From positions 1-46,768 of the IMG/VR virus record IMGVR_UViG_3300010354_000144: DNA of 46,768 bases, one strand, 5' to 3'. Within the stretch, counting starts at the first letter, position 1. The number at the start of each line of letters is the position of its first letter. The translations under genes were made by a program, and so were the position numbers. This DNA comes from a virus. Of this stretch, positions 1 through 46,768 are shown piece by piece. The notes beneath the pieces were generated by a model that was not told where the DNA came from, searched no databases, and was given only the letters and a program-made list of their open reading frames with translations.

Positions 1-328
1 TAACTTCAACCGCTAAAGTATCTCTGTTTGTCATTACAATTGGATAATTAGTTTCAAAGAAAGTTGTTTCATTTGATGCCAAGTCAATTCTGAGAATTCT
101 ATTTGCGGTAACTCCCAAACCAGTTACTGGAGATGTATTTGGATACAAATACAGAGAAGTTCTTGCTGTAGCAAGTCCAGTATTATGAAGAACCACGCTT
201 CTAATATAAGTTGTAGACGCAACACCAACTGGACCACCAGTATTCGTCACTCCTACGGTGAAAATTCCCACAGTACTAATCCCAGTTACTGCAGTTACAC
301 TTAATAATTTAGTTCTTCTGAGTGCCAT
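1..328 (-). CDS. Virion structural protein, 3' end cut off by window
   Basis: This reading frame starts at an ATG at 328-326 (MALRRTKLL...) and runs open to base 1, so only about the first 109 residues are visible. It opens with a VTAVTGISTVGIF segment like the repeats in the neighbouring fibre proteins. A beta-rich stretch follows (VVLHNTG, TSLYLYP, RILRIDL). The layout resembles the small protein at 4431-4805, where a short VTGVTT-type leader is also followed by one beta domain, so the two may be paralogues. A late-promoter-like element lies 19 nt upstream. A role as a tail-fibre or decoration component is inferred from context only. Confidence 0.7.
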   Translation of the reverse strand, partial: MALRRTKLLSVTAVTGISTVGIFTVGVTNTGGPVGVASTTYIRSVVLHNTGLATARTSLYLYPNTSPVTGLGVTANRILRIDLASNETTFFETNYPIVMTNRDTLAVEV

Positions 329-346
329 TTTATTACTGCTTTTTTT

Positions 347-357
347 TATTTATTTAG
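347..357 (-). promoter_or_regulatory. Late-promoter-like element
   Basis: On the minus strand this reads CTAAATAAATA, close to the T4 late-promoter core TATAAATA. It sits 19 nt before the start codon of the partial structural gene, in the short gap after the next fibre gene. Confidence 0.5.
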
Positions 358-361
358 GTAA

Positions 362-1021
362 TCAAAGGAATAGCATACCGTCCAATTCATTGAACCCAAT
401 TCCAATAACACCTGTTAAACTAGATCCATCTCCATAATATCTAGTTGCACTTATAATACCTGTTGATGGATACATTGTAATTGCAGTTCCAACGGATGCT
501 ATTCCAGATATTTGCACACCATCTGAAAATGTAGTAACTCCAGTAATTCTCAAGTGCTGAGAAGTAGTAACTCCAGATACATTAAGAGTGCCTACAGTAC
601 TGATGCCGGAGGCACTGATATTGACCGCAGTAGTAACTCCAGTAACTCTTAAATGCTGAGTTGTAGTAACTCCAGATACATTAAGAGTGCCTATAGTACT
701 AATACCAGAGGCACTAATATTAACTGCTGTTGTAACTCCAGTAACTTGAAGATGCTGTGTAGTTGTAACACCAGAAACATCAACTTCAAAAGCAGTGATA
801 ATACCAACTGTTGCAATACCTAAAGTAGTAATTCCAGTTACTCTCAAATTTCTTGTAGAGGTAACACCAGATACATTTAAGTTTACTACATCAAAATCAG
901 TTGCTGGATTTACAGTTGAATAACTTTTCCAATATGTACCAGTCCATCGATAGGTGTTTCCAGACGTAGAATCAGTGAATACTTGCCCTACCGTTGGAGA
1001 ACTAGGAAAATTTAATGCCAC
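362..1021 (-). CDS. Repeat-containing tail fibre protein
   Basis: The protein is 219 residues. Its N-terminus (FPSSPTVGQVFTDSTSGNTY, then YRWTGTYWKSY) is the short attachment-like motif common at the start of cyanophage fibre proteins. It is followed by about four 33-residue repeats with the pattern VSGVTTTQHLRVTGVTT...ASGISTVGT. The C-terminus (YYGDGSSLTG, then VIGIGFNELDGMLFL) resembles the end of a beta-structured shaft. A perfect late promoter lies 24 nt upstream. The same repeat type occurs at 4841-6763, with near-identical DNA in places. The likely role is a trimeric host-recognition fibre, inferred from the repeat type and neighbours; no receptor-binding head is recognisable. Confidence 0.75.
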   Translation of the reverse strand: MALNFPSSPTVGQVFTDSTSGNTYRWTGTYWKSYSTVNPATDFDVVNLNVSGVTSTRNLRVTGITTLGIATVGIITAFEVDVSGVTTTQHLQVTGVTTAVNISASGISTIGTLNVSGVTTTQHLRVTGVTTAVNISASGISTVGTLNVSGVTTSQHLRITGVTTFSDGVQISGIASVGTAITMYPSTGIISATRYYGDGSSLTGVIGIGFNELDGMLFL

Positions 1022-1044
1022 TTCTTTCTACGTACTCTTTTGAA

Positions 1045-1052
1045 TATTTATA
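1045..1052 (-). promoter_or_regulatory. T4-type late promoter
   Basis: The minus strand reads TATAAATA, identical to the T4 late-promoter core, 24 nt before the ATG at 1021. It overlaps the stop codon of the last oxygenase gene, so the fibre gene can be transcribed late independently of the oxygenase operon. Confidence 0.75.
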
Positions 1053-1596
1053 CCTTCTGGTGATCTGGAAGTTCTGGTAATAAGTCGAAAGACAATATAG
1101 AACGTCTTTTTTTTGTTTGATTCGGATGAACAAAGTGTAAAGTATAGCTAGGGAATAATAACATTGTTCCCTCTTTAACATTTTGAGGAAAAACTAAAGA
1201 TGTTGTATCTGTTCTTGGATCTTGCCAAGGAGCAACAAAACAAGTGGGACTATGCACTACTGGGTCATATTCCAAGTATATAATTCCACTAAATCCCCAT
1301 GATCTATGATTATGAATTGTTTGTTGATCACCTTTGTAATATCTCACACACCAAGCATCTGTCATTCTACAAGTAACTTTAGATTCTCGACAAAATTCAT
1401 TTAATTCGGGTTTTAGTAAGTCCTGAATATAATGAATGTATGAGTAATTATCTTTTTGGCGATCAGTTTCAAATGTTTGGAGTGGAGTTCTTATAAAATT
1501 TTTATCTTTAATTTTTCCCAAAATTGCTTTCTTTTTAAAGTCCCAGTCAGTTAGTTGGTATTGATATGTGGGATATTCAAAAAGTGGTATTTTCAT
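1048..1596 (-). CDS. 2OG-Fe(II) oxygenase, PF13759-like
   Basis: The protein is 182 residues. It contains IHNHRSWGFSGIIYLEYD followed by GTMLLFPSYTLHFVHP and a final R-S-I-L-S-F. This is the arrangement of the phage/marine 2-oxoglutarate-dependent oxygenase family (2OG-FeII_Oxy_5): His ligands in the HxH segment, a distal His after the FPS strand, and an Arg that would bind 2-oxoglutarate. It is the last of three tandem oxygenase genes; its ATG overlaps the previous stop by 4 bases (ATGA), so translation is probably coupled. The substrate is unknown; hydroxylation of a host protein, nucleotide or small molecule is possible. The family call is firm; the role is not. Confidence 0.8.
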   Translation of the reverse strand: MKIPLFEYPTYQYQLTDWDFKKKAILGKIKDKNFIRTPLQTFETDRQKDNYSYIHYIQDLLKPELNEFCRESKVTCRMTDAWCVRYYKGDQQTIHNHRSWGFSGIIYLEYDPVVHSPTCFVAPWQDPRTDTTSLVFPQNVKEGTMLLFPSYTLHFVHPNQTKKRRSILSFDLLPELPDHQKV

Positions 1597-2363
1597 CGCG
1601 CAGCATCATTTGCACAATGTGCTCTTGGACCATTTGCTCTTACATAATGAAAGAAAATTTGATGATGATATGTATCATCTGTTTTTTTGAAAACTTTATT
1701 TAAGAATTTACCAAATTTATTATATCTAGATTCTAAGGGATCTCTCCAATGATCTCTTTCACATCCCTTATAAAGAAGTCCCCATCCATCTTGAAGATTT
1801 GCAAAACGCTCTTCACCACTTGGAGTTTCAATACAGAAATGCCAAGGATTGACTGCATTAGTACTGATCTGAACACTCACGGAAATCTCACAAGCATCAC
1901 GATCAGAATGCCTTACTAGTCTTTGTCCAGCAAAGTAAAAACGATCGTAATAATAAGTATTATAAAGTTTTTCCCCAAGAATATCTTCAAGAATCAGACG
2001 AATCTTTGTGTGTGCTTGTTTGTACTGTGGGTGAGTATAACGTGCAAGAGATCCTGGAACTTGCGTTTCATCTGGATTATGGTTGAATATATCTAAAGAT
2101 CCATAATAATTAATTTGTCCCCTTTCTTTAGGAACCTCATGAAATAATTCTTTTGGATCGTATAGATTTTTAATAATCATATATCCATGTTTATCAAAAT
2201 ACTCTCTTGCTCCTTGAGGAACAGCAGGAGCACCAGGATCAATTGAACATTGAAGACCTTGCTGATGATACTTATTAAATTGTTCCATAATTGGTCTAGA
2301 TTCTACCATTTCTTTGGTAGCACCAACTGGTCTATTTGGATTAAAATCACATCCTACATTCAT
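1593..2363 (-). CDS. Putative 2OG-Fe(II) oxygenase
   Basis: The protein is 256 residues. After an N-terminal region with REYFDKHGYMIIKNLYDP, typical of the first strand of dioxygenases, it carries RLVRHSDRDACEISVSVQIS, where H-S-D is a good HxD iron-binding motif. The GWGLLYKGCERDHWRDPL stretch provides a distal His and Arg. This supports the double-stranded beta-helix dioxygenase fold. It is the middle gene of a three-oxygenase operon with a GGAGG ribosome site before its ATG, and overlaps the next gene by 4 bases. It differs clearly from its two neighbours, so it is not a recent duplicate. The substrate is unknown. Confidence 0.75.
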   Translation of the reverse strand: MNVGCDFNPNRPVGATKEMVESRPIMEQFNKYHQQGLQCSIDPGAPAVPQGAREYFDKHGYMIIKNLYDPKELFHEVPKERGQINYYGSLDIFNHNPDETQVPGSLARYTHPQYKQAHTKIRLILEDILGEKLYNTYYYDRFYFAGQRLVRHSDRDACEISVSVQISTNAVNPWHFCIETPSGEERFANLQDGWGLLYKGCERDHWRDPLESRYNKFGKFLNKVFKKTDDTYHHQIFFHYVRANGPRAHCANDAAR

Positions 2364-2378
2364 TTTACTATACCTCCA

Positions 2379-2999
2379 TCACTTCCAACGAGGTCCAACC
2401 GTCCAACCAACAAGACTCTTACGAACTCCTTTGGTTACTTTAAGAACTCTGTGTTGTGTTCGGGAATCAAAAAGAATAACTGTACCTCGCTTTCTTGGGG
2501 CAAAATATGATTTACCTGCTTCATCAAGTAATTGAAGATTGCCACCTTCATAGTCATCGGGGTCAGAGAGCTGAACCACAAAAGAAAGCTTTCTTACCAT
2601 CTCAATTTTTTCATTGAGAAAATCTTGGGCAAGACCATCTTGACGATTGCCAACACTTACTGGTTTATATTGTGTTGCAAGTCCAGCATCGTTGTGCCAA
2701 CCATAGAATTGACCTTCACTATATTTTGTGAACTGCATTGATTCTCCGTCAATACAACGAAGATCATAAAGGAAGTTTTCTCTATTTGCTCTTTCAATGT
2801 AATGCCAAACAAATCCACCTACCCAATGTGTAGTGGGAATCCAGGCATTTTGTGAGTTTCTTTTTTCTTTGTTTAGTGCATCTCCATGAAGTCTGGAGTC
2901 TGCCATTTGTTGATCAAATTTTTCTGTGAGGTCTCGCTCAATAATACCTACCACATCTTCTGGTAGATCTGAAAAATACCAAATTGATTGAAATGCCAT
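2379..2999 (-). CDS. Prolyl 4-hydroxylase-type 2OG-Fe(II) oxygenase
   Basis: The protein is 206 residues. Iron and cofactor residues are readable in order: GWHNDA (HxD), then GTVILFDSRTQHRVLKV (distal His), then KGVRKSLVGWTVGP (Arg for the 2-oxoglutarate carboxylate). The spacing and the FSFVVQLSDP-like strand before the distal His match the P4H/PiuC-type family common in cyanophages. It is the first gene of the oxygenase operon, 24 nt downstream of a well-formed sigma70-like promoter at 3023-3051. Possible targets are peptidyl proline, or a nucleic acid as in AlkB relatives; the sequence does not decide between them. Confidence 0.85.
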   Translation of the reverse strand: MAFQSIWYFSDLPEDVVGIIERDLTEKFDQQMADSRLHGDALNKEKRNSQNAWIPTTHWVGGFVWHYIERANRENFLYDLRCIDGESMQFTKYSEGQFYGWHNDAGLATQYKPVSVGNRQDGLAQDFLNEKIEMVRKLSFVVQLSDPDDYEGGNLQLLDEAGKSYFAPRKRGTVILFDSRTQHRVLKVTKGVRKSLVGWTVGPRWK

Positions 3000-3022
3000 A
3001 TGGGAATAATATACTCAGTTTC

Positions 3023-3051
3023 ATTATATATGATCTTCTAAAAACTGTCTA
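3023..3051 (-). promoter_or_regulatory. Sigma70-like promoter of the oxygenase operon
   Basis: On the minus strand TAGACA (3051-3046) and TATAAT (3028-3023) are separated by exactly 17 bases. The -10 box lies 24 nt before the ATG of the first oxygenase gene. No TAAATA late element is present here. The structure suggests early transcription by host polymerase. Confidence 0.7.
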
Positions 3052-3055
3052 TTGT

Positions 3056-3454
3056 TTATGCAGTTTTTAAAACCCACTCTTGATTTTCTTCATTCCATTC
3101 ATAATAACTTCTGGACTTAATTTGTTCTTGAGTAAGTTCTGGTGCGGGACCTATGGGAGATTCCCAATCCACAGTTTCTTGATTGAGAATCCATGAAGGA
3201 TAAGGTTTGGGGAACATAAACGCATCAAGTTCTTTATTATAGATCATTCCAAGAGATGCACCACGAACTCTAAAATTTCCATGATATGAAGTTTGAATCC
3301 ATTTGTCACCTAAAGAATCTGGAATAGTTTCATATAGGTGTTTAAAAGCCCACTCTTCATGTTCTACTCCATTTACATCAGTGATCATTTCATTTGGAAT
3401 TGGAGTTACGTAAATAACTACACTGTCTTTATTAACTCTTGCGTAATGTGCCAT
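3056..3454 (-). CDS. Conserved cyanophage protein of the fibre region
   Basis: The protein is 132 residues from the ATG at 3454 (MAHYARVNKDSVVIYVTPIP). The open frame extends further upstream, but that part is antisense-like shadow of the glycine-rich gene. The stretch DAFMFPKPYPSWILNQET, followed by a Trp/Glu-rich end (YYEWNEENQEWVLKTA), is characteristic of a small family seen beside tail-fibre genes in T4-like marine phages; its function is unknown. A fibre-associated or assembly role is inferred from position alone. No membrane segment, signal peptide or enzyme motif is visible. Confidence 0.7.
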   Translation of the reverse strand: MAHYARVNKDSVVIYVTPIPNEMITDVNGVEHEEWAFKHLYETIPDSLGDKWIQTSYHGNFRVRGASLGMIYNKELDAFMFPKPYPSWILNQETVDWESPIGPAPELTQEQIKSRSYYEWNEENQEWVLKTA

Positions 3455-3477
3455 ATGCAGTCTTCCTATATTATATT

Positions 3478-4412
3478 TTATAATGGATAACGAATAATAA
3501 CAATACCTGAACCCCCAGTTCCTGCAGTCGGACCTTGAGCCCCTCCTCCTCCACCACCGGTGTTTGCAGTACCATTGGGTACAGCTCCTACTCCGGGTAT
3601 GCCATCTCCTCCACCTCCAGCACCTCCACGAGGATATGTGGTTGGAGTTGCACCATAATGACCACCACCGCCGCCACCTGCAAACCATCTACCTGCTGTT
3701 GGTCCCGGTGTTCCATAAGCAGGAGGAACACCAGGATCTCCAGAAAATGCTGGCAGTCCAACACCACCTGGACCACTTCCTGGAAAATCTCCATTAGATC
3801 CCGCTGCGCCAGCTCCACCCCCTCCACCAGAATTTCCACTATTTCCGCCGGCTGGATTTCCAGCTCCTCCGGGATTTCCTTGTGGTGGTGTTACCGGTGG
3901 AGTGTTTCCTGTTCCTCCAGCATAATTCCAGCACCACCACCACCGCCTCCGGAACCTCCCGGATTTCCTGCACTAGTATACGTTGGAGATCCTCCTCCAC
4001 CTCCAGCCGAGGTTATTGTATGAAAAGTTGATGTATTTCCACTGGCTGAGTTGGATAATCCACCAGCACCAATCGTAACTGAATATGGTCCAGGAACTAT
4101 TGATATTGAACCTGTTCTAAATCCACCAGATCCTCCACCACCACTGCTGTTACCACTTGGAAAAATTCCACCAGCTCCTCCACCACCAACAACAAGATAA
4201 TCAGCACCTGTACTTCCAGATATTACATCAAAAGTTCCAGGTGACGTGAAAACATGATATGCTTGTCCGTTCCCAGGAGTAAGCAAAGTCCCACCAGTAG
4301 CAGTAAGAGTAGATAGGGTGGCAAAATAGTTTTGGGAAAACAAATTAAAGACACCACCTGCAGAATAAAAACTAACTGCGTACCCAACACGATTACCTAT
4401 ATGTTTTGTCAT
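3478..4412 (-). pseudogene. Glycine-rich fibre protein broken by a one-base frameshift
   Basis: From the ATG at 4412 the first frame encodes 173 residues (MTKHIGNRVGYAVSFYS..., then glycine-rich) and stops at 3891. From base 3927 the -1 frame continues without interruption as NYAGGTGNTPPV..., stays glycine/proline-rich for 149 codons and ends GGSGIVIIRYPL at 3478, the typical end of phage glycine-rich fibre proteins. Adding one A in the GGAATTATG context (giving GGA-AAT-TAT) would restore one protein of about 311 residues. No slippery heptamer is present at the junction, so mutation or a homopolymer sequencing error is likelier than programmed shifting. The intact protein would be an adhesin-like fibre component. 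Confidence 0.8.
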
Positions 4413-4430
4413 TTTTTTATCCCGCTATTT

Positions 4431-4805
4431 TCAACTAATAGCTTCATATGAAGCAGTAACGTCAAATGCTGAAGTTGTTATGCCAATAATTCCAATAGAA
4501 CGATTTTCTTCTATGTAAATTGGACTATCTTTTCCAATAAGTATTAATGTTGATCCAGATGGAACTGAAATTGAAGATCCAATTGAAACTGATGATCCAG
4601 CTCCAGCCGCTCCATCAAAAATCTTAAGAGTAATAATTGCAGTGGATGCTGTTCTGTTTGCTGCCATTACGGTGTTAAGTTTTAATACACTATTACTAGC
4701 AGCAGCATTAGAAATAATTATAGTAGGAGTTAAAGTACTGATTCCACTTACAAATGTTGTAACACCTGTAATAGTTGAAACATTAACAATATTTGGAGCA
4801 GCCAT
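4431..4805 (-). CDS. Small virion structural protein
   Basis: The protein is 124 residues. A short leader with VSTITGVTTFVSGISTLTP resembles the fibre repeats. It is followed by a beta-rich domain (TASTAIITLKIFDG, SISVPSGSTLILIG, SPIYIEENRSIGIIG) and a C-terminus ending ITTSAFDVTASYEAIS. The pattern of a surface-exposed polymer-like domain suggests a decoration or fibre-tip protein; the exact role is unknown. The gene is preceded by a GAGG ribosome site and a perfect late promoter 23 nt upstream. It resembles in layout the partial gene at 1-328. Confidence 0.7.
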   Translation of the reverse strand: MAAPNIVNVSTITGVTTFVSGISTLTPTIIISNAAASNSVLKLNTVMAANRTASTAIITLKIFDGAAGAGSSVSIGSSISVPSGSTLILIGKDSPIYIEENRSIGIIGITTSAFDVTASYEAIS

Positions 4806-4827
4806 TTCTTACAATACCTCTTTGTAA

Positions 4828-4835
4828 TATTTATA
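4828..4835 (-). promoter_or_regulatory. T4-type late promoter
   Basis: The minus strand reads TATAAATA, 23 nt before the ATG at 4805, in the gap after the 640-residue fibre gene. Confidence 0.75.
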
Positions 4836-4840
4836 AAGAT

Positions 4841-6763
4841 TTATGCACCAAAAATAATTGACATTGCAACAGATCTACCCACAGTAGAAACCGATTTCGT
4901 TCCAATTTTAATATCAGAAGATGCTGTAATAATGCCAGTAATATTTACACCAGAAGAATTAAATGTATTAGTAGATCCAGAAACATCAAATTCAGTTGCA
5001 GTAATAATACCTGTTGGTGCATTAATACCAGATGCATTTATTGTTACAGAAGACCCAACAGTAGCAATACCAGAAATAGCAATATTGGATACGGTTGTGA
5101 CTCCAATAATCCGAAGATGTTGTGCTGTTGCAACACCAGAAACTACAAGAGTTGCTGATGTAGTAATGCCAGACGCACTTACGTTAACCGCTGTTGTAAC
5201 TCCAGTAACTTGAAGATGCTGTGTAGTTGTAACACCAGAAACCGCAAGAGTTGCAATTGTAGAAACTCCAGTTACACTTTCATTAACAATTGTAGTAAAT
5301 CCAACAATCTGAAGATGTCTTGAAGTTGTTACCCCAGCAACAACTAAATTTGAATTAAACGTAGAAACACCAGAATTGATATTAAGAACTGAAGATCCAG
5401 CAGAAACAAAAGTAATTTGACCTGCTGTTGGAGAGAATACTCCAGTTGTTGCGCTGTTATCAAAATACCAACTTGGACTTGCTGCACTTCCAGGAACAAA
5501 TGACAAGGAAACTTCTGTTAGAATGCCAACATTAAATGGAGACGCATCAACCCAATATGCATCTGCACCTGCCCCAACTAATGCTTCATCATAATATAGG
5601 TAAGTGCGTCCATCATCAATATTGAACCAAAGATCGCCGGCTTGAACACCTACACTTGGAGCAACGCTAGTAACAGACATACTAACATTGCCTCTTTCTC
5701 CAATAAAGAAGATCGTTGCAATACCAGCATTACTGTTATAATATGCGGTAGATATTGATGGTCCAATAAAATTAATAAATGAAACTGCATACCCAACAAC
5801 ACCACCAGTTGTCCCAACACCAATAGTTGCAGTTAAATTTCTTGCATTACCAGTTAAACTTGCACCAGATCCAACAAAAGAAGTTGCAGTAATAACACCA
5901 GAAATTGCATTAATGTTACCACCTGAAGTAATTGTAACTCCAGTGCCAATGGTAGAAACACCGGTGACCCTTAAATGTTGTGATGTAGTTACACCAGCAA
6001 CATTAAGATTGTTAGTAATAGTAGTAATACCAGAAGCAAATAAAGATGCTACTGTAGAAACACCAATGACTTGCAAATGCTGTGATGTAGTTACACCAGC
6101 AACATTAAGATTATTAGTAATAGTAGTAATACCAGAAGCAAATAAAGATGCTACTGTAGAAACTCCCGTGACTCTCAAATGTTGTGATGTAGTTACACCA
6201 GCAACATTAAGATTGTTAGTAATAGTAGTAATACCAGAAGCAAATAAAGATGCTACTGTAGAAACACCAATAACCTGAAGATGTCTTGTTGTTGTAACGC
6301 CACCAACATTTACATTATTTCTAAGAGTGGTGATTCCAGTTACATATAGTGTATCATCAATAGTTAAGTTATTAAAATTACCAATATCAATAGTAAGGTC
6401 ATCAACCAATAAATCACCAGTCAATCTAACATCGCCTTTAACATAAAGTGCTGTTTGACCTGTTGAAACTGGAGAACGAATATCCAACAAATATGCTGGA
6501 AGAGCAGTTCCGATACCAACAGAACCACCAACACCCAAAGCAGATAGAACAGTGTTTGAATTGCTTCTTACATAAAATTGATTTGCAAAGGTAGCAATGC
6601 CAGATGTATAAAGATTCGTAACTCCAATTCCACCAGCAACATCAAGAGTATGTCTTGGTTGTGTAGTTGCAATACCAACTCGCTTTGTTGATGCGTCTGC
6701 TAGTACAAGATCGGTATTAACTTCAAACCCGTTCTTTACTACAAAGTTCTTATTGATGGACAT
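4841..6763 (-). CDS. Long repeat-containing tail fibre protein
   Basis: The protein is 640 residues. The N-terminus (MSINKNFVVKNGFEVNTDLV) with RVGIATTQPRHTLDVAGGIG is typical of cyanophage fibre shafts. Residues about 155-285 hold 34-residue tandem repeats (VTGVSTVASLFASGITTIT plus NNLNVAGVTTSQHL), three of them nearly identical at DNA level. A central non-repetitive domain (GDLWFNIDDGRTYLYYDEA) resembles segments used as fibre inserts. A second, more diverged repeat block follows to the C-terminus (IKIGTKSVSTVGRSVAMSII). The expected structure is a trimeric beta-structured shaft. A late promoter lies 31 nt upstream. Function as a host-contact fibre is inferred. Confidence 0.75.
   Translation of the reverse strand: MSINKNFVVKNGFEVNTDLVLADASTKRVGIATTQPRHTLDVAGGIGVTNLYTSGIATFANQFYVRSNSNTVLSALGVGGSVGIGTALPAYLLDIRSPVSTGQTALYVKGDVRLTGDLLVDDLTIDIGNFNNLTIDDTLYVTGITTLRNNVNVGGVTTTRHLQVIGVSTVASLFASGITTITNNLNVAGVTTSQHLRVTGVSTVASLFASGITTITNNLNVAGVTTSQHLQVIGVSTVASLFASGITTITNNLNVAGVTTSQHLRVTGVSTIGTGVTITSGGNINAISGVITATSFVGSGASLTGNARNLTATIGVGTTGGVVGYAVSFINFIGPSISTAYYNSNAGIATIFFIGERGNVSMSVTSVAPSVGVQAGDLWFNIDDGRTYLYYDEALVGAGADAYWVDASPFNVGILTEVSLSFVPGSAASPSWYFDNSATTGVFSPTAGQITFVSAGSSVLNINSGVSTFNSNLVVAGVTTSRHLQIVGFTTIVNESVTGVSTIATLAVSGVTTTQHLQVTGVTTAVNVSASGITTSATLVVSGVATAQHLRIIGVTTVSNIAISGIATVGSSVTINASGINAPTGIITATEFDVSGSTNTFNSSGVNITGIITASSDIKIGTKSVSTVGRSVAMSIIFGA
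5952..6257 (-). repeat. Three 102-bp tandem repeats inside a fibre gene
   Basis: Units starting at 5952, 6054 and 6156 have an exact 102-base period, and a fourth partial unit starts at 6258. They encode the 34-residue fibre repeat and differ mainly in the stretch coding VTG/VIG and HLQ/HLR. The near-identity of DNA, not only protein, points to recent duplication or ongoing homogenisation. Confidence 0.85.
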
Positions 6764-6793
6764 TGGGTTTCACTCTCCACCCCTACTTTTTAC

Positions 6794-6801
6794 TATTTAT
6801 A
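6794..6801 (-). promoter_or_regulatory. T4-type late promoter
   Basis: The minus strand reads TATAAATA, 31 nt before the ATG at 6763, just beyond the stop codon of the 1480-residue gene. Confidence 0.75.
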
Positions 6802-6803
6802 GT

Positions 6804-9800
6804 CTATGGGAAATCTGGAACTCCTGGTGGTAGTATCCAATAATTTGCTGTAGTATATCCATATATACCCCGACTTTCATCAAAAAATGCATTGCTAGAT
6901 TCTCCATAGTATCCAAAATAATAGGATCCAGGAGCATATGATAAAATAGAATAATCACCACCATACCCTCTAGCACCACCAATATTAGTTTCATCCCACG
7001 CTAAAGCTAAAAGAAGATATCCATAATTTGTATTTTCCCAGTCCGTTAGGCTCCTCTTCAAGGGAATACTATTCGCATTAATCATTCTTCTAATATTAAA
7101 TGGAAGAGCTTTTGTAGAAGCTTTTCCACCATCAATGGTAGCAGTCAAACGATAATCTTGTGTTAAAGCAAGATCGAGGAATCTCTGCCATCTGATATCA
7201 TCAATACAACTATCTGTCCCTGGAAGAACTCTTCCTGTTGTTTTAGTGAGAGTTCTAGGATCTTTTCCGGGAGTTGCTACTGATAAAACTAAAATTCTTC
7301 CTTTATCATCAATATAAAAATCCTGAAGAACTTCGTATAATTTTAAAACTACCTTAGTTAGTGATGAATTATTACCACCAAGTGTAGAATTAATTACAGT
7401 AACAGATGTATCAGTATATCCTGATCCACCGCCACCACCAGAACCATCAGAACCACCAGAACCACCAGTAGCGCCATTTCCACCGTTTCCACCATAAAAA
7501 TCTCCTTTTCCAGCAGTTTGATTTATTCCATAACCATCCTTAAATCCACGTTGAATGGATGCACTGTTTGTAACTTCAGTTCCATCAGATAATTTGAATT
7601 TAACATTTCCAAGATCCTGACAAGACGCTTTTCCTTGTTGCCTCCAATATACACCTTTAGTGCAAGAAATAGTTCTTCCACCATTTCTAATAGAAGCTTT
7701 TGAATCTTCTGGGTATATTAGTGTTGCCGTTGAAGATGATCCAAAAATTCCATTACCAGAAAGTTGTCCTGAAGAAATACTAACGCCACCATTTCCTGGC
7801 AATTTTCCAAATCCATTTTCACCGGAAACTCCAACTCCACCACCTCGTCCACCATTACCACCACTACCAGAACTACCACCTTGTCCCACACAAGCAATTA
7901 ATTGACCCTTTCTATAAAGATAAAGTGCAGTTTTTGTTTTTATCCCCTTAAGAATGAACTCTTCATTTTTTTTCATAGTAAATCTTATCTTTGAGTATCC
8001 ACCTTCCCCACCAACATATTTGCCAGAATCAGATCCCTTAGCTGCGTACATATCCATCTCAACGTACAAATCTCTGTCCTTTGCGTAAAAACAAATAGTA
8101 TCAGAATCTATTATGTCTGATGTAACGGTATAATTAATATTTTTTAAATCGAATTCTTTTAAAACAGCAATTGTTGAATTGGGTTGATAATATTCAACTT
8201 CAACAACTGCACGATTAATAGAGGAAACAACATCAAATTGAATAGTATTCGAATATACTGGCGAATTACATGCAGTTGGATGAGAAATTTTTGCTCTTAC
8301 TAAGTTTTTAGAAACATTTGGTAAAGAAATGGAAAGATCTGGTGTTTGAGATCCAGAAACTTCGGTTTCAACAGTTACTGTTTCAGAAAATCCAGTAACC
8401 ATAGAAGTTTCATCGGGTGTAAATGGATTAGTGTATTTTGCAACACCTTTATAAATTCTTAAATCCTGCATATAGCAGAATGGGAAATAATACCCCCTTT
8501 CATGATAACCGCCCCAATGTTCAACCCCAATATAACCAACGTTTAATCCACCAAATTTTTGATTACTCCAATTACTAATTGGAGTTGATTGAACTAACCT
8601 GCCATTTACAAAAAATTTAACATCAGAAGAATTTCTTGAAAGTGCAAGATGATACCATTTATTAACTTCTAAAGTAGTTTGTCCTATAGATGTATAACTT
8701 GCATGATCAGCAAGATAAAACGTTGCTGCAGATGAATCATTTAATGGAGTACTTCTGGAAAGAGCAAACCAAGTTCCACCACCCCTATTATTTTCTTGAA
8801 AATAAACTCCACCACCAGCATTAACTAAAACTTCCCATCCACCAACTCCACCAAAACTTCCAGAATCTGTTCTTAATCCCTTTTGGGGATTAAACCATAA
8901 TTCTATAGTAAAATCTCCTGTTCCAAAATCAAAATCATTACTAATTGGCAGGTTTAAATAAGAATATCCATCAAAAAATGCAGATCCACCATAAAACTTT
9001 CCTACATTTTTTATCCATGAAGGAGATCTTCCCCATGTAGATCCTGGAGTTATTGATTTTGGATTGTTTGATAGATCTGTTAGATTTAATGTTCCGGTTC
9101 CATTATCCCACAAAGGAAGAGACAATACCAATCTTTTATCAACTAATGCAATATTTGATGGTATAAAGTTTGAAGTATATCTAGCACTAGCATATACTTG
9201 AAAGTCTTGCATTCTTCCAACCATATTATAGGTGTTTCCTGGAGTTCTTCCAATCTTAACATCTGTTGCTCTGATATTACCATCAAAAACTGCACTGGCA
9301 ACTTGAATTCCATCAATAAACAGTCTAATCCTAGATTCCCCCCTACCATTATTTGCCGTGAAAGGAGCTTGTCTAGTTACAGCAATATGATGCCAAGTAT
9401 TCAAATTAAATTGTCCACCAGATGCAATGATAGTTGACCCATAATAAACTTCAAGTTGCTCTGAACCCGGAGAATCTACTAATTGAGAATCTTTATTTTT
9501 TCTAATCGAAAACTGATTTTGCCCATAAGTTCCTGTAGAAAAAATATCATTATATCCAGTTTGAGTAAAATAAACCCAAGTTTCTACTGTGAAATCTCCA
9601 TATCCAAAGTTAAAGTCTGATAATGGTCTTAAATCAATAAAAGAGTTTGAAGAAAAATTTGCATACCCATTATAAAACTTTCCAGTTCCCGATACCCAAG
9701 AAAGATTGCTTGCAGTTACTGTATTTGCAAAATTAGTAAGGTCTTCAAGAACAAGAGATCCAGAATTTTTATCCCATAAAGGAATTCTTAATAAAGCATC

Positions 9801-11246
9801 ACTTGTGTATTCGTTATTATTTTTAGGAATAGATAATGTGTTAATACCATCAACAAGATCAACTTCATTTAACTGCCATTGATAAGAAACATCCCCCTGA
9901 GTTATATCACTTGTTGATGCTTCTACGTGAAAATATGCAGTAGATCCTTGAGCAGCAATTTTGTCTGCTGATGATTGTATTATCGTCTCTAAAAATTCAA
10001 TCTTAAATGATCCATTTTTTTCCGGAGACCCACCTCCAGCACTTCCAGATGAACTAAAAGATCCTTCAGTAACTAAGTATGGATGTAAATATCCAGATCC
10101 CCCTCCACCTGCTCCATCAGCACAGCATCCACTAAAAGGAGTTCCTCCAGCTCCACCAAAATATCCACCACCACCACCACCTGCCCCAGATCCACCTTGA
10201 AGTGCTGATCCAGGTCCATAACCAGATCCTCCTGCTGTCTGAGTTCCTCCAGTTCCTCCCCTTCCAGGAGCATTTCCAGCATTTTTTCCAATTAAATCAC
10301 CGCCATCACCACCAGTAGCCGGATCGTTAGCACCTCCTCCACCCCCACCGGCAATTAAAATAGCATTTTCTTGAGATATTGAAGATATGAATAATCCCGT
10401 ATATCCACCACCACCACCGCCACCATTACCATTACCACCTCCACCATATCCAGCAGTTCCACTATTAGATCCACCTCCAACAATAATTTTATAATCTTTA
10501 TTCGCTAAAATATTAACTTCTCCCTGTGCGGCTCCACCCGATCCTCCAACAACAATTCTCCCGAAACTAGTTGATGTTCCTCCGCCACCACCAACTGCAT
10601 ATATTTTTGCCCTTAAATCTATATTCGAAACAATAGTATATTCTCTTCCACTAATAAAATTAGAATATGAAGAAAGTTGAAAAGTATCAACTATAGAAGA
10701 ATTTCCAAGATTATCCGTTATTCTTAAAGATGCATATTGTGTCAATGGTGTTGTGCTAACCGCCATTCCCGGTTGAGTCTTAATCTCAATATCGGGAAAA
10801 ACATTTAATGTTGCAACATCAGAATCTTTAGGATCATTTACAGCATTACCAGTAGATCTAGCAGTTCCAGCAGTAACATCTGATCCCGAAACAACATATG
10901 CAGATGGAATGTAATCAGCTCTTAAAAAAAACTTAGAGTTATTAAAAAGAACAGTGCTTGAAATACCGGAAAGTGTTAATGTTGTTGTTGCGGAACCAAC
11001 AATAGTTGTTCCTTGCAAATCTCCATCACTTAATTCTCCATATCCTTCCCAGTGCCATCTGTATGAAATGTACCCAGTTCCTGTAGCAGGGTTTGGGGGA
11101 TCTTGAGATGGAAAAGTTGCAGTTGCAATACCAACAAAAGTTACTATACCGCTTGTACAAGCAGAAACAGAGGATGGGTGAGTTGTGAAAGATAGAACAG
11201 GACCATTAAGGTCAAGAGTAGTCTGCTTATTGATGAAACTAGGCAT
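6804..11246 (-). CDS. Large fibre/adhesin with LamG-like and glycine-rich domains
   Basis: The protein is 1480 residues. In order: an N-terminal beta region (residues about 1-150) with YRWHWEGYGELSDGDLQG; a glycine-rich block (about 215-405) with GGGGG runs and CC, resembling the glycine-rich domain of ALK-type receptors; two concanavalin/LamG-like domains (about 480-705 and 708-950), each with GDFTVE or GDFTIE, W, NTWHHIAVTR or NKWYHLALSR and a closing YKGVAKYT or YASARYTSNF strand; a second glycine-rich block (about 1085-1290); and a C-terminal WDETNIGGARGYGGDY region. LamG folds commonly bind sugars, so a role in recognising host surface glycans is likely but inferred. It is probably co-transcribed with the 1968-residue gene upstream. 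Confidence 0.75.
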   Translation of the reverse strand: MPSFINKQTTLDLNGPVLSFTTHPSSVSACTSGIVTFVGIATATFPSQDPPNPATGTGYISYRWHWEGYGELSDGDLQGTTIVGSATTTLTLSGISSTVLFNNSKFFLRADYIPSAYVVSGSDVTAGTARSTGNAVNDPKDSDVATLNVFPDIEIKTQPGMAVSTTPLTQYASLRITDNLGNSSIVDTFQLSSYSNFISGREYTIVSNIDLRAKIYAVGGGGGTSTSFGRIVVGGSGGAAQGEVNILANKDYKIIVGGGSNSGTAGYGGGGNGNGGGGGGGYTGLFISSISQENAILIAGGGGGGANDPATGGDGGDLIGKNAGNAPGRGGTGGTQTAGGSGYGPGSALQGGSGAGGGGGGYFGGAGGTPFSGCCADGAGGGGSGYLHPYLVTEGSFSSSGSAGGGSPEKNGSFKIEFLETIIQSSADKIAAQGSTAYFHVEASTSDITQGDVSYQWQLNEVDLVDGINTLSIPKNNNEYTSDALLRIPLWDKNSGSLVLEDLTNFANTVTASNLSWVSGTGKFYNGYANFSSNSFIDLRPLSDFNFGYGDFTVETWVYFTQTGYNDIFSTGTYGQNQFSIRKNKDSQLVDSPGSEQLEVYYGSTIIASGGQFNLNTWHHIAVTRQAPFTANNGRGESRIRLFIDGIQVASAVFDGNIRATDVKIGRTPGNTYNMVGRMQDFQVYASARYTSNFIPSNIALVDKRLVLSLPLWDNGTGTLNLTDLSNNPKSITPGSTWGRSPSWIKNVGKFYGGSAFFDGYSYLNLPISNDFDFGTGDFTIELWFNPQKGLRTDSGSFGGVGGWEVLVNAGGGVYFQENNRGGGTWFALSRSTPLNDSSAATFYLADHASYTSIGQTTLEVNKWYHLALSRNSSDVKFFVNGRLVQSTPISNWSNQKFGGLNVGYIGVEHWGGYHERGYYFPFCYMQDLRIYKGVAKYTNPFTPDETSMVTGFSETVTVETEVSGSQTPDLSISLPNVSKNLVRAKISHPTACNSPVYSNTIQFDVVSSINRAVVEVEYYQPNSTIAVLKEFDLKNINYTVTSDIIDSDTICFYAKDRDLYVEMDMYAAKGSDSGKYVGGEGGYSKIRFTMKKNEEFILKGIKTKTALYLYRKGQLIACVGQGGSSGSGGNGGRGGGVGVSGENGFGKLPGNGGVSISSGQLSGNGIFGSSSTATLIYPEDSKASIRNGGRTISCTKGVYWRQQGKASCQDLGNVKFKLSDGTEVTNSASIQRGFKDGYGINQTAGKGDFYGGNGGNGATGGSGGSDGSGGGGGSGYTDTSVTVINSTLGGNNSSLTKVVLKLYEVLQDFYIDDKGRILVLSVATPGKDPRTLTKTTGRVLPGTDSCIDDIRWQRFLDLALTQDYRLTATIDGGKASTKALPFNIRRMINANSIPLKRSLTDWENTNYGYLLLALAWDETNIGGARGYGGDYSILSYAPGSYYFGYYGESSNAFFDESRGIYGYTTANYWILPPGVPDFP

Positions 11247-11257
11247 TACTTTTTACC

Positions 11258-14200
11258 TCAATCTGCAAAGTTTTGACCGACAACAATACCATATATTCCT
11301 GACCCCGGAGAATAACTTATTAAATTATTACCATTAAAGATTCTAAATGAATAGATATCACTTCTATTTGCAGTGGTTGTCACTCCCGGTTTTACACCTC
11401 CACCTGGCCAACGAACTGGAATTGTATTCAAACCAACAGTTCTAAAGTCATCTAGATTTGCAGTGTAACCTCCAGTTGGATTTTGAAGAATTTTGATTGT
11501 AAATGAAGATGCATCTGATGGTACATTTGCAATTGTAAAGTAATTGACATTTTCAAACAATGTCAGTTCAAAGGTTTGTGTATCAGAAAGATCTAATGTA
11601 ACAACATTAGAAGTTATGGTTGGGAATCCTACCGCTTCAGAATAAGTCTTAAGTCTCGCAAGACCTTCAATGTCAAGCTTGGCTCTTGGAGATGCTGTTC
11701 CAATTCCAATATCGTCATTAATTGACATTATTGCAGTTCCAGCAGTGCCAATTCTAATATTGGTTGATGTAATAATTCCTGCGGTAATTTCGCCAGTTGA
11801 ACTTTGTAAGTCAAATGAAGTTGCTGTGAGGATTCCACTAACAAACATATTATTTGATGTGATAAATCCAACAAATTTAGCAACATTTTCTACATAAAGA
11901 TCAACGTTTCCAGTTCCAGGAGATCCAAGATGCAAATTATAAGCAGGAACAGAAGTACCAATACCAATATTTGCAAATGCAGTATTATAATACGCACCAG
12001 TAACTTGTGTCCATCCTGTTGCACTTGCATTCAATGCAGTAAGCCCAGATCCATCGCCAGAGAATGAACCAGCATAACAAGTTCCACTAATACTTACACT
12101 ACCCTGTACTCTTAACTTAAATCCATTTGCAGTTGTTCCAATTCCAACTCCACCACCAGTAGTTCCGGATCCGAGTGGTCCTGCATCAACAACAAAAACA
12201 TCATTTGTAATAGTTCCAAGACCAACTCTCAATCTAGAATCAAGTGGAGTTGTCGTACCAATTCCAACCTGATCAAAGATAGCAAGATTAGAATCTCTAG
12301 AAATACTGACATTTCCAAAGCGATACCAAGCATTCTCTGTAGTATAAATCCATCCCATGTATCCACTCTTGGATGGGTTTTCATAGTAAACAATATCACC
12401 TGGATTTCCTGCAGACGTTGGAGTTGAAATACCAACAGTATGCTTTCTAGAAACAGTAGCATCACCCTGAATGTATAATGAAGTTGCTTCAATTCCTTTT
12501 GGCGATGTCGAAGTGATTTTATCTGTAAAGATTACTGGACCATTAAATTGTGATATTGCTTTTCCATCAGTACCACCATCAACACGAATAGAACGAGAGA
12601 AAAGACCTTCAACTGGATTAACAATATTAATACTTGGCAGATTACCAATATCTTCACCAGTTATAGTTTGAACTGGGGTATCAAAAATTTCTTCAAGACC
12701 AGTAACTGTGCTTAACTTCTTATTACCAGAATATGAAATACCCTTATCATTCATACCAGTGTAGAAGTTAATTCCACCATCTCTTCTTGTTGATTGTGCT
12801 ACTAACTCTTCCTGAGCAGAAATTTGACGATCTTGTTTTTCTGGTAATGCTGTTGAATAATTTCCAGGACCAAATCCAACATATTCAAATGTATGACCAG
12901 ATGCACGAGAAATAGAATGTCTTCTCAATTCAACAGGAGTTGGACGTATTCTTCTAACAACTGCACCGTTTTCATGACTTGCAGATTTTGTACCAAGAAC
13001 ACCTCTAAAAACTGATATAGCAGTTCCAGTTGTAATTGCACTTGGTACAGTAGTTTTAACTCTAACAATTTCATCGTCAATTGATAAGTAGTCACCAATT
13101 CTAATATCAAGATTTTCTATACCTTGAATATAGATTTGATCCGTCGCAGTATCAGAAACTAATGCAAACAATGTTGTTGTAATTCCAGCATATGATGGAA
13201 TCATTCTACCATTTAGATTCTCATTATCAACAGTAATAATACCATCATTCGATGTTACACCTTCACGGTATGCATAAAGAGTACCTGTAGCAGATGGAGC
13301 AGTTGTTCCAACACCAATTTTAACTGAGAAAGTAGTCAGTCCAACGTTTTCAGTAACAACAAAGTCTCCATTGTATAAAGACTCATTAGCACCACTGATT
13401 TTTACTTTTGCATCAACTTTTAATCCATGACGATTTTGTGTTGTAATAGTTGCAATACCAACATCTTTATTGTAAACAAGTGAATTTATTCTTAAAGATT
13501 CACCAGTTAAGTATACAAAAGCATCTGAAGTAAATGTCAATCCAATTCCACCACCAGTGCTCCAAGTAGATACACCAACTGCAGATTCTGCTCTAAAACT
13601 ATTGGCAGCACCAACAGGTACATCAGTAATACGATAAAGACCATTGAATGTGGAATATATTTCTGAACTTACACCAGAAACTCTTACAACATCTCCAACA
13701 TTATTATAAACTTTAGTTACCGTTACAATTGCTTGAGTATATCCAGTGGTTGTTGCAATTCCAACAACAGCAAGACTATTTCCAATACCATAAGCACTAC
13801 CACCATCCATGATGGTAACGCTTGTTAAATTACCAAAAGAGTTAACAGATACTTTTGCTGTGGCGTGATTTCCAGTTATTGATCCACCCAATCCAACAAG
13901 GCGTGCATTATAAAGATCTCCCGCAGATCCACTTCCATAACCAGCACCACTATTAGCAATTGAAACTTTAACAATTCTATTCAATCCGTGTTCAATTGAT
14001 GTGTAAACACTATGGAGAGTAGATGCTGCAGATACAATATTGGTAATACCTACACCAACATCAGTATCAGACAATTTCTTTAGAATAGTTTCCTTTGTAA
14101 GACTCTTGCGAACATCATCAAGTAATACCTCACCAATTAATGATGTTTGTGCAAATGATTTTGCTTCTTCAGGATCTGAAACTGGATTGTCTCTACTTAT

Positions 14201-17164
14201 TTGGGGATATAATTCCTTAACTGGTTGGGAGAATTTTTCATTTGAAAAATAATTTGATGTAGGAGAATTCGATGAGTTAACCAGAGTTAAGTAGTATATG
14301 CCATCTTGCTTTCCAGAAATATATCTCTGTGCTTCTTCATTTCTATAAATGTAGTATGTATTTTTATATTTCTTTCTCTTGAAATATGGGAGAGATGTAT
14401 TTCTAGCAGTAGTATCACTTGAAAAAGATCCTGGATCAGTATTCAACCCAACAGTAAAATTCTTAGCACTACCAATTCCAGTGACAACATAAGTTCTGTT
14501 AAATCCGGAATTCCCAACACCAGCAGTATTAATAGTTGATTTGATATTTAATACTTCTACTTCAGACCCAACAGAAAGATTTTGTGGAAGTTCAGTTGCA
14601 AAGTTAGCAGTGTTGGATCCACTATACCAAATAGCATCTGCAATAAATCTAAAGTTTCTTTGCTGATTTACATTTCCAATAGAACCATTTCCGAAATATG
14701 TTTGAATTTCACCAGTTGTGGATCCAATAGATGAATTAGATTCTTGAATAATGTAAGCGTCACTTGGAGGTCTTGCATTGATTCCATTACTTTCTTTTGG
14801 AATAACATATCTTACACGATACGTTGTATCCATTGGAGTTCTAGTATCTTTCTTACGTCTAAAGTATGTTCTTGGTGTAGCAGCACCAAGAGCAGTAGAT
14901 CCAATTCCAACAATTGCATTATATAAACCATTTTCAGTGCTAGCAGAAGCAACTTTAATATACCATTGCCCTCTATTAGAATCATATTGGACAGGGTGCC
15001 CAATATCTCCAGCCTTCTTATCCGTTACTCTACTTACAACTTTAAGATTTCCACCTTTAGTATTAAATGTTAAATTCTTTGTATTCGTTGAAGTATGTGT
15101 AAGTGCGTCTCCTAAAGTTTTTGCAACTTTAATTTGAGTTGTTCCAATACCAACATCTGTTGTACTTGTAATCGCATAATAAACTTGATTATTGAGCAAA
15201 CCGTCTGGAATTTTACCAGTGTCACTGAAAAATCTGATTGTCTCTCCAGTTAAGAGAGTATGTCCAGTAGAACTAAATCCAAGAATTCCAGATCCAGAAT
15301 TAGAAATTACATTAAATGACTTCTCAGAACTTGTCTGAGAATTTGGCATAACAATTCTTGAGGAATATTCAGTTACACTACCGGCAAAAGATACTAAAAC
15401 ACTCAGTCTATCATTTACTCTTGCACCAATTCTGTATCCTTCAATGACACTATCAGGTGGAACATCAACGTTTGTTTGATTATACAGTGGTAGATGACCG
15501 GTAGATCCAACACCAACAACTCCACCAACATCCAAAGCATCATATTCAATTGTTACTTCTTCAATTGGTATTTCTTTTGGTGGAATAATATGTGTGAAGT
15601 ATCCAAGATCATCTTGAGGAAATGCATCTTTTCTAAATCCATTTGCAACTAGTGCTCGAGCACCAAAGTTTGAGTTGGAGTTGGTGATAGACATGTCACC
15701 ACCACTTTCGGTTGCAAACTGTTCAGCAAATCCAATAGCAAAAATAGAAACGTTCTGAATGAAGGCATTATTTGTTGCCTTAATGTGGAAGTTTCTCCAT
15801 TCCGGTTTAAATACTGCTCTTGAATTATTACTTATTGTTTCATTTCCAGCAACAGTATTGTCCTGATATAATCCAGTTGTTTCATCAAAAACTACAAAAG
15901 CTCTATCGTCCTTTTGTAGACCAATACCAGTAAATTGTGCAATAACAACAGATTTAAATCCAGATGCTTTGTCTCCATCGGCAAGTAGACCACACATACC
16001 ATAAACAGAACGTAGAGATATGTTAAAGATGTATGGTGATGCTGAAGTAACGCTATCAGATTGTAAAGAAAGTGTAGCACCAGTACTAGAAGGAAGTGCT
16101 AGAGTTGGAATATCTTGAACTTGATATTTTATTTCAGTATCAGATATTTTGTCAGTTACAACAAACTGTCCATTATATCCTGTTGCGGTAATTCCTTCAA
16201 TTCTAAATGGTGTATCAACGTCAAGACCAGGAACTGCAGAAAGTGTTGTAACGGTAACAGTTGTTGATGGTGTTACACCATCTCCAGATTTGATACTTGA
16301 AATACCAATACTTTGTCCTGTAGACCCTACAATGCGATATTCATCAATTTTTGATTCGATGTCCAAACCAGCACTTGGATAATCTGGTTCAATTGGGCGT
16401 CCAGAAGATTGTCCGTATACTAGACCAACCTTTTCATAATACATGTCAAGGTCAGTTCTACCAAAGTCACGATTAGTGATGAATTCATCATTGATGAAAA
16501 CATTATTCACACCATCTGCATACTCAAAACAAGTTAATTTATGGTGAGAAAAATTAGGAACAAAAAGATTGGACGTATAATCCATGTAACACTGACCATT
16601 TGGATCAGCATCAAATAATGAAAACTGCCAAAAATAACAACCACCAGTAATTCTAAAAATGGTTGAAGGTGTAATATTATTGTTTAACGGATTTGGAACA
16701 TACTTAGGACGTATTTTTGTTTTACGTAAATCAAGACCAACAATTGATGTACCTCTTGGTACAATTACTCCACCATAGATACTGTTTAACTTATAAAGTT
16801 CATTGGATGGAGTAGTTAAATCAAAATTTGAAGATAGGTCAAATGCTGGGAGATTATTTGATGTAGTGCCATCTCTCAGTTGATAATTATTTAACCCATC
16901 AGGAATCCATCCAGGACGGTTATCTACAATATGATCACCAGGATATAGTAAAATTGTTGTTTTATTAAATCTATCGTTACTTAAACCTTTTTGATATGAA
17001 AATCTTGACGCTTCAATAAGTGCTCTTTGAATCGTCTTAAATGGACGAGTCAGTGAGTTACCCTGATTTTCAATACTATCCGTTGCATCTAAGTCGTTCG
17101 GATTAACGTAGAGAATTGTTCCTCTTGCTGACTTCAGAAAATTATCTAATCTGGAGAGACCCAT
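11258..17164 (-). CDS. Very large tail fibre/spike protein
   Basis: The protein is 1968 residues, the longest in the window. Its N-terminus (MGLSRLDNFLKSARGTILYV, with SLTRPFKTIQRALIEAS at about residue 40) matches the start of right-handed beta-helix tailspikes and conserved cyanophage fibre proteins. The middle contains many short beta repeats (VTVTTLSAVPGL, VGIGSTALG, VSGANESLYNGDF). The end has fibre-like VGIGTASPRAKLDIEGLARL and a compact domain finishing SYSPGSGIYGIVVGQNFAD. No catalytic residues can be recognised, and enzymatic depolymerase activity is not claimed. A late promoter variant lies 32 nt upstream. This is likely the main long or side fibre, inferred from size and position. 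Confidence 0.75.
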   Translation of the reverse strand: MGLSRLDNFLKSARGTILYVNPNDLDATDSIENQGNSLTRPFKTIQRALIEASRFSYQKGLSNDRFNKTTILLYPGDHIVDNRPGWIPDGLNNYQLRDGTTSNNLPAFDLSSNFDLTTPSNELYKLNSIYGGVIVPRGTSIVGLDLRKTKIRPKYVPNPLNNNITPSTIFRITGGCYFWQFSLFDADPNGQCYMDYTSNLFVPNFSHHKLTCFEYADGVNNVFINDEFITNRDFGRTDLDMYYEKVGLVYGQSSGRPIEPDYPSAGLDIESKIDEYRIVGSTGQSIGISSIKSGDGVTPSTTVTVTTLSAVPGLDVDTPFRIEGITATGYNGQFVVTDKISDTEIKYQVQDIPTLALPSSTGATLSLQSDSVTSASPYIFNISLRSVYGMCGLLADGDKASGFKSVVIAQFTGIGLQKDDRAFVVFDETTGLYQDNTVAGNETISNNSRAVFKPEWRNFHIKATNNAFIQNVSIFAIGFAEQFATESGGDMSITNSNSNFGARALVANGFRKDAFPQDDLGYFTHIIPPKEIPIEEVTIEYDALDVGGVVGVGSTGHLPLYNQTNVDVPPDSVIEGYRIGARVNDRLSVLVSFAGSVTEYSSRIVMPNSQTSSEKSFNVISNSGSGILGFSSTGHTLLTGETIRFFSDTGKIPDGLLNNQVYYAITSTTDVGIGTTQIKVAKTLGDALTHTSTNTKNLTFNTKGGNLKVVSRVTDKKAGDIGHPVQYDSNRGQWYIKVASASTENGLYNAIVGIGSTALGAATPRTYFRRKKDTRTPMDTTYRVRYVIPKESNGINARPPSDAYIIQESNSSIGSTTGEIQTYFGNGSIGNVNQQRNFRFIADAIWYSGSNTANFATELPQNLSVGSEVEVLNIKSTINTAGVGNSGFNRTYVVTGIGSAKNFTVGLNTDPGSFSSDTTARNTSLPYFKRKKYKNTYYIYRNEEAQRYISGKQDGIYYLTLVNSSNSPTSNYFSNEKFSQPVKELYPQISRDNPVSDPEEAKSFAQTSLIGEVLLDDVRKSLTKETILKKLSDTDVGVGITNIVSAASTLHSVYTSIEHGLNRIVKVSIANSGAGYGSGSAGDLYNARLVGLGGSITGNHATAKVSVNSFGNLTSVTIMDGGSAYGIGNSLAVVGIATTTGYTQAIVTVTKVYNNVGDVVRVSGVSSEIYSTFNGLYRITDVPVGAANSFRAESAVGVSTWSTGGGIGLTFTSDAFVYLTGESLRINSLVYNKDVGIATITTQNRHGLKVDAKVKISGANESLYNGDFVVTENVGLTTFSVKIGVGTTAPSATGTLYAYREGVTSNDGIITVDNENLNGRMIPSYAGITTTLFALVSDTATDQIYIQGIENLDIRIGDYLSIDDEIVRVKTTVPSAITTGTAISVFRGVLGTKSASHENGAVVRRIRPTPVELRRHSISRASGHTFEYVGFGPGNYSTALPEKQDRQISAQEELVAQSTRRDGGINFYTGMNDKGISYSGNKKLSTVTGLEEIFDTPVQTITGEDIGNLPSINIVNPVEGLFSRSIRVDGGTDGKAISQFNGPVIFTDKITSTSPKGIEATSLYIQGDATVSRKHTVGISTPTSAGNPGDIVYYENPSKSGYMGWIYTTENAWYRFGNVSISRDSNLAIFDQVGIGTTTPLDSRLRVGLGTITNDVFVVDAGPLGSGTTGGGVGIGTTANGFKLRVQGSVSISGTCYAGSFSGDGSGLTALNASATGWTQVTGAYYNTAFANIGIGTSVPAYNLHLGSPGTGNVDLYVENVAKFVGFITSNNMFVSGILTATSFDLQSSTGEITAGIITSTNIRIGTAGTAIMSINDDIGIGTASPRAKLDIEGLARLKTYSEAVGFPTITSNVVTLDLSDTQTFELTLFENVNYFTIANVPSDASSFTIKILQNPTGGYTANLDDFRTVGLNTIPVRWPGGGVKPGVTTTANRSDIYSFRIFNGNNLISYSPGSGIYGIVVGQNFAD

Positions 17165-17195
17165 CTTATTAGTACTTATAGTTTCCGTTATGGAT

Positions 17196-17203
17196 TATTT
17201 ATC
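17196..17203 (-). promoter_or_regulatory. Late-promoter-like element
   Basis: The minus strand reads GATAAATA, one base from TATAAATA, 32 nt before the ATG at 17164. It lies immediately after the terminator that closes the Mom/tRNA cassette, so late transcription restarts here. Confidence 0.6.
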
Positions 17204-17208
17204 ATACA

Positions 17209-17234
17209 ACAAAACCCCCAAAAGGGGGTTTTGT
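17209..17234 (-). terminator. Intrinsic terminator ending the Mom/tRNA cassette
   Basis: A perfect 11-bp stem (ACAAAACCCCC with GGGGGTTTTGT) with a four-base loop is followed on the minus strand by a T-rich stretch (TTTTGTTGTATG). It lies 40 nt downstream of the Mom-like gene. It should stop transcription coming from the promoter at 19048-19076. Confidence 0.85.
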
Positions 17235-17273
17235 GAGCACTAATTGGCATTCCTTCACACGGACATTATTATT

Positions 17274-17882
17274 TTACCACTTTTCTTCTTTCCATGTCAA
17301 GCGTTTTTTTAGTTCTTTTTCAAAAACCATAAGATAGCGATGTTTACGAGACCTATCCCTCCACTCACCATCAATACCTTTAACACTACCTCTAGAGTGT
17401 TTAGTTCCATCAGCATAGTAAAAGTCTTTTTTAGGATCAGTTAAACCATAGTATTGAAAATTGCAAGCTCTGTATATAGTTCCAGTGTGGTGATTAGAGT
17501 CAGCGTAACTAAGAATAGCACGAACTGTGGCATCTTTTCTAAATCTCCTTATACAACGACTGACGAACCAAGAGGTGATATTATACTCTTCTTTTTGAAT
17601 ATCAGGATGTATACAGAGTCTTGATAACTCATATATTCCGTCTTGCTGGTTTCTCTCTAAACCAAATGCTCCTACGGCAATTTCTGGAACTGGGAGACCA
17701 GTAAAAATGCAAGCACCAAGACAGTTGCCAACCCTAAGTATATCTGTGAAAGATCTACGGTAAAGTCCATAGTTGAAACCAGATTTAAAATCCTTTGATT
17801 CGTCTTTGAGATAATGGTAAGTGTAAAGAAGTTCTTTAATTTCTTCTTTACTTACCTTATCTATATAAAAATCGGATTTCAT
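17274..17882 (-). CDS. Mom-like DNA adenine modification protein
   Basis: The protein is 202 residues. It shows the signature of the phage Mu Mom family (GNAT-fold enzymes that turn adenine into N6-carbamoylmethyl-type bases and block host restriction). Readable elements are YHYLKD near the N-terminus, YELSRLCIHP (about 83-91) followed by SWFVSRCIRRF, then ILSYADSNHHTGTIYRACNF (about 122-141) and YYGLT, and a basic C-terminus (HSRGSVKG, RSRKHRYLMVFEKELKKR). The A/S-x-A-D...G-x-I-Y-x-A-x-N pattern is typical of Mom relatives. No Com-like translational activator is visible nearby. It is the last gene of the tRNA cassette, 40 nt from the terminator. Family fairly sure; modification of this phage's DNA is inferred. 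Confidence 0.72.
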   Translation of the reverse strand: MKSDFYIDKVSKEEIKELLYTYHYLKDESKDFKSGFNYGLYRRSFTDILRVGNCLGACIFTGLPVPEIAVGAFGLERNQQDGIYELSRLCIHPDIQKEEYNITSWFVSRCIRRFRKDATVRAILSYADSNHHTGTIYRACNFQYYGLTDPKKDFYYADGTKHSRGSVKGIDGEWRDRSRKHRYLMVFEKELKKRLTWKEEKW

Positions 17883-17892
17883 CTAAGTATTT

Positions 17893-18066
17893 TTACTTAC
17901 TTTGTTTTGATTCTAACATATATTCTACCGTATTTGCCACATCGTTCATGGCGTCACGAAGAAATGGTTGCTGACCTGATTCTTGTTTTACAATGGGACG
18001 TGAGTCGTCAGTTAAAGTCCAACGCCACTGCATCATAGTGTCACAATACCACAGGTTAATTTTCAT
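17893..18066 (-). CDS. Small conserved cyanophage protein
   Basis: The protein is 57 residues from the ATG at 18066 (MKINLWYCDTMMQWRWTLTD). The open frame reaches 18144, but that upstream part would read through the tRNA-Thr gene, so the internal ATG is preferred. The protein is rich in Trp at the start and ends in an amphipathic helix (LRDAMNDVANTVEYMLES). I recall similar short proteins in cyanophages and marine cyanobacteria, without a known function. It lies 10 bases before the Mom-like gene and is likely co-transcribed with it. Confidence 0.65.
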   Translation of the reverse strand: MKINLWYCDTMMQWRWTLTDDSRPIVKQESGQQPFLRDAMNDVANTVEYMLESKQSK

Positions 18067-18086
18067 TCCCAAATTATAGAAACTGA

Positions 18087-18158
18087 AGCCCCCCATCGGA
18101 TTTGAACCGATGACCGCTCGCTTACAAGGCGAGTGCTCTGCCACTGAGCTAGAGAGGC
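18087..18158 (-). tRNA. tRNA-Thr (UGU)
   Basis: 72 nt on the minus strand. Acceptor GCCTCTC pairs with GGGGGGC (two G-T pairs), D stem GCTC/GAGC, anticodon stem CTCGC/GCGAG with loop CTTGTAA (anticodon TGT), T stem ATCGG/CCGAT with loop TTCAAAT. No CCA is encoded. It starts one base after the stop codon of the 89-residue gene. Confidence 0.93.
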
Positions 18159-18159
18159 A

Positions 18160-18429
18160 TTAATCAGCAGGTAACATTTCTGGATTTTCCAGTTCAACTT
18201 CAAACATAAGAGGATGGCATTGTTCATCAATCAAATAAAAAGATGAACGATATAAATCCTCTGGTTCAAATCTTCTTTCATTATCTGCCAATTCTATGAG
18301 TTCCATATCGTACATAAGACTATCTGGAACATCATCAAAGGTAAAGGGAATATTCTGAATGAAGTACATCAGGACCAATTGAGATCCTTTATTGTACCAA
18401 ACGTATCTGGCGTCTATTCTGTATTTCAT
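18160..18429 (-). CDS. Small protein of unknown function
   Basis: The protein is 89 residues (MKYRIDARYVWYNKGSQLVL...). It is acidic towards the C-terminus (LADNERRFEPEDLY, FEVELENPEMLPAD). No membrane segment or known motif is visible. It is placed between tRNA-Leu and tRNA-Thr in the early cassette; the stop codon ends one base from the tRNA-Thr 5' end, so the mRNA would be processed by cutting out the tRNAs. I do not recognise the family. The length, start codon and position between two RNA genes on the same strand support a real gene. Confidence 0.6.
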   Translation of the reverse strand: MKYRIDARYVWYNKGSQLVLMYFIQNIPFTFDDVPDSLMYDMELIELADNERRFEPEDLYRSSFYLIDEQCHPLMFEVELENPEMLPAD

Positions 18430-18455
18430 AGAATAGTCCTTTACTTTTGATTATT

Positions 18456-18476
18456 TAGAGGAGGTTAAGTCCTCTA
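18456..18476 (-). other. Hairpin immediately 3' of tRNA-Leu
   Basis: On the minus strand TAGAGGA and TCCTCTA form a perfect 7-bp stem with a seven-base loop, starting two bases after the discriminator base of tRNA-Leu. There is no T-run behind it, so it is more likely a tRNA 3'-processing or stability element than a terminator. A CTAAATAA motif overlaps its end, about 22 nt before the 89-residue gene. Confidence 0.45.
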
Positions 18477-18477
18477 A

Positions 18478-18562
18478 TAGGAACGGAGAGAATCGAACTC
18501 TCACGGGATCTACTCCCAACGGATTTTAAGTCCGGTGCGTCTACCTATTCCGCCACGCTCCC
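18478..18562 (-). tRNA. tRNA-Leu (UAA)
   Basis: 85 nt with a long variable arm, as in class II tRNAs. Acceptor GGGAGCG pairs with CGTTCCT (one terminal G-T), anticodon loop CTTAAAA (anticodon TAA) closed by CCGGA/TCCGT, T stem GAGAG/CTCTC with loop TTCGATT, discriminator A. No CCA is encoded. Confidence 0.93.
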
Positions 18563-18569
18563 ATAAAAA

Positions 18570-18776
18570 TCACCCTTTGTAGGTGATAGGATTATACTTG
18601 AGATACTCCCAGAATGTCAACTTCATTTCTTTTTGTGACATTCCGCAGTGTTTTGCTGCTTTTGGAAGATTCCATCTTGCCATAAAGAGTGCTTCATTTG
18701 ACTCTTTTACGTTTTCTGGAGTTGTTTTGACTGGTTCCTCTTTGAGGGTTTTATATGAGATTTTGTGTAAATTCAT
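18570..18776 (-). CDS. Small protein with a possible helix-turn-helix
   Basis: The protein is 68 residues (MNLHKISYKTLKEEPVKTTP...). The second half, MARWNLPKAAKHCGMSQKEM, then KLTFWEYLKYNP, has the spacing of a helix-turn-helix (AAKHCGMSQKEM) and could bind DNA, but it is short and the call is uncertain. The gene lies between the intergenic repeat at 18782-18834 and tRNA-Leu, in the early cassette. Its start codon directly follows the repeat element, as gp59's does after the second copy at 45791-45842. Confidence 0.6.
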   Translation of the reverse strand: MNLHKISYKTLKEEPVKTTPENVKESNEALFMARWNLPKAAKHCGMSQKEMKLTFWEYLKYNPITYKG

Positions 18777-18781
18777 ACTTT

Positions 18782-18834
18782 TTCAAAAAAGTATCGTGTG
18801 GAAAAATTTGCCGGGATTTTTTTCCCCGAAAAAT
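18782..18834 (-). repeat. Intergenic structured repeat, copy 1
   Basis: A 53-base element on the minus strand runs from ATTTTTCGGGG through AAATCCCGG to ACTTTTTTGAA, with a possible CGGGA/TCCCG hairpin. A second copy (45791-45842) matches it over nearly the full length. Both copies start five to eight bases after a stop codon and end at or just before the next start codon. Confidence 0.75.
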
Positions 18835-18839
18835 GGAAC

Positions 18840-19022
18840 TTAAAGTGGATTTGCGTATGAAAGAGTGCTTTCATCAAGAGTATTGCGTACATAGTCTAGC
18901 ACATTCATAAACTCTTCAACAGTCTCACAAACCACTTCCTTCTCTGACCCCTCATTAGAATAAAGATACACTGTACGTTTGATTGGGTCCACCACGCAAC
19001 TAGTCAGATACTCGTCTTGCAT
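18840..19022 (-). CDS. Small protein, first gene of the early cassette
   Basis: The protein is 60 residues (MQDEYLTSCVVDPIKRTVYL, then YSNEGSEKEVVCETVEEFMN). A likely beta-hairpin is followed by a helix. The family is not recognised beyond resemblance to small conserved cyanophage proteins. It lies 26 nt downstream of the -10 box of a near-consensus sigma70 promoter, so it should be among the first messages made after infection. Early small phage proteins often modify host functions, but nothing here shows a target. Confidence 0.6.
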   Translation of the reverse strand: MQDEYLTSCVVDPIKRTVYLYSNEGSEKEVVCETVEEFMNVLDYVRNTLDESTLSYANPL

Positions 19023-19047
19023 TCGGTCGTCCGTTGATTACCCATGT

Positions 19048-19076
19048 ATCATAATACAGTCAGGGGCGGGTGTCAA
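19048..19076 (-). promoter_or_regulatory. Strong sigma70-like promoter of the Mom/tRNA cassette
   Basis: On the minus strand a perfect TTGACA (19076-19071) and TATGAT (19053-19048) are separated by 17 bases; the spacer is unusually GC-rich for this window. It lies between the stop codon of a late structural gene and the first cassette gene. Confidence 0.82.
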
Positions 19077-19088
19077 GTGGTGTGGCAA

Positions 19089-19667
19089 TTACTCTTTGGC
19101 TGCAAATACGGATGTGATTCCCACAGAGTCATTCAAAATTCTAAACGTAAGAACATTCCAATTTGTTATATCAAAGTTTGGAACTGAAGTTGTTGCCCAA
19201 GTGATTTGCTTACTTGACCCACCATTTATTGTATATGTTCTACCCATGGAAACTTGTGTTGTGGATGATGAAGTAGCAACAACGGTTACTGTTGCCATTC
19301 TTGATGACTCTACACTCACATTAGTAAAATTCCAAATAGGTTCCCTACCAATTGTTCCAATAGCAACCATACTTTGAGAAAGATCGAGATTGATATTGAA
19401 ATTTGCCCAAGTGTTTAGTTGATTTCCAGGAATAGAAATTTTTCCAGTAGAAGTCTGATAGAGAGAACTCGAAGTTAATACGCCAACTGTAGCAAATCCA
19501 ATGGTAGTGACCCCAATCGTAGCTGTTGCAATTCCAGTAGCATATAAATTTCTGCACACAACATCTGGACTTATTTCTATACCATATTCATTACCGCGTG
19601 TGTCAATACCTGCGATAGTTTCTAAACCCTCTGGGGTTGTATCATCAATATATGTTCTCCAAAGCAT
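19089..19667 (-). CDS. Structural protein with short fibre-like repeat
   Basis: The protein is 192 residues. After MLWRTYIDDTTPEGLETIAG it has a short repeat stretch (ATGIATATIGVTTIGFATVG) like the fibre proteins. A beta domain follows (LDLSQSMVAIGTIGREPIWN, MATVTVVATSSS, SMGRTYTINGGSSKQITW) and ends VGITSVFAAKE. Its ATG overlaps the previous stop (TAATG), so translation is coupled to the gene upstream. Probably a baseplate-associated fibre or decoration protein; the evidence is composition and context only. It ends right where the early cassette promoter begins. Confidence 0.7.
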   Translation of the reverse strand: MLWRTYIDDTTPEGLETIAGIDTRGNEYGIEISPDVVCRNLYATGIATATIGVTTIGFATVGVLTSSSLYQTSTGKISIPGNQLNTWANFNINLDLSQSMVAIGTIGREPIWNFTNVSVESSRMATVTVVATSSSTTQVSMGRTYTINGGSSKQITWATTSVPNFDITNWNVLTFRILNDSVGITSVFAAKE

Positions 19668-20335
19668 TACCCTTTCCTCCCATAATCGTGTCCAGAAATA
19701 GAATATTGTGACGGATCACCAGGATAATCTGCTGGTGTTTCACCTTCATACTCAACAATTAATGGTTCCCCATCAATTCTTGCCGCTTGAATAACATAGT
19801 AACAATCAATATTCGAAGCATTACCCGAACGTATAACAATCCTCTTTCCCCACTCAATTTTATCAACAATTAAGTCTTGAGAGCTTCCAATCTGTGTTAA
19901 ATTTACGGTAATACTTTCCAAATCAACTAAACCATCCCAATAATCGGGTAAGTCAATAGTATTAGAGTTTGTGAGTCTACCTCTGAGGTAAACACCAGCT
20001 TCAGGACCCTCTAAACAAATATGTCTAAGTCTATGATTTGGTTTATTGGGATGCTTAATATCAAACCCTTTCCACGATTGAACATTAATTGTTCCCTGGA
20101 AATTTCCATATGCAGTCCCGTTAATTTGAAGATTATCTATCTGTGCATTACTGTGATAATATGGACGACATGCATCTGGTGGATATTTTGCTTCATCTGC
20201 ATTATTCTTAAAAATATAAGAATAAAGAGTTGATGGAATTCCCCATGCCATTCTATCAGTACAGTCTGGTTCTCCAGTTGATGGGATAAATTCTCCTGGA
20301 AAACTTGCATCTTTAGGTTGTCCTGGTGCTGGCAT
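19667..20335 (-). CDS. Fibre-type structural protein, paralogue of the next gene
   Basis: The protein is 222 residues from the ATG at 20335 (MPAPGQPKDASF), chosen because a GGAGG lies 7 bases upstream; a TTG two codons earlier is less likely. The C-terminal about 140 residues (from FDIKHPNKPNHRLRHICLEG to SISGHDYGRK) closely match the C-terminal part of the adjacent 262-residue protein, sharing HRLRH.C.EGP, GV/DVY.RGR.TN, ITVNLT..GS.Q and YEG..PADYPG. This domain occurs at the end of phage fibres and may be a trimer-forming or receptor-binding head. The N-terminal halves differ. Confidence 0.72.
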   Translation of the reverse strand: MPAPGQPKDASFPGEFIPSTGEPDCTDRMAWGIPSTLYSYIFKNNADEAKYPPDACRPYYHSNAQIDNLQINGTAYGNFQGTINVQSWKGFDIKHPNKPNHRLRHICLEGPEAGVYLRGRLTNSNTIDLPDYWDGLVDLESITVNLTQIGSSQDLIVDKIEWGKRIVIRSGNASNIDCYYVIQAARIDGEPLIVEYEGETPADYPGDPSQYSISGHDYGRKG

Positions 20336-20337
20336 CT

Positions 20338-21126
20338 TCAATCCTCCGTTTTAATATCATAATGGTATCCAGAAACTGAATATTCATTATTGTTTCCTGG
20401 ATAATCTGCTGGACTTTTACCTTCATATTCTGGTATCAATCTTTCACCATCTGCTCTTGTTCCATAAATGTGAAAAAAGCAATCAATCGGCATACCACCT
20501 TGAGACTGTAGATGAATTTTTTCTTCATCAATTCTTTTTACAATTACATTTTGATGTGATCCAACAGGAGTTAAATTTACAGTAATCGTTGTCCAATCAA
20601 CAAGTTTTTTCCAATATGCTGGTAAAAGAATCTCTTTCCTATTCGTTACCCTCCCCCTATAATAAACATCATTTGATGGACCTTCGGGGCAAGTATGGCG
20701 AAGTCTCCACCCATCTTTAGTTGGGTGTGGAATATCAAAATTTTTCTTTGCGGAAAGAATATGCCCACCACAATTTGACTTAATATCTCCACCAGCAATA
20801 ATATCTCCACCAGTTTGAATTCTATAATTGACATCAAGATTTCCCATTACAGCAGCATTATCAGAAACACATAATGCATATGGGTTACTTACTGGTAAGC
20901 ATAGTGCTCCAGGAACAAAAGGAGGCACAGAATCTTTATCACTATTCGTAAGTGGTCCAATCATTACCGTAGCATATGCTGTTGGAAAATGAGTTGGAGA
21001 TCCAAAAACTACAGGACCTTCTGCGAACATTGATCCATTAATTTTTGTATCACCTTCTTTGATTGCAGGAACTACCCCCACACCTACTTTTAATTGACCA
21101 CCAACATTTAAATCGGGTAAATCCAT
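20338..21126 (-). CDS. Fibre-type structural protein, paralogue of the previous gene
   Basis: The protein is 262 residues (MDLPDLNVGGQLKVGVGVVP...). The N-terminal part resembles fibre shaft segments (AAVMGNLDVNYRIQTGGDII with AGGDIKSN). The C-terminal domain (FDIPHPTKDGWRLRHTCPEG to EYSVSGYHYDI) is homologous to that of the adjacent 222-residue protein, including the YEGKSPADYPG ending. An AGGAG ribosome site precedes the ATG. The pair looks like a tandem duplication followed by swapping of the N-terminal part. Likely located on the baseplate or short fibres. Confidence 0.72.
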   Translation of the reverse strand: MDLPDLNVGGQLKVGVGVVPAIKEGDTKINGSMFAEGPVVFGSPTHFPTAYATVMIGPLTNSDKDSVPPFVPGALCLPVSNPYALCVSDNAAVMGNLDVNYRIQTGGDIIAGGDIKSNCGGHILSAKKNFDIPHPTKDGWRLRHTCPEGPSNDVYYRGRVTNRKEILLPAYWKKLVDWTTITVNLTPVGSHQNVIVKRIDEEKIHLQSQGGMPIDCFFHIYGTRADGERLIPEYEGKSPADYPGNNNEYSVSGYHYDIKTED

Positions 21127-21143
21127 TTTAATAAACTCCTAAA

Positions 21144-21884
21144 TTATGCTTTTGTGTTTCTCTGTACGTCTTTTTGACCACCATTTTTAGCATCCTTCAC
21201 TGAACAAGAATCATCAACTCCCTTGAATATTGATCCATACATTTTTAAAATACTATTGGCAACAACTTCACCAGTACCAGCACTCACTATTTTATATGCA
21301 GTTTTTGAATTCATCAAAAGTTTTTTTGAATTCGTTTCAATATTTTCTGAGGCAAACATTCTGATATTTCCCTTACTACCACCTTCACCAGTAGCAATAA
21401 GTTCAATATCAGTAGCTTCTAGTCTAATTTTACCATTTGATGCGACTATTAATATATTACCATTTTTTGCATTAATCATCAAGGTATCTTGTGCCTCTTG
21501 ATTGGCACTACCAGCTTCAATCTGAACATTTCCAGGAGAAGTTAATGTAGTCCATCCCTTTCTTGGACCATCTTTGTCCATGAAGAATGAATGATTGGCA
21601 TCAGATGTCTGAAGCATTACACCAGCGGTTACATCACCTTGTTTATGAATGCTGCCAAAGCTCAATGATCCATGGTCATTGCCATACTTAATAGCAGTGT
21701 AGTTTTGTTTTGCAGTGTCTGTTGGTGGTCTTGGAATTGAATTAATAAGATTTCCTGCGGAATCGATAAGATTTCCTGCAGCATCAACAACACCGCCGGC
21801 GGCACCAACTGTATTTGCAATATCATCAGTTGAAAGAGCTCCTTTACGAACCCTATCATTATTACAATTCCTTGCTATAGGCAT
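21144..21884 (-). CDS. Baseplate spike/beta-helix-like structural protein
   Basis: The protein is 246 residues. An alanine/glycine-rich N-terminus (GAAGGVVDAAGNLIDSAGNL) is followed by a region of short regular beta strands (GNVQIEAGSA, MINAKNGNILIVASNGKIRL, EATDIELIATGEG, NIRMFASENIETNSKKLLMN). That texture resembles the C-terminal beta-helix of gp5/VgrG-type spikes. The gp5 homologue in this window lacks such a tail, so this separate protein might supply it; that is inference. A late-promoter-like element lies 27 nt upstream. Confidence 0.65.
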   Translation of the reverse strand: MPIARNCNNDRVRKGALSTDDIANTVGAAGGVVDAAGNLIDSAGNLINSIPRPPTDTAKQNYTAIKYGNDHGSLSFGSIHKQGDVTAGVMLQTSDANHSFFMDKDGPRKGWTTLTSPGNVQIEAGSANQEAQDTLMINAKNGNILIVASNGKIRLEATDIELIATGEGGSKGNIRMFASENIETNSKKLLMNSKTAYKIVSAGTGEVVANSILKMYGSIFKGVDDSCSVKDAKNGGQKDVQRNTKA

Positions 21885-21910
21885 AAAACAAATTACCTTT
21901 GTTGATAAAC

Positions 21911-21918
21911 TATTTAAT
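21911..21918 (-). promoter_or_regulatory. Late-promoter-like element
   Basis: The minus strand reads ATTAAATA, 27 nt before the ATG at 21884; it keeps the TAAATA core. Confidence 0.45.
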
Positions 21919-21922
21919 AGTC

Positions 21923-24900
21923 TTAAATTAAGTTCTCAGGAGTTCCTGGAATATTGAGTCTTGAATTATTACTATTTGTGTCAGTACCCTGACGTAGGAT
22001 AGCCGATGGAGGAGTAGTAACTTGAGCATCAATACTTTCTTGTAGAGTATCATAGACTTGAACTAACTCTCCAGCGGTTTCATAATAACCAGCATAGCGT
22101 ATTCCATCTTTATAAAATACTGCGCCATAGTACGCACGTCCAAAAACATAACCAGTTTGCTTAAGACCGACTAAATCAGTAACTTGAATTAACTTTTCTG
22201 GAGGAGTTAAGAGACCACTAACAGGATCAATGAGTGGATCTCTTACGATTTCAAATACTGGTTTTGCTTCAAAGTTAATACCAGTTTCAGTTTCAATTAC
22301 AATATCAGGCCAAGTTACAAATCCAAATCCGCCTTCCCTTACAATTACTTCATTAATACTACCAAAAGAATTACAATTATAATCGAGAACAGCACCATTA
22401 TCTGGTATAATTCTGATCGTATCAACTCCACAATTATAGTTGATTCCAGGATTAGTTATTTCAACTCTCTGTAGTCTCAAACCAACTGGAACGGTTGGTG
22501 TTCCTGGTGGAGATGATGGAGGTGCTGATGGGTTACCATTTCCTGGATCATCTACAATCACTTCTTTTATTACACCCTTACCCCTAATTGGTTTTGGGCA
22601 TGGTGGGGGTATAAGAATTGCAGATATACCAACTGGATTCTGAGTCCAAGCTTTACTCACACCACTAGAAACCTCAACTTTTTTTGTAATCACAACATTG
22701 AAAACTATTGGATTACTTTCAAAAGTGCTGTTACTATTTCCTGGAATATTATATATTTCCATCTCAATAGTTTTATTTCCTCTGGTGGTATTGAAATTAA
22801 ACGTTCTTACTCCCTCAAAAACTCTTGCTTGACCTATTCTTTCTCCATCAATTCTAACAATTACATAATCATCAGCTTCTGCTCTCATAGTATACTGACC
22901 ATCTTCTGGGAAGTTAACATTTTGCCACTTAAGAGTCCAGAGTTTGTCTAGATTATTTGCTCTATAATCTTCATCACTAGTAAAAGCTGGTGTTAAAAAC
23001 GGACCAAGAGCACCAGATCTATATGTTGCAAGTATGGGACCACTATAAGTAACACCATTTTTTGTGGTTGGTTGCTGTGTTGGTTGTTGAACTACTCTTG
23101 CTCCAGATAATTGTTCTGGTGGTGGAATTAATGTTAAAGATGCATTTACATCACTACCATCACTATCATAAAAGTTAATTCTTTGGTTAAAAGTTCCTGG
23201 ATTTTTTTGAGGATCTCCAGTGTTAGCAACTCGAGGATCTATAGAACCCCTCGCTCTCCCCTCAAAAACAATAGGACCATACTCTTGATTAGCTTTAAAT
23301 ATTCCTTTTGCAGATACAGATCCTTTTTCTTTAAAAAATGTTCCAAAACTTTCACGGTTTAAAACAACTCTCCCATTATTACTAGGAATAGAAACTCTAG
23401 TTATTGCAGTTCCTGCAATAAACGGACTATCATTATATGCAAGTTCAAATTTCAATCCAACTAAGTCATTTCCACCAACTCTAAGATAGTAATCATTTCC
23501 CTTTTTAAAGAAATTTCCTCCAGCTGGTTGCTCTTGAGATTGAATTGGTTGTGCGGATGAAACCCAATCAGATGTGGTAAAAATTGTTTTATCTACTTGT
23601 ACAAAAGTTTCCGTTGTTTGATTCTCAATTTCAACTTCAATTGTATGTTTTCCTGCAGTCAAAAATACTTTAGTTGATTTTGGATTCTCCTCACTAAATC
23701 CATATAAACCTCTTGTTCCCCCCTCACCAAAACTTACTCCACCTCCCCTAACAATTTCTCTACCATCAACCAATATTCTACCACCATTATCAACCGTTCC
23801 TCTTAAAGCATAGAAACCAGAGTAAGGAATATCCAGATTCCATTGATTCCTATAAACAACGCCACCGCCATCAGATCCTGGTTGAACTAAAGGAGCAACT
23901 GGAGAAATTGCATAACGATTCATAAATTTACTCCAACCAGGAACATCATATGTTTTAGTTCTTGTTGTAGTTTCTTGAGCAGCACCTGGCGCTCCTTCCA
24001 ATTTATACGTTAAGTCATATGTATTTCTATTACTTCCAGACGCTTTTCTTCTATTTGAACTTTTAAAAACCCCTAAAGATGTGCTTACTTGGATATCATC
24101 ATTATCATTCCCAGAAGTGAGATAATCTGCGAAAATTTTCTTAGACTCACCAATACCTTGTTCCTTTGCTTTAGTTCCACCTTTAATCAATCCTTGCTCA
24201 ACAGAAACATATTTTGATGAATTTTCCTTAGCAAATACAACATAATTTGTATTTTTTCTTATTCTTATACTTTCCTTTCTTGTTTTTTTATTCCTATCTA
24301 CACCATTCAAAGTAAATGTATGATTCCCTGTCACTGAAGTGAAAACAAATGCAAGATCTCTAAAAGCACCTTGTCCATAAATTGTAAATTCAACTAACTC
24401 AGTATCATCATCATTTTTTTGTGGAGGAATAGAGATTAACTCAGTGACTTTTTTAGGACTAGAATAATTAACAGGATACCATTTTTGAGTTGCTCCAGGA
24501 AATCTAGTGGTCCAAATTGGATTTCTTGGACATCTCCCCTCTTGTAATACAACGGGTTCCTGTGGGATTGGTGGAAGAGGTGCATCAATAACAAGTGCAA
24601 CACCTGTTGGATTTTCATTCCAAGACTTTTGGGAAATAATCTCAGTTCTAACAACAGCAGTAGTTACATTCACTGCAAGTGCCATTGGATTAATTCCTTT
24701 AATAGAATCCTTAAATCCGAATCTACCTCCAGGAATTTGTTGCAAATCTGCAACTAATTTGTATCTTCCCTTTTTAAAGAATCTAGTTTCTGTTGTTTTT
24801 CCAGTACCATTTGATGGGGAACTGAACCCTCTCTTATTGATGACCACATCTTCTTGTGGTCCTTGGAATGTGAGTACAACATTATCATCAACTTCAACTT

Positions 24901-27214
24901 CTATACTATAATTTCCATCAACAGGAAATTCTATATTGTCCCATATAATACGATGTGTTCCTGCATATGGATTGTCTTTTAGTTGTATGCTTGTATCAAA
25001 AGGACAAACTCCATATTCATTTATAAATCCACCTCTACCATAAACATTTGTTCTCCAAAGTTTTCGGTTAGATTTGTTTATATAATCAATCGTATTAAAA
25101 ACTTTTGCAACCTCAGTAGGTGGTGTTGAAGTTGGAATATTTCTAGGTGGAGAAAGTTGTCTAGCATTATATGCCTGGAAAGAAGCATCATAATCTGGAT
25201 TGCTATCATTAGTATCTTGAAATACGATTCCTGCTTGCTTACAATCAGGAGATGGGCATGTATCAACAATTACTGGTGCCGGAGCACCGTTTGGAATATC
25301 TTTAAATGTAACCAGATACCTTTTTCCATTTTTAAACACGCCTGTTCTTCGGACTTCTCCATTATTAGTATAAACAGCACCACTCTTTGTTCTCTCAAAA
25401 GATATTGGACCACTTTCAGACTCAATTGTAACCCCAGTAATTGCAGTTACTCCTGGTCTACCAGTTCCAGACCAATTAAACAGCAAGTCAATCTCAACCA
25501 AATCATTACCACCAGCAAGCATGTAATAATTCCCACCCTCTTTAATGAATAAAGATCCGGGTTTTTGCTCTTCTTTCTGTAGTTGTGGTTGAAATAAGGC
25601 AGGTTCCATAATTGGAACGTTTTGCAGATCAGCTCTGATTCTATGAACACCTTTTGTTATCTTTTTAGATGCCTTAGTAGGTGGTTGTCCAGATCTAAAT
25701 TCTGTTGTTTTAAATAACAATTCATTATCAACATAAATGGACGCAATATTATCTGCCATTCCATTGAAAATATAATCACCATCGTGAGGGAATTCTTTTT
25801 CCCACTCAATTGTAAATGGAATTCCTGCAAAATCACTTCCAGGAACATTTGATGGAGGAATTGGAGAGATTGCATTATTATTCATAAAGCTCTCTTCAAT
25901 TTTTGCTGGAGTATATGCCGAGTTATCTCTCAGTTGATATTTAAGATTGTAAGTTGTTCTTCCCCCAGAAGCACCACTACCTTTCCTATTTCCGGATCCA
26001 ATTCTTGTTGCACTGAACTGTCCAAGAGTACATTCAACTTGTAAGTCATCATTGTCATTTGGACTTTCTAAAAAGTCTGCAAATATACTTTTTCCAGTAA
26101 GAGTTTTGTTTGTATTTTTCGTATTTTCTTCTTCTGCTCTTCTTCCAATATTATCAATTAACCCAACTTCAGTCCCCTTACCCTTATATTGTCCAGAGGC
26201 AGTTATATTATAATAGATATTTGGCTTCAATTTAATAGTAACATTTTGCCCTCTTGTATTGTTTGGGAAACTGTCTGCTCTAATTGAAAACTTATGGGAG
26301 TTATCCTCGGCAACAAAATTAAAGACTAAAGGATTTTCTCTTCTTCCAAATTGCGTGAATACTTTAAAAGTTACATCTTTATACAAAGATCCAGACTCAT
26401 ATTCACCACCCCATCCAGGATGACGAACATTATGTTTAACTCTAGTTGTTTTATTTGAATATGTTACAGAAAGTGGTTTTTCGTCTCTAGTATTCCACCA
26501 TCTGTAAATTCTATTGTCATTTACACTTACTCTAGTTCCACCCCTGAGAGAAGCAAGAAATTCTTGATATGCTCGTATTTCTCTACGTATTGGATCACTT
26601 GATAAATTTGCATAAAGAGTTGGATCCCATTCACCAATGTCTGTTCCATCAGGAGCATACTGTCTGCCATAACCAGCTTCAGTTGGAGGACATATTTGAT
26701 ATTCCTCAAAATCATCTTCTTGATCATAGTATTCTACAGTTTCTGAAACCTCACCAAGAACTGATCTTACAACAGCACCAGCACCAATACCGCAATTATC
26801 TCTAACTTCAGTCACTGGTGGATACTGATATCCAAATCCACCCGTAACTAAATCAACTGCAAGAAGAGCACCGTCTTTACCAATAATAGGATTTCCGGAA
26901 GCACCAACTCCACCTCCACCATAAAAATATAATTTTGTTGGTCCACAATTTGTTTGAAGTTGAATTCCAGGACACCCATCAGCACCAACAGAACTTGATG
27001 GCAACATCATGTCTGGAGTAAGGCGATTTACATCATTAATTCCTAGATAACGTATCTTATCTCTAGTTCTAAAGATAAATCTAGCACCAGGATTTCTTTT
27101 TGCATAGTCATTAGCTTCACATACAGTAACACCATCGACAAATCCCCTATCAGTTGATATGTAACCAACTCGAATGTCATCTACAGATGCTGGACCAAAA
27201 AGATTAAATGACAT
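21923..27214 (-). CDS. Giant virion structural protein with four PA14-like modules
   Basis: The protein is 1763 residues. The N-terminus (MSFNLFGPASVDDIRVGYIS, FIFRTRDKIRYLGINDVNRL) begins a domain conserved in cyanophages. Four PA14-like modules can be read, each with a W....FP.dG.Y strand followed by D.....vDg.., at about residues 460-500 (FPHDGDYIFNG), 750-790 (FPVDGNYSIEVEVDDNV), 1118-1155 (IPYSGFYALRG) and 1421-1458 (FPEDGQYTMRAEADDYV). Residues about 250-820 and 900-1500 look like an internal duplication (IFADFLESPNDNDDLQV with IFADYLTSGNDNDDIQV). PA14 domains often bind carbohydrates, so an adsorption role is likely. Likely in the baseplate periphery given position next to gp5. Confidence 0.75.
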   Translation of the reverse strand: MSFNLFGPASVDDIRVGYISTDRGFVDGVTVCEANDYAKRNPGARFIFRTRDKIRYLGINDVNRLTPDMMLPSSSVGADGCPGIQLQTNCGPTKLYFYGGGGVGASGNPIIGKDGALLAVDLVTGGFGYQYPPVTEVRDNCGIGAGAVVRSVLGEVSETVEYYDQEDDFEEYQICPPTEAGYGRQYAPDGTDIGEWDPTLYANLSSDPIRREIRAYQEFLASLRGGTRVSVNDNRIYRWWNTRDEKPLSVTYSNKTTRVKHNVRHPGWGGEYESGSLYKDVTFKVFTQFGRRENPLVFNFVAEDNSHKFSIRADSFPNNTRGQNVTIKLKPNIYYNITASGQYKGKGTEVGLIDNIGRRAEEENTKNTNKTLTGKSIFADFLESPNDNDDLQVECTLGQFSATRIGSGNRKGSGASGGRTTYNLKYQLRDNSAYTPAKIEESFMNNNAISPIPPSNVPGSDFAGIPFTIEWEKEFPHDGDYIFNGMADNIASIYVDNELLFKTTEFRSGQPPTKASKKITKGVHRIRADLQNVPIMEPALFQPQLQKEEQKPGSLFIKEGGNYYMLAGGNDLVEIDLLFNWSGTGRPGVTAITGVTIESESGPISFERTKSGAVYTNNGEVRRTGVFKNGKRYLVTFKDIPNGAPAPVIVDTCPSPDCKQAGIVFQDTNDSNPDYDASFQAYNARQLSPPRNIPTSTPPTEVAKVFNTIDYINKSNRKLWRTNVYGRGGFINEYGVCPFDTSIQLKDNPYAGTHRIIWDNIEFPVDGNYSIEVEVDDNVVLTFQGPQEDVVINKRGFSSPSNGTGKTTETRFFKKGRYKLVADLQQIPGGRFGFKDSIKGINPMALAVNVTTAVVRTEIISQKSWNENPTGVALVIDAPLPPIPQEPVVLQEGRCPRNPIWTTRFPGATQKWYPVNYSSPKKVTELISIPPQKNDDDTELVEFTIYGQGAFRDLAFVFTSVTGNHTFTLNGVDRNKKTRKESIRIRKNTNYVVFAKENSSKYVSVEQGLIKGGTKAKEQGIGESKKIFADYLTSGNDNDDIQVSTSLGVFKSSNRRKASGSNRNTYDLTYKLEGAPGAAQETTTRTKTYDVPGWSKFMNRYAISPVAPLVQPGSDGGGVVYRNQWNLDIPYSGFYALRGTVDNGGRILVDGREIVRGGGVSFGEGGTRGLYGFSEENPKSTKVFLTAGKHTIEVEIENQTTETFVQVDKTIFTTSDWVSSAQPIQSQEQPAGGNFFKKGNDYYLRVGGNDLVGLKFELAYNDSPFIAGTAITRVSIPSNNGRVVLNRESFGTFFKEKGSVSAKGIFKANQEYGPIVFEGRARGSIDPRVANTGDPQKNPGTFNQRINFYDSDGSDVNASLTLIPPPEQLSGARVVQQPTQQPTTKNGVTYSGPILATYRSGALGPFLTPAFTSDEDYRANNLDKLWTLKWQNVNFPEDGQYTMRAEADDYVIVRIDGERIGQARVFEGVRTFNFNTTRGNKTIEMEIYNIPGNSNSTFESNPIVFNVVITKKVEVSSGVSKAWTQNPVGISAILIPPPCPKPIRGKGVIKEVIVDDPGNGNPSAPPSSPPGTPTVPVGLRLQRVEITNPGINYNCGVDTIRIIPDNGAVLDYNCNSFGSINEVIVREGGFGFVTWPDIVIETETGINFEAKPVFEIVRDPLIDPVSGLLTPPEKLIQVTDLVGLKQTGYVFGRAYYGAVFYKDGIRYAGYYETAGELVQVYDTLQESIDAQVTTPPSAILRQGTDTNSNNSRLNIPGTPENLI

Positions 27215-27252
27215 ATGCTTTTATATTTTTTTAACCTCTTTTCTCATAGTAA

Positions 27253-27260
27253 TATTTATT
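27253..27260 (-). promoter_or_regulatory. Late-promoter-like element
   Basis: The minus strand reads AATAAATA, one base from TATAAATA. It overlaps the gp5 stop codon and lies 39 nt before the ATG of the giant PA14-like protein. Confidence 0.5.
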
Positions 27261-28806
27261 AGAAAATTTGCAAATCCCTTTCTTGAGCAGCAGCTGCTCT
27301 AGTTTCCGCATTAGATTCACCAATATCTAAATCCTTTGTTGCTTTCGAAGGTTCAACATAAGGAGTCTCAGAAGATGGAGAAGCATCTGCAGGTTTTGCC
27401 GCAGACTCATCAATAGACTTATTGCTTGGTTGCTGCGAATCTGGAGCAGCAGCACCACCTCTAGCAAAAGTATAAAAATCAGAAACAGCGACGTTTGGTT
27501 TTAATTCACATCCAAAAACATTCAAAGTTAAGTTTGAAAAAGAAAGTGCAGATGTTAAACTTCCACTAATGTTTCCAACTAAAGAAGTAATATCGGAAAG
27601 TGATCCACTCACTCCAGCAATTTGGTTTTGAATATCTTCTAAAAATGCATTGACATTTTTAAGAATTGCATTGTTAGCATCATCTATTTGAGTTTTATTA
27701 TAAGATATTGCTCTACCAACTATATCCTCAGCAGAACACATAGGTACTTTTGGTACTGATGAGCAAGAACTTACATTAGGTTCACTTCCTCTTTTTTGTA
27801 GTTCCTTTGGTTTAAAGATTTTATCGAGCATTCCCTGCATCAAACCACAAAGATTTTGTGTAATTTTATTGTATAAACATAATATTAGTTCTGTTATAAC
27901 TTCTTTCATATCACCAAACATATATCTAAAACTAGATGGAATTGCCGATACAACTTTTGTTAATGTTTTATTTAAAAGTTTAAGTACATATTCCATAATC
28001 TTATCAAAAATTATTTTCATATACTTTGCAATTACACATGCAGCATCTGAAATTAATTTTTGCAAATCAGAAATAGTATTTGAAACCCTATCAACATAAC
28101 TTGTAATAGCATTCAAGTACTTGTTAATTTTTTGAATAACATTATCTAGAACTGTCTGTATTGCTTTCATAGCAGATCCGACAGTATCATCTGGTTTAAG
28201 TAGAGGTATTTTTTCTTGAAGTTTATCTTCTCTTTTTACATCACCAGCACTTGTTTGATGAACAGCATCTGGATTTTCTTTTGTTGGTGTTTTCCCCTGA
28301 ACAGTTACTAATCCCTCATCAGGAGCTTTCTCTTTTGCAGTTCCAGTTTTTGGGTCCTTGGAATTAGCATATCCACTCTGAGGAGTAAAATTTTTACCCC
28401 CACTAAATCCTGTTTTTCTTTCAAGTTCAGTCTGTGCATTGTTTCCAAGCACACCCATGATAACAGGAACTTGTTGCTCCTGCCCATCAAGAAAAAATCC
28501 AAATACAAAATTACCTTGTCGTAAATTTGGAGTTTGTGCAGAGTTTGTCTGACCACCACCAGCAGTCACAGGATACATTACCTGTGCCCATGGAAGTTGG
28601 TCGGATGCTATAGTTTCTTCACCCTGATCATGAAGACCAATGATTCTTACTTTATAACGTCTTCCCCATCCAGGAGTGTCATTTTTATTTGCATACTTTC
28701 CAGGAACAATATTGTCCCTCCAGGTTGAATCGTCAGCAATCTGACCAATCCACCAGTTAAAAGATTCTCCTAAAAATCCCGGATTAAATAACGTACCTTC
28801 ACTCAT
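27259..28806 (-). CDS. 5: Baseplate central spike/hub protein gp5
   Basis: The protein is 515 residues. Residues about 45-140 are the gp5 N-terminal OB-fold: GWGRRYKVRIIGLHDQGEE, LPWAQVMYPVTAGG, GNFVFGFFLDGQEQQVPVIM and GVLGNN line up with T4 gp5. The T4 lysozyme domain is absent; instead residues about 200-330 form long amphipathic helices (NVIQKINKYLNAITSYVDRV, IMEYVLKLLNKTLTKV), and the C-terminus is low-complexity Ser/Ala/Pro. It would sit at the tip of the tail tube. Its ATG overlaps the CP12 stop (TGATG), so the two are translationally coupled. Lysozyme-like domains occur instead in the large proteins at 30448-36760. Confidence 0.85.
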   Translation of the reverse strand: MSEGTLFNPGFLGESFNWWIGQIADDSTWRDNIVPGKYANKNDTPGWGRRYKVRIIGLHDQGEETIASDQLPWAQVMYPVTAGGGQTNSAQTPNLRQGNFVFGFFLDGQEQQVPVIMGVLGNNAQTELERKTGFSGGKNFTPQSGYANSKDPKTGTAKEKAPDEGLVTVQGKTPTKENPDAVHQTSAGDVKREDKLQEKIPLLKPDDTVGSAMKAIQTVLDNVIQKINKYLNAITSYVDRVSNTISDLQKLISDAACVIAKYMKIIFDKIMEYVLKLLNKTLTKVVSAIPSSFRYMFGDMKEVITELILCLYNKITQNLCGLMQGMLDKIFKPKELQKRGSEPNVSSCSSVPKVPMCSAEDIVGRAISYNKTQIDDANNAILKNVNAFLEDIQNQIAGVSGSLSDITSLVGNISGSLTSALSFSNLTLNVFGCELKPNVAVSDFYTFARGGAAAPDSQQPSNKSIDESAAKPADASPSSETPYVEPSKATKDLDIGESNAETRAAAAQERDLQIF

Positions 28807-29018
28807 CAGTCGTCATACATCCTACATTCAAGAGCGTCTGGATTATCATTACAATATAGTTCAAGGCTACTTGGATCATGATGATCATTTGGATGAGATT
28901 CAACCCACCTTTCAAGTGATTCCAGTTCTTGCTCAGTATGTCTTCTTGCTTGAGCAGAAACCATTGGATCATCCAATATTTTTTTATCTTGCTCAATGTG
29001 CTTTTCTACGCTTTCCAT
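28806..29018 (-). CDS. cp12: CP12-like Calvin-cycle regulator
   Basis: The protein is 70 residues. The C-terminal LELYCNDNPDALECRMYDD matches the GAPDH-binding tail of CP12 (YC-DNP-A-ECR-YDD), including the two cysteines that form the redox disulfide. The N-terminal half is a charged helix without the first cysteine pair of plant CP12. CP12 locks glyceraldehyde-3-phosphate dehydrogenase and phosphoribulokinase; cyanophage versions are thought to stop carbon fixation and favour the pentose phosphate pathway. Here the gene overlaps gp5 by one base and lies 24 nt behind a late-promoter-like element, which would make it a late gene. A structural role is an alternative, but the motif is strong. 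Confidence 0.8.
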   Translation of the reverse strand: MESVEKHIEQDKKILDDPMVSAQARRHTEQELESLERWVESHPNDHHDPSSLELYCNDNPDALECRMYDD

Positions 29019-29041
29019 AGCATTGCGTATAATAGTTCTAA

Positions 29042-29049
29042 TTATTTAG
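29042..29049 (-). promoter_or_regulatory. Late-promoter-like element before cp12-gp5
   Basis: The minus strand reads CTAAATAA, 24 nt before the cp12 ATG, overlapping the stop codon of the hub gene. The spacing matches that of the perfect TATAAATA elements in this window. Confidence 0.5.
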
Positions 29050-30422
29050 CGTGATATTGGTGATCCTTGTCTACCAAGAGAATCTCTACATAACGTTAAT
29101 GTTGTATAACCACCTGTTCTTGGACTTATATAATGACATAAGTGTGCAATTACATAGAATCCTCCAAATTGTTGGTCCATTGGTTTTGTATCTTTTGTAG
29201 AGACTTCTGGAGTGTCGACAAATACATAATCTCCAGCATGTAAACTAAAGTCACCAGTAAGGGTTACTTCAACAGAAGAAGAGAAGAACTGATTGTATCT
29301 CATTACAGATTGGTTCAAAATATTTTTAGGGTCAAAGTTTTTTTCTTTTGATTGTTTAATTTGCCCTTTGGTATCTCCTGTTGGTAAAGTTCCAGTATCA
29401 ATTAACATATATTGAGTTCTAGAAAAGTCATTTGCATCTCCTCCAGAAGAAAATTCTTTATTATATTTGGGAAGATTTTTAGCTGCCTTTTGCAGACTCT
29501 CTTCTTTAGCCTGCGTATTACCTTGAGTGTTTGGATTTACAACCTCATAATAACAATTAAAAGGATCAAAAAGAACTGTTCTTGTCGAATAAGTTCCAAT
29601 TGATAACTTTGATTGAACACTCCCCGCAGAAGTGTCTATATTATAATTTAATATTTTTCCACTGTACTCTGGAGGAACGGTAGATCCTCTTCCATCTGGA
29701 GTATCATTATAAATTAAACTTTTATATGTTTTAGGTCCACCCGAAGGTTCGTTCTTAGATAGTAGATATTCAACAGATTTAAATTTATATCCTTCAGAAG
29801 TTTCAAAAAAGAAAAATCCAGCAGTGTTTCCAGGAGAACTTGTTACTGGAGCCGCCTTCTTTGCTAATTCAAGAATTACTGGAAATGGTCTTTTATTGAC
29901 ACCTGAATAATTTAGATTGTTAAGAGTATCTTCTATATCCAACTTTTTATCAGAACCAACTTTTAAAGTCTCAGTCATGACTCTTTTAATATGATCTGAT
30001 ATTTTTCCATCCATTCTATAGTTTACTCTTGTTTTGTAATTAAATATCCCTTCCTTTGAAACTAAAGGAATTGAAACCAAAGTTTTTCTTGCTTCTCTTG
30101 ATACGGGAACAACATTATCAGAATATAAGGTCACTGATATTTCCTTATCTTTTGGATCTGAAATTTTCAATTCTACCTTTTCAGTGCCAACTAATTGTAA
30201 AGCATCCAAAACTGTCTTCAAGTCACCATCCTTTTTAACAGTCCCAGTATCAGAAAACATAATATCAACTTTTAAAGTAGGACTCAATACACTTTCATAG
30301 TAATACAAATCAGTAATCAGAGATGCTATATCTGCCTGGGTTTTTTCATCATTAGAAAACACTACACATTTTTTGATGTCAAATTCTTTAGCCTGAGCAG
30401 AAGTAATTGGTGTATTAGTCAT
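29046..30422 (-). CDS. Baseplate hub protein, gp27-like
   Basis: The protein is 458 residues. It lies directly upstream of cp12-gp5, where T4-like phages need a gp27-type hub ring. The C-terminal part (VEVTLTGDFSLHAGDYVFVD, then GGFYVIAHLCHYISPRTGGY and TTLTLCRDSLG) has the texture of hub/VgrG domain strands that carry the spike. The N-terminus (KKCVVFSNDEKTQADIASLI, YYYESVLSPTLKVDIMFSDT) fits the first hub barrel. T4 gp27 is 391 residues, so this is somewhat longer. Identity as gp27 rests on position and fold texture rather than on strong sequence identity. Confidence 0.62.
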   Translation of the reverse strand: MTNTPITSAQAKEFDIKKCVVFSNDEKTQADIASLITDLYYYESVLSPTLKVDIMFSDTGTVKKDGDLKTVLDALQLVGTEKVELKISDPKDKEISVTLYSDNVVPVSREARKTLVSIPLVSKEGIFNYKTRVNYRMDGKISDHIKRVMTETLKVGSDKKLDIEDTLNNLNYSGVNKRPFPVILELAKKAAPVTSSPGNTAGFFFFETSEGYKFKSVEYLLSKNEPSGGPKTYKSLIYNDTPDGRGSTVPPEYSGKILNYNIDTSAGSVQSKLSIGTYSTRTVLFDPFNCYYEVVNPNTQGNTQAKEESLQKAAKNLPKYNKEFSSGGDANDFSRTQYMLIDTGTLPTGDTKGQIKQSKEKNFDPKNILNQSVMRYNQFFSSSVEVTLTGDFSLHAGDYVFVDTPEVSTKDTKPMDQQFGGFYVIAHLCHYISPRTGGYTTLTLCRDSLGRQGSPISR

Positions 30423-30444
30423 TTCTTAGTTTTTTCCTTATTAC

Positions 30445-30452
30445 TATTTACC
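30445..30452 (-). promoter_or_regulatory. Late-promoter-like element
   Basis: The minus strand reads GGTAAATA, with the TAAATA core, 23 nt before the ATG of the hub gene and overlapping the end of the preceding coding sequence. Confidence 0.42.
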
Positions 30453-33400
30453 TGAGTTCGGTTGGATCTTGAGAATAATCTTGATCTCCATCAGAAAAAC
30501 CCCCACCAAAACCAGAACCAATCGGAATAATCTGTGGAGGAATTAGAGATACTTGCTGAGATTCTGGTAATTCATATGTATAAAGATCTTCAGTTTCTAG
30601 AAAACCATCTTCTGTATATTTACTTAGAATAGAAATTAGGCTTTCAGAAGCATTTTTTCTCTGACTCACGTTTTCAGTTTGATTAATTATGTCATAAAAC
30701 TTAATTCCAAATAATTTTACAGAATCCGAATCAATAACATATTCATCTGGATGTGTTAACACCATTTGTGTTTTATCAACATACCCACCATGCAATGCTG
30801 CGGGAATTGGATCTTTCCTAGATCTTTGCACAATATCTCTTTCTGCTGCAGTTGCATAACGAGCAGGTCCTTTCCATGCACCAATACCTGCCTCTTTCAA
30901 ATATTGAACAGCAAGAATGTCTTGAACTTCTGGACTAAACTTTGTATTTGTTGATATATTTGCTCTAGCAACAACACCAGGTAAAGTATTTCCAATAAAT
31001 TGATAACGTCCAACAGCATGTAATCTTCCGAGTCTTATCCACTCAGCATTAGACATTCCAGGAATATCTCTCTGTAAACTCATAATTTCAGCAATAGTCA
31101 TATCTGTCAATGATCTTCCACCATGCTGTTTCATTTTACGAAAATCTCCACTGTATCCAAGCACTCCATATCCACCAGCAATACCTATCTGATTTACAGC
31201 ATTGTATCCACCAGCACTAGCAGACTCATATTTAGAAAGGATTGCTAATGCTTGTCTTTGAAGTGGTGTTAATTTTACAGATCCAATTGCAGTTGGTTCT
31301 GTTGACATTTGAGTAGATGCTGAGGCTGCCATTTCGGCATCTCTTTTTGTTTTTAATTTTTGATAAGTTCCACTATCAGCATGAAGACCAAGTTGAGTAT
31401 CACCACTAGCATCATATCCTCCATAAAAATAAAATCCATATCTTTTAACCATTTCCCCTAATTTTTGATTCACGTTTCCATTCTTAGCACTCCACTGATT
31501 ACCAACTCCAAGAACTCTAACTCTTGCACCAAGAGATTTTAAATATGAAAGCTGTGCCTCCACAGATTTCCAATCATCCTTAGAGTTAGCAATGCCAGTT
31601 GATAAATCAATTAATGCACCCCGGAGAGATTCACCCTTTGCTCTTAAAATCTCAAGAACTTTCTGAGCAGATCTACCAACTTTACTATCATCAGAATCAG
31701 TTCCTGGTGTAGCACCCAACCCAGCAAATCCACGAGCAATACTATCACCAATTACAAATTGTGCTTCTCCACCTATTTCAGTAAGTGGATTTTCTTGTCC
31801 AGTTTGCCCTTCTCTTGGTTTAGATTTCTCTCCACTGCTCATTCCAGATAATAAAGAAAATTGTCTTTGCAATTCATCCATAAGATAATTGGAAGAACCG
31901 ATCATACCTTCTTTAATATAAGATCTTGCCCACCCAAAAATATCAACTGGTCCAGTTAAGTCTGATAGAGATCTTTTACTATTGGGAATAAATGTACTTC
32001 CCAAAATGGAGTTGAATAAGTTATTAACTGCAGCAGCAAGAGAATTATAGTCTGCCTCAGAAGGACCATCACCCATAATTAATTTAATTGGCATTTGCAA
32101 GAATGGTTTTAAGAACGCCCCAGATGATGCAATAGTATATGCCTTAGTCAAATAACGATATGGATTTACATAGTTTGGTGACTCTGGATTTGGAAAAAAT
32201 GTTTGTATATTTGTCTTTTTGGTTTGTTGTCCAGTTAGAGGATTTGTGTATAGAACTTGACCATTCGAATCTTGACCTGGAGATAGTGGGGAAATTGGTA
32301 TTTCAAAAGTTCTTGAAACTGTTTTCTTTACCTGAGATCTACCAATTGCACCACCAACTACTTCACCACCCCTGGTAATTGTTCCACCTTGTGCATATTT
32401 TTTAACTTTAACCTCACCACCCCCATACATCCTATTCATCATCTGCCTTTGAGCAGACGCATCACCGTAAATATTTCCCCACGATCCCTTTTCTTTTGCA
32501 AGTAATCCTAAACTAAATGTGTTTAGTATTTGGCGCACTTGTTCACGAACTCTTGCATCAAACTTTGCAAGATTCTCTCTTTGAGATCTAATTCCAGTAG
32601 CATCACCACTTAAGGACATGATACCAAAATTAATCAGTTCACCTAAGTACCTAAATGGAGCACCAATTATATCAAGTAAACTACCAACAGCATTTGAAAT
32701 AAAGTTATAAATTCTAAGACCAGGAATAGCAGTATAATATGCAAGTAACTTTAATCCCCTAGTAATAAAATTTTTATCATTCGTCGCATCATCAAGTTTC
32801 TTCTGAAGTTCATTTTGGAGATTCTGAGTAAACTTTCTTTGTTGAAAAGTGAGTTCTCCTAACAGTGAGGCAGCAGTTCCAACAAGCATAATCGGAGCGC
32901 CAACTCTTGCAACATTACCAAGTCTACTTGCTGCTGCTTGAAGAGCCGCTCTAGCACCTCTTCTTTTCGTTACTTGTTTAGAAACTTCTTCTCCGACTTT
33001 TCCAAGTGCATCTTGATTTAAATCAGTCTGTGCTTTCAATGATATTAAATCAGAAAAAAGCATACCAGAAATAAGCATTAAGTTTAATGTCTTATTCGTC
33101 ATCCCCAAAGCAGATTCATAAGCAGCAATCCCTTTGTCGCCATATAAAAGTTTGTATTGTTCTTTTCCAAAATCAATAATTCCATAAACCTTATCAACAA
33201 AAGTTACCATTGCATTGAGAATTGTTCCAGCAAACTCAACCGCAAAATTACCAATCTTAAATCCAGTAATTACAAGACCTTTTAATTTTGGAAGATGTGG
33301 TATTAATTTAAGAGTTAATGCTCCAAATAAAACTGAGAATAAAAAGTTCTTTACAGAATCCAGAAAACCAAGTCTTGGAACACGTATTTTATTTGCTACA

Positions 33401-33594
33401 GACCTCTCTTTTTCATTTGTGCGATCTTCATATCTTTTTTCTACTTCGTCTCTACGATTTCTTTCTAGTAACTTTATTCTACTTTTAAAAGCAATATCTT
33501 TATATTTGTTCTTCTGCCCTACAAGTTTTTCTACACGAACAACTTGTTTCTGAATAATAAAGGCAGTAGGATTCTTTAACTTGAGATATGCCAT
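30448..33594 (-). CDS. Large tail protein with SGNH-like and lysozyme-like domains
   Basis: The protein is 1048 residues. It shares an N-terminal region (LGFLDSVKNFLFSVLFGALT) and a C-terminal region (HPDEYVIDSDSVKLFG...IPPQIIPI) with the next gene, so they are paralogues. Residues about 610-750 look like an SGNH/GDSL hydrolase: FVIGDSIARG (catalytic Ser), an Asn in LSTGIANSKDDW, and LGLHADSGTYQKL (His). Residues about 775-930 look like a lysozyme/transglycosylase: LSKYESASAGGYNAVN (possible catalytic Glu) and GRYQFIGNTLP. Hydrophobic helices lie at about 250-330. The likely role is a tail-lumen or hub protein that opens the envelope during injection. No activity can be proven from sequence. 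Confidence 0.7.
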   Translation of the reverse strand: MAYLKLKNPTAFIIQKQVVRVEKLVGQKNKYKDIAFKSRIKLLERNRRDEVEKRYEDRTNEKERSVANKIRVPRLGFLDSVKNFLFSVLFGALTLKLIPHLPKLKGLVITGFKIGNFAVEFAGTILNAMVTFVDKVYGIIDFGKEQYKLLYGDKGIAAYESALGMTNKTLNLMLISGMLFSDLISLKAQTDLNQDALGKVGEEVSKQVTKRRGARAALQAAASRLGNVARVGAPIMLVGTAASLLGELTFQQRKFTQNLQNELQKKLDDATNDKNFITRGLKLLAYYTAIPGLRIYNFISNAVGSLLDIIGAPFRYLGELINFGIMSLSGDATGIRSQRENLAKFDARVREQVRQILNTFSLGLLAKEKGSWGNIYGDASAQRQMMNRMYGGGEVKVKKYAQGGTITRGGEVVGGAIGRSQVKKTVSRTFEIPISPLSPGQDSNGQVLYTNPLTGQQTKKTNIQTFFPNPESPNYVNPYRYLTKAYTIASSGAFLKPFLQMPIKLIMGDGPSEADYNSLAAAVNNLFNSILGSTFIPNSKRSLSDLTGPVDIFGWARSYIKEGMIGSSNYLMDELQRQFSLLSGMSSGEKSKPREGQTGQENPLTEIGGEAQFVIGDSIARGFAGLGATPGTDSDDSKVGRSAQKVLEILRAKGESLRGALIDLSTGIANSKDDWKSVEAQLSYLKSLGARVRVLGVGNQWSAKNGNVNQKLGEMVKRYGFYFYGGYDASGDTQLGLHADSGTYQKLKTKRDAEMAASASTQMSTEPTAIGSVKLTPLQRQALAILSKYESASAGGYNAVNQIGIAGGYGVLGYSGDFRKMKQHGGRSLTDMTIAEIMSLQRDIPGMSNAEWIRLGRLHAVGRYQFIGNTLPGVVARANISTNTKFSPEVQDILAVQYLKEAGIGAWKGPARYATAAERDIVQRSRKDPIPAALHGGYVDKTQMVLTHPDEYVIDSDSVKLFGIKFYDIINQTENVSQRKNASESLISILSKYTEDGFLETEDLYTYELPESQQVSLIPPQIIPIGSGFGGGFSDGDQDYSQDPTELR

Positions 33595-33595
33595 T

Positions 33596-36500
33596 TTATG
33601 CCCTCAGTTCTAATCTGTCTTGCTCAACATTAACATCGCTTCCCCCGCCACCAAATGCAGAAGAGCTCATGGGAATATAAATTGGTGGTGATGGAATTAA
33701 AATATCCTCTTCATCATCAACCACCATAACAGGTCTTTGATCTATTTTTCTACCGGTGTATTTACTAAGATGTTGTATTAGGGATGAAGATTTTTCTTTT
33801 CTTTGATTTTCATTTTCAATACCATTGATCATTCTAAAAAAGTTATCTCCACCATATAAATCAACAGAATCTTTATCAATTACGTATTCTCCCTTGTGCA
33901 ATAATCTCATACCACCCATTAGAGTTGGACCACCAGATTCTCTACTTGCAGTAGATCCAGGAGCTCCATGTCCAACAAATGCTTTAGTTCCCAATATTCT
34001 TGCAGAATTTCCAAATCCATGAATACTAGAAACAACATTACCAACAGCAAGAGGTAAACGTATACCATTTGATCCTGCAATATCAAGACCACCAAATGAA
34101 CTTCCCATAGATCTGCCCATGTGTGCTCTTTGTTCTTGAGCGACATATTTTTTTAAGGTAGCATCATCAGGTGGTGATTTTGGATTTACCCAAATATTAG
34201 CATTGGAAAATAAGTGTGGAGTATTTGCTTTCAACAATGCTTTAGATACTAAAAATGCAGCATTTTGTGCTTCAACCAATCCTTGATTCGTCTTCCCATT
34301 TAACCACCTATCACCTTCTGGATCATAAAGTTCTAATGGTCCAATGTGAAAGTGAGGACCAGTTGATCTTCCAGTCATTCCTTGAATAAAAGTTCCAGGA
34401 CTTACAAATCTAACATTACCAACTCCTGTTATTCCTCCACCCAATGAAACACTACCAGGATCTCCGTCAGGTGTCTCTGGATCACAAACACAAGGATCAA
34501 CATTAGATGCTGGAGAACCTGGAGAAATTTTTGCAGTAGAAGGAGATGCCCCCAAGTGCTTAAGTTTTTCTGTATAAATCCTATAGCTTTCGCCAGCAGT
34601 TCTTTTTGTTTGCCCGTAATATGGTGATAGACCCGCCCACTCTTTTCCCAAAATTTCAAAATCAGATACAGTAAGTTGTGCTGAAGGATTAACACCACGA
34701 TTTTTTACCAACCATAAAGCAGCTTTATCTTGATTGGCAGGAGAAAAATCTGAGAGACCTAGTGCTTTTGCAGCATTTGCCCACGTTCCTGGCATGAACT
34801 GATATTTACCAGCAGCTGCTGATGCATATCCACCAGAACGAACAACAGTATCTGGATGTTTCCAAGGTGGTGCCTGAAATTTACCACCACCAAACATTGT
34901 TCTATATCCATCAGGTCCCGCAGTCCCCTCAACTGCAGATATTGTTTCCAATAAAGCCTTTTCAAATGCATTACCAGATGTTACAAATTGCTCATTTGGA
35001 TCTGGACAAGCACACTCATCATCAGCAGCAGCTGGATTTGGTCCCCCTTCCATCGGAACAGGGTCCAATCCAATTTCATTTCTCAATAATCCAAGCATAG
35101 TTCCAAATTGACCACTCATAGAATTCATTAAAAATCTTGATACATTTCTAGAAAGATCATTCAATTGAATTACAGATATAAGTTTTTGATACGCAGTAGG
35201 ATTTCTATTTGCTAATCCAGTCAACATAAAGTCAGATAAACTTTCTGCAGCACTATCGTAGTCAAACTTACTAACTTGATCACCAAGTAATGCTTTAGAT
35301 GTAAGAGACATTACAGGACCAAGATAGTTTATATCGGAAATAATATTGTAAGAATTTGTCATGTAAGATCTTCTATTCATCGTCAATAAATCAGATGCTC
35401 CAGGAAAAACTTTTGCAAATCCAGTTTCTCCTCCAGTAGATCCGCCAACTTTTGGATTTTTTGGTTTGGAAATTTGCTTTCTGGGAATATCAACTTTCTT
35501 TTTTTCTTTCTGCTGCTGTTTTGTATCACCCCCACCAAATCCAAATATACCACCAAGACTACTACCTATTCCACCCAACATCCCAAGAAATCCACCAGAT
35601 GCATACTTTCTTACTTTAATAACTTTTCCACCACCATAATAACCCATATCTTTGACTGCCTTTTTCCCATAAAAACTTCCAAATGATCCTGGGCTTTGTA
35701 AATTTGAAGCAATATCCTTTCTACCAAAGAAATCAAATAAAGGGGAAAATATTCCAGAGAATCTTCTTAAGTTTTCTCTAACCCTTGCATCAAACTTTCC
35801 AAGATTAGTGAATTGCTCATCCAATCCTTTCTTATTACCAGATAACTTCAGAAATGCGCCACGCACCAATTCAATTCCATACCTAAATGGAGCACCTAAA
35901 ATATCAAAGACTGTTCCAGCACCCTCCAAGAATGCCAACGGAACGCTAAAAAGTGAAGACGCTGGACCCGAAAAAGATTTTAGTCCCTTTGTCCATTTTG
36001 CAATTTGAAATATACCTTCTCCAGCCGCAGAAAGAAGCAGTCCAGCACCAGCAACAATTCCACCAGAAGCAAGAGGACCTAGTGCCTGTGCTGAAGCAAC
36101 ATTCTGAACTCTCTCAGCAGCAGTTGCTGCTACCTCAGTTTCTACAGTCTGTGTAATTGTTTTTGCAGTGTTAGTATAAACCTTACTTCCGCTGAACAGA
36201 CCCTCAAATATATTGAAGTCACTGAATATCATAGAAGCAATCAAAATTTGATTCATGACTTTGGTGCTTTCACCAGTCGCTTTCTCTAAAGATTGTATTG
36301 CCTTTTCACCACCAATTTTTCCAACTATGTCTTTTGCATGACTATATGCTTTATAACCATAGTCAACAAATGTGATTAATCCATTTAATATTGATCCACC
36401 AAGTTCAATAATAGAATTTCCTATTTTAAAAATAAATGTCCCAACCTGAAGAAGTTGGGGGAGATAATTTGATAACCTTAGTGCAATAAATCCGAGTAAA

Positions 36501-36760
36501 ACATTTGTTATGAAAGTTTTTAGAGAATCAAGAAATCCCAATTTTTTAGTTACTTTCTTGATTGGTTTTCCTACACTACTTAATGTTCTTTCTAAAAGAT
36601 TTTCATAATTAATAAATCTTTCCCTTTCAGCATTACTTCTTTTTGCAGAAATTCTTTTTTGTTGAACATTAAGAGATGACTTAAGCAGTTTCTCCTTGTC
36701 AATAAACTGCCTCTTAAGGGACTGTAAAGTACCAGTTAATGGAGAAACTAACTTTGCCAT
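33596..36760 (-). CDS. Large tail protein with GH104-type lysozyme and M23-like segments
   Basis: The protein is 1054 residues and paralogous to the previous entry at both ends (LGFLDSLKTFITNVLLGFIA; HKGEYVIDKDSVDLYG). Residues about 600-735 resemble the lambda endolysin (GH104) fold: LLETISAVEGTAGPDGYRTM, ASAAAGKYQFMPGTWANAA, FSPANQDKAALWLVKNRG and YGQT. Further on, TGRSTGPHFHIGP (about 805) and GGLDIAGSNG (about 892) with GHGAPGST (about 932) look like parts of an M23 peptidase, but in reversed order and with the usual His four residues before Asp replaced by Phe. Peptidoglycan cutting during infection is the inferred role. Coupled closely to both neighbours (gap of 1 base; TAATG overlap). 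Confidence 0.72.
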   Translation of the reverse strand: MAKLVSPLTGTLQSLKRQFIDKEKLLKSSLNVQQKRISAKRSNAERERFINYENLLERTLSSVGKPIKKVTKKLGFLDSLKTFITNVLLGFIALRLSNYLPQLLQVGTFIFKIGNSIIELGGSILNGLITFVDYGYKAYSHAKDIVGKIGGEKAIQSLEKATGESTKVMNQILIASMIFSDFNIFEGLFSGSKVYTNTAKTITQTVETEVAATAAERVQNVASAQALGPLASGGIVAGAGLLLSAAGEGIFQIAKWTKGLKSFSGPASSLFSVPLAFLEGAGTVFDILGAPFRYGIELVRGAFLKLSGNKKGLDEQFTNLGKFDARVRENLRRFSGIFSPLFDFFGRKDIASNLQSPGSFGSFYGKKAVKDMGYYGGGKVIKVRKYASGGFLGMLGGIGSSLGGIFGFGGGDTKQQQKEKKKVDIPRKQISKPKNPKVGGSTGGETGFAKVFPGASDLLTMNRRSYMTNSYNIISDINYLGPVMSLTSKALLGDQVSKFDYDSAAESLSDFMLTGLANRNPTAYQKLISVIQLNDLSRNVSRFLMNSMSGQFGTMLGLLRNEIGLDPVPMEGGPNPAAADDECACPDPNEQFVTSGNAFEKALLETISAVEGTAGPDGYRTMFGGGKFQAPPWKHPDTVVRSGGYASAAAGKYQFMPGTWANAAKALGLSDFSPANQDKAALWLVKNRGVNPSAQLTVSDFEILGKEWAGLSPYYGQTKRTAGESYRIYTEKLKHLGASPSTAKISPGSPASNVDPCVCDPETPDGDPGSVSLGGGITGVGNVRFVSPGTFIQGMTGRSTGPHFHIGPLELYDPEGDRWLNGKTNQGLVEAQNAAFLVSKALLKANTPHLFSNANIWVNPKSPPDDATLKKYVAQEQRAHMGRSMGSSFGGLDIAGSNGIRLPLAVGNVVSSIHGFGNSARILGTKAFVGHGAPGSTASRESGGPTLMGGMRLLHKGEYVIDKDSVDLYGGDNFFRMINGIENENQRKEKSSSLIQHLSKYTGRKIDQRPVMVVDDEEDILIPSPPIYIPMSSSAFGGGGSDVNVEQDRLELRA

Positions 36761-39018
36761 TATCTAACACCAAGTTGGTTAGCAACTTTTCTATTACTAC
36801 CAGGCTTAGAAGATGAGAATCTAGGAACCGTTGGTTTTCCACCCTTTCCTCCACTGTATCCACCAGTTCCAATGGTATTTGCTTTTGTTCTTACAACTTT
36901 TGGAGCGGGTTTAGGTGTAGGTTTAATTACTTTTGGTTTTGGTTTAGTTGTAGCAAGTCTTGCCTTTCTTGCTTGAACAGCAGCATTGTAATCTTTATAA
37001 TATTTCCCATCGGAAGATGAGTAATATCTACCAATTGATGAGGCACCAGCTTGTTTCACTCTTGCCTGAGATGCTTTATCTTCAGCAGCAATTTTTGCTT
37101 TGTCTTTTTCGCTACCAAATAATCCAGTAAATGATCTTCCGAGTTGACCAAACATCCCACCACGTTTTATATCCTCTCTAGTTCTAGCAAGACTTTCTGC
37201 ATCAAATCTTTTACCTTGAGAATACCTTGCCCCAGGTGTTCTTTCATAACTCAACTTATTTAATCTTTGCTGAGAAGCTAAAGAAATCATCCTAGATTTT
37301 CTAGCAGCAAGTGCATCATTATAATTTCCATATGTTTTTTGATCCGAAGATGAATAATACTTACCCTTTGATGCTGCATAATCAGTTCTTGCCTTCATTG
37401 AAGGTCCACCAAACATTCCACCAGTCTTTTTATCACCAGATAGTCCAGTACCAAATACTCCAGCATCTCTTGCCGCAAGTGTTGCATCAATCGCAATAGA
37501 GGCACCTGTTCCCAGTCCAGGAATAGATGATGCTGCACCAGATAGCAATTCAAGACTTGCTCCAAGGATATCACCTTTCATTGCTCTTTGTGCAGCAAAA
37601 ACTGCACCCATACCCAATCCAAGTAGAGGAATTTTCTTCAGTAAACTTTTTCCTAATGAACCAGCACCAATTTTTGAAATTGATTTCAATGCCATATTGG
37701 ATCCCATCTTTGCCAATGGTTTTGCAAGTCTTCTTCCACCATATTGCAATCCAGTTCTTGTGGCAAATCTTCCAAGACCACGGCTAGCTGCTTGAGCCAT
37801 TGGTCTTGCAGTCATCATTGTCATGCCAGGACCTGACATTCCCCCTTCTATAATAGAAGAAAGAGCATCTGGTTGTTCTGAAGATAATTCTGCAGATGGA
37901 GAATCTTCACCAATGTATCCACCACCAGCAGCATGAATTCTTTCATAAACTACTTTGGGGCGATTAGTTCCACCACCAGCGGCATTCATTGCCTCAAGTA
38001 ATCCTACACCAAATTTATTAACTGCACCACGAGACATGACAAACTCACCGTCAGTGAGCATTGCAGGAACTTTATCAATTCCCTTAGGTCCGGACACAAT
38101 TCCAGGGAATCCATTTAATAAAGCAGCAAATCCACCAGATTTAAAGAACTGCGTAAATATCCCCAACTTAGAATCAACTTGCCCACCAGTTTCGGCAAGC
38201 ATGGTTTTGAAATCGATAAAACCACCACCAAAAGCTTGTGCTGTCGGTATTCCTGGAAGTTGTGGAATCTGAAGTTGTGGTGCCCCTCCAGTTTCACCAC
38301 CTACCATTCCTTGATATAATTTGTACCCACCATAAGCAATACCAGCGCCAGCACCAAGTTGCGCCAGTTTTATAAGTATTCCTTTTAATCCACCACCGCC
38401 GCTGCCAAGAGCGGATAGCATTGATCCTGCCTTTTTCAATCTAAAGGCATTTGCAATAGCAGCAGCAAGTTTAAATGCTACAGAACCAAGTAGAGCAACT
38501 GCTCTAATACTTGTTGCAGCAATTGATCTTACTACCCTACCAAATCCAGTGCCAAATAAAATATATCCGGCAACAAGAGAAGGCCACCAATCTCGCAAAA
38601 ATCTAGCAATAGATCGGACTTTATCTTGATTATCTTTATTCGCAAACCAATCTACTAAATTTAATACTGCTTTGCCTAAAAATAGAGTGACAAAGAATTG
38701 TATTATTTGATCTAGAATTCCCTTTACGGGGGCAACAACTGCCTGTGCAGTTGCTTTAACCGTAGCAAACGTACTTTCTAACCCAAGTTCGACTTTTCTT
38801 CTTCTAGCAGATTCTTGAGTTCTTCTTTCCTGATCCGATTCCTTAACTACTTGAGTGTTTTGTAAAGTAAGTAGTTGTATAATTCTGGTTAAAGATTTTG
38901 ATATGTCCTGAAGAACAGCAGTATCAGCAGGAGCAGCAATCAACTGTGTCTGTGGTTGAACCGCAGCAGTTTGAACAGTAGTTGTTTTACCTAGAAGCTT
39001 CTGCTGATTTACTGCCAT
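36760..39018 (-). CDS. Tape-measure-like tail protein
   Basis: The protein is 752 residues. It lies directly after the gp26-like chaperone pair, the usual position of the tape measure. The middle has hydrophobic helices (ILDQIIQFFVTLFLGKAVLN, DWWPSLVAGYILFGTG, alanine-rich segments). The motif GPKGIDKVPAMLTDGEFVMS, followed by RGAVNKFG, is recurrent in phage tape-measure and tail-lumen proteins. A related DEYVID/GEYVIDKDSV motif occurs at the end of the two larger neighbours. The C-terminus holds repeated YYSSSD.K.Y..Y..A..ARK units and a basic end (RTKANTIGTGGYSGGKGGKP). T4 gp29 is 590 residues. Which of the three large proteins sets tail length cannot be decided here. Confidence 0.62.
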   Translation of the reverse strand: MAVNQQKLLGKTTTVQTAAVQPQTQLIAAPADTAVLQDISKSLTRIIQLLTLQNTQVVKESDQERRTQESARRRKVELGLESTFATVKATAQAVVAPVKGILDQIIQFFVTLFLGKAVLNLVDWFANKDNQDKVRSIARFLRDWWPSLVAGYILFGTGFGRVVRSIAATSIRAVALLGSVAFKLAAAIANAFRLKKAGSMLSALGSGGGGLKGILIKLAQLGAGAGIAYGGYKLYQGMVGGETGGAPQLQIPQLPGIPTAQAFGGGFIDFKTMLAETGGQVDSKLGIFTQFFKSGGFAALLNGFPGIVSGPKGIDKVPAMLTDGEFVMSRGAVNKFGVGLLEAMNAAGGGTNRPKVVYERIHAAGGGYIGEDSPSAELSSEQPDALSSIIEGGMSGPGMTMMTARPMAQAASRGLGRFATRTGLQYGGRRLAKPLAKMGSNMALKSISKIGAGSLGKSLLKKIPLLGLGMGAVFAAQRAMKGDILGASLELLSGAASSIPGLGTGASIAIDATLAARDAGVFGTGLSGDKKTGGMFGGPSMKARTDYAASKGKYYSSSDQKTYGNYNDALAARKSRMISLASQQRLNKLSYERTPGARYSQGKRFDAESLARTREDIKRGGMFGQLGRSFTGLFGSEKDKAKIAAEDKASQARVKQAGASSIGRYYSSSDGKYYKDYNAAVQARKARLATTKPKPKVIKPTPKPAPKVVRTKANTIGTGGYSGGKGGKPTVPRFSSSKPGSNRKVANQLGVR

Positions 39019-39028
39019 TCTACTTTAC

Positions 39029-39211
39029 TTAGAGACTAGACTTTTGTTGTTGCTGTTTTAGTTCTTCCTCTTCAAGATGCTGTTGTAATAACCCAACATA
39101 AATGTCTCTTTCCCAAGGAATCATATTTTCAATTTCCCATAATGAATATTTATGGTACTGTATCAAGGCAAAATTAAGTCTAAAGTAATTCTCAAGGTCC
39201 ATATGGACCAT
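39029..39211 (-). CDS. Frameshift extension of the gp26-like tail chaperone
   Basis: The frame encodes 60 residues from the first ATG (MVHMDLENYFRLNFALIQYH...), but it is open further upstream through the slippery site at 39220-39226. It contains YSLWEIENMIPWERDIYVGL, the short W-x-R type helix seen in the second part of two-part tail assembly chaperones (lambda GT, P2 E/E'), and ends in a Glu/Gln-rich helix. A -1 shift would join it to the upstream 239-residue protein as a product of about 301 residues. It could also be translated alone, as no strong ribosome site is seen before either ATG. It lies between the gp26-like gene and the tape-measure-like gene. Confidence 0.7.
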   Translation of the reverse strand: MVHMDLENYFRLNFALIQYHKYSLWEIENMIPWERDIYVGLLQQHLEEEELKQQQQKSSL

Positions 39212-39241
39212 GGCTACGCGAAAAAACTTGCTAACCCTTCC
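39196..39241 (-). promoter_or_regulatory. Probable -1 programmed ribosomal frameshift site
   Basis: On the minus strand, in order: a Shine-Dalgarno-like GGAAGGG (39241-39235); eight bases; the heptamer T-TTT-TTC in the correct zero frame (39226-39220), with the zero-frame TAG at 39216-39214; then after ten bases a hairpin GGTCC-ATAT-GGACC (39209-39196). A -1 slip enters the 60-residue ORF in frame with no intervening stop. These are the three elements known from bacterial -1 frameshifts; the phage P2 E/E' site is T-TTT-TTG. Confidence 0.78.
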
Positions 39242-39933
39242 AGAACAACTTCACTTTCAACTGATGTTTTTGGATTCTTAACAGTAATTTTATGAGAAAG
39301 TTTAGGCATTGTTTCAAAGAATTTTACAATATCCTTAAATTGAGAAGAATTCATTGATTCTAAGAACTCTGTCAATTCTTTTTTAGTTACATCTGCAGCA
39401 GACCAAACCTCATCTTCAGTATAAATTTTATCAATACAAGATGCAATCAATTCAAATGATTGATCCATTGCATTATTATTATTGAAATCAAAATTATTCT
39501 TAATAAACTGTTCAAGAGATGGATATTTCATTTCCATCATAATATTATCATCAAGTTTAATTTTATTACTGTGCTCTTCGTTCTTTTGAACTTGAATATC
39601 ATCAAGATCTATCTTGACTAAAACATTAGTTTCATTGTCATCAGGGCAGATAATATTAACCTCAACCTCTTCTCCAACAGATTTTCCTCTAATGTTTAAG
39701 AAGAGATATTCAATATCAAACGTTGGTAAGTTTTCTACTTTAATATCTTTTGCAAGAATACAATTTTTGATTACAGATTTAATTGCATTTGTAATTTGTT
39801 TATTGTCTTCACTTTCCAATGCAATAACTAAAAGCTTTTCTTCTTTTACTAAGAAAGGTCTATACTTGATTGTTTTTCCTGTTGATGGCAACTCAAGTTC
39901 ATAAGTTGGTGTAGAAATCTTAGGTAATGGCAT
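39214..39933 (-). CDS. 26: gp26-like baseplate hub subunit/tail assembly chaperone
   Basis: The protein is 239 residues. The N-terminus (MPLPKISTPTYELELPSTGK, IKYRPFLVKEEKLLVIALES) and overall length match the T4-like gp26/T4_baseplate family. The rest is mostly helical and acidic (ITNAIKSVIKNCILAKDIKV, FELIASCIDKIYTEDEVW, KELTEFLESMNSSQFKDIVK), as in tail assembly chaperones. It ends ASFFA at a slippery sequence from which a -1 shift would add about 63 residues. In siphophages and P2-like phages a similar pair coats the tape measure during tail assembly; the same role is inferred here from position just upstream of the tape-measure-like gene. Two CTAAATAA elements lie 31 and 43 nt upstream. 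Confidence 0.68.
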   Translation of the reverse strand: MPLPKISTPTYELELPSTGKTIKYRPFLVKEEKLLVIALESEDNKQITNAIKSVIKNCILAKDIKVENLPTFDIEYLFLNIRGKSVGEEVEVNIICPDDNETNVLVKIDLDDIQVQKNEEHSNKIKLDDNIMMEMKYPSLEQFIKNNFDFNNNNAMDQSFELIASCIDKIYTEDEVWSAADVTKKELTEFLESMNSSQFKDIVKFFETMPKLSHKITVKNPKTSVESEVVLEGLASFFA

Positions 39934-39963
39934 AATGTCCTATAGAATGTTTTTCAGGTAGAG

Positions 39964-39983
39964 TTATTTAGATGCTTATTTAG
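39964..39983 (-). promoter_or_regulatory. Tandem late-promoter-like elements
   Basis: Two copies of CTAAATAA (39983-39976 and 39971-39964) on the minus strand lie 43 and 31 nt before the gp26-like ATG. Doubling of the element is unusual in this window. Confidence 0.5.
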
Positions 39984-40933
39984 AATCCAAGAGGACCATT
40001 AATTGGTCTTCCTTTAAATGCACCACCAGTTCCAGCAGAATAAGTTCCAGATCTAGCTCTATTTCTAAGCGCCTCTCTGGCAGCAGAACCAACAGGGAAC
40101 CTAAGATTTGCATCAGCAAGAATTGCCCTCTGCTCAGCAGTCCCTACAGATTCAACCATTTGGCGGTTTGATAGTGCCCAAATTGCAAGATCATCTCTAC
40201 CACCATTCAATGCGGCATTAGCTTGCGCTTGGTTTATAGGATTATCTGATGCTCCCTGAGCAACTGCTTCAGACCCATCTGCTTTTGGTGATGCTGGAGA
40301 TAAAAAGTATCTAACATAAGATAGTGATACATTACATTTTAACAAACCGGTTCCATCATAAGAAACTGGCATTGATTGCATTGCAATTGGGAAACAATTA
40401 ACAAAATTATAGGATAATCTTGTACCTTTTGCTCCTATTGCCTGCCCCATACTACTTTTTTCAAATTTAATAACTTCCAATCCTTGATTGCAAATATAAT
40501 TTTTTGGCCAATTCATTCTATAAAAATATTGTTCATCAGAAACTCCTGGACGACCACTTTCAGCAGATGCAATTTGCTCCCCAGCAATATACTTCATCCA
40601 CACTTCAAAAAATCGAATTGGCAGATAATTTGTTGCATCAACATAAAATCCCAAATCAATTCTATCATCATACTGTCTTCTATATGCATGACGATGAGTT
40701 GATCCATGATAATCGCCAGTAATATCATGTGTCGCAAATGTAGAACCAGGGAGTAATGCATCAGAACAAAGAAGTTCTAACTTATCAATATCATAAGAAA
40801 GTCCATTTTGAAAAAGATACTGTGGTGTTAAACCCTGAGGTTTGGGTATGGACACAACAAAATGATTTGTGGTTGCAGGATGTAGTAAAGTGTTCTTTAT
40901 TTCAGCTAAAGATCTACTTCTTGGTACAGCCAT
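39980..40933 (-). CDS. Baseplate/tail-tube initiator protein, gp54-like
   Basis: The protein is 317 residues; T4 gp54 is 320. The core has tail-tube-family features: TTNHFVVSIPKPQGL, LLCSDALLPGSTFATHDITG, RRQYDDRIDLGFYVDATNYL and RFFEVWMKYIAG (a conserved helix-strand region), then GLLKCNVSLSYVRYFLSP. T4 gp54, gp48 and the tube protein gp19 are related, so this could also be another tube-like cap protein; length favours gp54. The C-terminal about 90 residues are Ala/Gly/Arg-rich and probably flexible. It starts divergently from the gp4 operon, and its own start region overlaps the gp4 late promoter on the other strand. Confidence 0.62.
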   Translation of the reverse strand: MAVPRSRSLAEIKNTLLHPATTNHFVVSIPKPQGLTPQYLFQNGLSYDIDKLELLCSDALLPGSTFATHDITGDYHGSTHRHAYRRQYDDRIDLGFYVDATNYLPIRFFEVWMKYIAGEQIASAESGRPGVSDEQYFYRMNWPKNYICNQGLEVIKFEKSSMGQAIGAKGTRLSYNFVNCFPIAMQSMPVSYDGTGLLKCNVSLSYVRYFLSPASPKADGSEAVAQGASDNPINQAQANAALNGGRDDLAIWALSNRQMVESVGTAEQRAILADANLRFPVGSAAREALRNRARSGTYSAGTGGAFKGRPINGPLGF

Positions 40934-40934
40934 C

Positions 40935-40942
40935 TATAAATA
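40935..40942 (+). promoter_or_regulatory. T4-type late promoter of the gp4-gp48-gp53 unit
   Basis: A perfect TATAAATA on the plus strand, 24 nt before the gp4 ATG at 40966. It lies immediately beside the start codon of the divergent gp54-like gene. Confidence 0.75.
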
Positions 40943-40965
40943 CTTTTTGACCTTATATATTATGT

Positions 40966-41412
40966 ATGATGGCAGAAAGTATTAAAAGTAAGTATAAACC
41001 GTCATACCCCAAAAAATATAAAGGGGATCCCAATAATATTATTTGCCGCAGTAGTTGGGAAAGAAAATTTTGTCATTGGTGTGATCTGAATGAAAGTATT
41101 TTGGAATGGGGTAGTGAAGAGTTTTACATTCCTTACATATCACCAGTAGATAGAAGAGTTCATCGTTACTATCCAGATTTTATTATTAAAGTTAAAGAGA
41201 GTACTGGACAAATCAAAACATATGTGATTGAAGTTAAACCCAAAAAACAGACCAGACCTCCAGTTAAGAAATCAAGAGTAACAAAATCTTATCTGCATGA
41301 ATGTGTTACTTATGAGGTCAATCAAGCAAAATGGAAAGCAGCAAAAGAGTTTTGTGCGGATAGAATGATAGAATTCAAAATCATTACCGAAGAAGAATTA
41401 GGTATCAAGTAA
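40966..41412 (+). CDS. 4: Head completion protein gp4
   Basis: The protein is 148 residues; T4 gp4 is 150. IICRSSWERKFCHWCDLNES followed by WGSEEFYIPYISPVDRRVHR, YYPDFIIK and YVIEVKPKKQT shows a TnsA-like nuclease fold: E (in SWERKF), D (in PDF) and E-x-K (EVKPKK) form a PD-(D/E)xK set. In T4, gp4 finishes packaged heads before tail joining. Two ATGs stand in tandem and either may be used. The stop overlaps the next ATG (TAATG). First gene of the only plus-strand operon in the window. Confidence 0.85.
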   Translation: MMAESIKSKYKPSYPKKYKGDPNNIICRSSWERKFCHWCDLNESILEWGSEEFYIPYISPVDRRVHRYYPDFIIKVKESTGQIKTYVIEVKPKKQTRPPVKKSRVTKSYLHECVTYEVNQAKWKAAKEFCADRMIEFKIITEEELGIK

Positions 41413-41798
41413 TGGCAGAAGGTTTTGGGAAATACTCTAAAATCCCACCAAGAATGAGAGAACTTAGAAAAAGAATTGATGAAACTGGGACCAGTGACCC
41501 AGAAGATTTAATGCTTATCATTCTTGATGTTTTGAAGGAAGAAGTGCTATATCCAGAACCAGGAAAATTTTATACCTTCATTTACAATCCCAAAACACCA
41601 GAGATTGAATATGATCAGCATCCACTAATTGCTTGTACTTCTTTAGAAAAATGGGGATTCAAAGCAATCAATTTTCATTGGAGAGAAGGTAGACAATACA
41701 CATGGGAAGAGGTTGCAGGAAAACTTCATGTTGTAAAGTATGATGAGTTAGATGAGATGCTTTCCATCCCATATGGAAAATTCCGTCTAAATAAATAA
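41412..41798 (+). CDS. Conserved phage protein of unknown function
   Basis: The protein is 128 residues. The pattern KFYTFIYNPKTPEIEYDQHP, followed by W-GFKAINFHW-REGRQYTWEEV and IPYGKFRLN, is one I associate with conserved T4-like marine phage proteins, without an assigned function. The N-terminal helix is rich in Arg/Lys/Glu (RMRELRKRIDE). No enzyme motif or membrane segment is evident. It is translationally coupled to gp4 by a one-base overlap and precedes gp48. A role in tail or neck assembly is suggested only by its neighbours. Confidence 0.7.
   Translation: MAEGFGKYSKIPPRMRELRKRIDETGTSDPEDLMLIILDVLKEEVLYPEPGKFYTFIYNPKTPEIEYDQHPLIACTSLEKWGFKAINFHWREGRQYTWEEVAGKLHVVKYDELDEMLSIPYGKFRLNK
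41787..41797 (+). promoter_or_regulatory. Late-promoter-like element before gp48
   Basis: The plus strand reads CTAAATAAATA, ending 18 nt before the gp48 ATG and overlapping the stop of the previous gene. The same 11-base string precedes the partial gene at 1-328. Confidence 0.5.
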
Positions 41799-41814
41799 AA
41801 ACCATTCTGTCCTG

Positions 41815-43206
41815 ATGGCTACAACCGCTACATCCAAACAATCACCAGTAAAGGTTGGAAATGCCAATATCAATATACAAAGTGTCGTAACAGATGCCGG
41901 TAAAGATGCTAATGGAAATAGAAAATTTACTACCGAAGTACAAAGAGTAGATAGCGCAGGAAAAACAACAGTAATTGGATCTGTAGACGCCAGTGGAAAA
42001 GTAACTCCAAGCGAAAACGCTAGTGCAGATGAAAAAGCATCCCTTGGAGATCCAAAAAGTCAATTAAGACAGGGAATATCCCAACAAGTTACAGATCCTA
42101 AAGTTCAAAAAGACTTAGGAGTAACAACGGAACAAGACAAAAAAGCACTTGCGAGTGCTAGTGGATCTGCTGCAGCAGCAAATGCAGGAACACCACCAGG
42201 AACTTCACCCCAAAGTGGCGAACAACAACCTCCCGATGCCGCACAAACAGCAGCAGCGTCTGAAGAAGCGGGGTCTTTCAAAACAGGTACAAGAGTTGGA
42301 GACAATGCATATAGTCTCAACATGAAATATCCACTAGATCTAGCAGTGGAAGTTCAAGATGTAATTAAATTTTCAATTTTATAATATTCACCATCACTTG
42401 CAAAAGATAATCAAGCTGCACAAGGAAGTGGACAATTTGGAACTACAAAAAACAGAGTTGTATCTCTTGAAGGAAGTAGTCCAATAATAAAAGGATCTAA
42501 AAGAATTGGAGTAATCACGCTACCAATTCCAGCAAATATTAGTGATGGAAATACTGCTAACTGGCAAAATGGTGAAATGAATGCGGTAGAAACAGAACTA
42601 GCAAATATAGCACAAGGATTCTTCAACGGTGGAGTATCTGGAGCAAAAAGTGCAGTTGAAAATACAGGTTCAAATATAGAGGCTGGAGCAAAATCTGGAG
42701 ATTTGCAAACAGCAATTAAAGGTGTATTTTTAGCAAGTGCAGTAAGTCAATCAGCAGCTCAAAGAGCATTCGGTGCTGTTGTAAATAACAACTTAGAATT
42801 ACTGTTTTCTGGTCCAAACCTAAGAAGTTTTGGATTTACATTTTTGTTTTATCCAAGAGATCCAAATGAAGCAAAAATGGTTCGTCAAATCATTCGCGCA
42901 TTTAAACAATCAATGTCAGTAAAGAGAAGTAAAACTTCTCTATTATTAAAAGCTCCACACACGTTTGCAATTTCTTATATGACTGCTGGAGGAAAAATGC
43001 ATCCTTACTTAAATAGTTTTAAAGAATGTGCATTAACATCATGTAGTGTTGATTATACTCCAGATGGAACTTATATGACATATGGTGGTGATGAGAAATC
43101 AATGACAGCATATAGATTGACATTACAATTCCAAGAACTCGAACCAATCTTTGATGATGAGTATGATCAAATCGATAAAAACAAAGATACTCATATAGGA
43201 TTCTAA
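41815..43206 (+). pseudogene. 48: Baseplate tail-tube cap gp48, interrupted by in-frame TAA
   Basis: One reading frame of 464 codons is interrupted only by a TAA at 42382-42384 (codon 190). Before the stop the protein ends LNMKYPLDLAVEVQDVIKFS-IL; directly after it, in the same frame, it continues YSPSLAKDNQAAQ. The C-terminal half carries gp48 features: NNNLELLFSGPNLRSFGFTF, PRDPNEAKMVRQIIRAFKQS, LLLKAPHTFAISYMTAGGK and LTLQFQELEPIFDDEYD. gp48 closes the tail tube on the baseplate and is essential in T4, so a true null is unlikely in a viable phage. One substitution (for example from CAA, GAA or AAA) would explain the stop. The N-terminal 150 residues are low-complexity Ala/Gln/Ser. Confidence 0.82.
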
Positions 43207-43207
43207 A

Positions 43208-43876
43208 ATGGCAAACTATTTCCGCTACCTTCCAGAATTTGAATATGTTAGCAGACTTCCAGACGCTAAAATATCAGACTATATTAAAGTAAAAAATTTA
43301 TTTAAAAAAGGAAAGATAAGAGATGACATCTTTGAAAACTTATCTTTCTTTGAGAAATATAAAATTTCTGGAGATGATAGACCTGATAACGTTGCGTATA
43401 AAGTTTATAATGACTCATCTTTAGACTGGGTTATTTTACTAAGCAACAATATTGTTAATGTTCAAAGTGAGTGGCCAATAGAACAGAACATGTTTGATGC
43501 TTATTTGTTAAGTAAGTATGGCGATTATGATACATTATATAATGGTGTTCATCATTATGAAACTATAGAAATAAAAAACAGTCAAGGATTTACTGTTCTT
43601 CCTGCTGGATTAAAAGTACCACAAAATCATTCAATATCATATTATGATTACTTGGAAGATGTTCAAATAGATCGTAGAGATGTAACTATCCCGATCACAA
43701 ATTATGAATACGAAGAAACCATAGAAAATAACAAAAGAAATATTTTTATTTTAAAACCAGAATATCTTGGGATTATTCTTAATGATATGACAGATATTAT
43801 GGAATATAAAAAAGGTTCCAGTCAATACGTGACTGGAACCTTAAAACGTGCTGATAATATCAGACTTTATGATTGA
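43208..43876 (+). CDS. 53: Baseplate wedge protein gp53
   Basis: The protein is 222 residues; T4 gp53 is 196. The gp53 family core is clear: VKNLFKKGKIRDDIFENLSF, then KYKISGDDRPDNVAYKVYND followed by SSLDWVILLSNNIVNVQSEW (T4: RPEELANAIYGNPQLYWVLL). gp53 joins neighbouring wedges to form the baseplate. The gene follows gp48 by one base and ends exactly where the convergent gp32 gene ends. Its last 25 codons carry, on the opposite strand, the terminator of the gp32 transcript (43808-43840). Confidence 0.87.
   Translation: MANYFRYLPEFEYVSRLPDAKISDYIKVKNLFKKGKIRDDIFENLSFFEKYKISGDDRPDNVAYKVYNDSSLDWVILLSNNIVNVQSEWPIEQNMFDAYLLSKYGDYDTLYNGVHHYETIEIKNSQGFTVLPAGLKVPQNHSISYYDYLEDVQIDRRDVTIPITNYEYEETIENNKRNIFILKPEYLGIILNDMTDIMEYKKGSSQYVTGTLKRADNIRLYD
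43808..43840 (-). terminator. gp32 terminator embedded antisense in gp53
   Basis: A perfect 11-bp stem (GGTTCCAGTCA with TGACTGGAACC, loop of five) is followed on the minus strand by TTTTTT (43813-43808). It is a textbook intrinsic terminator about 37 nt past the gp32 stop codon, lying inside the gp53 coding sequence. Confidence 0.88.
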
Positions 43877-44803
43877 TCACCCTTCAGCAAGACGCTGGAA
43901 GTAAGACAGAGCATCATTTTCATCATCATCTTCAACATCAGTTGAAGAAGAATTTACAACAGGAAGTGCTGGTTCAGGACGACGGGAAGTAAAATCAGGG
44001 GCATAAGAACCACGATCATTGTCTTCATCATCAACCTCTTCATCCAGACGAGGACGAGGAGCATTCTTTTGTCCAAGAACATACTTCAGACGCTTCTCAA
44101 GATCTTCATAAGACTTGAATTGATCGGGAGCAGTTACAGCAGTCAGAGAATATTGCTTTTTCCAGACTGCTTCCAGAGCATCATCATCATCCAGGAGAGG
44201 AGCGACACGATCAAACTCTGACTTGTCATAGTTCCAGTATCCATCCTTCTTCACCAGTTTCAGTTTGAAGTTAGCACCTTGCCAGAAGTCAAAAGGATTG
44301 ATAGGAGTTTCATCCTCAAATTCAGGTTGCATTGCTTCCATGATCTTATCAAAGATCTTCTTACCATACTTGAATAGGAAGACTTTGCCTTCGTTTGCAG
44401 GATTTGCTGGATCCTTTACAACATAGATGTTGCTGTAGTAAGACAGTTTGCGCTTCTGTTTACGCACAGTTTCTTTATCTTTATCACTACCACTGTTCCA
44501 CAGTTCACGGTTATGTTCAGACACGGGATCTTTCTGACCAATCGTAGTCAGAGAGTTCTCAATATACCAACCACCAGGACCTTGAAATGCATGACTATAG
44601 ATTTTTGCCCAGGGAAGTTCTTCACCTTCGGGGGCAGGAAGGAAACGGATAACAGCAAAACCGTTTCCAGTTTTATCCATTTCTGGTTTCCACAGACGCT
44701 CATCTGCGCCGTTGGAAGTTGTACTCATCTTCTCTACTTCTTTGACCAGTTTCTGCGTGAGAGAACCAAGAGAAGATTGTTTTTTAAGATCGGCAAAAGA
44801 CAT
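43877..44803 (-). CDS. 32: Single-stranded DNA-binding protein gp32
   Basis: The protein is 308 residues from MSFADLKKQSSLGSLTQKLV; T4 gp32 is 301. The frame is open further upstream, but the ATG at 44803 has a GAGG ribosome site. In order: the basic N-terminal cooperativity segment; the OB core with AVIRFLPAPEGEELPWAKIY, GWYIENSLTTIG, RKQKRKLSYYSNIYVVKDPA and FLFKYGKKIFDKI; and an acidic tail (VEDDDENDALSYFQRLAEG). In T4 a CxxC-type zinc site lies after WYIE; here that place reads KDPVSEHNREL, without cysteines. gp32 coordinates replication and recombination and binds gp59, encoded two genes upstream. It has its own sigma70-like promoter and a terminator. Confidence 0.93.
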   Translation of the reverse strand: MSFADLKKQSSLGSLTQKLVKEVEKMSTTSNGADERLWKPEMDKTGNGFAVIRFLPAPEGEELPWAKIYSHAFQGPGGWYIENSLTTIGQKDPVSEHNRELWNSGSDKDKETVRKQKRKLSYYSNIYVVKDPANPANEGKVFLFKYGKKIFDKIMEAMQPEFEDETPINPFDFWQGANFKLKLVKKDGYWNYDKSEFDRVAPLLDDDDALEAVWKKQYSLTAVTAPDQFKSYEDLEKRLKYVLGQKNAPRPRLDEEVDDEDNDRGSYAPDFTSRRPEPALPVVNSSSTDVEDDDENDALSYFQRLAEG

Positions 44804-44849
44804 TAGATTACCTCGGATGTGTACGGATTTGGCTTTTGTGTACTTCGTT

Positions 44850-44878
44850 ATTCTACAGGTCGGAACCCGTTTTGTCAA
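44850..44878 (-). promoter_or_regulatory. Sigma70-like promoter of gp32
   Basis: The minus strand has TTGACA (44878-44873) and TAGAAT (44855-44850) with a 17-base spacer, 46 nt before the gp32 ATG. The promoter lies largely within the last codons of the DUF1825-like gene, so gp32 can be made independently of the upstream genes. Confidence 0.72.
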
Positions 44879-45197
44879 TCTGCTCTTTCATGACATCAAG
44901 CATACGAGACATATTATTAAAAATAATATTCATATCCACATTTGGTGGTAGACCCATCATTGATGCTGATTGAGCAATACGTTCTTTCATTTCAACTGCT
45001 TCAGGATCATCAGATAAACTCAAACGTGTATAAAGAACCTTCTGTTTATCAAGAAGTTTCTCTAAAATTTCAACATGTTCTATTTTCTCTTCTTTTGTCA
45101 TCGTGGGAAACTTAAAAACATTTTTATAAATGTCTTCTTGTAACTCACTGATTTCAGCCATCTCAGCACGGACGACTTCAGATTTGAAGAAACTCAT
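44853..45197 (-). CDS. DUF1825-like protein between gp59 and gp32
   Basis: The protein is 114 residues, all helical (MSFFKSEVVRAEMAEISELQ, then KEEKIEHVEILEKLLDKQKV and MLDVMKEQID). Its start (M-x-F-F-x-S-E-x-V), its middle (helix with a YTRLSLSDDPEA turn) and its end (MG..P......FNNMSRMLDVMK) resemble the DUF1825 family, found in nearly all cyanobacteria. In T4 the genes 59 and 32 are adjacent; this gene is an addition. Its ATG overlaps the gp59 stop (ATGA). The function of the family is not known to me; a link with replication or late transcription is suggested only by its neighbours. Confidence 0.7.
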   Translation of the reverse strand: MSFFKSEVVRAEMAEISELQEDIYKNVFKFPTMTKEEKIEHVEILEKLLDKQKVLYTRLSLSDDPEAVEMKERIAQSASMMGLPPNVDMNIIFNNMSRMLDVMKEQIDKTGSDL

Positions 45198-45790
45198 GAA
45201 TCTCCTAAAACAATTTCTTTTAAAAGTTTACGGTAACGAAATACATCAATATTTAGGAACGGGCTATATTTTTTTATTTTCATACTTACGGTTTCCCACA
45301 CTGGATCATCAAAATTTTTATTAAAATCATTCACGTATCCAAGAATTTTATCAAGAATTACCATAGTTTCTATGGAAACTTCTCCACTTAAATACTTTTT
45401 AAGAATAATTGGATGTCCTTTACTGGTTTGAAATACTAGGTCAATATTTTTATTTGGGATTACAGACTCTACTTCTTCTCTAAACACATAAGAAAGTGAC
45501 TGTGTTCTTTTTTTCCAGGAGGTGTATCTATCATCACCTTCACGTATCATTTCACCAATCCAAAGTTTGCTTGGATCAGTGCAAGCAATAAAATTTGATA
45601 CAAAAAATTCTTCTACTTCTTTATCTGTTTTTTGACGAGCAACTTTCTCAAACCAAAAACGATCTTTACGTTTGTAAAATGATTGAACGGTTGCACGACT
45701 TTTACCACAATACTTGTGATAATCATAACTGTCTTTGGTGAAATGATTTTTCAAAGACAGATAACATTTATAGGCATCAAATGGCATCAT
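45194..45790 (-). CDS. 59: Helicase loader gp59
   Basis: The protein is 198 residues; T4 gp59 is 217. FDAYKCYLSLKNHFTKDSYD followed by YHKYCGKSRATVQSFYKRKD, RFWFEKVA and FFVSNFIACTDPSKLWIGEM matches the T4 order YKLYLMIKQHM...YDVIKYNW...KRRDKYFFQKL...FISNLVAN..AWIGD. The C-terminal part (ILKKYLSGEVSIETMVILDK, WETVSMKIKKYSPFLNID) also aligns with T4. It loads the gp41 helicase on gp32-covered DNA. Two ATGs are in tandem at the start. The gene directly follows the second copy of the intergenic repeat, and no clear ribosome site is visible before it. Confidence 0.88.
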   Translation of the reverse strand: MMPFDAYKCYLSLKNHFTKDSYDYHKYCGKSRATVQSFYKRKDRFWFEKVARQKTDKEVEEFFVSNFIACTDPSKLWIGEMIREGDDRYTSWKKRTQSLSYVFREEVESVIPNKNIDLVFQTSKGHPIILKKYLSGEVSIETMVILDKILGYVNDFNKNFDDPVWETVSMKIKKYSPFLNIDVFRYRKLLKEIVLGDS

Positions 45791-45842
45791 TCAAAAAAGT
45801 AATATAGGAATTTTTTACCGGGAAAATTTTTACCCGAAAAAT
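45791..45842 (-). repeat. Intergenic structured repeat, copy 2
   Basis: A 52-base element on the minus strand runs from ATTTTTCGGGT through AAATTTTCCCGG to TTACTTTTTTGA. It fills the space between the gp33 stop and the gp59 start. It matches copy 1 at 18782-18834, with the CGGG/CCCG stem kept while the loop differs. Confidence 0.75.
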
Positions 45843-45845
45843 GAA

Positions 45846-46103
45846 TTAGAAAACCAATTTTGCTCGAGATGTTTTCTTTAAAAAATTAAGTTCCATTGCC
45901 TCATACTTAATCTTTTCTTTCAATGGTTTTGAAATAAGTTTGGGAACAGACTCAACATCAATATTATTTTGTTCGCAAAAATAAACAATTGCGTCAATAT
46001 AATTCATATCAACGTTAGTCTGAACCAACTTTTCAATTTCTTGAGCAAATCTTGATGGGCAAAAGAATTTACTTTCTAGAACTTTTTCTAATTCATTCTC
46101 CAT
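45846..46103 (-). CDS. 33: Late transcription coactivator gp33
   Basis: The protein is 85 residues from MENELEKVLESKFF, chosen because AGG lies four bases before this ATG; a TTG start eight codons upstream is the alternative. EKLVQTNVDMNYIDAIVYFC followed by EQNNIDVES, KLISKPLKEKIKYEAMELNF and L aligns with T4 gp33 (VEEFGMSYLEATTAFLEENS and EKIQSEAIDENLL). gp33 bridges the sliding clamp and host RNA polymerase for late transcription, which fits the many TATAAATA elements in this window. It overlaps the nuclease gene by 11 bases. T4 gp33 has 112 residues; the N-terminus is shorter here. Confidence 0.83.
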   Translation of the reverse strand: MENELEKVLESKFFCPSRFAQEIEKLVQTNVDMNYIDAIVYFCEQNNIDVESVPKLISKPLKEKIKYEAMELNFLKKTSRAKLVF

Positions 46104-46768
46104 CTGACCTAGTATTGTGATGTACAAATTCTTTAATATAACGAACTAATAGTTTAATATAATCCCCTTTGTTTCTTTTGTCAAATACTTTGACCTCTCC
46201 ACCAGGAGTTACCATTAAAGTGATAAGTTTTTTAACAACCTTTCCTGTCAGTTCGTAATACGCTGCAGCATAGAATGTTTCTTGGACAAAGTAATTTTCA
46301 ATCCATTCTTCTGGTTTTATTTTATCTGAGGTTTTAAAGTCAATGACTGCGAGTTCTCCATCATATTCAGCAATGCAGTCAACTCTCCCTGCAAGACCCA
46401 AGTATTCTGAGTATAGAGTTCTTTCGATTGCGTGAATATTATTTATCTTATCAAGATAAGGTTTTGCATGAATATACATAAACTTTGTCAGGGGTTGATA
46501 ATCTTCCCAGTTCAATTCCTTGTTTTCAAGATAATCTTGGCAAATTTGGTGAAAATCAGTTCCCCTTGCAGTTGCCTTTTTTGTAATGCGATTTGCTTCT
46601 TCCAGACCAACACGCTCTCTCCACTTCACAAAGATCTGACGATTGTAGAAAGAAGTAACAGAAGTAATAGAAGGCACCCAGTCTCCATTAGGAAGGTTAT
46701 AGAGACGGATGCCATTTTGTTCTTTCTTTTCTAGTTCAAGATCACCTAAAAAATTACAATGATTAAAA
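46093..46768 (-). CDS. RecB/Cas4-type nuclease, 5' end beyond window
   Basis: The visible part is 225 codons. The frame is open through the window edge (QNGIRLYNLPNGDWVPSITS precedes the apparent GTG start at 46677), so the gene begins outside. Nuclease motifs are in order: RGTDFHQICQDYL (His), GLAGRVDCIAEYDG (Asp), LAVIDFKTSDK (D-x-K) and QETFYAAAYY (Q-x-x-x-Y). This is the PD-(D/E)xK set of RecB, Cas4 and phage exonucleases. It is the first visible gene of the replication unit with gp33 and gp59. A role in recombination-dependent replication or degradation of host DNA is likely; no CRISPR genes or arrays are present. Confidence 0.83.
   Translation of the reverse strand, partial: FNHCNFLGDLELEKKEQNGIRLYNLPNGDWVPSITSVTSFYNRQIFVKWRERVGLEEANRITKKATARGTDFHQICQDYLENKELNWEDYQPLTKFMYIHAKPYLDKINNIHAIERTLYSEYLGLAGRVDCIAEYDGELAVIDFKTSDKIKPEEWIENYFVQETFYAAAYYELTGKVVKKLITLMVTPGGEVKVFDKRNKGDYIKLLVRYIKEFVHHNTRSDGE

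Follow-up and report, generated by a model that had tools for sequence, protein, structure and literature searches.

The G-T frameshift was described in a 2016 review as widespread in long-tailed phages "except T4" (PMC5009743). For T4-like phages, Vladimirov, Gautam and Davidson (2022) are cited for poly-T slippery signals in TAC-N genes (PMC12846349) and, in the PRFect paper, for some T4-like phages having separate short and long chaperone genes and no frameshifting (PMC10885494). A frameshifted chaperone in T4-like phages is thus already known, published in 2022 according to these two citing papers, and the suggestion of novelty in the first-pass annotation of the locus described here, made for the gp26-type gene of T4-like cyanophages, does not hold.

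Gene context and predicted frameshift signal

The window, that is, the whole stretch of DNA analysed, is a complete virus record of 46,768 bases with tail and replication genes of the T4-like cyanophage type. Its gp26-like ORF is a full-length PF12322/phrog_150 member of the T4 gp26 family, matching the PF12322 profile (T4_baseplate; 262.6 bits against a cut-off of 24.5, E = 3.8e-78, residues 9–239) and, in a PHROG profile search, the baseplate hub family phrog_150 (E = 1.6e-83). Large tail ORFs lie directly downstream of the gp26-like/gp51-like pair; the first matched phrog_35029 (unknown function; E = 8.6e-55) and, weakly, a tape-measure profile (E = 0.0075), which makes it a candidate tape measure. 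Two adjacent large tail ORFs at 30448–36760 (minus strand; 1048 and 1054 aa) are paralogues with 30% identity over 538 aa, each with endolysin-like segments. Elsewhere in the window, a ferrochelatase-like auxiliary gene (1593–2363, minus strand; phrog_2954, E = 1.4e-55) is flanked by two 2OG-Fe(II) oxygenase genes, tRNA genes for Thr(TGT) and Leu(TAA) are located at 18087–18563 (minus strand), and a head-closure gp4-like protein encoded at 40966–41412 (plus strand) matches the PF08722 TnsA-like endonuclease N-terminal domain (E = 1.5e-23).

On the minus strand, the junction at the end of the gp26-like ORF reads CTG GAA GGG TTA GCA, continuing AGT TTT TTC GCG TAG and then CC ATG GTC CAT ATG GAC C. 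The GGAAGGG, 8-nt gap, in-frame TTTTTTC, 14-nt palindrome and open -1 frame named in the first-pass annotation are all present; its placing of the stop six bases after the heptamer is right for the end of the TAG, which begins 3 nt after the heptamer. No stop interrupts the -1 frame from the heptamer to 39029. The 60-residue ORF in this frame matched phrog_634 ("hub assembly catalyst", gp51; E = 1e-27) and, in the profile search, also the last 40 positions of phrog_150, the first sign that both parts are one protein in some phages. The predicted -1 fusion comprises 301 aa, with junction residues GLASFF-RVAMVHMDLENYFR. An Rfam search of the window found no frameshift element and matched two tRNAs only.

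Table 1 Features of the gp26-like/gp51-like locus and its predicted frameshift signal in the window.
Feature	Position	Strand	Evidence
Tail-tube-like gene, directly upstream of the gp26-like ORF	39980..40933	-	PF23849; phrog_45 tail tube
gp26-like ORF, short form (TAC-N), 239 aa	39214..39933	-	PF12322, phrog_150
SD-like GGAAGGG, 8 nt 5' of the heptamer	39235..39241	-	sequence; Glu-Gly codon bias in relatives
In-frame heptamer T TTT TTC, putative slip site (AGT TTT TTC GCG TAG)	39220..39226	-	sequence; U6 in 295/297 junctions
0-frame stop TAG	39214..39216	-	sequence
14-nt palindrome GGTCCATATGGACC, predicted hairpin GGUCC-AUAU-GGACC, beginning 10 nt past the heptamer	39196..39209	-	folding
-1 frame extension, predicted C-terminal domain, containing the 60-residue gp51-like ORF (39029-39211)	39029..39226	-	phrog_634
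752 aa tail ORF, first large one downstream; candidate tape measure	36760..39018	-	phrog_35029

Conservation of the heptamer and the -1 frame

A first set consisted of 80 IMG/VR relatives of the gp26-like protein; T TTT TTC with an open -1 frame is present at the equivalent position in its 79 readable junctions and in the window. Four scans (S-RSM4, P-SSM2, Mosig and PX29 protein queries) and 16 isolate records enlarged the set to 297 non-identical junctions, which are related loci, so that counts among them are not independent events. An in-frame U6 heptamer occurs in 295 of the 297 (TTTTTTC 277, TTTTTTT 17, TTTTTTA 1), whereas the second Phe-Phe of the gp26-like gene (FFxTMP), used as an internal control in 227 sequences, is encoded by TTC TTT in 135, TTT TTT in 81, TTT TTC in 7 and TTC TTC in 4. 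The -1 frame is open in 294 of the 295 U6 junctions, with extensions nearly all of 58–71 codons.

The arrangement is common to P-SSM2, syn9, S-RSM4, Pelagibacter phage Mosig and KVP40, and is also found in Aeromonas PX29, Cronobacter S13, Stenotrophomonas Marzo and Agrobacterium OLIVR6; the heptamer is T TTT TTT in Sinorhizobium phiM7 and T TTT TTA in Rhizobium RHph_I1_18. The two junctions without U6 belong to the distant Vibrio phages Kuja (Ackermannviridae) and K413, in which the -1 frame still runs open through the junction. The sole closed -1 frame is that of isolate S-SCSM1 (MK867354.2; locus L081, 1915–1935), where the heptamer is intact and about 11 extra nt follow the gp26 stop; judged against its neighbours, S-SCSM1 appears to have either an insertion or a sequencing error here. 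The alignment proposed in the first-pass annotation therefore showed the heptamer and its -1 relation to the short ORF to be conserved in cyanophages and also outside them; loss of the heptamer by synonymous change, looked for among cyanophage-type relatives, was not found.

The 32 ORFs of the window contain 107 in-frame X XXY YYZ heptamers, and at only two of these does the -1 frame extend more than 60 nt past the ORF end. Comparison with homologues excludes chance for the gp26 heptamer, given its near-constant retention, whereas the other, TTTAAAA, has a counterpart in 8 of 80 homologues (TTTAAAA 5, TTTAAAG 3) and was rejected as a frameshift site; it is probably a chance occurrence beside a 4-nt overlap. 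It lies seven codons before the stop of a gp59-like helicase loader gene (45194–45790, minus strand), whose -1 frame is open into an ORF at 44853–45197 (minus strand).

Putative stimulatory elements

Codon choice at the SD-like site was biased. Among 175 relatives with Glu-Gly there, 144 use GAG, 23 use GAA GGG and eight use GAA with another Gly codon, giving GAG-GGN or GAA-GGG in 167/175; control Glu-Gly pairs elsewhere in the gp26-like genes are GAA followed by GGT, GGA or GGC in 123/175. SD-like matches of at least 4 bases occur at 74% of sites versus about 25% of control positions, and end mostly 8–10 nt 5' of the heptamer.

The 36-nt folding windows directly past the heptamer are unusually stable, with mean z of -1.69 (window-like), -4.81 (S-RSM4-like), -4.24 (P-SSM2-like) and -1.78 (Mosig-like) versus about -0.3 elsewhere in the gene. 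The S-RSM4-like set has the stem CACUCUUCCA...UGGAAGGGU and the P-SSM2-like set the stem AGUAUGGCUCA...UGAGUCAUACU; the stems of these two lineages are 9–11 bp long and unrelated in sequence. The window hairpin is short (5 bp) and, starting 10 nt downstream of the heptamer, a little far from it, at a place corresponding to that of the longer stems. Its exact palindrome was rejected as a universal element, per-pair pairing at this place being 41–59% across all sets and conservation being confined to close relatives. Within the His-Met subset, the inner three pairs are kept in 51/72 (slid versions, 0–1), and the Val/Ile wobble base tracks the Asp/Asn choice (Fisher p = 1.6e-6, relatedness ignored). 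On a tree, coincident hairpin changes were not outliers among variable column pairs, and the partial covariation in close relatives is therefore suggestive only.

We tentatively raise the possibility, which we hold at somewhat less than even odds, that each cyanophage lineage has its own stimulatory hairpin, unrelated in sequence and placed at an equivalent site after a near-invariant heptamer, and that the short-to-long ratio may be set by lineage-specific structures replaced in evolution. Neither lineage-specific hairpins nor the SD-like codon bias were found described in the literature searched, in which Vladimirov et al. (2022) was represented by the papers citing it.

T4 gene pair and fold of the short form

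T4 gp26 and gp51 each match PF12322 over the full length of the profile and match each other in a two-sequence BLASTP comparison (2e-06); they are paralogues. T4 gp51 runs in frame into a phrog_634 domain, and the end of T4 gene 26 (GAG TTC TTT GAG TTA CTA TAA) has no heptamer and a -1 frame that closes at once. The slippery site is thus gone where the long form has a gene of its own. The abstract of the original description reportedly presents frameshifting as a conserved trait of several groups of T4-like phages, with T4 relying on genes 26 and 51.

The AlphaFold2 model of the short form, based on 35 aligned sequences, was fair (mean pLDDT 85) and matched gp26-type baseplate hub proteins in BFVD. 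Against the PDB, a sequence search gave no significant match, and the model placed the HK97 tail assembly chaperone 2ob9 third and fifth, below significance (2ob9_B: E = 1.0, probability 0.77, 63 columns, rmsd 2.9). An HK97 gp14-like chaperone fold of the short form is therefore only hinted at.

Probable single gene with two predicted products

Judging from the sequence comparisons, we consider it very probable (about 0.9) that the gp26-like gene and the short ORF form a single gene from which two proteins are made, a -1 slip giving the long chaperone form. Public annotations instead list gp51 as a separate gene, which in the window would be translated by termination-reinitiation from an ATG at 39211 that follows the UAG by 2 nt. 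This now appears unlikely, because CTN stands in place of the ATG in many homologues and the conservation of the heptamer codons would be left unexplained. ATG, GTG and TTG are all absent from the 13 codons that follow the slip in 84 of 294 junctions, locus L029 being one such case near the window, so that -1 frameshifting is the only simple route to the short-ORF product there. The annotated gp51 start also differs among phages, and the gene is unannotated in S-WAM2. Frameshifting would also explain why, in cyanophages and vibriophages, gp51 has no counterpart to the initial ~200 residues found in the T4-type protein (Sullivan et al. 2010; PMC3037559). On this reading, gp51 is in many cyanophage records either entered as a gene of its own, with an arbitrarily chosen start, or overlooked.

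Transcriptional slippage at the T6 run as the source of the -1 product is still less credible than a separate gene: the run is conserved and homopolymer runs can make RNA polymerase slip, but six is a short run for this, the seventh base is C in 277/295, whereas slippage would be favoured by a longer T run, and the SD-like bias and downstream structure point to the ribosome.

Under the preferred single-gene reading, translation would end at the UAG for most ribosomes and give a 239-residue short chaperone (G/TAC-N). In a minority of ribosomes, which the SD-like sequence upstream and the hairpin downstream would hold in place, both tRNA-Phe would shift back by one base and re-pair on U UUU UUC; translation would then continue with CGC GUA GCC and yield a 301-residue long form (GT/TAC-NC) ending in the gp51-type domain. 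Both forms would take part in tail assembly by binding the tape measure protein and bringing in tube subunits, as expected from homology to T4 gp26/gp51 and from analogy with lambda G/GT. The conserved signal, the open -1 frame and the T4 paralogy together lead us to infer a G/GT-type tail assembly chaperone pair; homology and organisation give good support to the recasting of the gp26-like "hub" protein in these terms that the first-pass annotation suggested.

Comparison with known systems

The window pair resembles lambda gpG/gpGT in having predicted short and long forms, but differs in its U UUU UUC heptamer and in its proteins, which are of the PF12322 family. The TAC of Vandenendeviridae (phage Adele, PMC12846349) is likewise that of a contractile-tail phage with a conserved poly-T -1 signal, although its motif is GTTTTT and the phage family is another. 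The T4-like phages of Vladimirov et al. (2022), as cited in PMC10885494 and PMC12846349, share the short/long chaperone logic. T4 gp26 and gp51 belong to the same PF12322 family, and gp51 carries the equivalent C-terminal domain, but they are encoded by two genes on opposite strands that lack the slippery heptamer. The comparison accounts for the "except T4" of the 2016 review: T4-like relatives very probably frameshift, whereas T4 itself has a gene pair.
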